A DNA stretch of 64,000 nucleotides from Actinocatenispora rupis (GTDB lineage Bacteria; Actinomycetota; Actinomycetes; Mycobacteriales; Micromonosporaceae): NCBI RefSeq assembly GCF_016861975.1, contig NZ_BOMB01000013.1, positions 1-64,000 on the forward strand. Direction: 5' to 3'. Below are positions 1 through 64,000 of the stretch, one piece after another (positions within the stretch are counted from its first letter, which is position 1; each line of letters begins with the position of its first letter). The translations under genes were made by a program, and so were the position numbers. The notes beneath the pieces are model-generated. The model worked only from the letters and a program-made list of their open reading frames with translations. It ran no database searches and had not been told where the DNA came from.

Positions 1-1
1 G

Positions 2-430
2 TCGGGGATGTTGGCGTTGCAGAAGAACATCGAGGGCGCGTTCGACGGCGGCCGGTTGCACATCACGCTGGAGATCACCAAGGACAACGGGAAGTACGCC
101 GCCGGCGACGAACCCGTGTACGGCGCGGACACCGGCCCGAACTGCCGCGGGCTGCCGCAGCCGACGGTGCCGTTCGCCGGGCCCGACATCAACGACGGCT
201 ACCGGTACGGTGCGCCGCACTCCGGTGGCCTGCTCAACAACGACACGCTCGGCGGTGTCGGCGGCGGCACCGGCTCCGTCGACATGGGGTACGCCGGGAC
301 GGCGGAGGAGCGCGCCGTGGTGGATCCGCTGGTCGCCGCGGCCACGGACCGGAACGTGACGCAGGTCGGCGGCATCGACGACCTGCTGTGGGGACCGCTG
401 ATGCGTGGATCGGTGGTGAGTGCCAAGTGA
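2..430 (+). CDS. MceA-like protein, C-terminal part (cut by window edge)
   Basis: C-terminal 142 codons of an Mce-family substrate-binding protein. The open frame runs in from the window edge and stops with TGA at 428-430. The segment GPNCRGLPQP and the Gly/Asp-rich tail match the usual end of MceA proteins, and four more mce genes plus an MceE lipoprotein follow in the expected order. Mce proteins form a periplasmic/cell-wall hexameric tunnel that feeds lipids or sterols to a YrbE/MceG ABC importer. The stop overlaps the GTG start of the next gene (GTGA), which indicates translational coupling. The Mce domain and signal anchor lie outside the window. Confidence 0.85.
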   Translation, partial: SGMLALQKNIEGAFDGGRLHITLEITKDNGKYAAGDEPVYGADTGPNCRGLPQPTVPFAGPDINDGYRYGAPHSGGLLNNDTLGGVGGGTGSVDMGYAGTAEERAVVDPLVAAATDRNVTQVGGIDDLLWGPLMRGSVVSAK

Positions 431-1527
431 CACGGAGCAGCAGCCGCAGCGTCCTGCCGTCGCTGGTGAAGCTGGCGGTGTTCGCGGTCGTGACGATCGC
501 GTTGACGGCGTTGCTGGCGCAGACCCTCGGCTCGCTGGGCTGGCTCGGGGGCACCCGGTACAAGGCCCAGTTCACCGACGTGACCGGCCTGTTGCAGGGT
601 GACGACATCCGCATCGCCGGCGTGAAGGTGGGCCAGGTCAAGGACATCGAGCTGGTACACGGGAAGACGGCGCAGGTGTCGTTCACCCTCGACGACACGA
701 TCACGGTGCCGAAGTCGGTCCGAGCGAAGATCCGCTACCGCAACCTCATCGGCCAGCGGTACGTCGAGCTGACGGAGGGCTCGGGTGACGGCGGCGAGAT
801 GCGCCCGGGTGACGTGATCCCGGTGTCGCACACCGAACCGGCGCTCGACCTGACCGTACTGTTCAACGGCTTCCAGCCGCTGTTCGCCGGGCTGTCGCCC
901 AAGGACGTCAACAAGTTCGCGTACGAGATCATCCAGGTGTTGCAGGGCGAGGGCGGCACCGTGAACGACCTGCTGGCGCGTACCGCGTCGTTGACGAACA
1001 CGCTGGCGGACCGGGACAAGGTGATCGGCCGCGTGATCGACAACCTGAACCAGGTGCTCGCCACGCTCAACGCACGCGGTACGAAGCTGTCCGACACGAT
1101 CGGGTCGTTGCAGGACTTCGTGTCCGGGCTGGCCGCGGACCGGCGCATCATCGGCGACTCGATCCAGAGCCTCGGCGACCTCACCGGCTCCACCGCCGAC
1201 CTGGTACAGCAGGGGCGGCCGGCGCTGCGCGAGGACATCCGCCAGCTGCGTACGCTGGCCGGCACGCTCAACGCGAACTCGACGGTCATCGAGGGCACCC
1301 TGGCGCGGCTCCCGGTGCGGTTCAACGCCCTCGCCCGCACCGCGTCGTACGGGTCGTGGCTGAACTTCTACATGTGCAACTTCGACGGCTCGCTGAACGT
1401 ACCGGGGGTCGGGACGGTCAACCCGACGACGTTCTCTGCCGCGGCGGCGCGCTGCGAGAAGGGCGGCACGCCGGCGACGCCGAACCCGAAGAAGTCCGGC
1501 GGTTCCGGCGGGGGAGGTGGCCGGTGA
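427..1527 (+). CDS. MceB-family lipid-import protein
   Basis: A 366-residue Mce protein. One N-terminal membrane anchor lies at about residues 12-30. An Mce/MlaD domain follows at about 38-115 and includes the typical IAGVKVGQVKDIEL stretch. A long helical region with Leu/Asp heptads fits the tunnel-forming coiled part, and the end is a Gly-rich tail. I chose GTG at 427 because it overlaps the upstream stop as GTGA; an ATG at 388 is in frame but would lie inside mceA. Its own stop overlaps the next GTG at 1524. Substrate cannot be told from sequence. Confidence 0.88.
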   Translation: MTRSSSRSVLPSLVKLAVFAVVTIALTALLAQTLGSLGWLGGTRYKAQFTDVTGLLQGDDIRIAGVKVGQVKDIELVHGKTAQVSFTLDDTITVPKSVRAKIRYRNLIGQRYVELTEGSGDGGEMRPGDVIPVSHTEPALDLTVLFNGFQPLFAGLSPKDVNKFAYEIIQVLQGEGGTVNDLLARTASLTNTLADRDKVIGRVIDNLNQVLATLNARGTKLSDTIGSLQDFVSGLAADRRIIGDSIQSLGDLTGSTADLVQQGRPALREDIRQLRTLAGTLNANSTVIEGTLARLPVRFNALARTASYGSWLNFYMCNFDGSLNVPGVGTVNPTTFSAAAARCEKGGTPATPNPKKSGGSGGGGGR

Positions 1528-2675
1528 AACCGTTCCGCGAGCGTAACCCGGTCGTCATCGGCGCGGCCGGGCTGGCCGTGATCCTGGCCGGCGTACTGGC
1601 CGCGTTCAACACCGACAGCCTGCCGTTCATCGGTGGCGGCGACACCTACTCGGCGGCGTTCTCCGACGCGAGCGGCCTGGCCCCCGACAACGAGGTACGC
1701 ATCGCGGGCGTGAAGGTCGGCAAGGTCACCGCGGTCGACCTGACCCAGCACGGCGGCAGGCCGGAGGTACGGGTCGAGTTCGAGGTGGACCGCGGCGTGT
1801 CGTTCGGGTCGCGGACCGAGGCGATGATCCGGATCAAGACCGTACTCGGGCAGAAGTTCCTGGGGCTGGATCCGGCCGGGTCGGGCCGGATGAACCCGGG
1901 CGACGAGATCCCGCGGTCGCGGACCAGCTCACCGTTCGACGTCGTCCAGGCGGTGAACGGGCTGGCCGACACGGTCGACAAGATCGACACCAAGCAGCTG
2001 GCGAAGGCGTTCGACGTGCTCGCCACCGCGCTCAAGGACACCGCGCCGAACGTCAAGGGTTCCATCACCGGCCTGTCCCGCCTCTCCCGTACGGTCGCGA
2101 GCCGGGACGCCGCGCTGCGCGAACTGCTGCGCCGGGCGCGCGGCGTCACGAAGGTGCTGGCCGACCGGGACAAGGAGTTCCAGCAGCTCATCTCGGACGG
2201 CAACAAGCTGCTGGCCGAGGTGAAGCAGCGCCGCGACGCGATCCACGAGCTCCTCGTCAACACCGACAAGCTGGCCAACCAGCTGTCCGGCCTGGTCACG
2301 GACAACCAGAAGCAGCTCGACCCGGCGCTGCGCGAACTGCGTGCCGTGGTCGGCATCCTGCAACGCAACCGCGACAACCTGACGAAGAGCATCCAGAGCA
2401 TGTCGCCGTTCCTCGACGCGTTCAACAACGTACTGGGCAACGGGCGCTGGTTCGACTCGTACATCGACGCGCTGCTCCAGCCGTACCTGCCGGGTGCGCC
2501 GCCGGCGACCCCGGCGGGCGGTGACCGCGCCGGTGCCGCCGCCAACGAGAAGGCCCCCGCGGCCGGTTCGAAGGCGACACCCGGCACCAAGGCGACGCCC
2601 GGCAGCACGGCGACGCCCCGGAGCACGCCGAGCGGCAAGGCGACGGCCGGCCCGACCACGAGCCCGGGTAGGTGA
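1524..2675 (+). CDS. MceC-family lipid-import protein
   Basis: A 383-residue Mce protein with an N-terminal membrane segment at about 9-28 and an Mce domain at about 40-115 (IAGVKVGKVTAVDL). A helical region follows with Leu/Asp/Arg repeats. The last 50 residues are low complexity (Ala/Thr/Pro/Lys/Gly with KATPG-type repeats), as in many actinobacterial MceC proteins. Start GTG 1524 overlaps the mceB stop. The stop overlaps the GTG of mceD, so the whole series is translationally coupled. Confidence 0.88.
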   Translation: MKPFRERNPVVIGAAGLAVILAGVLAAFNTDSLPFIGGGDTYSAAFSDASGLAPDNEVRIAGVKVGKVTAVDLTQHGGRPEVRVEFEVDRGVSFGSRTEAMIRIKTVLGQKFLGLDPAGSGRMNPGDEIPRSRTSSPFDVVQAVNGLADTVDKIDTKQLAKAFDVLATALKDTAPNVKGSITGLSRLSRTVASRDAALRELLRRARGVTKVLADRDKEFQQLISDGNKLLAEVKQRRDAIHELLVNTDKLANQLSGLVTDNQKQLDPALRELRAVVGILQRNRDNLTKSIQSMSPFLDAFNNVLGNGRWFDSYIDALLQPYLPGAPPATPAGGDRAGAAANEKAPAAGSKATPGTKATPGSTATPRSTPSGKATAGPTTSPGR

Positions 2676-3988
2676 GGCGGATGTCCAGGCACACCAACGG
2701 ATCCCGGCCGCTCGCGCTGTTCCGCAGCCCGCTCGGCATCGTCCTCGCCGCAGCCGTCGTCGTCGTACTCGGCACCGCGATCGGGCTCGCCGCCTGGCGT
2801 TCCGGGCCGCCGCAGCGGACGCTGACCGCGCACTTCGCCGCCGCCGTCGGCATCTACCCGAACTCCGACGTGCGCATCATGGGCGTCAAGGTCGGCACGA
2901 TCACGCGGGTGCACCCGGAGGGCAGCACCGTCGCCGTCACCATGACGTACGACGCGAAGTACAAGGTGCCGGCGACGGCGAAGGCGGTCATCGTGCCGCC
3001 GAGCGTCGTCTCCGACCGGTACGTGCAGCTCACCCCCGGATACTCCGGGCACGGGGCGCTGCTCGCCGACCACGCCCAGCTGCGCGGCGCGCGGGCGGTC
3101 GTCCCGCTGGAGCTGGACGACGTGTACAAGGCGCTCGACAACCTGAACACCGCGCTCGGCCCGGACGGCGCCAACAAGAACGGTTCGCTGTCGAACCTCG
3201 TCGGCAACGCCCGGAAGAACCTGCAGGGCAACGGAAAGGACCTGCACCAGACGCTGAACGATCTGGCCGACGCGCTCGACACGCTGTCGGACGGCCGGCA
3301 GGACCTGTTCGGCACCGTGGTCAACCTGCAGAAGTTCACGACCGCGCTGGCCGAGTCCGACGACGCGGTACGACAGTTCAACTCGCAGCTCGCCGACGTG
3401 TCCGAGCAGCTGGCCGGGGAGCGGGACGACCTGGCCGCGGCGTTGCGGGACCTGGGTGTGGCGCTGGGGCAGGTCAGCCGGTTCGTCAAGAACAACCGGC
3501 AGGAGCTGGTGAACAACGTCGACGCGCTGACCGACATCACCGGCGTACTGGTGAAGCAGCAGAAGTCCATCATGGACATCCTCGACGTGGCGCCGACCGC
3601 GCTGTCCAACCTGAACCTGGCATACAACGCGCGTTCCGGCACCTTGGACGTCCGCGACGACGTGCTCGGGCCGTACGACGCCGCCTCGTACGTGTGCTCG
3701 GTGGTCACGCACCTGGTGCCGGCGAAGCAGGTGCCGCTGGCGTGCTTCAAGCTGGCGACGCTGCTGGCCAAGGCCGGCCAGCCGCTCACCAAGGAACTCA
3801 AGAAGCTGCTCAGCCTGCTGCCGCTGCCCGGCGTGGACCTCGGCGCGATCGTCGACCCGGACCCCGACGGGACGACCGGCGGCACCGGGCGTACCGGGTC
3901 GAAGCCCGAGGACGGGGCGGGCGACACGTCCGGCGGCGTCACGTCCGACCCGACCCTCGGCGGCATCCTCGGAGGCGGTGCGTCATGA
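2672..3988 (+). CDS. MceD-family lipid-import protein
   Basis: A 438-residue Mce protein. It has a membrane anchor at about 20-42, an Mce domain with IMGVKVGTITRVHP, and a long alpha-helical part. Near residues 345-365 are two Cys (YVCSVV and LACFKL) that could form a disulfide outside the cell. The C-terminus is rich in Gly, Thr and Asp. GTG 2672 overlaps the previous stop; an ATG at 2681 is an alternative three codons later. The stop overlaps the ATG of the MceE lipoprotein gene. Confidence 0.87.
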   Translation: MRRMSRHTNGSRPLALFRSPLGIVLAAAVVVVLGTAIGLAAWRSGPPQRTLTAHFAAAVGIYPNSDVRIMGVKVGTITRVHPEGSTVAVTMTYDAKYKVPATAKAVIVPPSVVSDRYVQLTPGYSGHGALLADHAQLRGARAVVPLELDDVYKALDNLNTALGPDGANKNGSLSNLVGNARKNLQGNGKDLHQTLNDLADALDTLSDGRQDLFGTVVNLQKFTTALAESDDAVRQFNSQLADVSEQLAGERDDLAAALRDLGVALGQVSRFVKNNRQELVNNVDALTDITGVLVKQQKSIMDILDVAPTALSNLNLAYNARSGTLDVRDDVLGPYDAASYVCSVVTHLVPAKQVPLACFKLATLLAKAGQPLTKELKKLLSLLPLPGVDLGAIVDPDPDGTTGGTGRTGSKPEDGAGDTSGGVTSDPTLGGILGGGAS

Positions 3989-5175
3989 GTACGGACCGGA
4001 GGCGGCGGGTCGCGCGGGCGGTGCGGCGGATCGGCCTGGTGTTCGCCAGCCTGCTGCTCCTCGCCGGCTGCAGTTCCCAGGGCCTGTACGGGGTGTCCCT
4101 GCCGGGCGGCTCCGGCGGCGGCGGATACCGGGTGACGATCCAGTTCGCCGACGTCCTCGACCTCGTACCGCAGTCGGCGGTGAAGGTGAACGACGTGACC
4201 GTCGGCAGCGTACGCACGATCACGTTGAAGGGGTGGCACGCCGCGGTCGTCGTACAGGTGGACCGGGACGTCGCGCTGCCGGCGAACGCGGTGGCCTCGA
4301 TCCGGCAGACGAGCCTGCTCGGCGAGAAGTTCGTGGACCTGAGCGCGCCGACGGACCGCCCGGCGACCGGCCGGCTCGCCGACGGCGCCACCATCCCCCT
4401 GTCGCGTACGAGTCGCAACGCCGAGGCCGAGGAGGTGCTCGGCGCGATGTCGTTGCTGCTCAACGGTGGCAGCCTGGAGAAGCTGCGGACCATCAACGAC
4501 GAGGTCGGCAAGATCTTCGCCGGCAAGGAGAGCGACGTCCGCGACACGCTGCACCAGCTGGACACGTTCATCGGCGGGCTGGACGACCAGAAGAAGGACA
4601 TCGTCCGGGCGATCGACGCGCTGGACAAGTTCTCCGCGGAGGTGGCGCGGCAGCGGGTCACCGTGGCGAAGGCGGTCGACGCGCTCGACCCGGGGCTCAA
4701 GGTACTCAACGGCCAGCGCCAGCAGCTCGTCGACATGCTCGCCGCGCTGGGCAAGCTCGGCCGCGTCGGTACCCGGGTGGTGCAGGAGAGCCGGGCCGAC
4801 CTGCTGGCCAACCTGCGCTCCCTGCAACCGATCCTGACCCAGCTCGTACGCTCGGGCGACAACCTGCCGAAGTCGCTGGACCAGCTCCTGACGTACCCGT
4901 TCCCGCCGAACGTGACGGGCGCGATCGTCGGCGACTACGTCAACCTGCGCCTCACGCTCGACCTGAACGTCGGCGACCTGCTCACGAACCTGCTGACCAG
5001 TACGCCGACGGGCGACCAGAACGGCAAGGTCAAGAACCAGAACGGTCCGGTCCGCGACCCGAACGGGCCGGCCACCGGGCCCACCGACGCGCACGGCAAG
5101 TCACTGCCGCCGGGCGAGGCCAATCCGCGGCAGGGTGACCTGCTGAGCATGCTCGTGGGAGGGCTGACCGGATGA
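3985..5175 (+). CDS. MceE-family lipoprotein
   Basis: A 396-residue Mce protein that carries a lipoprotein signal peptide: basic N-region, hydrophobic LVFASLLLL core and the lipobox LAGC with Cys29. Lipid attachment is the hallmark of MceE (LprK-like) members. The Mce domain follows (VNDVTVGSVRTITL) and then a helical region. ATG 3985 overlaps the mceD stop (ATGA). The family assembles with the other five Mce proteins; the lipidated member anchors the complex in the membrane. Confidence 0.9.
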   Translation: MSTDRRRRVARAVRRIGLVFASLLLLAGCSSQGLYGVSLPGGSGGGGYRVTIQFADVLDLVPQSAVKVNDVTVGSVRTITLKGWHAAVVVQVDRDVALPANAVASIRQTSLLGEKFVDLSAPTDRPATGRLADGATIPLSRTSRNAEAEEVLGAMSLLLNGGSLEKLRTINDEVGKIFAGKESDVRDTLHQLDTFIGGLDDQKKDIVRAIDALDKFSAEVARQRVTVAKAVDALDPGLKVLNGQRQQLVDMLAALGKLGRVGTRVVQESRADLLANLRSLQPILTQLVRSGDNLPKSLDQLLTYPFPPNVTGAIVGDYVNLRLTLDLNVGDLLTNLLTSTPTGDQNGKVKNQNGPVRDPNGPATGPTDAHGKSLPPGEANPRQGDLLSMLVGGLTG

Positions 5176-6473
5176 TTCCCCGCGGCGTGAAGCTCAAGTG
5201 CCTGGCGTTCGTCCTGGTCAGCGTCCTCGGCGTGGCGTACGTGGCGGTCCGGTACGTCGGGGTCGGCGCGTCCCTGGTCGGCAGCACGTACCAGCTGTCG
5301 GCGGACTTCGCGAGCGCCGGCGGCATCTTCACCAACGCCTCCGTCACGTACCGGGGTAGTCCGGTCGGCAAGGTCACCGCCGTCGACCTCACCGCCCACG
5401 GCGTACGGGTCGGGATGCGCATCGACCGCGGCGTCAAGATCCCGCGCGACCTGCGCGCCGTCGTCGCGGACCGCTCCGCCGTCGGCGAGCAGTACCTGGA
5501 CCTGCGGCCGAACACCGCCGCCGGCCCGTACCTGGCGGCCGGGGACACGATCCCGCAGAGCCGCACCGGCACGCCGCTGCCGACCGAGACGCTGCTGGTC
5601 AACCTGGACAAGCTGATCGCGTCGGTGGACACCAAGGACCTGCAGGTGGTCATCGACGAGCTGGGCCAGGCGTTCGAGGGCAGCGAGGACTCGCTCCAGC
5701 GGATCATCGACTCCAGCGACAAGCTGCTGCTCAGCGCGAACGCCAACCTGCCCCAGACCGTACGGCTGCTCCAGGACGGCCAGACCGTCCTCACCACGCA
5801 GCAGGCGTCGTCGGCCGAGATCCGCCGGTGGGCGCGCGGCCTCGCGCAACTCACCACGACCGTGCGTACGTCCGACGCCGACCTGCGCAAGGTCCTGGCG
5901 AACGCGCCGCCCGCCGCCCGCCAGGTCGCCGACCTGATCCGCGGCGTCGACCCGAGCGTCGGCACCCTGCTGGGCAACCTGATCACCGTCGGCGGCGTCG
6001 CCACCCGCCGGCTCCCCGGCATCAAGCAGATCCTCGTCGTGTACCCGCTGGTCACGGCCGGCGGCTTCACCGTGACGCCGGGGGACGGTACGGCGCACTT
6101 CGGGCTGGTGCTCGACGTCGACGACCCACCGCCGTGCCAGTACATCCGGACCGGCGAAACGCGGAAGTGCACGGCCGCGGAGCAGAGCCAGGGCTCCAGC
6201 GTCCGCGGGACGAACAACGCCCCGCGCCCCAGCGGCCCCGAGATCACCCCCGTACCGGAGGGCGGTGGCTCGCTGCCCGCCGCCGGTTCGTCCGCCGGCT
6301 CCGGCTCCACGCAGCAGAAGGCCGGCGCCAACCTCGCCGGGTACGACCCGACCACCGGTCTCGTACTCGGCCCGGACGGCGAACCGCTCCAGTTCGGCGG
6401 CACCGGCGGCCAGTACCAGCTGGCCGGCGACCAGTCCTGGAAGCAGTTGCTGCTCGCCGGCCTTGAGCCGTGA
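5172..6473 (+). CDS. MceF-family lipid-import protein
   Basis: A 433-residue last Mce protein of the operon. It has an N-terminal membrane segment (CLAFVLVSVLGVAYVAV), an Mce domain with YRGSPVGKVTAVDL, a helical section, and a C-terminal region of about 100 residues rich in Gly/Ser/Pro that is probably disordered. ATG 5172 overlaps the mceE stop. The order A-B-C-D-E-F followed by two Mce-associated proteins is the standard actinobacterial arrangement. Confidence 0.88.
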   Translation: MIPRGVKLKCLAFVLVSVLGVAYVAVRYVGVGASLVGSTYQLSADFASAGGIFTNASVTYRGSPVGKVTAVDLTAHGVRVGMRIDRGVKIPRDLRAVVADRSAVGEQYLDLRPNTAAGPYLAAGDTIPQSRTGTPLPTETLLVNLDKLIASVDTKDLQVVIDELGQAFEGSEDSLQRIIDSSDKLLLSANANLPQTVRLLQDGQTVLTTQQASSAEIRRWARGLAQLTTTVRTSDADLRKVLANAPPAARQVADLIRGVDPSVGTLLGNLITVGGVATRRLPGIKQILVVYPLVTAGGFTVTPGDGTAHFGLVLDVDDPPPCQYIRTGETRKCTAAEQSQGSSVRGTNNAPRPSGPEITPVPEGGGSLPAAGSSAGSGSTQQKAGANLAGYDPTTGLVLGPDGEPLQFGGTGGQYQLAGDQSWKQLLLAGLEP

Positions 6474-6507
6474 CGCGCCACCCGAAGTACGAACAGGAGA
6501 ACCACCG

Positions 6508-7131
6508 ATGAGCGCAGACCGCAGGCGCCGGTCCGAGCCGCCCGCCGACGAGGCGTCCGGCTCCGACCGTGACCGACGGTCCGGCCCGGCGGCCACCGAC
6601 GACCGGCCCGCCGCACCGCGGCCGAACATCCTCCGCCGGTACTGGTCGTCCACGCTCGGCCTGGTCGTCACCGCCGGCGTACTCGCCGTCCTGCTGGTGG
6701 GCGGCCTCGCGCTGGGCGCCGTCTTCGGCCTCGACGCGTACCACAAGCGCCAGGACGACATCGCACGCAACGGCGCGCTGTCCGCCGCGAAGACGACGGT
6801 CAGCAACTTCATGAGCGTCAGCGCCAGCAGCGTCGACCGCGACCTGAAACGGACCCTGTCCGGCGCGACCGGCGACTTCAAGCGCGAGTACCAGAACGGC
6901 ATGGCCCAGACGAAGGCCGCCGTGGTGGAGAACAAGGTCGACTCCAAGGCCCGCGTACTCTGGGCCGGCGTCGTCACGAGCAAGGACAAATCGGCGACGG
7001 TACTCGTGGCCATGGACGCGACGGTCAAGAACACGAACGCACCGGACGGCCGCCGCGCGCACTACCGGGTACAGGTGACCATGGCCGAGCAGGACGGCCG
7101 CTGGCTGGTCTCGAAGCTCGACTTCGTCTGA
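6508..7131 (+). CDS. Mce-associated membrane protein
   Basis: A 207-residue protein: charged, disordered N-terminus (about 1-45), one membrane helix at about 50-76, then an extracytoplasmic domain of about 130 residues ending in KLDFV. This is the usual shape of Mas (Mce-associated) proteins that follow mceF. Start ATG 6508 is preceded by CAGGAGA at good spacing. An in-frame upstream extension to 6265 would lie inside mceF and has no supporting ribosome site. Its role in the import complex is inferred from family and position. Confidence 0.82.
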   Translation: MSADRRRRSEPPADEASGSDRDRRSGPAATDDRPAAPRPNILRRYWSSTLGLVVTAGVLAVLLVGGLALGAVFGLDAYHKRQDDIARNGALSAAKTTVSNFMSVSASSVDRDLKRTLSGATGDFKREYQNGMAQTKAAVVENKVDSKARVLWAGVVTSKDKSATVLVAMDATVKNTNAPDGRRAHYRVQVTMAEQDGRWLVSKLDFV

Positions 7132-7164
7132 CCGGTCGCGAGCAGGTACGGAGGAAATCCCGCG

Positions 7165-8352
7165 ATGGCCCGTTACAAGCCCCGGGGGCTGCGCACCCAG
7201 TCGCCGTCGAAGCCGGGTGCGGCCCGCCGCCCCGCCGGTACCACCAAGCGCACCCGTCCCGCCCCGCCCGCCGACAACCCGGACACCGACACCCAGGTCC
7301 CCGTAACCGCAGCTCAGCCCGTCAATACCGGCACCCCCGCCCAGGACACCGAGCCCGCCCAGAACACCGAGCCTGCGAAGGACGCCGAGCCTGCGGAGGA
7401 CCCCGGGACCACTCCCGACGCGGACGAGGTTCGGGAAACCGACGACGCCGGGGACATCGATGCCGGTCAGGGCACGGATGACGCTCCGGACAGGGACGAG
7501 CAGGTTCCGGCCGACGACGATTCCAAGGCGGTCAAGGCCGACGACACCGACACCGCATCGGACCGCACCGAAGCATCCGGTACGAAGACGCGCCGCCCGA
7601 GCCCCCGCCCCCGTCGTACGAGGAAGGCCGCGGGGGAGCGGTCCACGGTCGAGACGGACGGGGCGTCGGGCGGGCGCAAGCCGTCCCCGCGCCCCCGGCG
7701 TACCGAGGAGGCGGCGACCCCGGTCGCGTCGTCGCGGCCCAAGGTGAAGGCCCCGGCGCGCCCCACCGGTACCCGCCGCCCGGCCACCGGCAACAAACCG
7801 GACGGTACGAAGAAGCCCGCGCGGCGGGGTGGAAAGCGTGCGGCGGCGCAGCGTCGGCGGCTGGCGCGTCGGCTCGCCGGCCTGCACGTCCTCGTCGTGG
7901 TCCTCGCCGTACTCGCGGTCCTGACCGTCCCGGCCGCGGTGTACGCCCTGGTCGCCAGCTATCGGGCCGACCAGACGAAGCAGGCGGAGAGCGACGCCAC
8001 GTCGGTCGCCCAGGCCGCCGCCCCCGCGATCCTCTCGTACGACTACCGCACGTTCGACGCCAGCGTCAGCCGGGGCAAGCGGTACACGGGCGGCGACTTC
8101 GCCAAGCAGTACGCGAAGAGTACGAGCGGGTTGAAGGCCAGCGCGACGAAGGTGCGGGCGATCGTGACCGCCCGGGTCGCCGCCACGAGCGTCGTCTCCA
8201 GCAGCTCCGACCAGGTCGTCCTCCTCATGTACGTCGACCAGTACCGGAAGAACGTCAACATCGACGGGCAGAAGGTCGACCAGAACCGCGTGCTGTTGAC
8301 GATGACCAGGCAGAATGGCTCGTGGAAGGTCACCAAGGTCACGGCGATCTGA
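7165..8352 (+). CDS. Mce-associated membrane protein with long acidic/basic disordered N-terminus
   Basis: A 395-residue protein. The first 225 or so residues are low complexity: an acidic Asp/Glu/Pro/Thr stretch with repeated TEPA-type units, then an Arg/Pro/Lys-rich part with three RPSPRPRRT-like units. One membrane helix lies at about 233-256, followed by a Mas-type extracytoplasmic domain ending in VTKVTAI, similar in outline to the preceding gene. The ribosome site GGAGGAAA lies before ATG 7165. It is the last gene of the mce operon. Confidence 0.78.
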   Translation: MARYKPRGLRTQSPSKPGAARRPAGTTKRTRPAPPADNPDTDTQVPVTAAQPVNTGTPAQDTEPAQNTEPAKDAEPAEDPGTTPDADEVRETDDAGDIDAGQGTDDAPDRDEQVPADDDSKAVKADDTDTASDRTEASGTKTRRPSPRPRRTRKAAGERSTVETDGASGGRKPSPRPRRTEEAATPVASSRPKVKAPARPTGTRRPATGNKPDGTKKPARRGGKRAAAQRRRLARRLAGLHVLVVVLAVLAVLTVPAAVYALVASYRADQTKQAESDATSVAQAAAPAILSYDYRTFDASVSRGKRYTGGDFAKQYAKSTSGLKASATKVRAIVTARVAATSVVSSSSDQVVLLMYVDQYRKNVNIDGQKVDQNRVLLTMTRQNGSWKVTKVTAI

Positions 8353-8586
8353 CCCCTACCGGTAGGTGCTTGTCGGTTTTTGCACCGTTGCCGGGCGGGT
8401 GTCTGGTTCGTCGATTCGGCCTTCCGGGCATGTTGACCGCGTGCCAACCCTTGACGACCCAGCGGTAGGCGGGCACGCTGATCTCTAGCTGCCTCCGCGT
8501 TGCGCGGAAGCCGGCCGTACGGAAGTTGGTGTCGGGTGCCCAGACTCGCTCTGGAGGCCGTCTCCGTGGCTCCGTGCGGCCTGGCC

Positions 8587-8615
8587 TGGACAGCGGTGTG
8601 CCCTTCGGCTACACT
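8587..8615 (+). promoter_or_regulatory. rpoB promoter (-35 TGGACA, -10 TACACT, 17-bp spacer)
   Basis: TGGACA at 8587-8592 and TACACT at 8610-8615 are separated by 17 bp, a good housekeeping-sigma match. Transcription would start near 8622, giving a leader of about 140 nt before rpoB. The remaining gene-free stretch 8353-8586 holds a short palindrome next to a T-run at 8356-8386 (possible weak end of the mce operon) and a small GC hairpin at 8494-8506. I see no gene there. Confidence 0.7.
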
Positions 8616-8761
8616 GCTAGTTTGCGCTGCCTTCCAACATTGTGCTCGCTGAAATTGTCTGATTGTCGCCGGTTTGGCGATCCTATTTGGGCGGTTTTCG
8701 GCGAGTCGTTCAAGGTGCGCGCGAAACGGCCGTCGCTGACAGGTCCTCGGAAGGACGCATC

Positions 8762-12190
<3,429 letters not shown>

Positions 12191-12196
12191 GTGGTT

Positions 12197-12225
12197 GTAC
12201 CGGGGCGCTTCGGGCGCCCCGGTAC
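12197..12225 (+). promoter_or_regulatory. strong hairpin in the rpoB-rpoC gap
   Basis: Perfect 12-bp inverted repeat (arms 12197-12208 and 12214-12225) closed by a UUCG-type loop, seven bases after the rpoB stop. There is no T-run, so a simple terminator is unlikely; an attenuator or RNA-processing/stability element between the two subunits is more likely. Confidence 0.6.
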
Positions 12226-12304
12226 CCCGAAGGACAGCGGCCGATACCACCGGCCGGGCGGCGTGCACACCGTCCGACCACAACCCAAAGGGGACTGACC
12301 ACAA

Positions 12305-16192
<3,888 letters not shown>

Positions 16193-16215
16193 GTTCAGTC
16201 CGACCCAACGGCGAC

Positions 16216-16249
16216 GGGCCGTCGGGGACCACACGGTCCCCGGCGGCCC
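16216..16249 (+). terminator. rpoC terminator hairpin
   Basis: 15-bp stem with one G-T pair (arms 16216-16230 and 16235-16249) and a 4-nt loop, 24 bp after the rpoC stop, followed by TTGCC. It has the usual high-GC terminator form with little T-run. Confidence 0.75.
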
Positions 16250-16350
16250 TTGCCGTACCGCGGGCATGGCGGCGGGCGAGTACGTTGGGACCTGATCGGA
16301 TCGATACGCGCCGGCTCGTCGACAGCCCGGCGGTACCTGGGGGGTAGCGG

Positions 16351-16725
16351 TTGTCAGCGGCAGTTGACCATGCGGCGGCGCCGACGGTTGCCGGTCGCCG
16401 GCACCCCCTCGACCCGGACCCGGTGCGGTCCACCAAGGCGCTCGCGGTGCTCTGGCTGGGTGTCGTCGGCCTGGTGTTCTCGCCGGTCGTGGCCGGTGTC
16501 GTGCCGGCGGTGTTCGCGCTGGCGCTGGGTCGGTGGACCGAGACCGAGATGCGCGCCTCCGAGGGTTTCCTGACCGGTACCGCTCCGCTCCGGCTCGGCG
16601 TCCGGTTGGCCCGGGTGGCGCTGCTCGTCGCCGTCGCGGTGGTCGTCGTCGGCGTGGTGATCGCGCTGTTCCGTACCGGTGGTGGCGGTTCCACCGGCGT
16701 TCAGTACGGTCCGGACGTGAACTGA
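16351..16725 (+). CDS. small two-helix membrane protein, unknown function
   Basis: A 124-residue protein with two membrane segments: about residues 28-55 (LAVLWLGVVGLVFSPVVAGV) and about 85-108 (ARVALLVAVAVVVVGVV). The hydrophilic loop between them has the RWTETEMRASEGF stretch, and a short Gly-rich tail follows. The start is TTG 16351 with GGGGGGTAG upstream. The layout resembles the DUF4190-type proteins common next to this locus, including the following gene, but I do not recognise a function. Confidence 0.65.
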   Translation: MSAAVDHAAAPTVAGRRHPLDPDPVRSTKALAVLWLGVVGLVFSPVVAGVVPAVFALALGRWTETEMRASEGFLTGTAPLRLGVRLARVALLVAVAVVVVGVVIALFRTGGGGSTGVQYGPDVN

Positions 16726-16771
16726 TTTCTGCCCGGCCGTCCCGTAGCGGCGCCGGCGAGGAAGGAACAGC

Positions 16772-17698
16772 ATGAGTGACCAGTCCGGGCCTGGACAGGG
16801 TTCCGGTCAGGCCGGCCAGCAGCCGACCCCCGGCTACCTGATCCCCTCCGACTCGGAACGCGGCGTCGACGAGAACTCGACGCCGCCACCGCTCCCGCCG
16901 CAGCCGCCCACGCCAGCACCACCTGCGCCGCCGAGCGGCCCGTCGTTCACCCTGCCGTCGGCCGAGCCGGATTCGCCGGTCAGCGGCCCGTCCGGCCCGC
17001 CGCCGGCCCAGCAGTACGGCGGATCCGCCAACGCCGAGCCGAACACCCCGGCCACCGGGTACGGCGCGGGTTCGCCGACCGCCACTCCCGGCGCGTCGTA
17101 CGGGCAGCCCGCCGGCTCCGGACCGTACGACCAGGGCAGTTACGGCCAGCAGCCGCAGCAGCCGTCCGCCCCGCCGTACGGGCAGCCCTCCGCCCCGCCG
17201 TCGTACAACCAGCAGAGCGCGCCCCCGGCGTACAACCAGCAGCCCCCGCAGTACGGCCAGCCCGGGTACGGGCAGCAGCCCGGCTACGGCCAGGCCCCGG
17301 GGTACGGCCAGCCGGCCGGCGCGCCGGCGTACCCGCAGGGTGGTTACGGCACACCGCCGCAGCAGCAGTACGGCGTGATGCTGCCGCCCAACAAGCCGCC
17401 GAACTCCGGGCTCGCGATCGGCGCGATGATCGCCGGCATCGGTGGCGCGGTGCTGGGCGTCTTCGGCTGGTGCAGCATCCTGATCGGCATTCCGGCGATG
17501 CTGGCCGGCGCGGCCGGCATCATCCTGGGTGTCGTGTCGCGGAAGCAGATCGCGGCGTCTAACGAGCAGACCGGCGGCGCGGGGATGGCCCTGGCGGGCA
17601 TCATCTGCGGCGCGATCGGTGCCGGCATCGGCCTGATCGGTGTGATCATCAGCCTGGTGTGGATCGGCGCGCTCATGTCCAGTTCCTCGTCGTACTGA
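16772..17698 (+). CDS. proline/glutamine-rich DUF4190-type membrane protein
   Basis: A 308-residue protein. About the first 205 residues are disordered, with many repeats of the type QPGYGQ and APPSYNQQ. Two membrane helices follow, at about 212-245 (LAIGAMIAGIGGAVLGVFGW) and about 270-300, separated by a short cytoplasmic loop. The C-terminal half matches DUF4190-type domains of actinobacterial envelope proteins. Start ATG 16772 has GAGGAAGGAA upstream. Function is unknown; the repeats suggest a low-affinity multivalent interaction region. Confidence 0.75.
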   Translation: MSDQSGPGQGSGQAGQQPTPGYLIPSDSERGVDENSTPPPLPPQPPTPAPPAPPSGPSFTLPSAEPDSPVSGPSGPPPAQQYGGSANAEPNTPATGYGAGSPTATPGASYGQPAGSGPYDQGSYGQQPQQPSAPPYGQPSAPPSYNQQSAPPAYNQQPPQYGQPGYGQQPGYGQAPGYGQPAGAPAYPQGGYGTPPQQQYGVMLPPNKPPNSGLAIGAMIAGIGGAVLGVFGWCSILIGIPAMLAGAAGIILGVVSRKQIAASNEQTGGAGMALAGIICGAIGAGIGLIGVIISLVWIGALMSSSSSY

Positions 17699-17729
17699 GG
17701 TCACCGGAGTCACGATCTGCCGGGTCCGT

Positions 17730-17748
17730 GCGGGACGGTGCGTCCCGC
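17730..17748 (+). terminator. hairpin ending the upstream membrane-protein unit
   Basis: Perfect 7-bp stem (17730-17736 and 17742-17748) with a 5-nt loop, 32 bp after the stop of the DUF4190-type gene. An A-rich run at 17760-17768 follows rather than T residues. It probably separates that gene from the str operon. Confidence 0.45.
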
Positions 17749-17821
17749 TCGGTATCCTCAAGAAAAAACAGGTGGTACGTCGGTGTCGGCCACCCCGGGT
17801 GGGAGGTCCACCACCCCCGTT

Positions 17822-17850
17822 TTGACCACGGTCCAGATGGTGGGTACTCT
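17822..17850 (+). promoter_or_regulatory. str operon promoter (-35 TTGACC, -10 TACTCT, 17-bp spacer)
   Basis: TTGACC at 17822-17827 and TACTCT at 17845-17850 with 17 bp between them make an excellent housekeeping promoter. Start of transcription near 17857 leaves a leader of about 370 nt before rpsL, long enough for regulatory folding. The rest of the 17699-18225 gap holds no gene. Confidence 0.8.
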
Positions 17851-18018
17851 TGGTCTTCGTGCCTGGGCACTGCCTGGGCTCGTCGCGTGTGCGTCCTAGG
17901 CCGGTGCCTTCGCACTGGCCGGCATGGGCTGACCGGCCCTGGCCAGGTCAGCCACAAGACGACGTGCAAGACAAAGACTGTGTCGAGTGATCGCGCAGTT
18001 CCGGAGGTCTGCGAGCGG

Positions 18019-18044
18019 GCGACACGCCCGACCGCGGGGGTCGG
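18019..18044 (+). promoter_or_regulatory. conserved leader element of the rpsL transcript
   Basis: This 26-base block recurs identically in the leader of the S10 operon at 22920-22945. It contains a hairpin in which CCGAC pairs with GTCGG around a GC-rich loop. Both copies lie inside long untranslated leaders of ribosomal protein operons on the coding strand, which suggests a shared RNA signal or protein-binding site. Confidence 0.6.
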
Positions 18045-18225
18045 GAGACCGGCCGGCCGGCCTGCGCCGTGCCGCCACGTACGAGGCCGTGCGCCACGTG
18101 TCGGGGCGGATCAAGGGCGCAGCCTCACCCGGCACGACACCCCGGCAGCACCCGCAAGACCCGTACGAACCCGATCACGTTCAGATTGGCCCGGCCAGTG
18201 ATGGCCGAAGGGAGCGAAAGACCCG

Positions 18226-18600
18226 GTGCCCACGATCCAGCAGTTGGTCCGTAAGGGCCGCCAGGCGAAGACCAGCAAGACCAAGACGCCGGCACTGAAG
18301 GGGAGCCCGCAGCGGCGCGGCGTGTGCACGCGTGTGTACACGACCACCCCGAAGAAGCCGAACTCGGCGCTGCGCAAGGTGGCCCGCGTGAAGCTGTCCA
18401 GCGGCATCGAGGTCACCGCGTACATCCCGGGCGTCGGCCACAACCTGCAGGAGCACTCGATCGTGCTCGTGCGTGGTGGCCGGGTGAAGGACCTCCCGGG
18501 TGTGCGTTACAAGATCGTCCGCGGCTCGCTGGACACCCAGGGCGTGCGGAACCGTAAGCAGGCGCGCAGCCGCTACGGAGCGAAGAGGGAGAAGAGCTGA
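18226..18600 (+). CDS. rpsL: 30S ribosomal protein S12
   Basis: A 124-residue S12, part of the decoding centre. The invariant [13 protein letters not shown] has Lys43, and the [10 protein letters not shown] segment has Lys88 and Asp89 (the methylthiolation site). Both Lys are wild type, so no streptomycin-resistance change is visible. GTG 18226 starts the str operon, with rpsG 1 bp downstream. Confidence 0.98.
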
Positions 18601-18601
18601 C

Positions 18602-19072
18602 ATGCCGCGTAAGGGACCCGCGCCGCGTCGTCCGCTGACCGCGGACCCGGTGTACGGCTCGGTGCTCGTCACCCAGCTGATCAACAAGGTGCTCATCTCG
18701 GGTAAGCGCCAGCTGGCCGAGCGCCTCGTGTACGACGCGCTCGAGGGCGCTCGGGAGAAGACGGGCACCGACCCGATCGTCACCCTGAAGCGTGCCCTGG
18801 ACAACGTGAAGCCGACCCTGGAGGTCCGCAGCCGCCGTGTCGGTGGCGCGACGTACCAGGTGCCGGTCGAGGTGCGGCCGCAGCGCGCGACCACCCTGGG
18901 CCTGCGCTGGCTGATCCAGTACTCGCGGGCGCGGCGCGAGAAGACCATGACCGAGCGGCTGATGAACGAGCTGCTCGACGCCAGCAACGGGCTGGGTGCC
19001 GCGGTCAAGCGCCGCGAGGACACCCACAAGATGGCCGAGTCCAACAAGGCCTTCGCGCACTACCGCTGGTAG
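18602..19072 (+). CDS. rpsG: 30S ribosomal protein S7
   Basis: A 156-residue S7, head assembly protein of the small subunit. It starts [12 protein letters not shown] and has the conserved [14 protein letters not shown] and NKAFAHYRW segments of normal length. ATG 18602 follows the rpsL stop by 1 bp, with GAGGGAGAAG inside the end of rpsL as ribosome site. In other bacteria S7 is the str operon repressor. Confidence 0.98.
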
Positions 19073-19144
19073 TACGACGCAGGTTCGACCCGGCAACCCA
19101 CAAGACCGTGGTCCCCGCTCGGCGGGGTTCATCCGGAGGTAGCA

Positions 19145-21240
<2,096 letters not shown>

Positions 21241-21244
<4 letters not shown>

Positions 21245-21291
21245 TCCGAACGTCGCGGTGCCCCTGACGGGGTGCCGCGGCGGGCGCGGAT
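21241..21291 (+). promoter_or_regulatory. structured RNA element between fusA and tuf
   Basis: Two nested stems: an outer 8-bp stem (21241-21248 with 21284-21291) that includes the fusA stop codon, and an inner 10-bp stem with two G-T pairs (21255-21264 with 21269-21278). Its position at the fusA end suggests partial termination or processing that sets the higher expression of tuf. Confidence 0.5.
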
Positions 21292-21393
21292 CACCGCGCC
21301 ACCGAACCGAAAACCACCAGCGTCCGGCGGCTTGGTCTCAAGCGCCAGTTCCGGATAAGGCGTAGAAAACAGCAAGTCCACAGGAGGACACCA

Positions 21394-22587
21394 GTGGCGA
21401 AGGCGAAGTTCGAGCGGACCAAGCCGCACGTCAACATCGGCACCATCGGTCACATCGACCACGGCAAGACGACGCTGACGGCGGCCATCACGAAGGTCCT
21501 GCACGACAAGTACCCGGACCTGAACCCGTACACGCCGTTCGACGAGATCGACAACGCGCCTGAGGAGAAGCAGCGCGGTATCACGATCTCGATCTCGCAC
21601 GTCGAGTACCAGACCGAGTCGCGGCACTACGCGCACGTCGACTGCCCCGGTCACGCGGACTACATCAAGAACATGATCACCGGTGCCGCCCAGATGGACG
21701 GCGCGATCCTGGTGGTCGCCGCGACCGACGGCCCGATGCCGCAGACCCGCGAGCACGTGCTGCTGGCCCGCCAGGTCGGCGTTCCGTACATCGTGGTCGC
21801 CCTGAACAAGGCGGACATGGTCGAGGACGAGGAGCTCATGGAGCTCGTCGAGCTCGAGGTACGCGAGCTGCTGTCGAGCCAGGAGTACCCGGGCGACGAC
21901 CTGCCGGTCGTGAAGGTCTCCGCGCTGAAGGCGCTGGAGGGCGACGAGAAGTGGGCCGCGTCGGTTGGCGAGCTCATGGACGCCGTGGACAGCTACATCC
22001 CGGAGCCCGAGCGCGACATCGACAAGCCGTTCCTGATGCCGATCGAGGACGTCTTCACGATCACCGGCCGCGGCACCGTGGTCACGGGTCGCGCCGAGCG
22101 CGGCACGCTCAAGGTGAACGAGACCGTCGAGATCGTCGGCATCCACGAGAAGTCGACCACCACCACCGTCACCAGCGTCGAGATGTTCCGCAAGATCCTC
22201 GACGAGGCGCGCGCCGGTGAGAACTGCGGTCTGCTCCTGCGCGGTATCAAGCGCGAGGACGTCGAGCGCGGCCAGGTCGTCGTTAAGCCCGGCAGCATCA
22301 CCCCGCACACCAACTTCGACTGCCAGGTCTACATCCTGTCGAAGGACGAGGGCGGGCGGCACACGCCGTTCTTCAACAACTACCGGCCCCAGTTCTACTT
22401 CCGTACGACCGACGTGACCGGCGTCGTGACCCTCCCCGAGGGCACCGAGATGGTCATGCCGGGCGACAACACCTCGATGACGGTGGAGCTGATCCAGCCC
22501 ATCGCCATGGAGGAGGGCCTGAAGCTGGCGATCCGGGAAGGCGGCCGCACCGTCGGCGCCGGCCAGGTCACCAAGATCAACAAGTAG
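21394..22587 (+). CDS. tuf: elongation factor Tu
   Basis: A 397-residue EF-Tu that delivers aminoacyl-tRNA to the ribosome. G1 GHIDHGKT is at residues 19-26, then DCPGHADY and NKADM; the C-terminus has [16 protein letters not shown] 21394 has AGGAGGACACCA upstream. It is the last gene of the str operon, closed by a strong terminator. Confidence 0.98.
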
Positions 22588-22595
22588 CGATCTGT

Positions 22596-22642
22596 GGGGT
22601 GACCGGTACCCACCGGGCAATGTTGGTGGGTCCGGTCACCCC
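22596..22642 (+). terminator. str operon terminator
   Basis: Outer 11-bp perfect stem (22596-22606 with 22632-22642) enclosing an inner CCCACC/GGTGGG stem, 8 bp after the tuf stop and followed by GGTTTCC. It is long and GC-rich. Confidence 0.85.
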
Positions 22643-22919
22643 GGTTTCCGTTCGCCGCACTGGGTACGGCATACTAGACAGGTTGCGTCCGCGGCGCGTT
22701 CGGATGCGTGCGCTCGGTTTTCGGGCCACTGCAGCGGAAGTCGCGTCGCACGATGCGAGGCCAGCGAGCCTGGCCGATCGGTCTTCCGATCGGGCGGTGT
22801 GGAGCCGAGCGTCGAGGCCCGCGCAGTGTCACCGCGTTGGTGGTGGCCGCGGGGAGTGACGTCGAGATACAGGCGGATCTCCGGTCCGGATTCCCGGGCG
22901 GAGCTGTGACCCTGAGTCG

Positions 22920-22945
22920 GCGACACGCCCGACCGCGGGGGTCGG
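22920..22945 (+). promoter_or_regulatory. conserved leader element of the S10 operon transcript
   Basis: Identical over 26 bases to the element in the rpsL leader (18019-18044). It lies about 125 bp before rpsJ. The rest of the gap 22643-23069 holds a weak -10-like CATACTAGAC near 22672 but no gene. A role as shared ribosomal-operon leader signal is inferred from the repetition. Confidence 0.6.
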
Positions 22946-23069
22946 AGAAGCCGGCGTAAGAGCCGGTTGACCGGCTGATGAAGGACCACAGGAGCCCGGC
23001 AGGGACCACAGGGTTTGCGCCCGGTGAGCCCGACGGGCAGCGGCACGAGAGAAGGAATCAGAAGCCACC

Positions 23070-23378
23070 ATGGCGGGACAGAAGATCCGCATCCGGCTGA
23101 AGGCCTACGACCACGAGGTCGTCGACTCCTCGGCGCGAAAGATCGTCGAGACGGTGACGCGCACCGGGGCTCAGGTCGCTGGCCCGGTGCCGCTGCCCAC
23201 GGAGATCAACCGTTTCTGCGTCATCCGCTCGCCGCACAAGTACAAGGACTCGCGCGAGCACTTCGAGATGCGTACGCACAAGCGGCTGATCGACATCATC
23301 GACCCCACTCCGAAGACGGTCGACTCGCTGATGCGGCTGGACCTTCCGGCCGGCGTCGACATCGAGATCAAGCTGTAG
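23070..23378 (+). CDS. rpsJ: 30S ribosomal protein S10
   Basis: A 102-residue S10 of the small-subunit head, and in other bacteria a partner of NusB in antitermination. Conserved [18 protein letters not shown] start, [20 protein letters not shown] and [12 protein letters not shown] end. ATG 23070 has AGAGAAGGA upstream. First gene of the S10 operon. Confidence 0.98.
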
Positions 23379-23390
23379 GGACCGGAGACG

Positions 23391-24056
23391 ATGGACAGGC
23401 AAGTCAAGGGAATCCTGGGCGCCAAGCTCGGCATGACCCAGGTCTGGGACGAGTTCAACCGCGTCGTTCCGGTGACCGTCGTACAGGCCGGACCGTGCGT
23501 CGTCACGCAGGTGCGTACGGCGGACAAGGACGGCTACTCGGCGGTGCAGCTCGCCTACGGCGCGATCGACCCCCGCAAGGTGAACAAGCCCGAGGCTGGT
23601 CACTTCGCGAAGGCGGGCGTCACGCCGCGCCGGCACGTGGTCGAGATCCGCACCACCGACGCCAGCGAGTACGAGCTGGGCGCCGAGGTGACGGTCGAGG
23701 ACTTCGCCACCGGGCAGCTCGTCGACGTGACCGGGCGTACCAAGGGCAAGGGCTTCGCCGGTGTGATGAAGCGCCACGGCTTCCACGGCCTGAAGGCGTC
23801 GCACGGCGTCGAGCGCAAGCACCGCTCGCCGGGCTCGATCGGTGGCTGCGCCACCCCGGGCCGCGTGTTCAAGGGCGTGCGGATGGCCGGCCGGATGGGT
23901 TCGGACCGTTTCACGGTGCAGAACCTGGTCGTGGTCGACGTTGACCCGGAGAACAACCTCCTGCTGATCAAGGGCGCGCTTCCGGGCCCCCGCAACGGGG
24001 TCGTCCTGCTGCGTACCGCGGCCAAGCAGGCGCTGCGCAAGGGCGGTGTCAAGTGA
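23391..24056 (+). CDS. rplC: 50S ribosomal protein L3
   Basis: A 221-residue L3, an early assembly protein near the peptidyl transferase centre. Typical [16 protein letters not shown] start and the [15 protein letters not shown] loop, with the conserved [13 protein letters not shown]. It starts 12 bp after rpsJ, and its stop overlaps the GTG of rplD. Confidence 0.98.
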
Positions 24057-24697
24057 GCCAGGTGAAGGTAGTGGACCGCAACGGCGGTGACGCCGGTTCG
24101 GCCGAGCTGCCCGACGAGATCTTCGACGTACAGGTCAACGTGCCGCTGATGCACCAGGTCGTGGTGGCCCAGCTGGCCGCCGCGCGCCAGGGCACGCACA
24201 AGGCGAAGACCCGCGGCGAGGTGTCCGGCGGTGGCAAGAAGCCGTACCGGCAGAAGGGCACCGGCCGCGCCCGTCAGGGTTCGACCCGGGCGCCGCAGTT
24301 CGCCGGTGGTGGCGTCGTGCACGGCCCCGTGCCGCGTGACTACGCGCAGCGGACCCCGAAGAAGATGAAGGCCGCCGCGCTGCGCGGTGCGCTGTCCGAC
24401 CGGGCCCGCTCCGAGCAGGTGCACGTGGTCTCCTCGCTGGTCGAGGGTGACACCCCGAGCACCAAGTCGGCCCTGACCGCGCTGCGCAAGGTGACCGAGG
24501 CCCCGCGGGTCCTGGTCGTCGTCGCCCGCGAGGACGAGCTGACCTGGCGCAGCCTGCGGAACGCCCCGGAGGTCCACCTGATCGCCGCCGACCAGCTCAA
24601 CACGTACGACGTGCTGGTCAACGACGACGTGGTGTTCACCGCCGACGCGCTGGACGAGTTCCTCGGCAAGCGCGCGAAGGCTGAGGAGGAAGCATGA
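24053..24697 (+). CDS. rplD: 50S ribosomal protein L4
   Basis: A 214-residue L4 lining the exit tunnel. The [21 protein letters not shown] loop region that reaches the tunnel wall is intact. GTG 24053 overlaps the rplC stop, and the end overlaps the ATG of rplW, so the three genes are coupled. In other bacteria L4 represses its own operon. Confidence 0.97.
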
Positions 24698-25002
24698 GCG
24701 GGGTCAGCTTCAACGACCCGCGGGACGTCATCGACCGTCCGGTCGTGTCCGAGAAGAGCTACGGCCTGCTGGACCAGAACAAGTACACGTTCCTGGTCCA
24801 CCCGGACGCGAACAAGACGCAGATCAAGATCGCCGTCGCACAGATCTTCAACGTCAAGGTGCTCTCGGTGAACACGATCAACCGGGAGGGCAAGCGCAAG
24901 CGCACCCGCACCGGTTTCGGGAAGCGGAAGAGCACCAAGCGGGCGATCGTGACCCTCGCTCCGGGCGACCGGATCGAGGCGTTCGGCGGCCCGGTCAGCT
25001 GA
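24694..25002 (+). CDS. rplW: 50S ribosomal protein L23
   Basis: A 102-residue L23 at the tunnel exit, docking site for signal recognition particle and trigger factor. It has the conserved [19 protein letters not shown] and [12 protein letters not shown] segments. ATG 24694 overlaps the rplD stop, with GAGGAAGC upstream. Confidence 0.97.
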
Positions 25003-25062
25003 CCAGGCGGACACGCCGGTACCGAATTCTGATGGACGCCGGCCAGAGGTAGAGAGAGAACG

Positions 25063-25899
25063 ATGGGCATCCGCAAGTACAAGCCGACCACACCAGGTCG
25101 TCGCGGCTCGTCCGTGTCGGACTTCGTGGAGATCACCCGGAGTACGCCGGAGAAGTCGCTGCTGCGCCCGCTGCACAACAAGGGTGGCCGTAACTCGCAG
25201 GGCAAGGTCACCACGCGGCACCAGGGTGGCGGCCACAAGCGGCAGTACCGCCTCGTCGACTTCCGTCGCAACGACAAGGACGGCGTGCCGGCCAAGGTCG
25301 CGCACATCGAGTACGACCCGAACCGTACGGCTCGGATCGCGCTGCTGCACTTCGTCGACGGCACCAAGCGGTACATCCTCGCGCCGCGCGGCCTGAAGCA
25401 GGGCGCGCTGGTCGAGTCCGGCCCCGCCGCCGACATCCAGCCCGGCAACAACAAGCCGCTGCGCAACATCCCGGTCGGTACCACGATCCACGCGGTCGAG
25501 CTGCGACCCGGCGGTGGCGCGAAGCTGGGCCGGTCCGCCGGCGCCAGCATCCAGCTCCAGGCCAAGGAGGGGATGTACGCCACGCTGCGGCTCCCGTCCG
25601 GTGAGACGCGGCTGGTGGACGTCCGGTGCCGGGCCACGATCGGTGAGGTCGGCAACGCCGAGCAGTCCAACATCAACTGGGGCAAGGCCGGCCGGATGCG
25701 CTGGAAGGGCAAGCGTCCGACGGTTCGTGGTGTGGCGATGAACCCGGTCGACCACCCGCACGGTGGTGGTGAGGGCAAGACCTCCGGTGGTCGTAACCCG
25801 GTCAACCCGAACGGTAAGCCCGAAGGGCGCACCCGCCGTAAGGGCAAGGAGAGCGACCGGCTCATCATCCGTCGCCGTTACGCCAACCGGAAGCGCTAG
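25063..25899 (+). CDS. rplB: 50S ribosomal protein L2
   Basis: A 278-residue L2, needed for subunit joining and peptidyl transferase. The C-terminal [21 protein letters not shown] segment with the catalytically important His is present. ATG 25063 follows AGAGAGAGAACG. Normal length. Confidence 0.98.
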
Positions 25900-25908
25900 G
25901 AGTACACG

Positions 25909-26190
25909 ATGCCTCGCAGCCTGAAGAAGGGGCCCTTCGTGGACGACCACCTGATGAAGAAGGTGGAAGTCCAGAACGAGAAGGGCACCAAGAACGTCAT
26001 CAAGACCTGGTCCCGTCGCTCCACGATCACGCCGGAGATGCTCGGGCACACGATCGCCGTGCACAACGGGATGAAGCACATCCCGGTGTTCATCACCGAG
26101 GCGATGGTCGGGCACAAGCTCGGCGAGTTCTCGCTGACCCGCACGTTCAAGGGTCACGAGAAGGACGACAGGAAGAGCCGGCGTCGCTGA
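25909..26190 (+). CDS. rpsS: 30S ribosomal protein S19
   Basis: A 93-residue S19 of the small-subunit head. It starts [15 protein letters not shown] and has the [19 protein letters not shown] and [14 protein letters not shown] segments. It begins 9 bp after rplB with AGGAGTACACG as ribosome site. Confidence 0.98.
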
Positions 26191-26248
26191 CCCCACCGGG
26201 TCGGGCAGACGTACGAATCGATACGAGGAAACGAGCAAGGGGACAGCG

Positions 26249-26722
26249 ATGCCAACTAAGGGCGACGCTATTGCGCCTCCCGGCGCGCGGGCGGTTGCGC
26301 GGTACGTGCGCACCTCGCCGATGAAGGCGCGCCGTGTGGTCAACCTCGTTCGCGGCATGTCCGCGAAGGAGGCCCTCACGGTGCTCAAGTTCGCCCCCCA
26401 GGCAGCCAGCGAGCCGGTCTACAAGGTGGTTGCCTCCGCGATCGCCAACGCAGAGAACAACGAGCGGCTCGACCCGGATTCGTTGCTCATCAGCGAGGCG
26501 TACGTCGACGAGGGGCCGACGCTGCGTCGGTTCCGGCCGCGGGCGCAGGGCCGGGCGTACCGGATCCGGAAGCGGACCTGCCACATCACCGTCGTGGTGG
26601 AGAGCGTGCAGGCCGGCCCGACCGGTCGGAAGCGTGGCGGAGCGAAGAAGAACACCGCGAAGCAGGCCGACGAGGCAAACACGGTGAGCACCGAGGCCTC
26701 GGAGAAGGAGAGCGCGGAGTAA
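26249..26722 (+). CDS. rplV: 50S ribosomal protein L22
   Basis: A 157-residue L22 with the core domain at about 10-125 ([19 protein letters not shown] and the tunnel hairpin [20 protein letters not shown]). About 30 extra C-terminal residues are rich in Lys, Ala and Glu, as in many actinobacteria. The stop TAA overlaps the rpsC ATG (TAATG). Confidence 0.97.
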
Positions 26723-27558
26723 TGGGTCAGAAGGTCCACCCGCACGGGTTCCGGCTCGGTATCAGTACCGAGTGGCGGTCCCGTTGGTACGCGGACAAGC
26801 TGTACAAGGACTACGTCGCCGAGGACGTGAAGATCCGGCGGATGATGTCCGGCGGCCTGGAGCGTGCCGGCATCTCCAGCGTGGACATCGAGCGCACCCG
26901 TGACCGGGTCCGCGTCGACATCCACACCGCCCGGCCGGGCATCGTGATCGGCCGTAAGGGCGCGGAGGCCGACCGGATCCGCGGCGAGCTGGAGAAGCTG
27001 ACGAAGAAGCAGATCCAGCTCAACATCCTTGAGGTCAAGAACCCCGAGTCGGACGCCCAGCTCGTCGCGCAGGGCATCGCCGAGCAGCTCGCCAGCCGGG
27101 TCGCGTTCCGGCGGGCGATGCGCAAGGCGATCCAGTCCGCGATGCGCAACCCGCTGGTCAAGGGCATCCGGGTGCAGTGCGGCGGCCGCCTCGGCGGCGC
27201 CGAGATGTCGCGCTCGGAGTTCTACCGCGAGGGTCGCGTGCCGCTGCACACGCTGCGCGCCAACATCGACTACGGCTTCTTCGAGGCCCGGACCACGTTC
27301 GGCCGCATCGGCGTGAAGGTCTGGATCTACAAGGGCGAGGCCGTACCGGGTCGCGAGCAGCCGGAGGTTCCGTCCGGCCGTCCGCGTCGGGAGCGCACGG
27401 ACCGCCCGCGTCGTACCCGCTCGGGTGCGTCCGGCACGACGTCCGCCGGCACCGAGGCGGGTCGCGCCGCGGCGTCGGAGCGGAAGAAGCCGGCGACCGA
27501 GTCCGCCGAGACCGGCCAGGCCGCGAGCCAGCCGGCCGAGACGAGTCAGGAGGGCTGA
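26722..27558 (+). CDS. rpsC: 30S ribosomal protein S3
   Basis: A 278-residue S3 at the mRNA entry site. The KH domain is at about 40-110 ([18 protein letters not shown]), followed by the conserved C-terminal domain ([23 protein letters not shown]). A basic Ala/Thr/Glu-rich extension of about 60 residues is usual for actinobacteria. It is translationally coupled to rplV. Confidence 0.98.
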
Positions 27559-27561
27559 GCC

Positions 27562-27987
27562 ATGCTGATGCCGCGTAAGCCCCCGAAGGGCTTCCGGAAG
27601 CCGCACCACCCCAAGCGGGCTGGTAAGGCCAAGGGCGGCACGCGGGTGGTCTTCGGCGAGTTCGGCATCCAGGCACTGGAGCCGGCGTACGTGACCAACC
27701 GGCAGATCGAGGCCGCTCGTATCGCCATGACCCGTCACATCAAGCGTGGTGGCAAGGTCTGGATCACGATCTTCCCGGACCAGGCGCTGACGAAGAAGCC
27801 GGCCGAGACCCGGATGGGTTCCGGTAAGGGCTCGCCCGAGTGGTGGGTGGCGAACGTCAAGCCGGGTCGGGTGATGTTCGAGCTGTCGTTCCCGAACGAA
27901 GCGGTGGCGCGTGAGGCGCTGACCCGCGCGATCCACAAGCTTCCCATGAAGTGCCGGATCGTGAAGCGCGAAGTGGGTGAGGTCTGA
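27562..27987 (+). CDS. rplP: 50S ribosomal protein L16
   Basis: A 141-residue L16 near the A and P sites. The [21 protein letters not shown] segment contains the conserved Trp pair and the usual [10 protein letters not shown]. The N-terminus ([20 protein letters not shown]) differs somewhat from the common VKHRKQHHP form, but the length is normal. It starts 3 bp after rpsC and overlaps rpmC as TGATG. Confidence 0.96.
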
Positions 27988-28217
27988 TGGCGGCTGGCAC
28001 GCAGGCCGGTGAGCTGCGCGAGCTGGGCGACGAGGAACTCGCCACCAAGCTCGGCGAGGCCAAGGCGGAGCTGTTCAACCTCCGCGTGCAGGGTGCTACC
28101 GGGCAGCTCGACAACAACCGTCGGCTCCAGGTGGTACGCCGGGAGATCGCCCGGATCTACACGATCATGCGTGAGCGCGAGCTCGGCCTCAGCGCTGCGC
28201 CGAGCGAGGTTGCGTGA
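27987..28217 (+). CDS. rpmC: 50S ribosomal protein L29
   Basis: A 76-residue L29 by the tunnel exit. The short helical fold carries [25 protein letters not shown] and the [16 protein letters not shown] end. It is coupled to rplP and rpsQ by 1-bp overlaps. Confidence 0.97.
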
Positions 28218-28495
28218 TGAGCGAGACGACTGAGCAGACCGACCAGCGGGCCCGTCGCAAGGTACGCGAGGGCCTGGTGGTCAGCGACAAGATGGACAAG
28301 ACCGTCGTGGTCGCCGTGGAGGACCGGGTCAAGCACCCGCTCTACGGCAAGGTCATGCGGCGGACCAACAAGCTCAAGGCGCACGACGAGCAGAACCAGT
28401 GCGGCGTCGGCGACCGGGTGCGTCTGATGGAGACGCGTCCGTTGTCGGCGACCAAGCGGTGGCGGGTCGTCGAGATCCTGGAGAAGGCCAAGTAG
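28217..28495 (+). CDS. rpsQ: 30S ribosomal protein S17
   Basis: A 92-residue S17, a primary 16S rRNA binder with an OB fold. It has [17 protein letters not shown] and [20 protein letters not shown] chose ATG 28217, overlapping the rpmC stop; a GTG at 28214 is the alternative and adds one residue. Confidence 0.97.
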
Positions 28496-28582
28496 ACAGG
28501 CCCGGTGGGCGACCACTGAGCTTGGAAGAGACGTTCCGCCAGGCTCCGCGCAGCGGAGGACCGGCAGACATCAGGAGTTGAC

Positions 28583-28951
28583 GTGATTCAGCAGGAGTCG
28601 CGACTGCGGGTCGCCGACAACACGGGTGCCAGGCAGATTCTGTGCATCCGGGTGCTCGGCGGCTCCGGTCGGCGCTACGCGAGCATCGGCGACGTCATCG
28701 TGGCCACCGTCAAGGACGCGATCCCGGGCGCCGGTGTGAAGAAGGGCGACGTGGTCAAGGCCGTCGTCGTCCGTACCGCCAAGGAGAAGCGCCGGCCGGA
28801 TGGCTCGTACATCCGCTTCGACGAGAACGCCGCCGTCCTCATCCGGGACGGTGGTGACCCGCGCGGTACCCGTATTTTCGGCCCGGTCGGCCGCGAGCTG
28901 CGCGACAAGAAGTTCATGAAGATCATCTCGCTCGCCCCGGAGGTGTTGTGA
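28583..28951 (+). CDS. rplN: 50S ribosomal protein L14
   Basis: A 122-residue L14 with the invariant start [23 protein letters not shown] and the ending [15 protein letters not shown] 28583 follows TCAGGAGTTGAC. It sits 87 bp after rpsQ, the usual S10-to-spc operon boundary; I see no separate promoter there with confidence. Confidence 0.98.
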
Positions 28952-29268
28952 CCGTGAAGGTCAAGAAGGGCGACACGGTCCTCGTCATCGCGGGCAAGGA
29001 CCGGGGCGCGAAGGGCAAGGTCATCGCGGCCTACCCGACCCAGGACCGGGTGCTCGTCGAGGGCGTGAACCGGGTCAAGAAGCACACCAAGATCCAGACG
29101 TCCCAGCGCGGCTCCAAGACCGGTGGCATCGTCACCCAGGAGGCGTCGATCCACGTCAGCAACGTGATGGTGGTCGACAGCGACGGGAACCCGACGCGCG
29201 TGGGTCGGCGCAAGGACGAGGAGGGCCGCAACGTGCGGATCTCCCGCCGCACCGGTAAGGACCTGTGA
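28948..29268 (+). CDS. rplX: 50S ribosomal protein L24
   Basis: A 106-residue L24, an assembly initiator with a KOW motif ([21 protein letters not shown] at about residues 4-24). GTG 28948 overlaps the rplN stop as GTGA. Confidence 0.97.
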
Positions 29269-29834
29269 TGACGACGGCAACTGAGAAGATCGCCCCGCGC
29301 CTCAAGGAGCGGTACAAGGCGGAGATCGCCCCGGCGATGACCAAGGAGTTCGCCTACCGGAACGTGATGCTCGTTCCGTCGGTGACGAAGATCGTCGTCA
29401 ACATGGGCGTCGGCGAGGCTGCGCGGGACGCGAAGCTGATCGACGGTGCGGTGAAGGACCTGGCCGCGATCACCGGTCAGAAGCCTCTGGTACGGCGGGC
29501 GAAGAAGTCCATCGCGCAGTTCAAGCTGCGTGAGGGTATGCCGATCGGCGCGAAGGTGACCCTGCGCGGCGACCGGATGTGGGAGTTCCTGGACCGGCTG
29601 CTGTCGATCTCGCTCCCGCGTATCCGCGACTTCCGTGGTCTGTCGCCGAAGCAGTTCGACGGCCACGGCAACTACACGTTCGGTCTCACCGAGCAGTCGG
29701 TCTTCCACGAGATCGACCAGGACAGGATCGACCGTGTCCGAGGCATGGACATCACCGTCGTGACGTCCGCAACCAACGACGCGGAGGGCCGGCACCTGCT
29801 GAAGCTGCTGGGCTTCCCGTTCAAGGAGAACTGA
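29268..29834 (+). CDS. rplE: 50S ribosomal protein L5
   Basis: A 188-residue L5, 5S rRNA binder of the central protuberance. It has [20 protein letters not shown] and [17 protein letters not shown] 29268 overlaps the rplX stop by 1 bp; GTG 29265 is an in-frame alternative. Confidence 0.97.
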
Positions 29835-29838
29835 TCGA

Positions 29839-30024
29839 ATGGCCAAGAAGGCGCTGATCATCAAGGCGGCGCGGAAGCCGAAGTTCTCCGCGCGTGCGTA
29901 CACTCGCTGCCAGCGCTGCGGTCGGCCCCGCGCGGTCTACCGCAAGTTCGGGCTCTGCCGGGTGTGCATCCGTGAGATGGCGCACCGCGGCGAGCTTCCC
30001 GGTGTGTCCAAGGCGTCCTGGTAG
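29839..30024 (+). CDS. rpsN: 30S ribosomal protein S14, zinc-binding type
   Basis: A 61-residue short S14 with both CxxC pairs (CQRCG and CRVC), so it is the zinc-dependent type. It starts [16 protein letters not shown] and ends in GVSKASW. Actinobacteria often carry a second, zinc-free paralogue elsewhere that takes over in zinc shortage; none is in this window. Confidence 0.97.
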
Positions 30025-30092
30025 AAGCCGACGCTGGATAGCAACGCCACAGGCCCACACAGGGAACCGGGGCGAGGAAGGCACCACATCAC

Positions 30093-30500
30093 ATGACGAT
30101 GACCGATCCGATCGCAGACATGCTGACCCGTCTGCGCAACGGTAACCAGGCGTACCACGACGAAGTGTCGATGCCGTACTCCAAGATCAAGGCGAACATC
30201 GCCGAGGTCCTGAAGCAGGAGGGGTACGTCACCGGCTGGGGAGTCGAGGAACCGGCCGAGGGTACCGTCGGAAAGAAGCTGAAGGTCGAGCTGAAGTTCG
30301 GCCAGAACCGGGAGCGCAGCCTCGCCGGTATCCGCCGGGTCTCGAAGCCGGGCCTGCGGGTGTACGCGAAGGCAGACGAGCTGCCCCGGGTGCTCGGTGG
30401 CCTGGGCGTCGCGATCATCTCGACGTCGCAGGGGCTGCTGACCGACAGGCAGGCTCGCAAGCGTGGCGTGGGCGGGGAAGTCCTCGCCTACGTCTGGTAA
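30093..30500 (+). CDS. rpsH: 30S ribosomal protein S8
   Basis: A 135-residue S8, a core 16S rRNA binder and, in other bacteria, repressor of the spc operon. It has [21 protein letters not shown] and [26 protein letters not shown] 30093 has GGCGAGGAAGGC upstream. Confidence 0.98.
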
Positions 30501-30515
30501 GGGAGTTGCGGAGCC

Positions 30516-31052
30516 ATGTCTCGGATTGGACGTAAGCCGATCCCGGTCCCGGCCGGTGTGGACGTCAACATCGACGGCGCCACCGTGTCGGTCAAGGGGC
30601 CGAAGGGCGAGCTGTCGCACACGCTCGCCGAGCCGATCACCGCGAAGATCGAGGACGGCACGCTGTACGTGGAGCGGCCGAACGACGAGCGTCGTTCGCG
30701 CGCCCTGCACGGGCTGTCTCGGACCCTCGTGAACAACCTCGTGGTCGGTGTGACCGACGGATACTCCAAGGTTCTGGAGATCCAGGGCACCGGTTACCGC
30801 GTGCAGGCGAAGGGTTCGGACCTTGAGTTCGCGCTCGGGTTCTCGCACCCGGTGGTGGTGACCGCGCCGGACGGGATCTCGTTCAGCGTGCAGAAGCCGA
30901 CCCAGCTCACCGTGTCCGGCATCAACAAGCAGTTGGTGGGCGAGGTCGCGGCGAACATTCGCAAGATCCGGCCGCCGGAGCCGTACAAGGGCAAGGGTGT
31001 GCGGTACCAGGGCGAGGTCGTCCGCCGCAAGGCCGGAAAGGCGGGTAAGTAA
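30516..31052 (+). CDS. rplF: 50S ribosomal protein L6
   Basis: A 178-residue L6 near the factor-binding centre: [17 protein letters not shown] start, two repeated domains, and the conserved [18 protein letters not shown] end. The stop TAA overlaps the rplR ATG (TAATG). Confidence 0.98.
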
Positions 31053-31447
31053 TGGGTGCCAAGCTCATCAACCGCAACGCGGTGAAGGGCGGTGCCGCGG
31101 CACGTCGGATCTCCAAGAGCCGGCGGCACTACCGGGTGCGCAAGCACATCAACGGCACCGCGGACCGTCCGCGGCTGGTCGTGACCCGGTCCCTGCGCAA
31201 CATCTTCGCCCAGGTCGTGGACGACACCAAGGGGCACACCCTGGTGTCGGCGTCGACGCTGGAGGAGACGCTGCGCAGCGCCGAGGGCGACAAGAAGGAC
31301 CAGGCCCGCAAGGTCGGCGAGCTCATCGCCGCGCGGGCGAAGGACGCGGGCGTGACCCAGGTGGTCTTCGACCGCGGCGGCAACGCCTACCACGGGCGTA
31401 TCGCCGCGCTGGCCGACGCCGCGCGTTCTGGCGGCTTGGAATTCTGA
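31052..31447 (+). CDS. rplR: 50S ribosomal protein L18
   Basis: A 131-residue L18, 5S rRNA binder: [19 protein letters not shown] and [20 protein letters not shown]. It is coupled to rplF by a 1-bp overlap. Confidence 0.97.
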
Positions 31448-31463
31448 GGAAAGGTAGCGCCTG

Positions 31464-32063
31464 ATGGCAGGTCCGCAGCGCCGTGGCGGATCCGGCGACA
31501 ACCGCCGGGATCGCCGGGATGGCGGCCGTGGCGGCGCGGCCGCGGAGAAGACACCGCACCTCGAGCGGCTCGTCAAGATCAACCGCGTCGCCAAGGTAGT
31601 CAAGGGTGGTCGCCGGTTCAGCTTCACCGCGCTGGTCGTGGTGGGCGATGGTGACGGCACCGTTGGTGTCGGATATGGGAAGGCCAAGGAGGTGCCCGCG
31701 GCGATCGCCAAGGGTGTCGAGGAGGCCAAGAAGCACTTCTTCAAGGTGCCGCGCATCGGCGCGACGATCACCCATCCGGTGATCGGCGAGGACGCTGCGG
31801 GCGTGGTCATGCTCAAGCCGGCCTCCGCCGGTACCGGTGTGATCGCCGGTGGCCCGGTGCGTGCCGTACTGGAGTGCGCGGGGATCCACGACGTGCTCTC
31901 CAAGAGCCTGGGCTCGTCGAACCCGATCAACATCGTGCACGCCACCGTGGCCGCGCTGAAGGGTCTTGAGTCGCCGGAGCAGGTGGCGGCCCGTCGTGGC
32001 CTGCCGCTGGAGGACGTGGCTCCGACCGCGATGCTGCGGACCCGTGCGGGCCTGGCGAGCTGA
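31464..32063 (+). CDS. rpsE: 30S ribosomal protein S5
   Basis: A 199-residue S5 with the double-stranded-RNA-like domain ([20 protein letters not shown]) and the [22 protein letters not shown] segment. The N-terminus has a basic Arg/Gly-rich stretch of about 25 residues. No change typical of spectinomycin resistance is visible by eye. ATG 31464 has GAGGAAAGG upstream. Confidence 0.97.
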
Positions 32064-32077
32064 ACGGGAGACATGAC

Positions 32078-32260
32078 ATGGCACGCCTGAAGGTCACCCA
32101 GGTCCGGTCCGTGATCGGTACGAAGCAGAACCAGCGCGAGACGCTGCGCAGCCTCGGCCTGAAGCGGATTCACGACGTGGTGGTCAAGGAGGACCGTCCG
32201 GAGATCCGGGGCATGGTCCGCACCGTGACCCACCTCGTGCAGGTTGAGGAGGTGGAGTAG
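32078..32260 (+). CDS. rpmD: 50S ribosomal protein L30
   Basis: A 60-residue L30 in its usual place between S5 and L15. It has [26 protein letters not shown] and the [15 protein letters not shown] end. A 2-bp gap separates it from rplO. Confidence 0.97.
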
Positions 32261-32262
32261 CG

Positions 32263-32706
32263 ATGGCACTGAAGGTTCATCACCTGCGTCCCGCGCCGGG
32301 CGCCAAGACCAGCAAGATCCGGGTCGGCCGCGGTGAGGGCTCGAAGGGCAAGACCGCCGGTCGCGGTACGAAGGGTACGAAGGCCCGGAAGAACGTGCCG
32401 GCTGCGTTCGAGGGTGGGCAGATGCCCATCCACATGCGGCTGCCGAAGCTGAAGGGCTTCAAGAGCAGGAACAAGGTCGTCTTCCAGGTCGTGAACCTGG
32501 ACCGGCTGGCCAGCCTGTTCCCGAACGGTGGCGAGATCGGTCCGGTCGAGCTGGCCGAGGCCGGCGCCGTCCGCGCCGGTGAGCCCGTCAAGGTGCTCGG
32601 CTCGGGCGACCTCGGCGGCGTCAAGCTCCAGGTCTCGGCGCACGCGTTCAGCGCGTCGGCCAAGGAGAAGATCGCCGCCGCCGGTGGGTCCACCACCGAG
32701 CTGTAG
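32263..32706 (+). CDS. rplO: 50S ribosomal protein L15
   Basis: A 147-residue L15. The Gly/Lys-rich N-terminus ([22 protein letters not shown]) is normal, and it has [17 protein letters not shown]. Last ribosomal gene of the spc block here, closed by a strong hairpin. Confidence 0.98.
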
Positions 32707-32716
32707 CGATGCAGAA

Positions 32717-32762
32717 ACCGCGCCGTTGTGAGGGCCGATCCGGTTCCCCGCAACGGCGCGGT
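32717..32762 (+). terminator. terminator after rplO
   Basis: Perfect 12-bp stem (32717-32728 with 32751-32762) with a 22-nt loop, 10 bp after the rplO stop, followed by CTCATGT. It separates the ribosomal block from secY. Confidence 0.8.
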
Positions 32763-32907
32763 CTCATGTCGGCACCGTTGTCGCCGCCATGGATACCGTC
32801 GTAATCGCCCGTACTGTTAGAGTCGCCCCCGAGCCCCGGCGGGTGCGCCGGGCACTGGGATCGACACGTACCGCCGCGTCGGCGGTCAGTCTGCGCAGGA
32901 GGAACAG

Positions 32908-34233
32908 TTGCTCTCCGCCTTTGTCAGCGCGTTCCGTACGCCTGACCTGCGCAAGAAGATACTGTTCACGATCTTCATCCTGGCCATCTTCCGACTCGGT
33001 GCGGCGATACCGAGCCCCGGCGTCTCGTACACCAATGTGCAGAAGTGCATCGACATCGCGAGCAAGAGCAACGCGACGTCGGACGTCTTCACACTGTTGA
33101 ACCTGTTCTCCGGCGGTGCGCTGTTCCAGTTGAGTGTGTTCGCGCTGGGCATCATGCCCTACATCACCGCGAGCATCATCCTGCAGCTGCTGACCGTCGT
33201 GATTCCCCGGCTGGAGCTGCTGCGCAAGGAAGGTCAGTCCGGCCAGGCGAAGATCACGCAGTACACGCGGTACCTGACGCTCGGCCTGGCGGTGCTGCAG
33301 GCCTCCGGGTACATCGCGCTCGCGGAGTCCGGCCAGCTGTTCGGCAACCAGTGCACCGACCCGATCATCCCGACGGTCGGCCCGCTGCCGCACTGGCTCA
33401 CGCTCGTCGTCATCGTGATCACCATGACCGCCGGTACCGGCTGCATCATGTGGCTGGGTGAGCTGGTCACCGACCGCGGTGTCGGCAACGGCATGTCGGT
33501 CCTGATCTTCACGAACATCGCGGCCCGGATGCCGTCCGAGGGCTGGACGATCCTGAAGAAGGGCACGCTGACGTTCGCGATCGTGCTCGGCATCGGCATC
33601 GTCGTGATCGCCGCGGTCGTGTTCATCGAGCAGGCCCAGCGCCGCGTCCCGGTGCAGTACGCGAAACGTATGATCGGCCGCCGCATGTTCGGCGGCACCT
33701 CGACCTACATTCCGTTGAAGGTGAACCAGGCCGGCGTCATCCCGGTCATCTTCGCCTCGTCGCTGCTCTACCTGCCGCAGCTGGTCACCCAGCTCGCCGG
33801 CCAGAACAGCACGAACCCGGTGGTCACCTTCATCACCAGGTACATCACCCAGCAGAACAACTGGGTCCACATCCTTCTGTACTTCGCGCTCATCGTCTTC
33901 TTCACGTACTTCTACGTCGCGATCACGTTCAACCCGACCGAGGTCGCGGACAACATGAAGAAGTACGGCGGGTTCGTGCCGGGCATCCGGCCCGGGCGGC
34001 CGACCGCGGAGTACCTGGACTTCATCCTGAGCCGGATCACCCTGCCGGGCTCGCTGTACCTGGGCATCATCGCGGTGCTGCCGAACCTGTTCATCGGCCT
34101 CGCCGGCGGCAACGTGCAGAACTTCCCGTTCGGCGGTACGGCGGTGCTGATCATGGTCGGCGTCGGCCTGGAGACGGTGAAGCAGATCGAATCGCAGCTG
34201 ATGCAGCGCAACTACGAAGGGTTCCTCCGGTAG
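32908..34233 (+). CDS. secY: protein translocase subunit SecY
   Basis: A 441-residue ten-helix channel of the Sec translocon. The N-terminus is LSAFVSAFRTPDLRKKILFTI, the plug region is near GVSYTNVQ, and the conserved GTSTYIPLKVNQAGVIPVIFASSLL is followed by FNPTEVADNMKKYGGFVPGIRPG. TTG 32908 is supported by AGGAGGAAC 4 nt upstream. adk and map follow, as in other bacteria. Confidence 0.98.
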   Translation: MLSAFVSAFRTPDLRKKILFTIFILAIFRLGAAIPSPGVSYTNVQKCIDIASKSNATSDVFTLLNLFSGGALFQLSVFALGIMPYITASIILQLLTVVIPRLELLRKEGQSGQAKITQYTRYLTLGLAVLQASGYIALAESGQLFGNQCTDPIIPTVGPLPHWLTLVVIVITMTAGTGCIMWLGELVTDRGVGNGMSVLIFTNIAARMPSEGWTILKKGTLTFAIVLGIGIVVIAAVVFIEQAQRRVPVQYAKRMIGRRMFGGTSTYIPLKVNQAGVIPVIFASSLLYLPQLVTQLAGQNSTNPVVTFITRYITQQNNWVHILLYFALIVFFTYFYVAITFNPTEVADNMKKYGGFVPGIRPGRPTAEYLDFILSRITLPGSLYLGIIAVLPNLFIGLAGGNVQNFPFGGTAVLIMVGVGLETVKQIESQLMQRNYEGFLR

Positions 34234-34369
34234 TGTCGCCGCGCAGCGGGGGTTCGCGCACAGGAAGTCCGGTGGATCGAGGTGATGGCATGAGCGGGCG
34301 CCAACGGGCGAGTCGTCAGCGCAGCGGCCTCGTGTGCCACGCCCGTCCGACGCGAAGCGAGGAACGGGC

Positions 34370-35023
34370 ATGAGGCTGGTGCTGGTGGGTCCGCCGGGGG
34401 CGGGCAAGGGAACCCAGGCGGAGTTCATCGCCGCGCACCTGTCTGCGCCGAAGATCTCCACCGGCGACATCCTCCGGGCCAACGTCGCGGACGGCACCGA
34501 GCTGGGCCGCGAGGCCAAGGGGTACATGGACGCCGGCGAGCTGGTCCCCGACCAGGTCGTCATCAACATGGTGCGGGGCCGCCTGGCGGAGCCCGACGCC
34601 GAGGACGGCTTCCTGCTCGACGGATTCCCGCGTACGGTGCCGCAGGCGCAGGAGCTCGACAAGATGCTCGCGGACCTCGGCACCGGTCTCGACCTCGTTC
34701 TCGAACTCGTGGTCGAGGAGGAGGAGGTCATCCGGCGGCTGTCCGGCCGGCGTACCTGTCGGGGCTGCGGGAAGATCTGGCACGTCGAGTTCGATCCGCC
34801 GGCCAGGTCCGGGGCGTGCGACCGGTGCGGCGGCGAGCTGTTCCAGCGCGACGACGACAAGCCGGAGACCATCGCCGAGCGCCTCCGGGTGTACGCGCGC
34901 GACACCCAGCCCCTCGTGGCGTACTACGCCGCCCAGGGCAAGCTGGTCGGCTTGGACGCGGTCGGCCCGGTCGAGGACGTGACCCAGCGGGCGTACGACG
35001 CGCTCCGGTCGTACGGCGGTTAG
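34370..35023 (+). CDS. adk: adenylate kinase
   Basis: A 217-residue long-form adenylate kinase (ATP + AMP to 2 ADP). P-loop GPPGAGKGT at residues 7-15, AMP-binding [18 protein letters not shown], and a LID domain with four Cys in two CxxC pairs (CRGCG and CDRCG) that would bind zinc. Many actinobacteria have the short, zinc-free form, so this long LID is of some interest. ATG 34370 has AGCGAGGAACGGG upstream. Confidence 0.97.
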
Positions 35024-35030
35024 GACCCAC

Positions 35031-35855
35031 TTGTTCGCCAAGCAACGCATCCAGCTCAAGACGCCCGAGCAGTTCGCGCTCATGCGCGAGGCCGGCCTCC
35101 TGGTCGCCGACACCCTGGCGAAGCTGCGCGCCGCGGTCGCGCCGGGTGTCTCGACCAAGGATCTCGACGAGCTGGCCGAGTCGAACATCCGGGCCGCCGG
35201 CGGCACCCCCAACTTCAAGGGGTACTACGGCTATCCGGCGACGATCTGCGCGTCGGTGAACGACCAGGTCGTGCACGCGATCCCGAGCGCGGACCAGGTC
35301 CTTGCCGAGGGCGACATCATCTCGATCGACTGCGGCGCCATCATCGAGGGCTGGCACGGCGATTCGGCGATCACCGTCCCGGTCGGGGAGGTCGACCCGG
35401 CGCTGACCCGGATGATCGACGTCGCCGAGGACGCCATGTGGGCGGGCATCGCCGCCGCGGGCACCGGCCGTCGCCTCACCGACATCTCGTACGCGATCGA
35501 GCAGGTCGTCCGCGCCGGCGGACAGTACGGGATCGTCGAGGGGTACGGCGGGCACGGCATCGGTACGGAGATGCACCAGGACCCGCACATCCTGAACTAC
35601 GGACGTCCGGGCAAGGGCCCGAAGCTGGTGACCGGCATGGCGCTGGCGATCGAGCCGATGATCACGATGGGCCGCGCCGACGTCGTGGAGCTGGACGACC
35701 AGTGGACGGTCGTCACGGCCGACCATTCGCTCGCCGCGCACGTCGAACATTCGGTCGCGCTGTGCTCCGACGGCCTCTGGGTACTCACGGCGCCGGACGG
35801 CGGCCGCTCCCGTCTCGGCGACCTCGCGTCGGCGCTCGCCACCCCCGCCCTCTGA
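35031..35855 (+). CDS. map: methionine aminopeptidase, type I
   Basis: A 274-residue metallo-aminopeptidase that removes the initiator Met. The metal ligands are visible in IISIDCGAIIEGWHGDSA, GYGGHGIGTEMHQDP, AIEPMI and VEHSVALC. TTG 35031 lies 7 bp after adk. Normal length for type I without zinc finger. Confidence 0.95.
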   Translation: MFAKQRIQLKTPEQFALMREAGLLVADTLAKLRAAVAPGVSTKDLDELAESNIRAAGGTPNFKGYYGYPATICASVNDQVVHAIPSADQVLAEGDIISIDCGAIIEGWHGDSAITVPVGEVDPALTRMIDVAEDAMWAGIAAAGTGRRLTDISYAIEQVVRAGGQYGIVEGYGGHGIGTEMHQDPHILNYGRPGKGPKLVTGMALAIEPMITMGRADVVELDDQWTVVTADHSLAAHVEHSVALCSDGLWVLTAPDGGRSRLGDLASALATPAL

Positions 35856-35939
35856 GCCATTTCCGCGGCAACCGCTTTCCCGCGCATCCCGCCGTACCAT
35901 GGAGTCGGGTACCTCTGCTGCACGGGGAGGGGGGCGGCC

Positions 35940-36341
35940 GTGGACCGGCAGGACATGCGGGTGTCGGACGCCGAGCGCCAGGAGGTCGTCGACCAACTGG
36001 GCACGGCGCTTGGCGAAGGCCGCCTCGACGTGGAGGAGTACGACGAGCGCGTGCAGTCCGCGTACCAGGCGAAGACGTACCGGGATCTGGTGCCGTTGAC
36101 GGCGGATCTGCCGGGGCTGCCGGTGCCGGCGCCGCTGGGTGAGAAACGCGCCGCACTCGCCCGTGCGCGCGGGGGCGAGCCGCCGAGCCGTGCGATCGCG
36201 GTGCTTTCGGTGGTCTTCGTGTTCATCGGGCTGAGTGTCCTGATGTCGGTCGCCACCGGTGGCGTGTTGATCCCGTTCTGGCCGCTGTTCATCTTCGGCT
36301 TCTGGGGCCTGGCCCGTTCCGGACGGTACGGGCGCCGCTGA
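35940..36341 (+). CDS. DUF1707 membrane protein
   Basis: A 133-residue protein. The N-terminal DUF1707 domain (about 1-60: MRVSDAERQEVVDQLGTALGEGRLDVEEYDERV) is a small actinobacterial domain of unknown function. Two membrane helices follow at about 83-105 and 108-125. GTG 35940 has GGGGAGGGGGGC upstream. No function can be given. Confidence 0.85.
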   Translation: MDRQDMRVSDAERQEVVDQLGTALGEGRLDVEEYDERVQSAYQAKTYRDLVPLTADLPGLPVPAPLGEKRAALARARGGEPPSRAIAVLSVVFVFIGLSVLMSVATGGVLIPFWPLFIFGFWGLARSGRYGRR

Positions 36342-36350
36342 CGGCCCGGT

Positions 36351-36379
36351 TTGGCAAGCGTGATCGGGCCGCGTAAGAT
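36351..36379 (+). promoter_or_regulatory. infA promoter (-35 TTGGCA, -10 TAAGAT, 17-bp spacer)
   Basis: TTGGCA at 36351-36356 and TAAGAT at 36374-36379, 17 bp apart, just after the DUF1707 gene. It would start transcription of infA-rpmJ-rpsM-rpsK-rpsD-rpoA-rplQ near 36386 with a leader of about 155 nt. Confidence 0.75.
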
Positions 36380-36540
36380 ACATCCTTGGCGCACAGCGCC
36401 CGTCCTGTCGTGTCTTCAATCGGACCTGCCGCGGACACCCTCTGCTGAGGTGGCCCTCCGGCGTCCGTGAGCGCGCGGGACCGCGGCTGAGGCACTGTAC
36501 GTCGACCATAGGACCCGACTCGTCAGGGTAAGCGGAGGAC

Positions 36541-36762
36541 ATGCCGAAGAAGGACGGCGCCATCGAGATCGAGGGCCGTGTTGTGGAGCCCCTGCCGAAC
36601 GCGATGTTCCGCGTGGAGCTCTCCAATGGCCATCGAGTGTTGGCACACATCAGCGGCAAGATGCGGCAGCACTACATCCGTATTTTGCCGGAGGACCGGG
36701 TAGTCGTGGAGCTCTCTCCCTACGACCTGACCCGGGGACGCATCGTCTACCGCTACAAGTGA
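36541..36762 (+). CDS. infA: translation initiation factor IF-1
   Basis: A 73-residue OB-fold factor that blocks the A site during initiation. Typical [25 protein letters not shown] and [25 protein letters not shown] 36541 has AAGCGGAGGAC upstream. Confidence 0.98.
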
Positions 36763-36918
36763 GTCCCTCGGGACTCTCTTCGGGTGGTGGGACCACCGGG
36801 CTGCCGTACGGCGGTCCGGTCCTTTGCCGCTCGCCTGACACGGGCCCGCCGTGTCCGTGATCGAAAGAGTACTTCCGTCGTGCGCGGGGGTGCTCCCCAT
36901 TGAAGGACGCTTAGAACC

Positions 36919-37032
36919 GTGAAGGTAAAGCCGAGCGTTAAGAAGATCTGCAACAAGTGCCGGGTGATCCGCCGTCACGGCCGGGTCATGATCATCTGCT
37001 CTGACCCGCGGCACAAGCAGCGCCAGGGCTGA
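36919..37032 (+). CDS. rpmJ: 50S ribosomal protein L36, zinc-binding type
   Basis: A 37-residue L36: [14 protein letters not shown], then [22 protein letters not shown]. Three Cys and one His make a zinc ribbon, so this is the C+ form. GTG 36919. It lies between infA and rpsM, as usual. Confidence 0.97.
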
Positions 37033-37184
37033 GCCCAGCGCTGCGCGGATCGCACTGACGCTTCACCACCAGGAAGGCCCGTCCACGGTCGTACCCTCGG
37101 CCCGGAGGCTGGGGCCCCGCTCATTGGGCGCGCGGGGACGGACGGGCGCAGACCTCCGGATGGACACGAGGAGTACGCCCAGTA

Positions 37185-37565
37185 ATGGCACGTCTGGTCG
37201 GCGTCGATCTTCCCCGCGAAAAGCGGCTGGAGATCGCGCTCACGTACATCTACGGGGTCGGTCGGACCCGGGCGATCGAAACGCTCGACAAGACCGGCAT
37301 CAGCCCCGACAAGCGCGTCCGTGACCTCACCGACGAGGAGCTGGTTCAGCTCCGCGACTGGATCGAGGCCAGCTACCAGGTAGAGGGTGACCTTCGCCGC
37401 GAGGTCGCCTCGGACATCCGGCGCAAGATCGAGATCGGTTGCTACCAGGGCATCCGGCACCGTCGCGGCCTGCCCGTACGCGGGCAGCGGACCCGTACCA
37501 ACGCGCGTTCCCGCAAGGGCCCGAAGCGCACCGTTGCCGGCAAGAAGAAGCCGGGCAAGAAGTAG
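37185..37565 (+). CDS. rpsM: 30S ribosomal protein S13
   Basis: A 126-residue S13 of the head, contacting P-site tRNA. It has [22 protein letters not shown], the [23 protein letters not shown] basic segment and a Lys-rich tail. ATG 37185. First of the rpsM-rpsK-rpsD-rpoA-rplQ run. Confidence 0.98.
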
Positions 37566-37602
37566 TAACCGCTGACGATCTCGACAGGAGAGACATACAG
37601 GT

Positions 37603-38004
37603 ATGCCGCCCAAGGCGCGTGCCGGTGCCAAGAAGGTCCGGCGTAAGGAAAAGAAGAACGTGGCCCACGGCCACGCCCACATCAAGAGCACGTTCAACAA
37701 CACGATCGTGTCGATCACCGACCCGACCGGTGCGGTGATCTCGTGGGCGTCGTCCGGCCAGGTGGGTTACAAAGGCTCCCGCAAGTCGACGCCGTTCGCG
37801 GCGCAGCTGGCCGCTGAGGCGGCGGCGCGTCGTGCGATGGAGCACGGCATGCGCAAGGTCGACGTGTTCGTCAAGGGCCCCGGTTCCGGCCGGGAGACCG
37901 CGATCCGGTCGCTGCAGGCGGCCGGCCTCGAGGTCGGGTCGATCCAGGACGTCACGCCGCAGCCGCACAACGGATGCCGGCCGCCGAAGCGCCGTCGGGT
38001 CTGA
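37603..38004 (+). CDS. rpsK: 30S ribosomal protein S11
   Basis: A 133-residue S11 of the platform. It has [38 protein letters not shown] and the [13 protein letters not shown] end. ATG 37603 follows CAGGAGAGAC. Confidence 0.98.
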
Positions 38005-38021
38005 GGGGGAGCAGGAGAATC

Positions 38022-38648
38022 ATGGCTCGTTACACAGGTCCTGACTGCCGCCGCTGCCGGCGCGAGAAGATGAAGCTGTACCTCAAGGGCAGCAAGTGCG
38101 AGGGCCCGAAGTGCCCGCTGGAGTCGCGTCCCTACCCGCCCGGCCAGCACGGCCGCGGTCGGCTCAAGGAGACCGAGTACCTGCTGCAGCTTCGTGAGAA
38201 GCAGAAGGCCCGCCGGGTGTACGGCGTGCTGGAGAAGCAGTTCGTGCGGTACTACGAGGAAGCGAACCGGCAGAAGGGCAAGACCGGTGAGGCCCTGCTC
38301 CAGCTGCTGGAGATGCGCCTCGACAACGTGGTCTACCGCGCCGGGTACGCCAAGTCCCGGGACATGGCCCGTCAGCTCATCCGGCACGGCCACTTCGTGG
38401 TGAACGGCCGCAAGGTCGACATCCCGTCGTACCAGGTGACCGAGCACGACATCGTCGAGGTCCGGGAGAAGTCCCGCGAGCTCACGCCGTTCGTGGTCGC
38501 CAAGGCCGAGGCCGGCGAGAAGACGGTGCCGGCGTGGCTTGAGGCCATCCCCGGCCCGATGAAGATCCTGATCCACTCGGCCCCGGCCCGGCAGGTCATC
38601 GACACGCCGGTGCAGGAGCAGCTCATCGTCGAGTACTACTCGAAGTAA
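38022..38648 (+). CDS. rpsD: 30S ribosomal protein S4
   Basis: A 208-residue S4, a primary 16S rRNA binder. The N-terminal zinc site has Cys at about 9, 12, 26 and 31 (CRRC, then KCEGPKCPL), the zinc-binding form. The S4 RNA-binding domain is at about 98-160 (RLDNVVYRAGYAKSRDMARQL). I chose ATG 38022 with GGAGCAGGAG upstream; the in-frame 37974 start lies inside rpsK. Confidence 0.98.
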   Translation: MARYTGPDCRRCRREKMKLYLKGSKCEGPKCPLESRPYPPGQHGRGRLKETEYLLQLREKQKARRVYGVLEKQFVRYYEEANRQKGKTGEALLQLLEMRLDNVVYRAGYAKSRDMARQLIRHGHFVVNGRKVDIPSYQVTEHDIVEVREKSRELTPFVVAKAEAGEKTVPAWLEAIPGPMKILIHSAPARQVIDTPVQEQLIVEYYSK

Positions 38649-38738
38649 CACCTGCGGTCCCCGGGGCAGCCCGCTCCGGGGACCGGAAGCATGTTGTGGC
38701 GTCATATGGCGGGCGCCCGACCAGATGGAGGAAACACC

Positions 38739-39761
38739 GTGCTCATCACCCAGCGGCCGTCGCTGTCCGAGGAGTCGATTGCCGAGAACCGTTCGCGGTT
38801 CACGATCGAGCCCCTGGAGCCGGGCTTCGGGTACACGCTCGGCAACTCGCTGCGGCGTACCCTGCTCAGCTCCATTCCCGGCGCGGCCGTCACGAGCATC
38901 AAGATCGACGGCGTGCTGCACGAGTTCACGACGATTCCCGGTGTCAAGGAGGACGTCGTCGACCTCGTGCTGAACATCAAGGAGCTGACCGTCAGCTCCG
39001 AGCACGACGAGCCGGTCACCATGTACCTGCGGAAGCAGGGCCCCGGCCCGGTGACCGCGGGTGACATCCAGCCGCCGGCGGGCGTCGAGGTGCACAACCC
39101 CGACCTGCACCTGGCCACCCTGAACGACAAGGGTCGGCTGGACATGGAGCTGGTCGTCGAGCGTGGACGTGGCTACGTCACGGCCGCGCAGAACAAGCAG
39201 CAGGGCCAGGAGATCGGCCGGATCCCGGTCGACTCGATCTACTCGCCGGTGCTGAAGGTCAGCTACCGCGTCGAGGCGACCCGTGTCGAGCAGCGCACCG
39301 ACTTCGACAAGCTGGTACTCGACGTCGAGACGAAGAACTCGATCTCGCCGCGTACCGCGCTGGCGTCCGCCGGTTCGACCCTGGTCGAGCTGTTCGGGCT
39401 GGCCCGCGAGCTGGACGAGGCGGCCGAGGGCATCGACATCGGCCCGTCGCCGCAGGACGCGCAGCTCGCCGCCGACCTGGCGCTGCCGATCGAGGAGCTG
39501 GACCTGACCGTCCGGTCGTACAACTGCCTCAAGCGCGAGGGCATCAACAGCGTTGGTGAGCTGCTGTCGCGTACCGAGGCGGACCTGCTCGACATCCGGA
39601 ACTTCGGTCAGAAGTCCATCGACGAGGTCAAGATGAAGCTGGCCGGTATGGGGCTGGGCCTGAAGGACCAGGCTCCCGGGTTCGACCCTGCCAGTGTCGC
39701 GGAGAGCTTCGCCGAGCCCGACTACGACGGCAACGACTTCCGCGAGACCGAGCAGCTCTAA
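38739..39761 (+). CDS. rpoA: DNA-directed RNA polymerase subunit alpha
   Basis: A 340-residue alpha subunit. The N-terminal assembly domain starts [11 protein letters not shown] and has [22 protein letters not shown]. The C-terminal domain that binds UP elements and activators is at about 255-320 ([23 protein letters not shown]). GTG 38739 has ATGGAGGAAACACC upstream. Confidence 0.98.
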
Positions 39762-39822
39762 GCTGTAGTACCGCAGGTGAGGGGCGCCCCCGAGCCGCAC
39801 TGGAATAGAGGAGCCTTCGAAA

Positions 39823-40317
39823 ATGCCCAAGCCGACCAGGGGTGCCCGTCTGGGTGGCAGCCCGGCCCACGAGCGGTTGATGCTGGCGAACCTGGCGACG
39901 TCGCTGTTCAAGCACGGCAAGATCACGACCACCGAGGCGAAGGCGAAGCGGGTCCGCCCGCTGGCCGAGCGTATGGTCACCTTCGCCAAGCGCGGTGACC
40001 TGCACGCCCGCCGTCAGGTGGCCACCGTGGTCCGGGACAAGGACGTGGCGTACCAGCTGTTCGCAGAGATCGCGCCGCGGTTCACCAACCGGCCCGGCGG
40101 CTACACCCGGATCGTGAAGGTCGGCCCGCGCAAGGGCGACAACGCGCCGATGGCCGTCATCGAGCTGGTCGAGGAGCTGGCCGAGGCGCCGGCGCCGAAG
40201 CGGTCGGCCCGTCCGGCCGCCGCCAAGACGGAGACCGCCGCCGCGCTGGCCCCGGAGGAGCCCGCGGCCGAGGCCGCCGTCGAGGACACCGACGCGGACG
40301 AGAGCAAGTCCGAGTAG
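39823..40317 (+). CDS. rplQ: 50S ribosomal protein L17
   Basis: A 164-residue L17. Core at about 1-118 ([21 protein letters not shown] and the [22 protein letters not shown] end), followed by an acidic Ala/Glu-rich extension of about 45 residues as in other actinobacteria. ATG 39823. A terminator follows truA and another lies between rplQ and truA. Confidence 0.97.
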
Positions 40318-40334
40318 GTTCGCAGTTCCTGGCC

Positions 40335-40367
40335 GAGCCCGTCACCGCCTCGCGCGGTGGCGGGCTC
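40335..40367 (+). terminator. terminator after rplQ
   Basis: 14-bp stem with one G-T pair (40335-40348 with 40354-40367) and a 5-nt loop, 17 bp after the rplQ stop. It ends the alpha operon before truA, although read-through to truA is possible. Confidence 0.8.
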
Positions 40368-40396
40368 GATCCATTGGTACGGAAGGGTTTCGGGCG

Positions 40397-41227
40397 TTGC
40401 GGTTGCGGATGGGCGTGGCGTACGACGGCACGGGGTTCTCGGGTTGGGCGGTGCAGCCGGACCGCCGCAGCGTCGCGGGAGTACTCGGGGAGGCGCTCGG
40501 GCGGCTGTTCCGGGAGTACGACGGGTTGACGGTGGCGGGGCGTACCGATGCGGGGGTGCACGCCACCGGTCAGGTGTGCCACGTCGACGTTCCCGACGAC
40601 GCCTGGGTACGCGTGGCGTCGGCGCGCGGTGCCGCGGCCCCGGACCCGACCGTCGCGGTGCGGCGGCTCGCCGGGGTGCTGCCGCCCGACGTACGCGTGC
40701 ATGCCGTGACCCCGGTCGACCCGCGCTTCGACGCGCGCTTCTCGGCGTTCCGCCGGAGGTACGAGTACCGGATCACGGACGACCCGGCCGGGCCCACGCC
40801 GCTGCGCCGGTACGACACGCTCGGGTGGCCGCGGACCCTCGACACCGCGGCGATGGCGGACGCCGCGCGCGGACTGCTCGGCGAGCACGACTTCGCCGCG
40901 TACTGCCGGCGCAAGGACAACGCCACCACCATCCGCGAACTCCAGCGGCTCGACGTGGTCCGCGGTGACGTCATCACCGTGTCGGTGGCGGCCGACGCGT
41001 TCTGCCAGGCGATGGTGCGCAGCCTCGTCGGCGCGCTGCTCGCCGTCGGTGAGGGACGGCGCACCGTACCGTGGCCGGGTGGGTTGCTGACGCGTACGGA
41101 ACGGGCCAGCGAGGTGACCGTGGCGCCCGCGCACGGGCTGAGCCTGGTCGGCGTGGACTACCCGACCGACCCGGCGGAATGGGCCGCCCGGGACGCCGCC
41201 ACCCGCCGCCGCCGCGACGAGACCTGA
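40397..41227 (+). CDS. truA: tRNA pseudouridine(38-40) synthase TruA
   Basis: A 276-residue enzyme that makes pseudouridine at tRNA positions 38-40. The catalytic Asp is in GRTDAGVHATGQVCHVD, and the family signature RRYEYRI and FCQAMVRSLVGALLAVG are present. TTG 40397 gives LRLRMGVAYDGTGFSGW with GGAAGGG upstream. An enzyme of the tRNA anticodon stem stands directly against the permuted tRNA array on the other strand; this is also the common position after rplQ in many bacteria, so the proximity may be chance. Confidence 0.95.
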   Translation: MRLRMGVAYDGTGFSGWAVQPDRRSVAGVLGEALGRLFREYDGLTVAGRTDAGVHATGQVCHVDVPDDAWVRVASARGAAAPDPTVAVRRLAGVLPPDVRVHAVTPVDPRFDARFSAFRRRYEYRITDDPAGPTPLRRYDTLGWPRTLDTAAMADAARGLLGEHDFAAYCRRKDNATTIRELQRLDVVRGDVITVSVAADAFCQAMVRSLVGALLAVGEGRRTVPWPGGLLTRTERASEVTVAPAHGLSLVGVDYPTDPAEWAARDAATRRRRDET

Positions 41228-41269
41228 CCCGCGCCGGTTCCCTTGCGCGGCAGGCGATCCGGGATAGGT

Positions 41270-41300
41270 GGGCCCGGCGGAGTAGCCTTCCGCCGGGCCC
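41270..41300. terminator. bidirectional terminator between truA and the tRNA-like array
   Basis: Perfect 12-bp GC stem (41270-41281 with 41289-41300) with a 7-nt loop, between the convergent truA (ends 41227) and the last tRNA-like half (minus strand, ends about 41310). It marks the 3' end of the array transcript and shows that no further tRNA 3' half follows the last 5' half. Confidence 0.85.
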
Positions 41301-41309
41301 GTGGGATAT

Positions 41310-41377
41310 TCGACTGCTCTACCGATTGAGCTAACCGCGCGAAGCGCGGGGGAGGACTCGAACCTCCAACCGGTCGA
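41310..41377 (-). tRNA. permuted tRNA-like gene 3 (3' half before 5' half)
   Basis: Read on the minus strand. The 3' half comes first: anticodon-stem strand TCGAC (41377-41373), variable loop CGGTT, T arm GGAGGTTCGAGTCCTCC (41367-41351), acceptor strand CCCGCGC (41350-41344). A TTC linker follows. Then the 5' half: GCGCGGT, U8 A9, D arm GCTCAATCGGTAGAGC (41331-41316), A26, anticodon-stem strand GTCGA (41314-41310). Acceptor pairs 1-72 to 6-67 match, with a U7-C66 mismatch; the anticodon stem matches 5 of 5. From position 1 to 33 the half follows canonical tRNA numbering exactly, including A14, A15, G18, G19, A21 and U33. No downstream T arm exists, so only permutation can build a tRNA. If the halves join at 33/34 the anticodon would read GUU, but this is uncertain. 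Confidence 0.72.
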
Positions 41378-41437
41378 TCAACGACCCGTCGCCGATTTGG
41401 TAGCGCCGACACGTTTAAGAGCGGGATCATCCTGTGG

Positions 41438-41539
41438 GCCCACGACTCTGCCATTGAGCCTACCGCCCGTCGGGAGAACCGTTGCGGCGCAACGGTTCCC
41501 GTGAGCCGGGCGGGCCGGATTCGAACCGGCAACCTGGGC
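41438..41539 (-). tRNA. permuted tRNA-like gene 2 (3' half before 5' half, hairpin linker)
   Basis: Minus strand: anticodon-stem strand GCCCA (41539-41535), variable loop GGTT, T arm GCCGGTTCGAATCCGGC (41530-41514), acceptor strand CCGCCCG (41513-41507), G73. A 36-nt linker (41505-41470) contains a near-perfect AACCGTTG hairpin. Then the 5' half: CGGGCGG (41469-41463), U8 A9, D arm GGCTCAATGGCAGAGTC (41460-41444), G26, TGGGC (41442-41438). Acceptor pairing is 7 of 7 and anticodon stem 5 of 5 between the two permuted parts; the 5' half does not pair with any T-arm half downstream of it. If joined at 33/34 the anticodon would be GAC, though position 33 would then be C rather than U. No CCA is encoded. 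Confidence 0.7.
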
Positions 41540-41619
41540 CTGTCGTCCGTACTCCCTCGATTCGACACTCGGCGAGAATGCTGATCCTGGAGCGATAGCG
41601 TGAACGTGACTCGGTGTCC

Positions 41620-41718
41620 GGGACTGCCTCTGCCAGTTGGGCTATCCCGTCACGAGTGACGGGAGGAGGACTCGAACCTCCACTGTGGACCCGGCGCCTG
41701 GAACGCGCGGGTCATCCC
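41620..41718 (-). tRNA. permuted tRNA-like gene 1 (3' half before 5' half, long variable arm)
   Basis: Minus strand: probable anticodon-stem strand GGGAT (41718-41714), then 32 nt that fold into a strong hairpin (a type II-like variable arm), T arm GGAGGTTCGAGTCCTCC (41681-41665), acceptor strand TCCCGTC (41664-41658), A73, linker CTCGT. The 5' half follows: GACGGGA (41651-41645), U8 A9, D arm GCCCAACTGGCAGAGGC (41642-41626), A26, GTCCC (41624-41620). Acceptor pairing is 7 of 7; the anticodon stem has four Watson-Crick pairs and one G-U. The T arm is identical to that of gene 3. Bases before GGGAT read GGACA, which would give anticodon GGA (Ser, consistent with a long variable arm), but U33 is missing, so the anticodon is unproven. 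Confidence 0.66.
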
Positions 41719-41957
41719 TGTCCGCGCGACCCTGGTTCAGGCTGAGCATCAGTCTCAGTCTGCGCTCCTTGGCGCGGGGTCAGCATAACCGTTGCGGGCA
41801 AGGGGATCGAGCGCTTTCCCGCCGCCGCACTCCGGACCACCGTCGCGACACGGTACCTGTGCGACGTGGCCACGCACGACTGGCGCCACGCGGATCCGGC
41901 GTCACGCGGAGCCGGAGCGACGTGCCACGTAACCGATGCGGCGCGAGCAACCCGTGT

Positions 41958-42038
41958 GACCAGGAACCGGTGCCGCACAAGAACCCGGGGCCGCGAGTAC
42001 CGGGGCCACGAGTACCGGGGCCCACAAGTACCGGGGGA
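41958..42038. repeat. short tandem repeats, about 15-17 bp units
   Basis: Four tandem units of the form CACRAGTACCGGGGCC (41976-41991, 41992-42006, 42007-42023, 42024-42038), preceded by a diverged unit from 41958. They lie in the gene-free stretch between the tRNA-like array and its neighbour (41719-42079). That stretch otherwise holds a TATGCT -10-like hexamer on the minus strand near 41783-41788, a possible promoter of the array, and one AACCGTTG repeat. Confidence 0.65.
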
Positions 42039-42079
42039 TGGGCGGCGCGGAGGCTCGGTCGGTTGGTACGCAAGGGAAA

Positions 42080-42113
42080 GCCGCGCCGTCCCGAGCGTGC
42101 GGGGCGGCGCGGC
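42080..42113 (-). terminator. terminator of the conserved hypothetical gene
   Basis: 14-bp stem with one G-T pair (42080-42093 with 42100-42113), just after the stop of the minus-strand gene and followed, on that strand, by TTTCCCTT. It should prevent read-through into the tRNA-like array 360 bp further on. Confidence 0.8.
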
Positions 42114-42119
42114 GTGCGG

Positions 42120-42851
42120 TCAGCCGAACAGGTACCCGAGGACCCGCTCGCCGACCTTGCGGTCCTCGACCTCGGTGCCGTTCGCGTCCTCGCGGGCGAA
42201 CTTCACGGCGGCCTGGAGCTTCTCGACGCGGTCGACGAGTTCGTTGATGCGGCTGGCGGGCAGCGCACCGGAGAACTTCACGGTGCGCCAGTATCCGACG
42301 GTGACGTCCTCGTGGTAGACCTCGACCTGCGCCGGGTGCTTCTCGGTCGCCTCTGCCTTGACGTGGTTGCGCGGCACCTTCCGGGTACGCAGGGTCTGCA
42401 CGGGCTCGGTGGCGAACGAGTCGGCGGACGCGTCGTAGGTCCAGGACTCGGCGGCGTCGAGCACCGGCAGCTTGCGCACGAACGTGTGCAGGTCGACGAG
42501 CTGCTTCTCCAGGAACAGCAGGTACGTGACGGGCACGTCGGACAGGATCGTCCGGCCGTCGACGGTCACGTCGGCGCGGGCCGTGCAGTTCGCCCAGTCC
42601 TTGGTGGCGGTGACGTCGAACAGCCGGGTGAGGATGCGGACCGTCTCCCGGATGACGTCGTCGGCCTTGACCTGCACGCGGGTCGACTCGGGCGGCAGCC
42701 GCTCACCCTCCTCGTCCTTCGGCTGGTACGTCCGGGAGATGCCGGACAGCGCGGCCTGCTTCTGCAGGGCGTGGTGGCTCGCGGTGAGCTCGGCGAACGA
42801 GCGGCTCTTGACGCCCTTCTCCACGGCGATGATCTGGTTCAGCTTGGCCAT
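42120..42851 (-). CDS. conserved actinobacterial protein of unknown function (DUF7873-like)
   Basis: A 243-residue protein starting AKLNQIIAVEKGVKSRSFAEL and ending KVGERVLGYLFG, with the conserved VKADDVIRETVRILTRLFDVT, FLEKQLVDLHTFVRKLPVL and RKVPRNHVKAEATEKHPAQ segments. I recognise it as a widespread actinomycete family without known function; the DUF number is from memory. It has no signal peptide or membrane segment and a mixed alpha/beta composition. I chose ATG 42851 with GAAGG 8 nt upstream; ATG 42869 adds six residues. It is transcribed toward the tRNA-like array but ends in its own terminator. Confidence 0.75.
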   Translation of the reverse strand: MAKLNQIIAVEKGVKSRSFAELTASHHALQKQAALSGISRTYQPKDEEGERLPPESTRVQVKADDVIRETVRILTRLFDVTATKDWANCTARADVTVDGRTILSDVPVTYLLFLEKQLVDLHTFVRKLPVLDAAESWTYDASADSFATEPVQTLRTRKVPRNHVKAEATEKHPAQVEVYHEDVTVGYWRTVKFSGALPASRINELVDRVEKLQAAVKFAREDANGTEVEDRKVGERVLGYLFG

Positions 42852-42959
42852 CGTTTCTGCCTTCGACATTCGCCGGTACGGCGAAGGGAATGTGGTGTCG
42901 GCACCGGAGGCTACCGGCCGCGGGCAAGCGGACGGCACCGCTTTTCCGCCGGTACGGCA

Positions 42960-44192
42960 GGAAACCGTTGCGGTACAAGACGTTCCGGTGTGGAGGGTGA
43001 AACCGTACGCGGGGCTGCGGCGTGGTGTGTGCCGCCTTCGGGTCGTCGCGCCGGGGCCGCATCTTCGCGGTGTCCGCCGTGAAACCGGGACGTCGGGCAA
43101 GGCGTGGAGTGGGTGCCCGGACGGGCACCGTACCCCGAGGAGTCCCCATGCGCATCCCCCGAATGCTCGCCGTGCCGGTCGTCGCGGCCGCGCTCGCCCT
43201 CGCCGCGGGTGCGCCCGCGCTCGCGACGCCGGAGAGCCCGAGCCCCAGCCCGAGCCCGAGCGACAGCGCGAGTCCGAGCGACAGCGCAAGCCCCAGCGCG
43301 AGTCCCAGCAGCAGTGCGAGTCCGAGCGCCAGCACGCCCGACGACAGCCCGAGCCCCAGCCCGAGTACGTCCACCGAGCCGGGGACGCCGTTCTCGGTGG
43401 AGGGCACGTTCTCGCCCGACCCGGCGGCGGAGGGCGACCGGGTGACGCTCACCGTGACCGTCCGGTACACCAGCGCCGGTGGGCAGCTGACCGTCGACGG
43501 CCTCGGCGGCCCGCTGTCCGTCCGGTACACGCCGGAGGAGTACGCGTGCGGGATGACGACGTCGTCCCGGATGACCTGCCAGGTACCCACCGACGAGGAT
43601 GCCGCCGTCTACACCACGACGCTCGTCGTCCGGCACCTGACGCACTCGCCGACCAGGCGGTGGGTGACGCTGACCGCGCACAACGACGAGGGCACCGTCT
43701 CCGCGCGGGTACCGGTGACGCTCGTGTCGTCGAGCGCGTCGCCCAGCGGCAGCCCCACGGCCACCGCATCCCCGAGTACGCCCGCGGCCGGCGGCCTGCC
43801 CGTGACCGGTACCTCGCTGCTGCTCGTCGGCGGTGTCGCCGCCGTACTGCTCGGCACCGGTACTGTCGCCCTGCTCCTCGCCCGACGCCGTACCGTCGGC
43901 TGACCCCCGGGATCCGGCGGCAGGCAACGCCTCCGCTGGCCCTTGAACACAGAACCGTTGGCAGACAACGGGTCAGCTGTGAGGGGCCGCCGCGGAACCG
44001 TTGGCGGGAAACGGGTCGGCGCTGTGGACGGCGCCCGTCGCGCATCGCGTCGGGCGCCGTCGCAGCGCTGCCGCCCGCGCGACCACCGAGCCGGAAACCG
44101 TTGACAGGAAAGGGTTCCGGCCGGGGTGGGCGGCCCTCGCCGTGGGCGGCTAGCCGCGTCCGCCGGCGGAACCGTTGGCCGACAACGTGTTC
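42960..44192. repeat. AACCGTTG palindromic repeat family (five copies in this span)
   Basis: Short imperfect palindromes of the form GGAACCGTTG-N5-CAACGGGTTC occur at 42961-42987, 43952-43974, 43995-44017, 44091-44120 and 44169-44192. Two further members are at 41476-41498 (inside the linker of tRNA-like gene 2) and 41787-41805. Four lie within 240 bp in the gene-free gap 43904-44214 between two convergent genes, where they are the only recognisable content. All are extragenic. Confidence 0.65.
43148..43903 (+). CDS. LPXTG-like cell-wall surface protein
   Basis: A 251-residue exported protein: signal peptide at about 1-27 (AVPVVAAALALAAGAPALA), a Ser/Pro-rich linker at about 29-75 built from PSPSPS/DSASPS units, and a beta-rich domain of about 100 residues with two Cys (YACGMTT and MTCQV). 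A second Ser/Thr linker leads to a sortase-type end: LPVTG, membrane helix and Arg-rich tail (RRRTVG). ATG 43148 has CCGAGGAGTCCCC upstream. The domain may bind or pack at the wall; its ligand is unknown. Confidence 0.8.
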   Translation: MRIPRMLAVPVVAAALALAAGAPALATPESPSPSPSPSDSASPSDSASPSASPSSSASPSASTPDDSPSPSPSTSTEPGTPFSVEGTFSPDPAAEGDRVTLTVTVRYTSAGGQLTVDGLGGPLSVRYTPEEYACGMTTSSRMTCQVPTDEDAAVYTTTLVVRHLTHSPTRRWVTLTAHNDEGTVSARVPVTLVSSSASPSGSPTATASPSTPAAGGLPVTGTSLLLVGGVAAVLLGTGTVALLLARRRTVG

Positions 44193-44214
44193 GCCGGGCG
44201 TTGCGGCGGGACGG

Positions 44215-45333
44215 TCAGTCGGCGTTGCGGCGGGCGTCGACCACACCCGTCAGGTACGTCTGGACCATGTCGGTGACGATCTGCTGCGTGGTGGCGTTGC
44301 CGGCCGGCGCCTTGCCGTCGGTACGGCCGACCACGACGTAGAGCACGTAGTGGCCGTACGACTGGAGGGTGAAGACGGTCGGCGACTTCGCCAGCTTCGG
44401 TGCGCCGGGCGCGGACAGGCCGGCGAAGTTGCCGCGGGTCTGCCGGCCGAGCTGCTTGATCGCGTCGGCCGCGGACTGCGCGCCGGCCGAGTCGGCGAGG
44501 TTGCAGATCCCGGCGGTCAGCACGTACCCGTCGGCGGGTGCGGCGAGCGTCGCCCGGATCACCTGCGTGCAGTGGTACTTGGTGAGCACGCCGCCGACCT
44601 TGCCCGTGGCCGCCTGCCCGCACACCGTGCGCGGCTTGTCCCGCGCCAGGATCCGGTACGTGGCGTCCCGGCCCGGGTCCGGGTGCAGGTCGTCCTGCCC
44701 CCACACCTCGTCGACGGTCAGCGGCTTCGGATCCGTACCGCGCGCGCTGACGTCGATCGGCGACCGGGTCGGCGACGGACTCGGCGGGGTCGTCGCCGAG
44801 TGCTTCGGCCCGGCCGTCGGCGTGTCCTGCGGATTGCCCTTGACCAGCGCGTACGACCCGGCGAGCAGACCGCCGAGGAGCACCACCGCGGCGATCCCGG
44901 CGAGTACCTTCGGCCAGCGGTGCGGCCGGTCCCGACGCGGCGGCGTGGGCACGGGCTCGGGCGTCGCGGCGGGCGCGAACGGGCGTACCGGGTCGCCGAA
45001 GGGCTGGGCGGGCAGTCCCGTGCCGAACGGCGCACCGGAGCCCGGTTGGGGCGCGAACGGACTCGGCGGCGGCGCCCCCAACGACGGCCCCGCGAACCCC
45101 TGCCCCGGATGCTGCTGCTGTCCCTGGTACGCCTGGCCCGACGCCTGCCCCGGGTACTGCTGCGCCCCGGGGTACGGCTGGGAGCCGGGGGGCGACGACT
45201 GTCCGGAGTACGGCGGGGTCGCCTGGTCCGGGAAGGGCTGCATCGAGGTGGGCTGATCCTGGGATCCGACCTGCTCCCGGTCGGTGTGCGGGGGCGGGAA
45301 GCCGCCCGGATACCGTGGGTCCGGGTGCGTCAT
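44215..45333 (-). CDS. proline/glutamine-rich single-pass membrane protein
   Basis: A 372-residue protein. About 1-145 is disordered, rich in Pro, Gly and Gln (YPGAQQYPGQASGQAYQGQQ type). One membrane helix is at about 150-172 (VLAGIAAVVLLGGLLAGSYAL), followed by an extracytoplasmic domain with three Cys (TVCGQ, YHCTQ and GICNL). ATG 45333 follows a short upstream in-frame stretch; GTG or TTG alternatives exist. Such proteins are common and uncharacterised in actinomycetes. Confidence 0.7.
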   Translation of the reverse strand: MTHPDPRYPGGFPPPHTDREQVGSQDQPTSMQPFPDQATPPYSGQSSPPGSQPYPGAQQYPGQASGQAYQGQQQHPGQGFAGPSLGAPPPSPFAPQPGSGAPFGTGLPAQPFGDPVRPFAPAATPEPVPTPPRRDRPHRWPKVLAGIAAVVLLGGLLAGSYALVKGNPQDTPTAGPKHSATTPPSPSPTRSPIDVSARGTDPKPLTVDEVWGQDDLHPDPGRDATYRILARDKPRTVCGQAATGKVGGVLTKYHCTQVIRATLAAPADGYVLTAGICNLADSAGAQSAADAIKQLGRQTRGNFAGLSAPGAPKLAKSPTVFTLQSYGHYVLYVVVGRTDGKAPAGNATTQQIVTDMVQTYLTGVVDARRNAD

Positions 45334-45371
45334 GCGCGCCAGAGTACCCAACGAGCCGAAGGGGCCACCGC

Positions 45372-46313
45372 GTGCCGAACGAGCCTGCCGACGACCCGGG
45401 GCGAGCGGTCCGACCGGCGCCCGGCGACCCGACGCACCCCGGCACCCCCGCTCAGGACTCCGCCCCCACGCCCCGCGACGCCGCCGGCGAGTCCACGGAG
45501 CCAGGCGAGGCAGCGGCGACCGCGGACAGCGGCGCCGCCGGCCCCGACCCCGCCCCGACGCCCGCCGCCGCCCCGACGCCCGGCTCCGCGGAACGTGGCA
45601 CCGGCGCGACGCCTGGCTTCGACGCCACGGTTCCCGACGCTGCCGGGGACGACGGCGCGGTTTCCGACGCTGCCGGGGACGGTACGGCGGGGCCCGGTGA
45701 CGGGGCAGCGGCCGGGGAGCACTACTTCACGGCGGATCCGAGCGCGCCCGCGACCCGGTCGACGGTACGGTTCGCGGTCGGTACGCGGGAGGTGCGGTTG
45801 ACCGCGGCGGGCGGGGTGTTCTCGGCGTCGCGGCTGGACCCGGGCACGGCCGTACTGCTGCGTAAGGCGCCGTTGCCGCGGCGGGCCGGGACGCTGCTGG
45901 ACCTGGGCTGCGGGTACGGGCCGATCGCGGCAGCGCTGGCGGTGAGCGCGCCGGCCGCCACGGTGTACGCGGTGGATGTGAACGCCCGCGCGCTGGACCT
46001 GGTGCGGGAGAACGCGGCCGCGCTGGGTGCCGCCGACCGGATCGTCCCGGCGACGCCGGACGCGGTGCCGGCGGACGTGGTGTTCGACGAGATCTGGTCG
46101 AATCCGCCGATCCGGATCGGGAAGCCGGCGCTGCACGGGCTGCTGACGACGTGGCTGCCGCGGCTGGCGCCGGGCGGGGTGGCGTGGCTGGTCGTGGCCC
46201 GTAACCTGGGCGCCGACTCGCTGGCCGGCTGGCTGACCACCCAGGGGTACGCGGTGGACCGGCACGCGAGCCAGAAGGGCTACCGGGTGCTGTCCGTCGC
46301 CGCGGCCGGATAA
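45372..46313 (+). CDS. RsmC-like class I methyltransferase
   Basis: A 313-residue protein. About 1-110 is Ala/Pro/Gly-rich and disordered, with an internal duplication (DAAGDD/DAAGDG). The rest is a Rossmann methyltransferase of the RsmC/RlmG type: HYFTADPSAP, SASRLDPGTAVLLRKAPLP, SAM-binding LLDLGCGYGPIAAAL, and catalytic NPP in WSNPPIRIGK. These families methylate guanine N2 in rRNA, so 16S or 23S rRNA is the likely target. GTG 45372 lies 39 bp from the start of the divergent membrane-protein gene. Confidence 0.82.
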   Translation: MPNEPADDPGRAVRPAPGDPTHPGTPAQDSAPTPRDAAGESTEPGEAAATADSGAAGPDPAPTPAAAPTPGSAERGTGATPGFDATVPDAAGDDGAVSDAAGDGTAGPGDGAAAGEHYFTADPSAPATRSTVRFAVGTREVRLTAAGGVFSASRLDPGTAVLLRKAPLPRRAGTLLDLGCGYGPIAAALAVSAPAATVYAVDVNARALDLVRENAAALGAADRIVPATPDAVPADVVFDEIWSNPPIRIGKPALHGLLTTWLPRLAPGGVAWLVVARNLGADSLAGWLTTQGYAVDRHASQKGYRVLSVAAAG

Positions 46314-46355
46314 CCCCGCGACAGGGCGGCCGGTCACCTGCACAATCGGGTACTC

Positions 46356-48071
46356 GTGGGCTATGTCGACGTCGCCGGGTTGAGCCATGTGCTCGCCGAC
46401 GGGCGGGAACTCTTCGCGGACGTGTCGTTCCGGGTGGGCGAGGGCGCCAAGGTGGCGCTGGTGGGCGCCAACGGGACGGGCAAGACGACGCTGGTCCGGA
46501 TGGTGGCCGGTGACCTGCCGGTGTCCACGGGCGCGATCGCCCGCGCGGGTGGGTTGGGCGTGATGCGCCAGTTCATCGGGATGACGGACGAGGTGCCGGG
46601 TGTGGCGCCGCGGCCGGGTGGCGGCACGGTGCAGGATCTGGCGCTGTCCCTGGCCCCGCCCCGGGTACGCGCGGCCGGCGCGGCACTGGCCGCCGCGGAG
46701 CAGGCGATGCGTACTGCGGAGCTGCGCGGCAAGTTCTCGAACGCGGCGCGCGCGGCCCAGGTGCGGTACGCGGAGGCGCTTGGTGCGTGGGGCGACGCCG
46801 GCGGGTACGAGGCGGAGGTGGCGTTCGACACGGCCTCCATCGAGGTGCTGGACGCGGAGTGGGTCGACGCGAAGGACCGGCTGCTGGGCACGCTGTCCGG
46901 CGGCGAGCAGAAGCGGTTCGCGCTGGAGCTGCTGCTGTCCGGGCCGGACGAGGTGCTGCTGCTGGACGAGCCGGACAACTTCCTCGACGTACCGGCGAAG
47001 CGGCGGTTGGAGGAGCAGCTGAACGCCTCCGACAAGGCCGTCCTGTACGTGAGCCACGACCGGGAGCTGCTGGCGAACACCGCGGACCGGGTGGTGGCCC
47101 TGGAGTCGGGCAGTTCGTGGACGCACGGCGGCGGGTTCGCGAGCTGGCACGAGGCCCGCGCCGACCGGTACGAGCGGCTGGAGGAGCTGCGCCGCCGCTG
47201 GGACGAGGAGCACGCCAAGATCAAGCAGCTGGTGCTGATGTACCGGGAGAAGGCGAAGTACAACTCGGACATGGCGAGCCGGTTGCAGGCGGCGAAGACG
47301 CGGCTGGCGAAGTTCGAGGAGGCGGGGCCGCCGCCGGCGCCGCCGAAGGACCAGGACATCCGGATGAACCTGCGCGGCGGCCGTACCGGCAAGCGGGCGG
47401 TGATCTGCACGGACCTGGCTCTGTCGAACCCGTCCGGCGAGACGCTGACCAGCGGTTTCGACACCGAGATCTGGTACGGCGACCGGGTCGCGGTGCTCGG
47501 CGCGAACGGTACGGGCAAGTCGCACTTCCTGCGGCTGCTCGCGCTCGGCGGCACGGATCCGGAGCCGGGCACCGTGCTCCCCGGTACGCATCTGGCGCCG
47601 GTGCCGCACACCGGCGTGGCGCGGCTCGGCGCCCGGGTGCGCCCGGGGCACTTCTCGCAGACGCACGACCGGCCGGAACTGGTCGGGCGGACGTTGCGGG
47701 ACATCCTGTGGCGCGGGGACGAGAGGCGCGACGGCATGGACCGGTCGGCGGCGATGAAGGCGCTCAGCCGGTACGAGCTGACGGGGCAGTCGGAGCAGGA
47801 CTTCGGCACCCTGTCCGGCGGTCAGCAGGCGCGCTTCATGGTGCTGCTGCTGGAACTGTCCGGGGCGACGTTGCTGCTGCTCGACGAGCCGACCGACAAC
47901 CTCGACCTGGTCAGCGCGGAGGCGCTGGAGGAGGGCCTCCGGTCGTTCCAGGGCACGGTGCTCGCGGTGACGCACGACCGGTGGTTCACCCGCGGCTTCG
48001 ACCGGTACCTGGTGTTCGGGAACGACGGTGCGGTGACGGAGACGGCCGAGCCCGTCTGGGACGTACGGTGA
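46356..48071 (+). CDS. ABC-F family ATPase
   Basis: A 571-residue protein with two ATPase domains and no membrane segment. Domain 1: GANGTGKTT (about 37-45), LSGGEQKRF and DEPDNFLD. A basic helical linker (about 265-320, KIKQLVLMYREKAKY) fits the P-site tRNA interaction motif. Domain 2: GANGTGKSH, LSGGQQARF and DEPTDNLD. ABC-F proteins act on the ribosome, as translation factors or in antibiotic protection. The subtype cannot be fixed by eye. GTG 46356. Confidence 0.88.
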   Translation: MGYVDVAGLSHVLADGRELFADVSFRVGEGAKVALVGANGTGKTTLVRMVAGDLPVSTGAIARAGGLGVMRQFIGMTDEVPGVAPRPGGGTVQDLALSLAPPRVRAAGAALAAAEQAMRTAELRGKFSNAARAAQVRYAEALGAWGDAGGYEAEVAFDTASIEVLDAEWVDAKDRLLGTLSGGEQKRFALELLLSGPDEVLLLDEPDNFLDVPAKRRLEEQLNASDKAVLYVSHDRELLANTADRVVALESGSSWTHGGGFASWHEARADRYERLEELRRRWDEEHAKIKQLVLMYREKAKYNSDMASRLQAAKTRLAKFEEAGPPPAPPKDQDIRMNLRGGRTGKRAVICTDLALSNPSGETLTSGFDTEIWYGDRVAVLGANGTGKSHFLRLLALGGTDPEPGTVLPGTHLAPVPHTGVARLGARVRPGHFSQTHDRPELVGRTLRDILWRGDERRDGMDRSAAMKALSRYELTGQSEQDFGTLSGGQQARFMVLLLELSGATLLLLDEPTDNLDLVSAEALEEGLRSFQGTVLAVTHDRWFTRGFDRYLVFGNDGAVTETAEPVWDVR

Positions 48072-48113
48072 CCGGCGTGTGCCGGTCCGGGACGAGTGAG
48101 TGACGATAGGGAC

Positions 48114-49403
48114 ATGTCCATCCCCCAACAGGCCGTCGAGCCGGACGAGTCGGGCACCCGTCTCACCCCGCCGGACCAGCAGCGCCCACGCCCCGACGAC
48201 GTGTCCGAGGTGCTGCCGGTACGGATGACCGCCGACGACGCCGACGAGCCGTACGACGTGGTCGACGCGCTGAGCCTGATGCGCTTCATCAGCGGGGAGC
48301 AGCCGCACGCGCGCACGAAGCGGCTGGAGCGGATCAAGCCGGAGGCGTCGCTGCTGCCCGAGGGCGCCCGCCTGCTGCGTACGGTGCACGAGGACTCGCG
48401 GCAGTCCCGGCTCGCAGTCGGCGACGGCTGGACGCTGCGGGCGGTGCGCTGGCGTAGCGGCGGCGGCGAGGTGACCGTCACCGCGACCACCGAGGACCTG
48501 GCCGTCTCCGTACTGGAGCGGGCGGTGGACGGGGTGGCCGCGGAGCCGTCGCCCGAGCCGGACACCGTCGAGATCGGTTTCTGGTACCACTCGTCGCGGC
48601 ACGGGGCGTACCGGACGGCGCGCGGGATCGGTACGAGCGAGTGGGCGGACATCACGCGGAACTACTCGCGCCCGGTGTCCGAGGCGCTGGCGAAGCTGAT
48701 GACGGTCACCCCGGACTCGGTCAACGGCCGGCTGCTGCTCCTGCACGGCCCGCCCGGTACGGGCAAGACGACGGCGTTGCGGGCGCTGGCCCGGTCGTGG
48801 CGTTCGTGGTGCCAGGTCGACTGCGTACTCGACCCGGAGAAGCTGTTCGCGGAGCCGAGTTACCTGATGGACCTGGTCATCGGGGACGACAACGACGAGG
48901 ACGGCAAGTTCCGGCTGCTGTTGCTGGAGGACTGCGACGAGCTGATCCGCGGCGAGGCGAAGTACGCGACGGGTCAGGCGCTGTCGCGGCTGCTCAACCT
49001 GACCGACGGGCTGCTCGGCCAGGGCCGCAACGTGCTCGTCGGCATCACCACCAACGAGGACCTGCAACAGCTCCACCCCGCCGTCGTACGCCCGGGTCGG
49101 TGCCTGGCGCAGATCGAGGTCGGCCCGCTGACCGCGGACGAGGCGCAGGCGTGGCTCGGCGACGCGGCGAAGGCACCGGCGACCGGCGCCACGCTGGCCG
49201 AGCTGTTCGCGCTGCGCGCCGGGCGTCCGCCGGTGGAGCTGCGCCGTCCGCCCCGAGCCGGCCGGCGGCTTCTACCTCTGACGCGGCGTGATCGCCGGTT
49301 CTGGGGGTACCCGTCCAAGATCGACTGGTTGCGGTCTGTGGTCGGGACGGTCGGGAACGGCGTGGTTGAGCCGTTTCAGCGTGCGGGACGTCACTGTTCG
49401 TGA
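48114..49403 (+). CDS. DUF5925-type AAA ATPase, paralogue 1 (frameshifted C-terminus)
   Basis: A 429-residue AAA protein. The N-terminal domain (about 30-190) has the [12 protein letters not shown] and [19 protein letters not shown] segments typical of DUF5925. Walker A GPPGTGKT is at about 213-220, Walker [11 protein letters not shown] follows, and then sensor ITTNED and the RPGRCLA arginine segment. The last part leaves the family frame: removing one C from the CCCC run at 49251-49254 would restore an EPAGGFYL end with stop at 49279-49281, as in the next gene. ATG 48114; GTG 48096 is an alternative. Function unknown. Confidence 0.8.
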   Translation: MSIPQQAVEPDESGTRLTPPDQQRPRPDDVSEVLPVRMTADDADEPYDVVDALSLMRFISGEQPHARTKRLERIKPEASLLPEGARLLRTVHEDSRQSRLAVGDGWTLRAVRWRSGGGEVTVTATTEDLAVSVLERAVDGVAAEPSPEPDTVEIGFWYHSSRHGAYRTARGIGTSEWADITRNYSRPVSEALAKLMTVTPDSVNGRLLLLHGPPGTGKTTALRALARSWRSWCQVDCVLDPEKLFAEPSYLMDLVIGDDNDEDGKFRLLLLEDCDELIRGEAKYATGQALSRLLNLTDGLLGQGRNVLVGITTNEDLQQLHPAVVRPGRCLAQIEVGPLTADEAQAWLGDAAKAPATGATLAELFALRAGRPPVELRRPPRAGRRLLPLTRRDRRFWGYPSKIDWLRSVVGTVGNGVVEPFQRAGRHCS

Positions 49404-49431
49404 TGGCCGAGGTGCTGACACCATCGGAGAG

Positions 49432-50562
49432 GTGAGCACCCCCCGTGAGTTGACCGTGCCCTCCGCCAGCGTCGATCCCGTACGGACGCTGCCGATCGTG
49501 GTCCACATGGACGACGCCGACACCACGTACGACGTGGTCGACGCGCTGTCGCTGACGCCGTTCGCGGACGGGGCGCAGCCGTGGGCCAGGACCGCCCGGC
49601 TGGACCACATCCGGCCGGACGCGTCGCTGCTGCCGCCCGGCGCGGTCCCGGTACGCCAGGCGGCCGGTGACCGTCGGGAGGCGCTGCTCGCGACCGGCGA
49701 GGGCTGGACGCTGCGCGCCGTACGGTGGCGTGGGGGTGGCGGCGAGGTGACCGTCACCGCGATCAGCGACGAGCTGGCCCGGTCCGTGCTCGCCTCCGCC
49801 ACCAGCGACGCCGCGTCGACACCGGTGGACGCCGAGGACGGCGCGGTCGACCTGGGCTTCTGGTACCACTCGGCGCGGCGCGGCGGGTACCGCACCGTAC
49901 GGTCCGTGGACGCGCCGAGCTGGCTGGACATCCGCGCCAACTACGCCGGTACGGTCGCGGCCGCGCTCGACCGGGTGATGGCGTTCCGGCCGGGGCCGAC
50001 GACGGGCCGGCTGATGCTGATGCACGGCGAGCCCGGTACGGGCAAGACGACGGCGCTGCGGTCGCTGGCCCGGCAGTGGCACGACTGGTGCCAGGTCGAC
50101 TGCGTACTCGACCCGGAGCACCTGTTCGCCGACCCCGGGTACCTGATGGACGTCGTACTCGGGGACGGCGAGGAGGAGGACGACGGCCGCTGGCGGCTGC
50201 TGCTGCTGGAGGACTGCGACGAGCTGATCCGCGGCGACGCCAAGCGCACCAGCGGTCAGGCGCTCGCCCGGCTGCTGAACCTGACGGACGGGCTGCTGGG
50301 CCAGTCCCGCCGGGTACTCGTCGCGATCACCACGAACGAGGACCTGTCCCGCCTGCACCCGGCGGTCACCCGGCCGGGCCGCTGCCTGGCCCGGGTGGAG
50401 ATCGGTGCGCTGCCGCGCGAGGAGGCCACCCGCTGGCTCGGCGGCGCCGGCGAGGTCGGCCCGGACGGCGCGACCCTGGCCGAACTGTTCGCGCTGCGCG
50501 ACGGTGCCGACCCGGTCGGCGTGACCCGCGCCGCCCGCCCGGCCGGCGGCTTCTACCTCTGA
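49432..50562 (+). CDS. DUF5925-type AAA ATPase, paralogue 2
   Basis: A 376-residue paralogue of the preceding gene with the same order: [32 protein letters not shown], Walker A GEPGTGKT (about 199-206), Walker [17 protein letters not shown] and [10 protein letters not shown]. It ends in the expected AGGFYL. GTG 49432 has CGGAGAG upstream. The tandem pair arose by duplication and has diverged mostly in the N-terminal tail and around [11 protein letters not shown]. Role unknown; the ATPase core is intact. Confidence 0.82.
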
Positions 50563-50567
50563 CCGCG

Positions 50568-50598
50568 CCGCTTTCCCTTGTACTACAAGGGAAAGCGG
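50568..50598. terminator. perfect 31-bp palindrome between convergent genes
   Basis: 15-bp arms (50568-50582 and 50584-50598) around a single central base, 6 bp after the AAA ATPase stop. Each arm contains CTTTCCCTTG or its complement, so a T-rich tract is present in either strand. The likely use is a bidirectional terminator. An unusual feature is the absence of a real loop. Confidence 0.6.
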
Positions 50599-50849
50599 AC
50601 GCTGGCCGTCATCGCCGTGTCCTCGTGTGCGAGGTCGCGGCAGTACGGTCGCCGGCGTGGTCCGCCGCCCGAACCGGGTACGAAGGATCGGTCCGGGAAA
50701 CGTCCCGACGACTGCCGCGTCGGCGCCGGAAACCCTGCCCCGCAAGCGATCCAGCGACGCCCAACAGTGCGGCGCGCCGGCCACCGGGAGCAGCGCGGTC
50801 GGCCGTCACCGGCCCGCGGGTGCCGGCCGCGCCGCGCCGGCGACCGGAC

Positions 50850-50886
50850 GGTACGGGGCGCGGCGATGCGCACCGCGCCCCGTACC
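50850..50886 (-). terminator. terminator of the MFS transporter gene
   Basis: Perfect 14-bp stem (50850-50863 with 50873-50886) with a 9-nt loop, directly after the stop of the minus-strand transporter. The rest of the gap 50599-50849 shows nothing recognisable. Confidence 0.75.
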
Positions 50887-50888
50887 GG

Positions 50889-52175
50889 TCAGGTCACCGC
50901 CTTCTCGGCGACCGCGGACGCCGCCCTGGTACCGAAGGCGATGCCGCGGGCCTCCTTGCCGATGGCGGTCAGCACGATCACCGCCACGAACACCGGGACG
51001 ATCGTGGCCGCCAGGGCGAACGGATACCCGTGCGTGGCGGCGAGGTGCTGCTGGATCGGCAGGTTGAGCGCCGCGAGCAGGTTCCCGAGCTGGTACGTCA
51101 CGCCCGGGTAGAAGCCGCGGATCTCGTCCGGCGACAGTTCGGTCAGGTGTGCGGGGATGACGCCCCACGCGCCCTGCACCATCACCTGCATCAGGAACGA
51201 GCCGAGGCACAGCAGCGCCGCGGTCCGGGAGTACGCGAAGAGGGGGACGATGGGCAGGCCGAGTACGGCACAGAAGATGATCGAGACGCGCCGGCCGAAC
51301 TTCTGCGACAGCGTGCCGACGAGGGTGCCGCCGAGGATCGCGCCGACGTTGTAGATGACGGCGATCCAGGTGGCGGTGGTCGCGCTGAGTCCGATCCCGC
51401 CGTTCCCGCTCTCCTTCAGGAACGTCGGGTAGACGTCCTGCGTGCCGTGGCTCATCCAGTTGAACGCGGTCATCAGCAGGACCAGGTAGATGAACCGGCG
51501 CAGCGTCTTCCAGTTGAAGAAGACCTGCGCGATGGTGGTCCTCGTGGCGCGGCGCCGCTCGACGGCGGTCTCCCACACCTCCGACTCGCGTACGGACATG
51601 CGGACGATGAGGCTGATCAGCGCCGGCAGGATGGACAGCGCGAACATCCACCGCCAGGACAGCCCCAGCGTCGAGTGGATCAGCAGGAACGCCAGCGACG
51701 CGAGCAGGTAGCCGAAGGCGTACCCCTCCTGGAGGACGCCGGAGAAGAAGCCGCGGCGACCGGCCGGGATCTTCTCCATGGCGAGCGCGGCGCCGAGCCC
51801 CCACTCGCCACCCATGCCGATCCCGTACAGGAGGCGGAGGACGAGCAGGACGGTGAAGTTCGGCGCGAAGGCGCAGACGAAGCCGACCACCGCGTAGAAG
51901 CAGACGCAGGTGATGAGCGGCACCCGGCGGCCGACCCGGTCGGCCCACAGCCCGAACAGCGCGGCGCCGACGGGCCGCATGACGAGCGTCACCGTGGTGA
52001 GCACGGCGACCGCCTCCAGGGACATCGTGAAGTCCTTGGCGATCTCCGCGTACACCAGCACGATGATGAAGTAGTCGAACGCGTCCATCGTCCAGCCGAG
52101 CAGTGCGGCGATGAACGAGCTGCGTTGGTCCCGGGTCAGTCGTTGCCGCCCGGCCGGCGTCGCCGCCGTGCTCAC
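50889..52175 (-). CDS. MFS transporter, sialate/monocarboxylate type
   Basis: A 428-residue twelve-helix transporter. The N-terminal [23 protein letters not shown] is typical of the SHS/JEN1 and sialate-H+ branches. The family loop motifs are [18 protein letters not shown] and its second-half counterpart [12 protein letters not shown]; the helix-4/5 region is [27 protein letters not shown] 52175 is supported by GGGGAGG 5 nt upstream. A carboxylate substrate is inferred only from family. It stands alone between two terminators. Confidence 0.82.
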
Positions 52176-52478
52176 GGTGCCTCCCCGGAACGACGTGCCA
52201 CGGCTCTGCCCATCGAGCTCACCTCCGCTTCGTTCCACGACCGCGGGTGCGTCGGATTTCGCACGGTCCAGGATGCATCCTGCTCCCCGAAACGATCTTT
52301 CGCATTATGTCGATCTTGGTTAACTTTTCTCCTGCTACGTGCCCGCTCCCGGCCGCCCGCGACCCCGCCCGTTCCGCTGATCCGGCGCCACGGTGACCCA
52401 CGTCGCGGCGGTACGGTGACTGCCGGGGGCGGCGCCGTCGGGCGCTCAGGTACCCTGGGACGCCGGAGCGGGGTCACT

Positions 52479-52508
52479 TTGACCGTGCCGGAAGCCGCCA
52501 GGTATCGT
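52479..52508 (+). promoter_or_regulatory. rplM promoter (-35 TTGACC, -10 TATCGT, 18-bp spacer)
   Basis: TTGACC at 52479-52484 and TATCGT at 52503-52508. Start near 52515 gives a leader of about 93 nt with a short ACGCCC...GGGCGT hairpin at about 52540-52556. The other part of the gap (52176-52478) has an AT-rich patch at 52285-52335, probably the control region of the divergent MFS gene. Confidence 0.7.
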
Positions 52509-52607
52509 TGTGGGCTGTTGCGTGTACCGTCCGCACGCCCGACTCAGGGCGTCGATACCTTCAGGCGGCCGCACCCCGAGACACCGACGACGAGACAAGG
52601 TAAACCT

Positions 52608-53051
52608 GTGCGTACGTACAGCCCCAAGCCGGGCGAGATTGCGCGCCAGTGGCACGTCATCGACGCCACGGACGTCGTGCTCGGCCGCCTCGCCAGCCAG
52701 ACCGCTCAGCTCCTGCGCGGCAAGCACAAGCCGACCTTCGCGCCGCACATGGACACCGGCGACTTCGTGATCATCGTGAACGCGAGCAAGGTGGCCCTGA
52801 CCGGCAACAAGCGCGAGCAGAAGGTGGCCTACCGCCACTCCGGCTACCCGGGCGGCCTCAAGCAGGTCGGCTACACCGAGCTGCTGGAGAAGCGCCCGGA
52901 GCGGGCCGTCGAGCTCGCCGTCAAGGGCATGCTCCCGCACAACCGGCTCAGCCGTCAGATCCTCAAGAAGCTGAAGATCTACGCCGGCCCGGAGCACCCG
53001 CACTCGGCGCAGCAGCCGACCCCGTTCGAGATCACCCAGATCGCGCAGTAG
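52608..53051 (+). CDS. rplM: 50S ribosomal protein L13
   Basis: A 147-residue L13, an early 23S rRNA assembly protein. It has [43 protein letters not shown] and [23 protein letters not shown] 52608. Usual pair with rpsI, 13 bp downstream. Confidence 0.98.
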
Positions 53052-53064
53052 GGCAGGAGTAAGC

Positions 53065-53517
53065 GTGACCAGCGCCATCGAAGAGACAGTCGCCGAGGTC
53101 GTCGAGCCCGTCCCGACGCCGCGCGCCGCCGACCGCCCGGTGCAGACCGTGGGCCGCCGCAAGGAGGCCATCGTCCGGGTCCGCCTGGTTCCCGGCACCG
53201 GCCAGTTCAAGCTCAACGGCCGCACCCTGGAGGAGTACTTCCCGAGCAAGGTCAGCCAGCAGCTCGTCAAGGAGCCGCTGGTGACCTCCGAGCGGGTCGA
53301 GGCGTACGACGTGCACGCCAACCTCAAGGGCGGCGGCATCACCGGGCAGGCCGGCGCGCTGCGCCTGGCGATCGCCCGCGCCCTGTGCGAGGTCGACCCC
53401 GACCACCGCCCGGCGCTGAAGAAGGCCGGCTTCCTGACGCGTGACGACCGCGCCGTCGAGTCGAAGAAGTACGGCCTGAAGAAGGCGCGCAAGGCGCCTC
53501 AGTACTCCAAGCGGTAG
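53065..53517 (+). CDS. rpsI: 30S ribosomal protein S9
   Basis: A 150-residue S9 with a short N-terminal extension. It has [36 protein letters not shown] and the C-terminal [12 protein letters not shown] tail, whose last Lys/Arg reach the P-site tRNA. GTG 53065 with GGCAGGAGTAAGC upstream. Confidence 0.98.
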
Positions 53518-53549
53518 TTTGTGGTCCGGCCTTTCCGCCGGATCCTGTC

Positions 53550-53582
53550 TCGGCCGGACACGTCTGCATCGTGTCCGGCCGA
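53550..53582 (+). terminator. rplM-rpsI terminator
   Basis: Perfect 13-bp stem (53550-53562 with 53570-53582) with a 7-nt loop, 32 bp after the rpsI stop. Confidence 0.85.
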
Positions 53583-53649
53583 ACTGCTGTTCGGGGAAAG
53601 TAGCCTGCGGTTGAACGGGCGCTGACGACTTCGATAGCGAGGGGTGTGC

Positions 53650-54996
53650 ATGGCTCGGTTGTTCGGTACCGACGGGGTGCGTGGGCTCGCCAACACCGAG
53701 CTGACGCCCGAGCTGGCGGTCGGCGTCGCGGTGTCCGCCGCGCACGTACTGGGCGTCGGGTCGGAGGACGGGGCGCGACCGCTGGCCGTGGTCGGCCGGG
53801 ATCCGCGGGCCAGCGGCGACATGCTGGAGGCCGCCGTGGTGGCGGGTCTCACCAGCGCCGGCACCGACGTGCTGCGCGTCGGTGTACTGCCCACCCCCGC
53901 GGTCGCCGACCTGGTCGCGTCGACCGGCGCACACTTCGGTGTGGTGCTGTCCGCGAGCCACAACCCGATGCCGGACAACGGGATCAAGCTGTTCGGGGCC
54001 GGTGGGCACAAGCTGCCCGACGAGGTCGAGGAGCAGATCGAGAAGCTGGTCGAGGCACCCGACTCGTGGACCCGCCCGACCGGCGCGGGCATCGGCCGGA
54101 TCCGGGAGTACGAGGCGGGCGCGGAGACGTACGTCGGGCATCTGCTGGCGACGCTGCCGCACCGGCTGGACGGCCTCACGGTCGTGGTGGACTGCGCCAA
54201 CGGGGCGGCGTCCGCGGTCAGCCCGCTGGTGTACGAGCGGGCCGGGGCGACGGTCATCGCGATCCACGCCGAGCCCGACGGGCTCAACATCAACGACAAG
54301 TGTGGTTCCACCCACCTCGACGACCTCCGCGCCGCGGTACGCGAGCACCGGGCGGACGTGGGCATCGCGCACGACGGTGACGCGGACCGCTGCCTGGCCG
54401 TGACCGCCGACGGCGAGACCGTCGACGGCGACCAGATCATGGGCATCCTCGCGCTGGGCATGAAGGACGCCGGCACGCTCACCGCCGACACGCTCGTCGT
54501 CACCGTGATGAGCAACCTGGGCCTGCACCTGGCCATGCACGAGCACGGCATCGAGGTGGCCACCACCGCCGTCGGCGACCGGTACGTGCTGGAGGAGCTG
54601 CGGTCGCGTGGCCTCGCGCTCGGTGGCGAGCAGTCCGGCCACGTCGTCATGCCCGGGTACGCGACGACCGGTGACGGCACGCTGACCGCGCTGCACCTGC
54701 TCGCGCGGATGGCCGGGACCGGTCGCAGCCTGGCCGACCTGGCCGCCGTCGTACGGCCGCTGCCGCAGGTGCTGACGAACGTCCGGGTCGCGGACAAGAC
54801 CGCCGCCACGGCGACGAAGGTCGTCGAGGCCGTGAGCGCCGCCGAGCAGGCCCTCGGTACGACGGGCCGCGTGTTGCTGCGCCCCTCCGGTACGGAGCCG
54901 CTGATCCGGGTGATGGTGGAGGCGGAGACGCAGCGGCAGGCGGTCGAGACCGCCGAGTCCATCGCGGCGACGGTCCGCGCCGTCAGCCCCGCCTGA
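53650..54996 (+). CDS. glmM: phosphoglucosamine mutase
   Basis: A 448-residue enzyme converting glucosamine-6-phosphate to glucosamine-1-phosphate for peptidoglycan. It has [10 protein letters not shown], the phosphoserine loop [16 protein letters not shown] (Ser at about 101-103), metal-binding DGDADRC, GGEQSGH and the phosphate-binding [17 protein letters not shown] 53650 with GAGGGG 5 nt upstream; GTG 53644 adds two residues. glmS lies 2 kb downstream. Confidence 0.97.
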
Positions 54997-54999
54997 CCC

Positions 55000-55115
55000 G
55001 GCCCCGGTACCCGAGCGGCAAGCGGTTTCCGGTGCTGTGCAACCGGTGCCGGTGTCAGTCGGCCCCGGTACCCGAGCGGCGAGAGGTTCCGGTGCTGTGC
55101 AACCGGTGTCAGTCG
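55000..55115. repeat. imperfect tandem duplication, two units of 55-61 bp
   Basis: Unit 1 (55000-55060) and unit 2 (55061-55115) share GGCCCCGGTACCCGAGCGGC and GGTGCTGTGCAACCGGTG. Each carries GTCAGTCGG, which in unit 2 includes the stop codon of the minus-strand LysR gene. So the 3' tail of the regulator gene and its flank were duplicated toward glmM. Confidence 0.75.
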
Positions 55116-56026
55116 GCGACGGTGGCGCGGAGGCGGGTGAGGAGTTCCTCGGTGAGGGGCGAGCGCCAGCGGTCGGTGGGGTGCACGGCGCCGACGTACC
55201 GGATGGGGGTGGGGTCGACGGGGCGGGCGACGAGTCCGCTCAGCGGCCCGGTGGTGCTGTCGGTGGCGAGGGCCACGGTGGGGACGAGGGCGACGCCCAT
55301 GCCGGCGGCGACGACGGACTGCATGAACAGGTAGTCACTGGCGTAGCAGGCGACGCGGGGGCGGAAGCCGGCGACGGCGGCGTAGTGGTCGAGCATCTCG
55401 CCGACGTCCGCCCAGCCTTGTACCCAGGGCTCGGTGGCGAGGTCGGCGAGCCGTACGGTGCCGTGGTGCGCGAGCCGGTGGTCGGCGGGGAGTACGACGC
55501 GGACGGGGTCGCGGCGGAGCGGCACGTACCGGAGGGTGTCGCCGATGCCCCAGTCGTCGGGCGGCCGGGGCGTGGAGAAGTGGTAGACGACGGCGAGGTC
55601 GGCTTCGCCGCGCCGGACCATCGGTACGGCGGCGTGCGGTTCGGCTTCCATCACCTTGACCTCGGCGTTCGGGCGGTCGGTGGCGAGTCCGCTGACGGCT
55701 TCGGGGAGGAGCCGTTGGCCGGCGGAGGCGAACGTGGCGACGGCGAGGCTGCCGCGGTCGCCGGCGGCGATGTCGGCGACGTGACGCTCCGCTTTGGCGA
55801 GTTCGGCGGCGATGGTGTCGGCAGCGGCGACGAGCCGGCGGCCGGGCGCGGTGAGTGTGATCCCCGTCGTACGGCGCTCGACGAGGGGCGCTCCGACCTG
55901 CCGTTCGAGCGCCGCGACCTGCTGTGACACCGCGGACGGGGTGATTCGGAGCTGGCGGGCGGCGGCGGCCATGCTGCCGCGTGCGGCGGCGGCGCGCAGC
56001 ACCATGAGCCGGGGTACGTCGATCAT
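55109..56026 (-). CDS. LysR-type transcriptional regulator
   Basis: A 305-residue regulator. The N-terminal winged HTH at about 1-60 has the LysR pattern (AAARGSMAAAARQLRITPSAVSQQVAALE). The effector-binding domain is at about 90-295 (GSLAVATFASAGQRLLP). It is divergent from the EamA transporter gene, with 71 bp between starts, so it probably controls that gene; the ligand is unknown. Confidence 0.9.
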   Translation of the reverse strand: MIDVPRLMVLRAAAARGSMAAAARQLRITPSAVSQQVAALERQVGAPLVERRTTGITLTAPGRRLVAAADTIAAELAKAERHVADIAAGDRGSLAVATFASAGQRLLPEAVSGLATDRPNAEVKVMEAEPHAAVPMVRRGEADLAVVYHFSTPRPPDDWGIGDTLRYVPLRRDPVRVVLPADHRLAHHGTVRLADLATEPWVQGWADVGEMLDHYAAVAGFRPRVACYASDYLFMQSVVAAGMGVALVPTVALATDSTTGPLSGLVARPVDPTPIRYVGAVHPTDRWRSPLTEELLTRLRATVAD

Positions 56027-56097
56027 CAGTCCTGCTTAACACCCCTCACCGGATTCGGCTCTACTCCTGGCGACGGATTCGACGGAGAGTTGCTGCC

Positions 56098-57258
56098 GTG
56101 ACTCGACGTTCCTGGTTTCTGCTGCTGGTGTTGTCCGCCACGTGGGGCGCCTCGTTCCTGTTCATCGACTGGTCGTTGGACGGGTTGGGCGCGCCGGTGG
56201 TGGTGTTCGGGCGGCTGCTGGTCGGTGCGGCGACGCTGGCGGTGGTGGCCCGCCCCGGTACGTTCCGGGCGCTGCGCGGGCGGTGGCTGCGGCTGGCGGT
56301 GTTCGCGCTGTTCGAGATGGTCCTGCCGTACCTGCTGATCGCGTACGGGGAGGGCCGGGTGCCGTCGGGGCTGGCGTCGATGCTGGTGTCGACGCAGATG
56401 ACGTGGGTGGTGCTGCTGACGCCGCTGCTCGCCCCGGGCTCCCGGGTACGCCCGGTGGCGCTGGCGGGCGTGGCGGTGGGGCTGCTGGGTGTGGTGGCGC
56501 TGGCGGATCCGTTCGGGGCGGGCCGGCCGGATCCGGTGGGCGTGGTTCTGGTCACGGCGGCGGCGGTGAGTTACGCGGCGGGCGCGCTGCTGCTGGGTCG
56601 GCTGTTGCCGGGCGTACCGGCGGTGCCGTTGACGGCGGCGGGGCAGGCGGTGGCGGCGCTGCTGGTACTGCCGTTCGCGCTGGCGTACGTGCCGCGCGCG
56701 GTGCCGCCGACCCGCACGCTGGTGGCCCTGGCCGTACTCGGGATCGTGTGCACGGCGGGTGGGTTCGCGCTGTTCAACCACCTGGTGACGCGGTCGGGGC
56801 CGGGCGCGGCGAGCCTGGTGTCGTACCTGGCGCCGGTGTTCTCGGTGGCGTACGGCGTGGGTCTGGCGGGGGAGCGGTTGACGCCGGCGGCGGTGCTGGG
56901 TCTGGTGCTGATCCTGGCCGGTTCGGCGCTGACGACGGTACGGCGACGCCCGCGCGGACGGGCGGTGAACGATGGCTTTCGGCCGCGAAACGCGCAAATG
57001 GCCAGTTCGACACCCCGCGAACTGCGCACCGGTCCTGCGCGTTTCTCGGCTAGGCTCCCGGATTATGTGCGGCATCGTGGGGTACGTCGGGCACCAGCCG
57101 GCCTCCGGCATCGTCGTGGACGGCTTGCGCCGGCTGGAGTACCGGGGGTACGACTCGGCCGGGATCGCGGTCGTGGCGGACGGGGCGGTCCGGTCGGCGA
57201 AGCGGGCGGGCAAGCTCGCCAACCTGTGCAAGGCGCTGGACGAGCGTCCGGGCGGTGA
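56098..57258 (+). CDS. EamA-family (DMT) exporter, 3' end overlapping glmS
   Basis: About the first 290 residues form ten membrane helices with two EamA repeats (SATWGASFLFIDWSLDGLG and LVLVTAAAVSYAAGALLLG-like). Such proteins export amino acids or other metabolites. After VRRRPRG the frame runs on for about 95 residues of Arg/Gly-rich sequence through the glmS start, giving a 194-bp same-strand overlap. That tail does not look like part of the family; a lost stop or one-base frameshift near 56960 is likely. GTG 56098 with CGGAGAG upstream. The divergent LysR gene probably regulates it. Confidence 0.78.
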   Translation: MTRRSWFLLLVLSATWGASFLFIDWSLDGLGAPVVVFGRLLVGAATLAVVARPGTFRALRGRWLRLAVFALFEMVLPYLLIAYGEGRVPSGLASMLVSTQMTWVVLLTPLLAPGSRVRPVALAGVAVGLLGVVALADPFGAGRPDPVGVVLVTAAAVSYAAGALLLGRLLPGVPAVPLTAAGQAVAALLVLPFALAYVPRAVPPTRTLVALAVLGIVCTAGGFALFNHLVTRSGPGAASLVSYLAPVFSVAYGVGLAGERLTPAAVLGLVLILAGSALTTVRRRPRGRAVNDGFRPRNAQMASSTPRELRTGPARFSARLPDYVRHRGVRRAPAGLRHRRGRLAPAGVPGVRLGRDRGRGGRGGPVGEAGGQARQPVQGAGRASGR

Positions 57259-58924
57259 CGGTCTGGAGACCGCGACGACCGGCATCGGGCACACGCGGTG
57301 GGCGACGCACGGCGCGCCGACCGACCGCAACGCGCACCCGCACACGTCGGCGGACGGCCGGGTCGCGGTCATCCACAACGGCATCATCGAGAACTTCGCG
57401 CGGCTGCGCGACGAGCTGGAGTCGGCCGGGGTGGAGTTCGCGAGCGACACCGACTCGGAGGTCGTGGCGCACCTGCTGGCGGCGGAGACGGCCGCGGACG
57501 TCGGGCTGGCCGCCGCGATGCGTACGGTGGCGGGCCGGTTGGACGGCGCGTTCACGCTGCTCGCGGTGGCGGCGGACGAGCCGGACCTGGTGGTCGGCGC
57601 CCGGCGCAACTCGCCGCTGGTGGTCGGCGTCGGCGCCGGGGAGTACTTCCTGGCGTCGGACGTGTCGGCGTTCATCGCGCACACCCGGGACGCGATCGAG
57701 CTGGGCCAGGACCAGGTGGTGACGATCACGCCGAAGGGTGTGGAGGTGACCGACCTGGCGGGCGCGCCGGCCGCGACCACCGCGTACCACGTGGACTGGG
57801 ACGCGAGCGCCGCCGAGAAGGGCGGCTACGACTACTTCATGTTGAAGGAGATCGCCGAGCAGCCGAAGGCGGTCGCGGACACGCTGCGCGGCCGGCTCAC
57901 CGACGCCGGCGAGATCACCCTCGACGAGGTACGCCTGTCGGACCAGGACCTGCGCGACGTGGACAAGATCTTCATCGTGGCGTGCGGTACGGCGTACCAC
58001 GCGGGGTTGGTCGCCAAGTACGCGATCGAGCACTGGACGCGGATCCCGTGCGAGGTGGAGCTGGCGAGCGAGTTCCGGTACCGGGATCCGGTGCTGGACC
58101 GGTCGACGCTGGTGGTGGCGATCTCGCAGTCCGGCGAGACGATGGACACGATCATGGCGCTGCGGCACGCGAAGGTGCAGAAGGCCCGCGTGCTCGCCAT
58201 CTCCAACACGAACGGGTCGACCATCCCGCGCGAGTCCGACGCGGTGCTGTACACGCACGCCGGGCCGGAGGTCGCGGTGGCGTCGACGAAGGCGTTCCTC
58301 ACCCAGCTCGTGGCGTGCTACCTGGTGGGGCTGCACCTGGCGCAGGTGCGCGGCATCAAGTACGCGGACGAGGTGGCGGCGGTGGTCGCGCAGTTGCAGG
58401 CGATGCCGTCGAAGGTGGAGGCCGTGCTCGCCACGATGGAGCCGGTACGCGAGCTGGGCCGGTCGCTCGGCACCGCCCGCTCGGTGCTGTTCATCGGCCG
58501 GCACGTCGGCTACCCGGTGGCGCTGGAGGGTGCGCTCAAGCTCAAGGAGCTGGCGTACATGCACGCGGAGGGGTTCGCGGCGGGCGAGCTGAAGCACGGC
58601 CCGATCGCGCTCATCGACGCCGGCACCCCGGTCGTCTGCGTCGTGCCGTCGCCCCGCGGCCGCGCCGTGCTGCACGACAAGATCGTGTCCAACATCCAGG
58701 AGGTACGCGCGCGCGGTGCCCGCGTCATCGCCATCGCCGAGGAAGGCGACACCGCCGTACTCCCGCACGCCGACCACGTCATCCACGTACCGCGGACGCC
58801 GACGCTGCTCGCGCCGCTCGTCAGTACGGTGCCGTTGCAGGTACTCGCCTGCGAGATCGCCGCGACCCGCGGCCACGACGTCGACCAGCCCCGCAACCTC
58901 GCCAAGTCCGTCACCGTCGAATGA
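57065..58924 (+). CDS. glmS: glutamine-fructose-6-phosphate aminotransferase
   Basis: A 619-residue enzyme making glucosamine-6-phosphate. The N-terminal nucleophile Cys directly follows Met (MCGIVGYVGHQPA), with the glutaminase signatures RRLEYRGYDSAG and GHTRWATHG. Two SIS domains hold ACGTAYHAGLVAKY and ISQSGETMDT, and the C-terminus ends NLAKSVTVE. Start ATG 57065 has no ribosome site; TAGGCT at 57051-57056 would be a -10 hexamer placed for a leaderless mRNA. No glmS ribozyme is seen. Confidence 0.97.
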   Translation: MCGIVGYVGHQPASGIVVDGLRRLEYRGYDSAGIAVVADGAVRSAKRAGKLANLCKALDERPGGDGLETATTGIGHTRWATHGAPTDRNAHPHTSADGRVAVIHNGIIENFARLRDELESAGVEFASDTDSEVVAHLLAAETAADVGLAAAMRTVAGRLDGAFTLLAVAADEPDLVVGARRNSPLVVGVGAGEYFLASDVSAFIAHTRDAIELGQDQVVTITPKGVEVTDLAGAPAATTAYHVDWDASAAEKGGYDYFMLKEIAEQPKAVADTLRGRLTDAGEITLDEVRLSDQDLRDVDKIFIVACGTAYHAGLVAKYAIEHWTRIPCEVELASEFRYRDPVLDRSTLVVAISQSGETMDTIMALRHAKVQKARVLAISNTNGSTIPRESDAVLYTHAGPEVAVASTKAFLTQLVACYLVGLHLAQVRGIKYADEVAAVVAQLQAMPSKVEAVLATMEPVRELGRSLGTARSVLFIGRHVGYPVALEGALKLKELAYMHAEGFAAGELKHGPIALIDAGTPVVCVVPSPRGRAVLHDKIVSNIQEVRARGARVIAIAEEGDTAVLPHADHVIHVPRTPTLLAPLVSTVPLQVLACEIAATRGHDVDQPRNLAKSVTVE

Positions 58925-58948
58925 CGCGACGGCTCAGTCCTCGTAGTG

Positions 58949-59194
58949 TTAGCGGCACTGGGCGATGCGGATCTCCTCGCCGTCGATCTTGTAGACCAGC
59001 CGGTGCTCGTCGGTGATCCGGCGTGACCAGAATCCGTGGAAGCCATGTTTGAGGGGCTCGGGTTTCCCGAGCCCCTCGTTGCCGTTCCGGTCGATGTCCT
59101 TGATCAGCGTGTTGATCCGCTTGAGGATCTTGCGATCCTGCTGCTGCCACCAGACGTAGTCTTCCCAGGCGTTCTCGTCCCACACCAGGATCAT
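58949..59194 (-). CDS. yoeB: toxin YoeB (Txe/RelE family mRNA interferase)
   Basis: An 81-residue toxin: ILVWDENAWEDYVWWQQQDRK start, PEPLKHGFHGFWSRRI and the DEHRLVYKIDGEEIRI end with the His and Tyr/Arg used for ribosome-dependent mRNA cleavage. Its ATG overlaps the antitoxin stop (ATGA). It follows glmS on the opposite strand with 24 bp between ends. Confidence 0.93.
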   Translation of the reverse strand: MILVWDENAWEDYVWWQQQDRKILKRINTLIKDIDRNGNEGLGKPEPLKHGFHGFWSRRITDEHRLVYKIDGEEIRIAQCR

Positions 59195-59442
59195 TCGACG
59201 ATGTCCCGCCGGGTTCCCTTGCCGGCTTCGAGCCGTTCGATCGATGCCAGCAGGCGGCGGGCGTTCGCCGGGCTGCGCAGCAGGTATGCCGCTTCCTTCA
59301 ACGACTCGTAGTCGTCCAGGGAGACGATCACGACGGGCTCGTGTCCGGCCCGGGTGACCACCACCTCCTCGCGGTCTTCCACAACGCGGTCAAGCGTCTC
59401 CGCGTAGCGCGCCCGGGACTCCGAGTAGCTCATCGTCCGCAT
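59191..59442 (-). CDS. yefM: antitoxin YefM (Phd/YefM family)
   Basis: An 83-residue antitoxin. The N-terminal DNA-binding part (MSYSESRARYAETLDRVVED) and GHEPVVIVSLDDYESLKE are typical; the charged C-terminus (ERLEAGKGTRRDIVE) wraps the toxin. An MRT extension precedes MSYSE, so the true start may be three codons later. It comes first in the pair, as expected, and would repress its own promoter. Confidence 0.92.
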   Translation of the reverse strand: MRTMSYSESRARYAETLDRVVEDREEVVVTRAGHEPVVIVSLDDYESLKEAAYLLRSPANARRLLASIERLEAGKGTRRDIVE

Positions 59443-59458
59443 GCATCCTCCTCTCGCC

Positions 59459-59480
59459 TACGTACAGAATATTGTACGTC
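59459..59480 (-). promoter_or_regulatory. YefM-YoeB operator/promoter
   Basis: Inverted repeat ACGTACA-N6-TGTACGT, 17 bp upstream of the antitoxin start. On the minus strand it contains TACAAT, a good -10 hexamer. YefM proteins bind palindromes with a TGTACA core, so this site fits autoregulation. Confidence 0.7.
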
Positions 59481-59496
59481 GATGGAGGGCGGCGCG

Positions 59497-59814
59497 CTAT
59501 GCGTCGGCTGTCACGGTGGTGAGGAAGGTGCGCCAGGCGGTGCCGGAGACGCGCAGGACGCCGCCGTCCGGGTCCTTGCTGTCCCGCACGAACCACACGT
59601 CGTTCACGTCCGCGACCTCAACGCACTCGCCGCCCTGACTGTCGCTGCGGCTCGACTTCCGCCATCCGGTCGCGACCTCGACGCACTGGCCGCCTTCGCC
59701 GCCGCTGTGGGTGGACTTTCGCCAGGTGGTCGCCACTTCGACGCAGTTGCCGCCTTCCCCTCCGCTGCGGCTCGACTTCCACCAGCGCAAGCCGTTCACG
59801 TCAACGGTGCCCAT
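59497..59814 (-). CDS. DUF397 protein with three tandem units
   Basis: A 105-residue protein with three copies of the DUF397 core: WWKSSRSGGEGGNCVEVA, WRKSTHSGGEGGQCVEVA and WRKSSRSDSQGGECVEVA. The last one continues into the normal full domain (VRDSKDPDGGVLRVSGTAW). DUF397 proteins partner with the HTH/DUF5753 regulator encoded just upstream, as here (14-bp overlap). ATG 59814 has AGGAG 8 nt upstream. Confidence 0.85.
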   Translation of the reverse strand: MGTVDVNGLRWWKSSRSGGEGGNCVEVATTWRKSTHSGGEGGQCVEVATGWRKSSRSDSQGGECVEVADVNDVWFVRDSKDPDGGVLRVSGTAWRTFLTTVTADA

Positions 59815-60631
59815 ACAGTTCACTCCTCAGGCCGGCGATGAACGCGATCGAGTCTTCCACCGGGAGGGCTTGCGCGCGAGCGGCATCCAGGGCCTCGGTG
59901 TAGCTCTCCACGATCGCCTGATCCGGCGTCACGCGACCGTCACCGGGGCCTTCCATGTAGAGGAATCGGCTGCGGTCAGGGCTTGTCAGCACGACGAACG
60001 ATCCGGAGGTCGGTGCCTTCTTCGCCTGGGCATAAGGGAGGACTTGCAGCGACAGGTTGGGTAGTTCGGCGTGCTCGATCAGGCGCCGAAGTTGCTCTGA
60101 CATGACGTCGTCGTCTCCCATCGGGCGACGCAGGACGCTCTCGTCCAACACGAACCAGAGCCGAGGCATGTCATGCCTGACGAGGAGCTCTTGGCGTTGG
60201 AGGCGCGCACGGACTTGTTTCTCGATTTCCTCGGGCTTCTTCGGTGGCCAGGTGTTCAGGACCGCGCGGGCGTAGTCCTCGGTTTGGAGGAGGCCGGGGA
60301 CTACCTGGACCTCGAAGCTGTGCAGCGCAAGGGCTTCCGCTTCGAGTTTGACGAAGGGCTGGAACCATTTGGGGTAGCCGCGGGGCATGGCCTGGACCAT
60401 GCGGGTGAAGAAGCCGTCGGTGGCGAAGACCTCGTCGCAGCGTACGGCGAAGGGTTCAGTGGGGACGCGCCGCAGCTTCTCGACCTCGGCGACGAGCGAC
60501 GCGGAGAACGTCATGAGCCGCGCGGCCTGCTCCTGGGTGAGGCCGCGTTCGGTACGCAGCCGGCGCAGCTCGGCCGCGAAGTATCGCCGCATCGCGTCGG
60601 GGGCCGCGTCCACACGCGTCTCCACAGGCAT
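59801..60631 (-). CDS. HTH-DUF5753 transcriptional regulator
   Basis: A 276-residue regulator with an N-terminal XRE-type HTH at about 15-70 (LRRLRTERGLTQEQAARLMTFSASLVAEVE) and a DUF5753 domain at about 95-270 (VPGLLQTEDYARAVL, VLDESVLRRPMG, QVLPYAQ). These pairs with DUF397 proteins are very abundant in actinomycetes; some affect development or antibiotic production. Which process this one controls cannot be told. Confidence 0.88.
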   Translation of the reverse strand: MPVETRVDAAPDAMRRYFAAELRRLRTERGLTQEQAARLMTFSASLVAEVEKLRRVPTEPFAVRCDEVFATDGFFTRMVQAMPRGYPKWFQPFVKLEAEALALHSFEVQVVPGLLQTEDYARAVLNTWPPKKPEEIEKQVRARLQRQELLVRHDMPRLWFVLDESVLRRPMGDDDVMSEQLRRLIEHAELPNLSLQVLPYAQAKKAPTSGSFVVLTSPDRSRFLYMEGPGDGRVTPDQAIVESYTEALDAARAQALPVEDSIAFIAGLRSELYGHR

Positions 60632-60742
60632 CGCACACCACCGGTACGGCGTCGGTACGGGCGCCCCGCGCGCGCGGGACAGCGCTGACCCGTGGAGCCT
60701 AAGCCCCTACCCTGCGTGAAGTACAGACGGCACTCTGGGGAC

Positions 60743-61021
60743 ATGAGTACACAATCCGGCGCCGTGGACGGCGCGCTCGCGGCCCGCATCGAGGACGAGC
60801 TTCCGGGCGCGACGCTGCCCGAGACGCCGCGCCGCTTCGCCATCTTCCGGTTCGACGCCGACGACGAACCCGTCCTGCACCTGTGGGGACTCCAGACCGA
60901 GAAACGGGCCGTGGCCTTCCACCCGGGCGGCAGCAGTACGCACCGGGCGGACAGCGCCGAGCACATCGCCGGCCTGATCGACCTGGCGATGGACAACGCG
61001 CTCGTCTGGCTGGATGCCTGA
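60743..61021 (+). CDS. small protein of unknown function
   Basis: A 92-residue soluble, acidic protein (FAIFRFDADDEPVLHLWGLQTEKRAVAFHP; DLAMDNALVWLD). It has no signal or membrane segment. ATG 60743 is preceded by CTGGGGAC. I do not recognise the family. Codon use looks normal for the window. It is convergent with the peptidase gene. Confidence 0.6.
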   Translation: MSTQSGAVDGALAARIEDELPGATLPETPRRFAIFRFDADDEPVLHLWGLQTEKRAVAFHPGGSSTHRADSAEHIAGLIDLAMDNALVWLDA

Positions 61022-61089
61022 CGCGGAGCCAGCTCCGGCCCGCGACGCGCCGCGACGCCCGACCCGCGACCGGGCCGGGCGGCCCGCCC

Positions 61090-63108
61090 TCAGGTCAGGT
61101 GCCGGGCGAAGAACTCGTACACGAGGGCGGACACGAACGCGGCCTGCGCGTTGTCCGCGGCGCCGCCGTGGCCGCCCTCGATGTTCTCGTAGTAGGTCAC
61201 GTCGTGGCCCTGCGCGAGCAGCCGGGCGACCATCTTGCGGGCGTGCGCCGGGTGCACCCGGTCGTCCCGGGTCGACGTCGTGTACAGCACCGGCGGGTAG
61301 GCGGCGTCCGGCCGGACCTGGTGGTACGGCGAGAACTCCCGCATGAACGCCCAGTCGTCGGGCTCGTCCGGGTCGCCGTACTCGGCCACCCACAGCGCGC
61401 CAGCCAGCAGCCGGTGGTACCGGCGCATGTCGGTGAGCGGCACCTGCGAGACCGCCGCACCGAACAGTTCGGGGTGGCGGGTGAGCATGACGGACACGAG
61501 CAGGCCGCCGTTGCTGCCGCCGTGGATGCCGAGCCGCGGCGCGGTCGTCAGCCCGCGCGACACCAGATCCGTTGCCACCGCGGCGAAGTCCTCGTACACG
61601 AGGCGGCGGTTCTCGCGGACCGCGCCGGAGTGCCACGTCGGCCCGTACTCGCCGCCGCCGCGGATGTTCGCCAGCACGTACCGGTGGCCGCGGGACAGCC
61701 AGGCGCGGCCGATCGTGCCCGAGTACGTGGGCTGCCAGGGGACCTCGAAGCCGCCGTAGCCGTACAGGACGGTGGGCAGCGGGCCGTCGGTGTCCGGGCC
61801 GACCACGAAGTACGGCACGCGGGTGCCGTCCGCGGACACCGCGAAGTGCTGCCGCACCACCAGACCCGTCGCGTCGAAGTACGCCGGGGCGTGCTTGACG
61901 GGCTCCGCGCCCGCGCCGATCGTGCCCACCGACAGCGTCGTCGGCGTGAGGAACCCCGTCACCTCCAGCAGGTACTCGTCGTCGACGTCCGCGTCCGTGC
62001 CGTGCGCCGACGCCGTGCCCAGCTCCGGTACGCCCGCCAGCGGCTCCGCGTGCCACGGCCCCGACTCCCGCGGCGTCAGTACGGTCAGCCGGCTCGACAC
62101 GTCGTGCATCTCGGTGAGGATCAGGTGGTGCCGGGTCCACGAGTATCCGGCGAGCGCGGTGTGCGGGTCCGGCTCGAACAGCGGGACGAACGCCGGGTCC
62201 TCGCCCGCCACGTACGCGTCGAAGCCGGTGGCGAGCAGCGCGCCCGCGGGGAAGCCGCGCCACGGCGTACGCAGCTCGACCAGCAGCCACTCCCGTTGCA
62301 CCGTCACGATCGCGTCGTCCGGCAGGTCGATCCGGGTCAGCGTGTCGCCGTCGCGCAGGTACAGCTCGTCCCGGTAGAAGTCGATGCCGCGGCGCACGAA
62401 GTCCCGCTCGTACCCCTCGGTGTCGTCGTGGTGGCCCGTCACGTACGTGTCGTCGGGCTTGCCCTCGAACACCAGCGGCGCCTCCGCCACCGGCGTGCCC
62501 CGGCGCCACTCCCGCACCGTACGGGGCAGGCCGGCGTTGGTGAGGCTGCCCGGGCCGGTGTCCGTGCCCACGTAGACGCGGTCCGCGTCGATCCAGTCGA
62601 CGAACGTCTTCGCCTCCGGCAGCGTGAACCCGTCCGCCACGAACTCCCGCCGCACCAGGTCGAACTCGCGCACCACCGTCGCGTCCGCGCCGCCCCGCGA
62701 CAGCTGCACCAGCGCCCGCTCGTACGCCGGGCGGAGGACCTGCGCGGAGTCCCACACCCAGTTCTCGCCCTCGGCGTCGGCCAGCGCGTCCAGGTCCAGC
62801 AGCACGTCCCACTCCGGCTCCGCCGTCCGGTACGACGCGAGCGTGGTGCGCCGCCACAGCCCGCGCGGGTGCGCCGCGTCCCGCCAGAAGTTGTACCGGA
62901 AGTCCCCGCGCCGGGTGATGTACGGGATCCGGTCGTCGGCGTCCAGTACCTCCCGGATCCCCGCGCGCAGCCCGTCGTACCGGGAGCCGGCGGCCAGGTC
63001 GGCGACGGTGCCGGCGTTGCGCTCGCGTACCCAGGCCAGGGCTTCGTCGCCGGTGACCTCCTCCAGCCAGCCGAACTCATCCTCGCCGTCCGTCGCGCGC
63101 TCGCTCAT
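61090..63108 (-). CDS. prolyl oligopeptidase family serine peptidase (S9)
   Basis: A 672-residue S9 peptidase. The N-terminal beta-propeller is at about 60-400 ([19 protein letters not shown]). The C-terminal hydrolase has [27 protein letters not shown], nucleophile Ser in [13 protein letters not shown], Asp in [10 protein letters not shown] and His in ENIEGGHGG. There is no signal peptide, so it is probably cytosolic. ATG 63108 lacks a clear ribosome site. It is divergent from acpS with 49 bp between starts. Confidence 0.92.
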
Positions 63109-63157
63109 GCCGGCCAGTGTGCACCAGCCCCTCGGGCGGTGTGTCAGGGTGGACGGC

Positions 63158-63532
63158 GTGATCATCGGTGTCGGGGTCGACGTCGTCCTGGTGGACCGGT
63201 TCGTCCGGGCGTTGCAGCGCACGCCGCTGCTCGCCGAACGCCTGTTCACCGCGGACGAACGGGTCACCGCGGCCGGCCACCCGCGGTCCGCGGAGTCGCT
63301 GGCCGCACGGTTCGCGGCGAAGGAGGCGGTGGCGAAGGCGCTCGGCGCGCCCACCGGCCTGAACTGGCGCGACTGCGAGATCGTCGTCGACGGCACCGGA
63401 CGACCGTGGCTGACCGTCACCGGTACGGTCGCCGACGCCGCGGGCGGGCAGGGCATCGACCGGTGGCACCTGTCGCTGTCGCACGACGGAGGGATCGCGT
63501 CGGCCATGGTCGTCGCGGAGGGGGGACGATGA
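63158..63532 (+). CDS. acpS: holo-[acyl-carrier-protein] synthase
   Basis: A 124-residue enzyme that loads 4'-phosphopantetheine onto acyl carrier proteins. The [13 protein letters not shown] start holds the Mg-binding Asp, and [17 protein letters not shown] the Glu/Lys signature; the end has [22 protein letters not shown] 63158. Its stop overlaps the ATG of nnr, the usual partner. Confidence 0.95.
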
Positions 63533-64000
63533 GGCGCGCGTACCGGGTGGCCGAGGTGCGGGCCGCCGAACAGGAACTGATGGCGACACTGCCGCCCGGC
63601 ACGCTCATGCAGCGCGCCGCCGCCGGCCTCGCCGCCCGCGCCGCGGCCCTGCTCGCCGAGGGTGCGGGCGGCGTCTACGCGTCGCACGTACTGCTGCTCG
63701 TCGGCTCCGGCGACAACGGCGGCGACACCCTGTACGCGGGGGCCCGGCTCGCCCGCCGCGGCGCCGCCGTACGGGCACTGCTGCTGTCGCCGGACTCGAC
63801 GCACGCCGACGGGCTCGCCACGTACCGGGCCGCGGGCGGGCGGATCGTCGACACCGCCGACGGGCGTACCGACCTGGTGCTGGACGGGATCGTCGGCATC
63901 GGCGGACGACCCGGCCTGCGACCGGCCGCACTCGCCGCGGTACGCGCCACGGCCGGGGCTCCGGTCCTCGCCGTCGACGTACCGTCCGGGGTCGACGTGG
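63529..64000 (+). CDS. nnr: NAD(P)H-hydrate repair enzyme, N-terminal epimerase part (cut by window edge)
   Basis: The first 157 residues of a protein whose start ([31 protein letters not shown]) and [24 protein letters not shown] are the NAD(P)HX epimerase (YjeF_N) signatures; [12 protein letters not shown] is the conserved Asp/Ser segment. Actinobacterial versions usually continue into an ADP-dependent dehydratase domain, which is outside the window. ATG 63529 overlaps the acpS stop (ATGA). Confidence 0.92.

Follow-up and report, generated by a model that had tools for sequence, protein, structure and literature searches.

Sequence comparison points to the three tRNA-like units on the minus strand of the 64,000-nucleotide stretch of Actinocatenispora rupis DNA analyzed here (the window) being domains of one structured RNA of ≈500 nt on the 3′ side of a DUF7873 gene, rather than separate genes. 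We consider it probable, at roughly 0.65, that the product of this locus is a single long, structured noncoding RNA that stands beside DUF7873 and acts like a bacterial Y RNA without Ro60. Permuted tRNA mimicry is already known from Ro60-associated Y RNAs; here the same cap recurs, usually two or three times per RNA, alongside a different protein, in a distinct system that is widespread and extends from actinobacteria to large phages, and no Rfam family attains its cutoff at the locus. The covariation, the anatomy, the caps, and the linkage to DUF7873 are all supported at the level of sequence.

The permuted array and the RNA that contains it

Read on the minus strand from 41718 to 41310, the array consists of a T-arm half followed by a D-arm half, three times over, as the first-pass annotation of this DNA had described. 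Unit 1 (41626..41681) comprises a T-arm (41681–41665), an acceptor 3′ strand (41664–41658), a linker (41657–41652), an acceptor 5′ strand (41651–41645), and a D-arm (41642–41626), all on the minus strand. The same order recurs on that strand in unit 2 (41444..41530; T-arm 41530–41514, acceptor 3′ strand 41513–41507, acceptor 5′ strand 41469–41463, D-arm 41460–41444), where the linker is 37 nt long (41506–41470), and in unit 3, which together with its half anticodon stems spans 41310..41377 (T-arm 41367–41351, acceptor 3′ strand 41350–41344, linker TTC at 41343–41341, acceptor 5′ strand 41340–41334, D-arm 41331–41316). Each acceptor 3′ strand pairs with the next 5′ strand at 7/7, 7/7, and 6/7 positions in units 1, 2, and 3, respectively, and with the 5′ strands of the other units at only 2–4 of 7. 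This acceptor matrix confirms the three units and rules out the assembly of conventional tRNAs from the array, a further claim of the annotation that we uphold. Pairing of the half anticodon stems is likewise borne out by reading the sequence, at 5/5 in unit 2 (GCCCA/TGGGC) and 5/5 in unit 3 (TCGAC/GTCGA; 41377–41373 with 41314–41310).

The pattern used by our own detector comprises a T-stem and T-loop, a 7-nt acceptor strand, a linker of 3–89 nt, an acceptor with at least 6/7 pairs, two nucleotides, and a D-stem with GG. Across both strands of the 64-kb window, it recovers exactly three permuted units, all inside the noted array, with T-stems starting at 41681, 41530, and 41367. Unit count alone is not rare, as at least three units arise somewhere in 16/300 dinucleotide shuffles of the window; clustering is rare: 0/300 shuffles place three units on a single strand inside 500 nt, and 2/300 place two there. 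Searches of the window with ARAGORN, and with Rfam at the gathering score, returned nothing.

The array lies ≈400 nt 3′ of, and on the same strand as, the only DUF7873 gene of this genome (PF25283; 42120..42851, minus strand), which encodes 243 amino acids plus a stop and matches the Pfam model with E = 7.9e-119 and 396.2 bits (cutoff 27). By open reading frame reading, the genes on the opposite strand are what we take to be rpsM-rpsK-rpsD-rpoA-rplQ-truA. No RNA-binding domain was recognized in DUF7873, comparisons with solved structures, PHROGs, PADLOC, and NCBIfam gave nothing convincing, and defense models matched none of the three proteins scanned. A relationship between DUF7873 and TROVE/Ro60 was discarded, as hhalign gave a probability of 0.1% over 8 columns and hence no profile similarity. 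We found no paper in the open-license literature that names DUF7873, and among the articles on permuted tRNAs or tRNA-like phage RNAs listed there, none describes this RNA in its title or at the start of its abstract. The RNA is the first candidate partner for this protein family of unknown function.

The structured RNA is predicted to extend over 41269..41776 of the minus strand, with its ends placed by conserved sequence, a TATGCT-like box on the 5′ side, and a hairpin on the 3′ side. It is conserved in three further loci (L035–L037), the TATGCT-like box lies immediately 5′ of the RNA in four same-genus loci, and the window RNA folds with z ≈ −3.9 relative to 50 shuffles. A consensus scan for a promoter or terminator at the RNA found neither. 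The sequence 5′ of the array belongs to the same conserved RNA, and the array does not start with a loose 3′ half as the annotation had supposed. At the other end, where the annotation placed a terminator, there is indeed a strong hairpin (GGGCCCGGCGGA...TCCGCCGGGCCC; 41270..41300, minus strand, read from the sequence), but it has no T run, and for that reason "terminator" is an inference only; the hairpin, which occupies the same place in relatives, is likely a terminator or a terminal structural element. A GGMYAY motif, often in the 3′ hairpin loop, occurs 40–200 nt past the unit 2 D-arm in 87/110 RNAs, a count made without a background control, and could represent an additional element.

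When the window RNA is folded as a single sequence, units 2 and 3 take shape and unit 1 is mispaired; the structure proposed for unit 1 draws on comparison with relatives. The third unit is present in the window and in three same-genus genomes. Single-sequence folding also predicts a hairpin of ≈12 bp within the acceptor linker of unit 2 (41470–41506), and the units of diverged Vibrio and Rhizobium phages have long linkers too, hairpin-like in appearance.

Conserved helices and permuted units in relatives

In the consensus fold of 110 nonredundant RNAs, a P1/P2 arm bears unit 1 and a P6-P5-P4 arm bears unit 2, an anticodon stem–like helix lies under each cap, and the internal loop AUCGA/CUUAAACG between P5 and P4 is conserved. 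The second arm corresponds in the window to module 2 (41380..41581, minus strand), which combines the covarying helices P6, P5, and P4 and this internal loop with unit 2. It matches R1, a covariance model of module 2 built from 27 sequences, over its full length at 94.7 bits (E = 3.3e-32); unit 1 gives a partial match of 40.1 bits, and unit 3 scores 42.4 bits. P4 and P5, which played no part in unit detection, are paired in 92.8% of cells, and 15/15 of their pairs are changed on both sides. Their covariation score is 0.694 versus 0.271 ± 0.021 for shuffles and at most 0.190 for slid copies, in a control that is not phylogeny-aware. Conservation and compensatory changes, which the annotation had proposed seeking in relatives, were looked for and found.

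Alignments A4 and A5 draw on 28 representatives out of 38 short-linker loci, with L166 omitted from A4. Most of the P1/P2 arm shows sequence conservation, and the smaller alignment A5 did not return it; the 110-RNA consensus fold and the hairpin variants of unit 1 argue for its existence. In these variants, identified by reading and folding, a plain hairpin replaces unit 1 on an intact P1 arm in ten bacterial RNAs (eight from Streptomyces and two from other genomes of the class), found among 14 chosen sequences rather than by a systematic count. Unit 1 is missing from the viral loci L208 and L233 as well, where the fold is less clear.

Permuted units concentrate behind DUF7873. Across 139 loci, 203 units were counted within 900 nt on the 3′ side of the gene; the first 900 nt of the loci yielded 2, as did shuffled copies. 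After exclusion of 11/160 loci that have no recognized DUF7873 stop, the detector places two units within these 900 nt in 84 of the remaining 149 loci, one in 51, and none in 14, several of which do carry units that it missed. Acceptor counts from the detector are biased because it requires at least 6/7 pairs. When the D-arm motif was picked independently (314 units in a redundant set of 210 sequences), the acceptor paired at 7/7 in 295 units, at 6/7 in 12, and at fewer positions in 7, with a mean of 6.87 pairs versus 4.44 after swapping acceptors between loci. Two units were found in 129/210 downstream sequences, leaving 110 once duplicates were removed.

Distribution in bacteria and phages

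Because most loci were found through DUF7873, RNAs without this gene would be missed; the genome-wide R1 search of 200 genomes of the family, taken to be Micromonosporaceae, is the one test independent of finding loci in that way. At ≥60 bits, R1 detects the RNA in 90/200 genomes, and 90/90 of these have DUF7873, which is itself present in 93/200. Of the remaining three DUF7873 genomes, G007 and G156 have a match of lower score at the gene, and G064 has a fragment of DUF7873. At E ≤ 0.01, matches appear in 180/200 family genomes, and the weak ones inspected are tandem tRNAs or units beside TROVE genes; extra matches in the window's own genome are mostly ordinary tRNA clusters, and R1 can score as high as 44 bits where tRNA genes are dense (L227). 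A blastn search with the array matched 87/200 family genomes. Near DUF7873, core matches (units 1 and 2) start 75–396 nt 3′ of the gene and on the same strand in each case, and three core matches have no nearby DUF7873 (G059, G136, and G177), in a table that leaves out 20 short rows and includes TROVE places in part.

In a sample across the phylum, DUF7873 is found in 7/396 genomes, the window's own counted, and bacterial and archaeal genome contigs hold at least 490 relatives, the 80 most query-like of which are the genome loci we analyzed. Among these best 80, R1 matches at ≥100 bits at 76, gives a weak match only at L088, and finds nothing near DUF7873 at L082, L083, and L090 (Chloroflexi, Herpetosiphon). 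The RNA-bearing bacterial loci in this set include Actinomycetota, Ktedonobacterales, one Deinococcales, and one Armatimonadetes assembly; some are MAGs and possibly misbinned. Among 14 control genomes, DUF7873 occurs in Deinobacterium chartae alone, and so does TROVE. Apparent ordinary tRNA genes stand close behind the DUF7873–RNA cassette at four bacterial loci (L041–L043 and L045) and one viral locus (L233).

Phages carry the system too, with DUF7873 in 73/50,697 phage records and 222 relatives in viral contigs. At the best 80 of these viral loci, R1 matches at or near the gene in 77, at ≥56 bits in 70 and at 38–49 bits in 7 (L185, L201, L205, L209, L223, L232, and L236), and a match is missing at L178, L179, and L210. 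There are two exceptions in placement: L215, with the RNA 5′ of the gene, and L231, with the RNA on the other strand. Ten phage records were inspected individually, and in nine of them a permuted unit or a match to the model lies on the 3′ side of DUF7873; the match in the Microcoleus phage record scores 36.9 bits and lies ≈2 kb from DUF7873, and the Vibrio phage record reaches just 16.3 bits with R1, yet a unit with 7/7 pairs is present. The location is among several annotated tRNA genes in 5/10 records (Phendrix, Mimi, NiceHouse, RHph_TM21B, and Vibrio K479), a placement that hints at a tRNA-centered conflict. The tRNA array of Gordonia phage Phendrix that holds DUF7873 and the RNA also contains an Rfam tmRNA match of 89 bits (L071:1072-1600), where the record annotates nothing. 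The record of Klebsiella phage Centimanus carries a "tRNA-Stop(tta)" annotation that overlaps the RNA (L078:4013-4096) and is likely a miscall, a warning that RNAs of this kind are missed or mislabeled by tRNA finders.

Comparison with Y RNAs and competing explanations

When the threshold is relaxed, YrlA (RF02553) is the Rfam family that best matches the array, with 40.1 bits (E = 2e-7) at unit 3, 21.2 at unit 2, and 20.8 at unit 1 against a gathering score of 69. In ten relatives, the YrlA model matches module 2 in nine (24.7–38.2 bits) and unit 1 only in the tenth (L214, 24.6 bits); scores of ≈25 bits are not specific, and one of 25.7 falls at a tmRNA/tRNA place in L199. The bacterial Y RNA 6CU1 and the tRNA-like domain of YrlA can be superposed on tRNA if the order is circularly permuted, according to an excerpt of PMC11472068, a precedent overlooked by the first-pass annotation, which knew of no permuted case in bacteria. 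Excerpts of PMC8394870 and PMC7790460 further describe YrlA as binding Ro60/Rsr and a Deinococcus Y RNA as tethering PNPase, and the latter suggests a role for YrlA as a competitive inhibitor versus an anticodon nuclease. Like YrlA, the RNAs described here present a permuted T-arm, a closed acceptor hairpin, and a D-arm that together cap an anticodon stem–like helix. Unlike YrlA with its one cap, they usually have two, with three in the window's genus and one in some; they measure roughly 400–500 nt by our own estimate, in contrast to the 90–150 nt given for bacterial Y RNAs in the excerpt of PMC8394870; their core helices are different; and DUF7873 takes the place of Ro60.

A search for TROVE/Ro60 in the window's genome gave no match at E ≤ 0.001, and TROVE is missing from 51/90 RNA-bearing family genomes. 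It is found in 61/200 family genomes, 41 of which also have DUF7873; because this co-occurrence is above chance (Fisher p ≈ 1e-4, uncorrected for kinship), a functional or mobile link between the two is possible. A permuted unit lies 5′ of the TROVE gene in 10/10 of the best TROVE loci (start codon located in seven), which makes the cap a device common to Ro60 and DUF7873 loci. The units just 5′ of TROVE in these loci (L269–L278; for example, L277:588-674 and L275:629-689) all miss 69 bits too, so the YrlA gathering score is a strict test, and for actinobacteria the model in Rfam looks overly narrow. Of 18 unit 3–like blastn rows, 10 (in nine genomes) are ≈0.8–1.1 kb from TROVE, 3 are beside DUF7873, and 5 are near neither, as judged from partial lists. 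As for the Ro60-binding stem that the two ends of bacterial Y RNAs form, flanks of the GCCCGGTGC/GACTTGATCTCGGGC type are common in TROVE-adjacent RNAs and were not seen, by eye only, around the window units. We dropped the idea that the AUCGA/CUUAAACG loop corresponds to the Ro60 region of YrlA, as the sole alignment viewed (L170) did not align these parts. Comparing the two systems makes what Y RNA caps bind testable.

In the Y RNA–like reading that we prefer, the long P1/P2 and P6-P5-P4 helices are each topped by a permuted tRNA-like cap, formed by a T-arm, a looped acceptor stem, and a D-arm on an anticodon stem–like helix. The RNA would be transcribed, and DUF7873 would bind its core, perhaps at the AUCGA/CUUAAACG internal loop, to make a Ro60-independent RNP. 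By mimicking tRNA, the caps could hold or distract a tRNA-recognizing factor, whether a nuclease (PNPase, for example), an enzyme that modifies tRNA, or, in phage–host conflict, an anticodon nuclease, and several caps would provide several docking heads per RNP. This scaffold reading is weakened by the acceptor linkers, which keep NCCA and C-R-U signals not obviously needed by a merely closed cap. Short linkers (5–12 nt) follow the pattern N73-C74-C/T-A/C...C-R-U(−1), with C74 in 84–100%, C at −3 in 96–100%, and U at −1 in 33–100%, depending on the group. CCA occupies positions 74–76 in 48/110 unit 1 and 30/110 unit 2 linkers versus a background of 1.7%, and it persists across 19 and 18 different acceptor stems, respectively. 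The signals could be either a closed-loop binding motif or RNase P and CCA signals. If RNase P opens the acceptor loops, the trimmed or CCA-tailed products would form a base-paired, multipiece RNA with chargeable tRNA-like ends, as in two-piece tmRNA, where the acceptor, too, unites a 5′ half with a 3′ half that precedes it in the gene. The linker pattern, the excess of CCA and its retention over so many stems, the near-constant C at −3, and the U at −1 in 16/16 short viral unit 2 linkers all favor such processing. Set against it are a unit 3 linker of just 3 nt, a U at −1 in merely 33–41% of bacterial short linkers, the replaceability of unit 1 by a plain hairpin, and the failure of tmRNA models, and we regard it as unlikely. 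To our knowledge, no processing of Y RNA acceptor loops has been described. Also unlikely, in our estimate, is a more ambitious version in which DUF7873 and its multiheaded RNA constitute a new RNP class, RNase P opens the permuted loops, CCA is restored and aminoacylated, and two or three chargeable ends are shown to translation or to tRNA-handling enzymes in bacteria and phages. A tmRNA proper was rejected, with no gathering match and cyano_tmRNA the best at 11.9 bits versus 70; the likeness to two-piece tmRNA lies in the swapped halves that make an acceptor and in the NCCA traces of the linkers, whereas canonical D-arms and several tRNA-like domains set the present RNAs apart.

Algae and archaea possess circularly permuted tRNA genes in which the tRNA 3′ half is encoded ahead of the 5′ half, and the first-pass annotation took the array for permuted tRNA-like genes, with RNAs cleaved in the acceptor linkers and either joined or left nicked at the anticodon loop; true permuted tRNA genes would in this way yield working tRNAs, as in Cyanidioschyzon. 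The gene order, the near-complete pairing of T, D, acceptor, and anticodon stems, and the discriminator and CCA traces fit that proposal, and the tRNA-like, circularly permuted, and conserved character of the units stands; they are better read, however, as domains, serving as caps, of a larger DUF7873-linked RNA than as genes. The junctions conserve neither U33, with T at nucleotide 33 in 14/110 (unit 1) and 20/110 (unit 2) RNAs when A26 and a 5-nt stem are counted, nor an anticodon, with the commonest unit 2 triplet at positions 32–34 in 23/110. Moreover, the flanks of unit 2 run on into covarying helices, unit 1 is swapped for hairpins in some relatives, and conventional tRNAs with five Leu and three Gly anticodons are encoded in the window's own genome. 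Cutting and joining is left unsupported by these observations, and we reject permuted tRNA genes as a very improbable explanation. The loci scanned showed no tRNA-Phe, for which a contig end may be the reason. Fifteen conventional tRNA genes are clustered on one contig (G000:C48:38900-41200, L318), possibly as a mobile tRNA array.

A phage origin deserves more weight, albeit as a doubtful alternative: the RNA and DUF7873 would derive from phages with tRNA arrays and work chiefly through titration of host enzymes that cut or modify tRNA, and the cellular copies would be domesticated. Their occurrence in phage records, often in the neighborhood of tRNA genes, and the inhibitor role suggested for YrlA versus an anticodon nuclease (excerpt of PMC7790460) are in keeping with a decoy, whereas the many relatives in bacterial and archaeal contigs, the position of the window copy beside a gene read as truA, and the lack of defense model matches to the three scanned proteins are not. 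That the units are functionless debris of tRNA genes, left after integration or duplication, has a negligible chance of being right. Ordinary tandem tRNA arrays do match R1 weakly (C48 and C10), but P4/P5 covariation already contradicts this reading, as do the regular spacing and the linkage across several phyla and phages.

GOLLD, ROOL, OLE, and HEARO are, like the RNA beside DUF7873, large structured RNAs of bacteria and phages, but none of them matches the window locus. GOLLD is reported in tRNA arrays in an excerpt of PMC9569102. HEARO occurs in the Microcoleus phage locus, where it lies 3′ of DUF7873 but away from the permuted-unit match.
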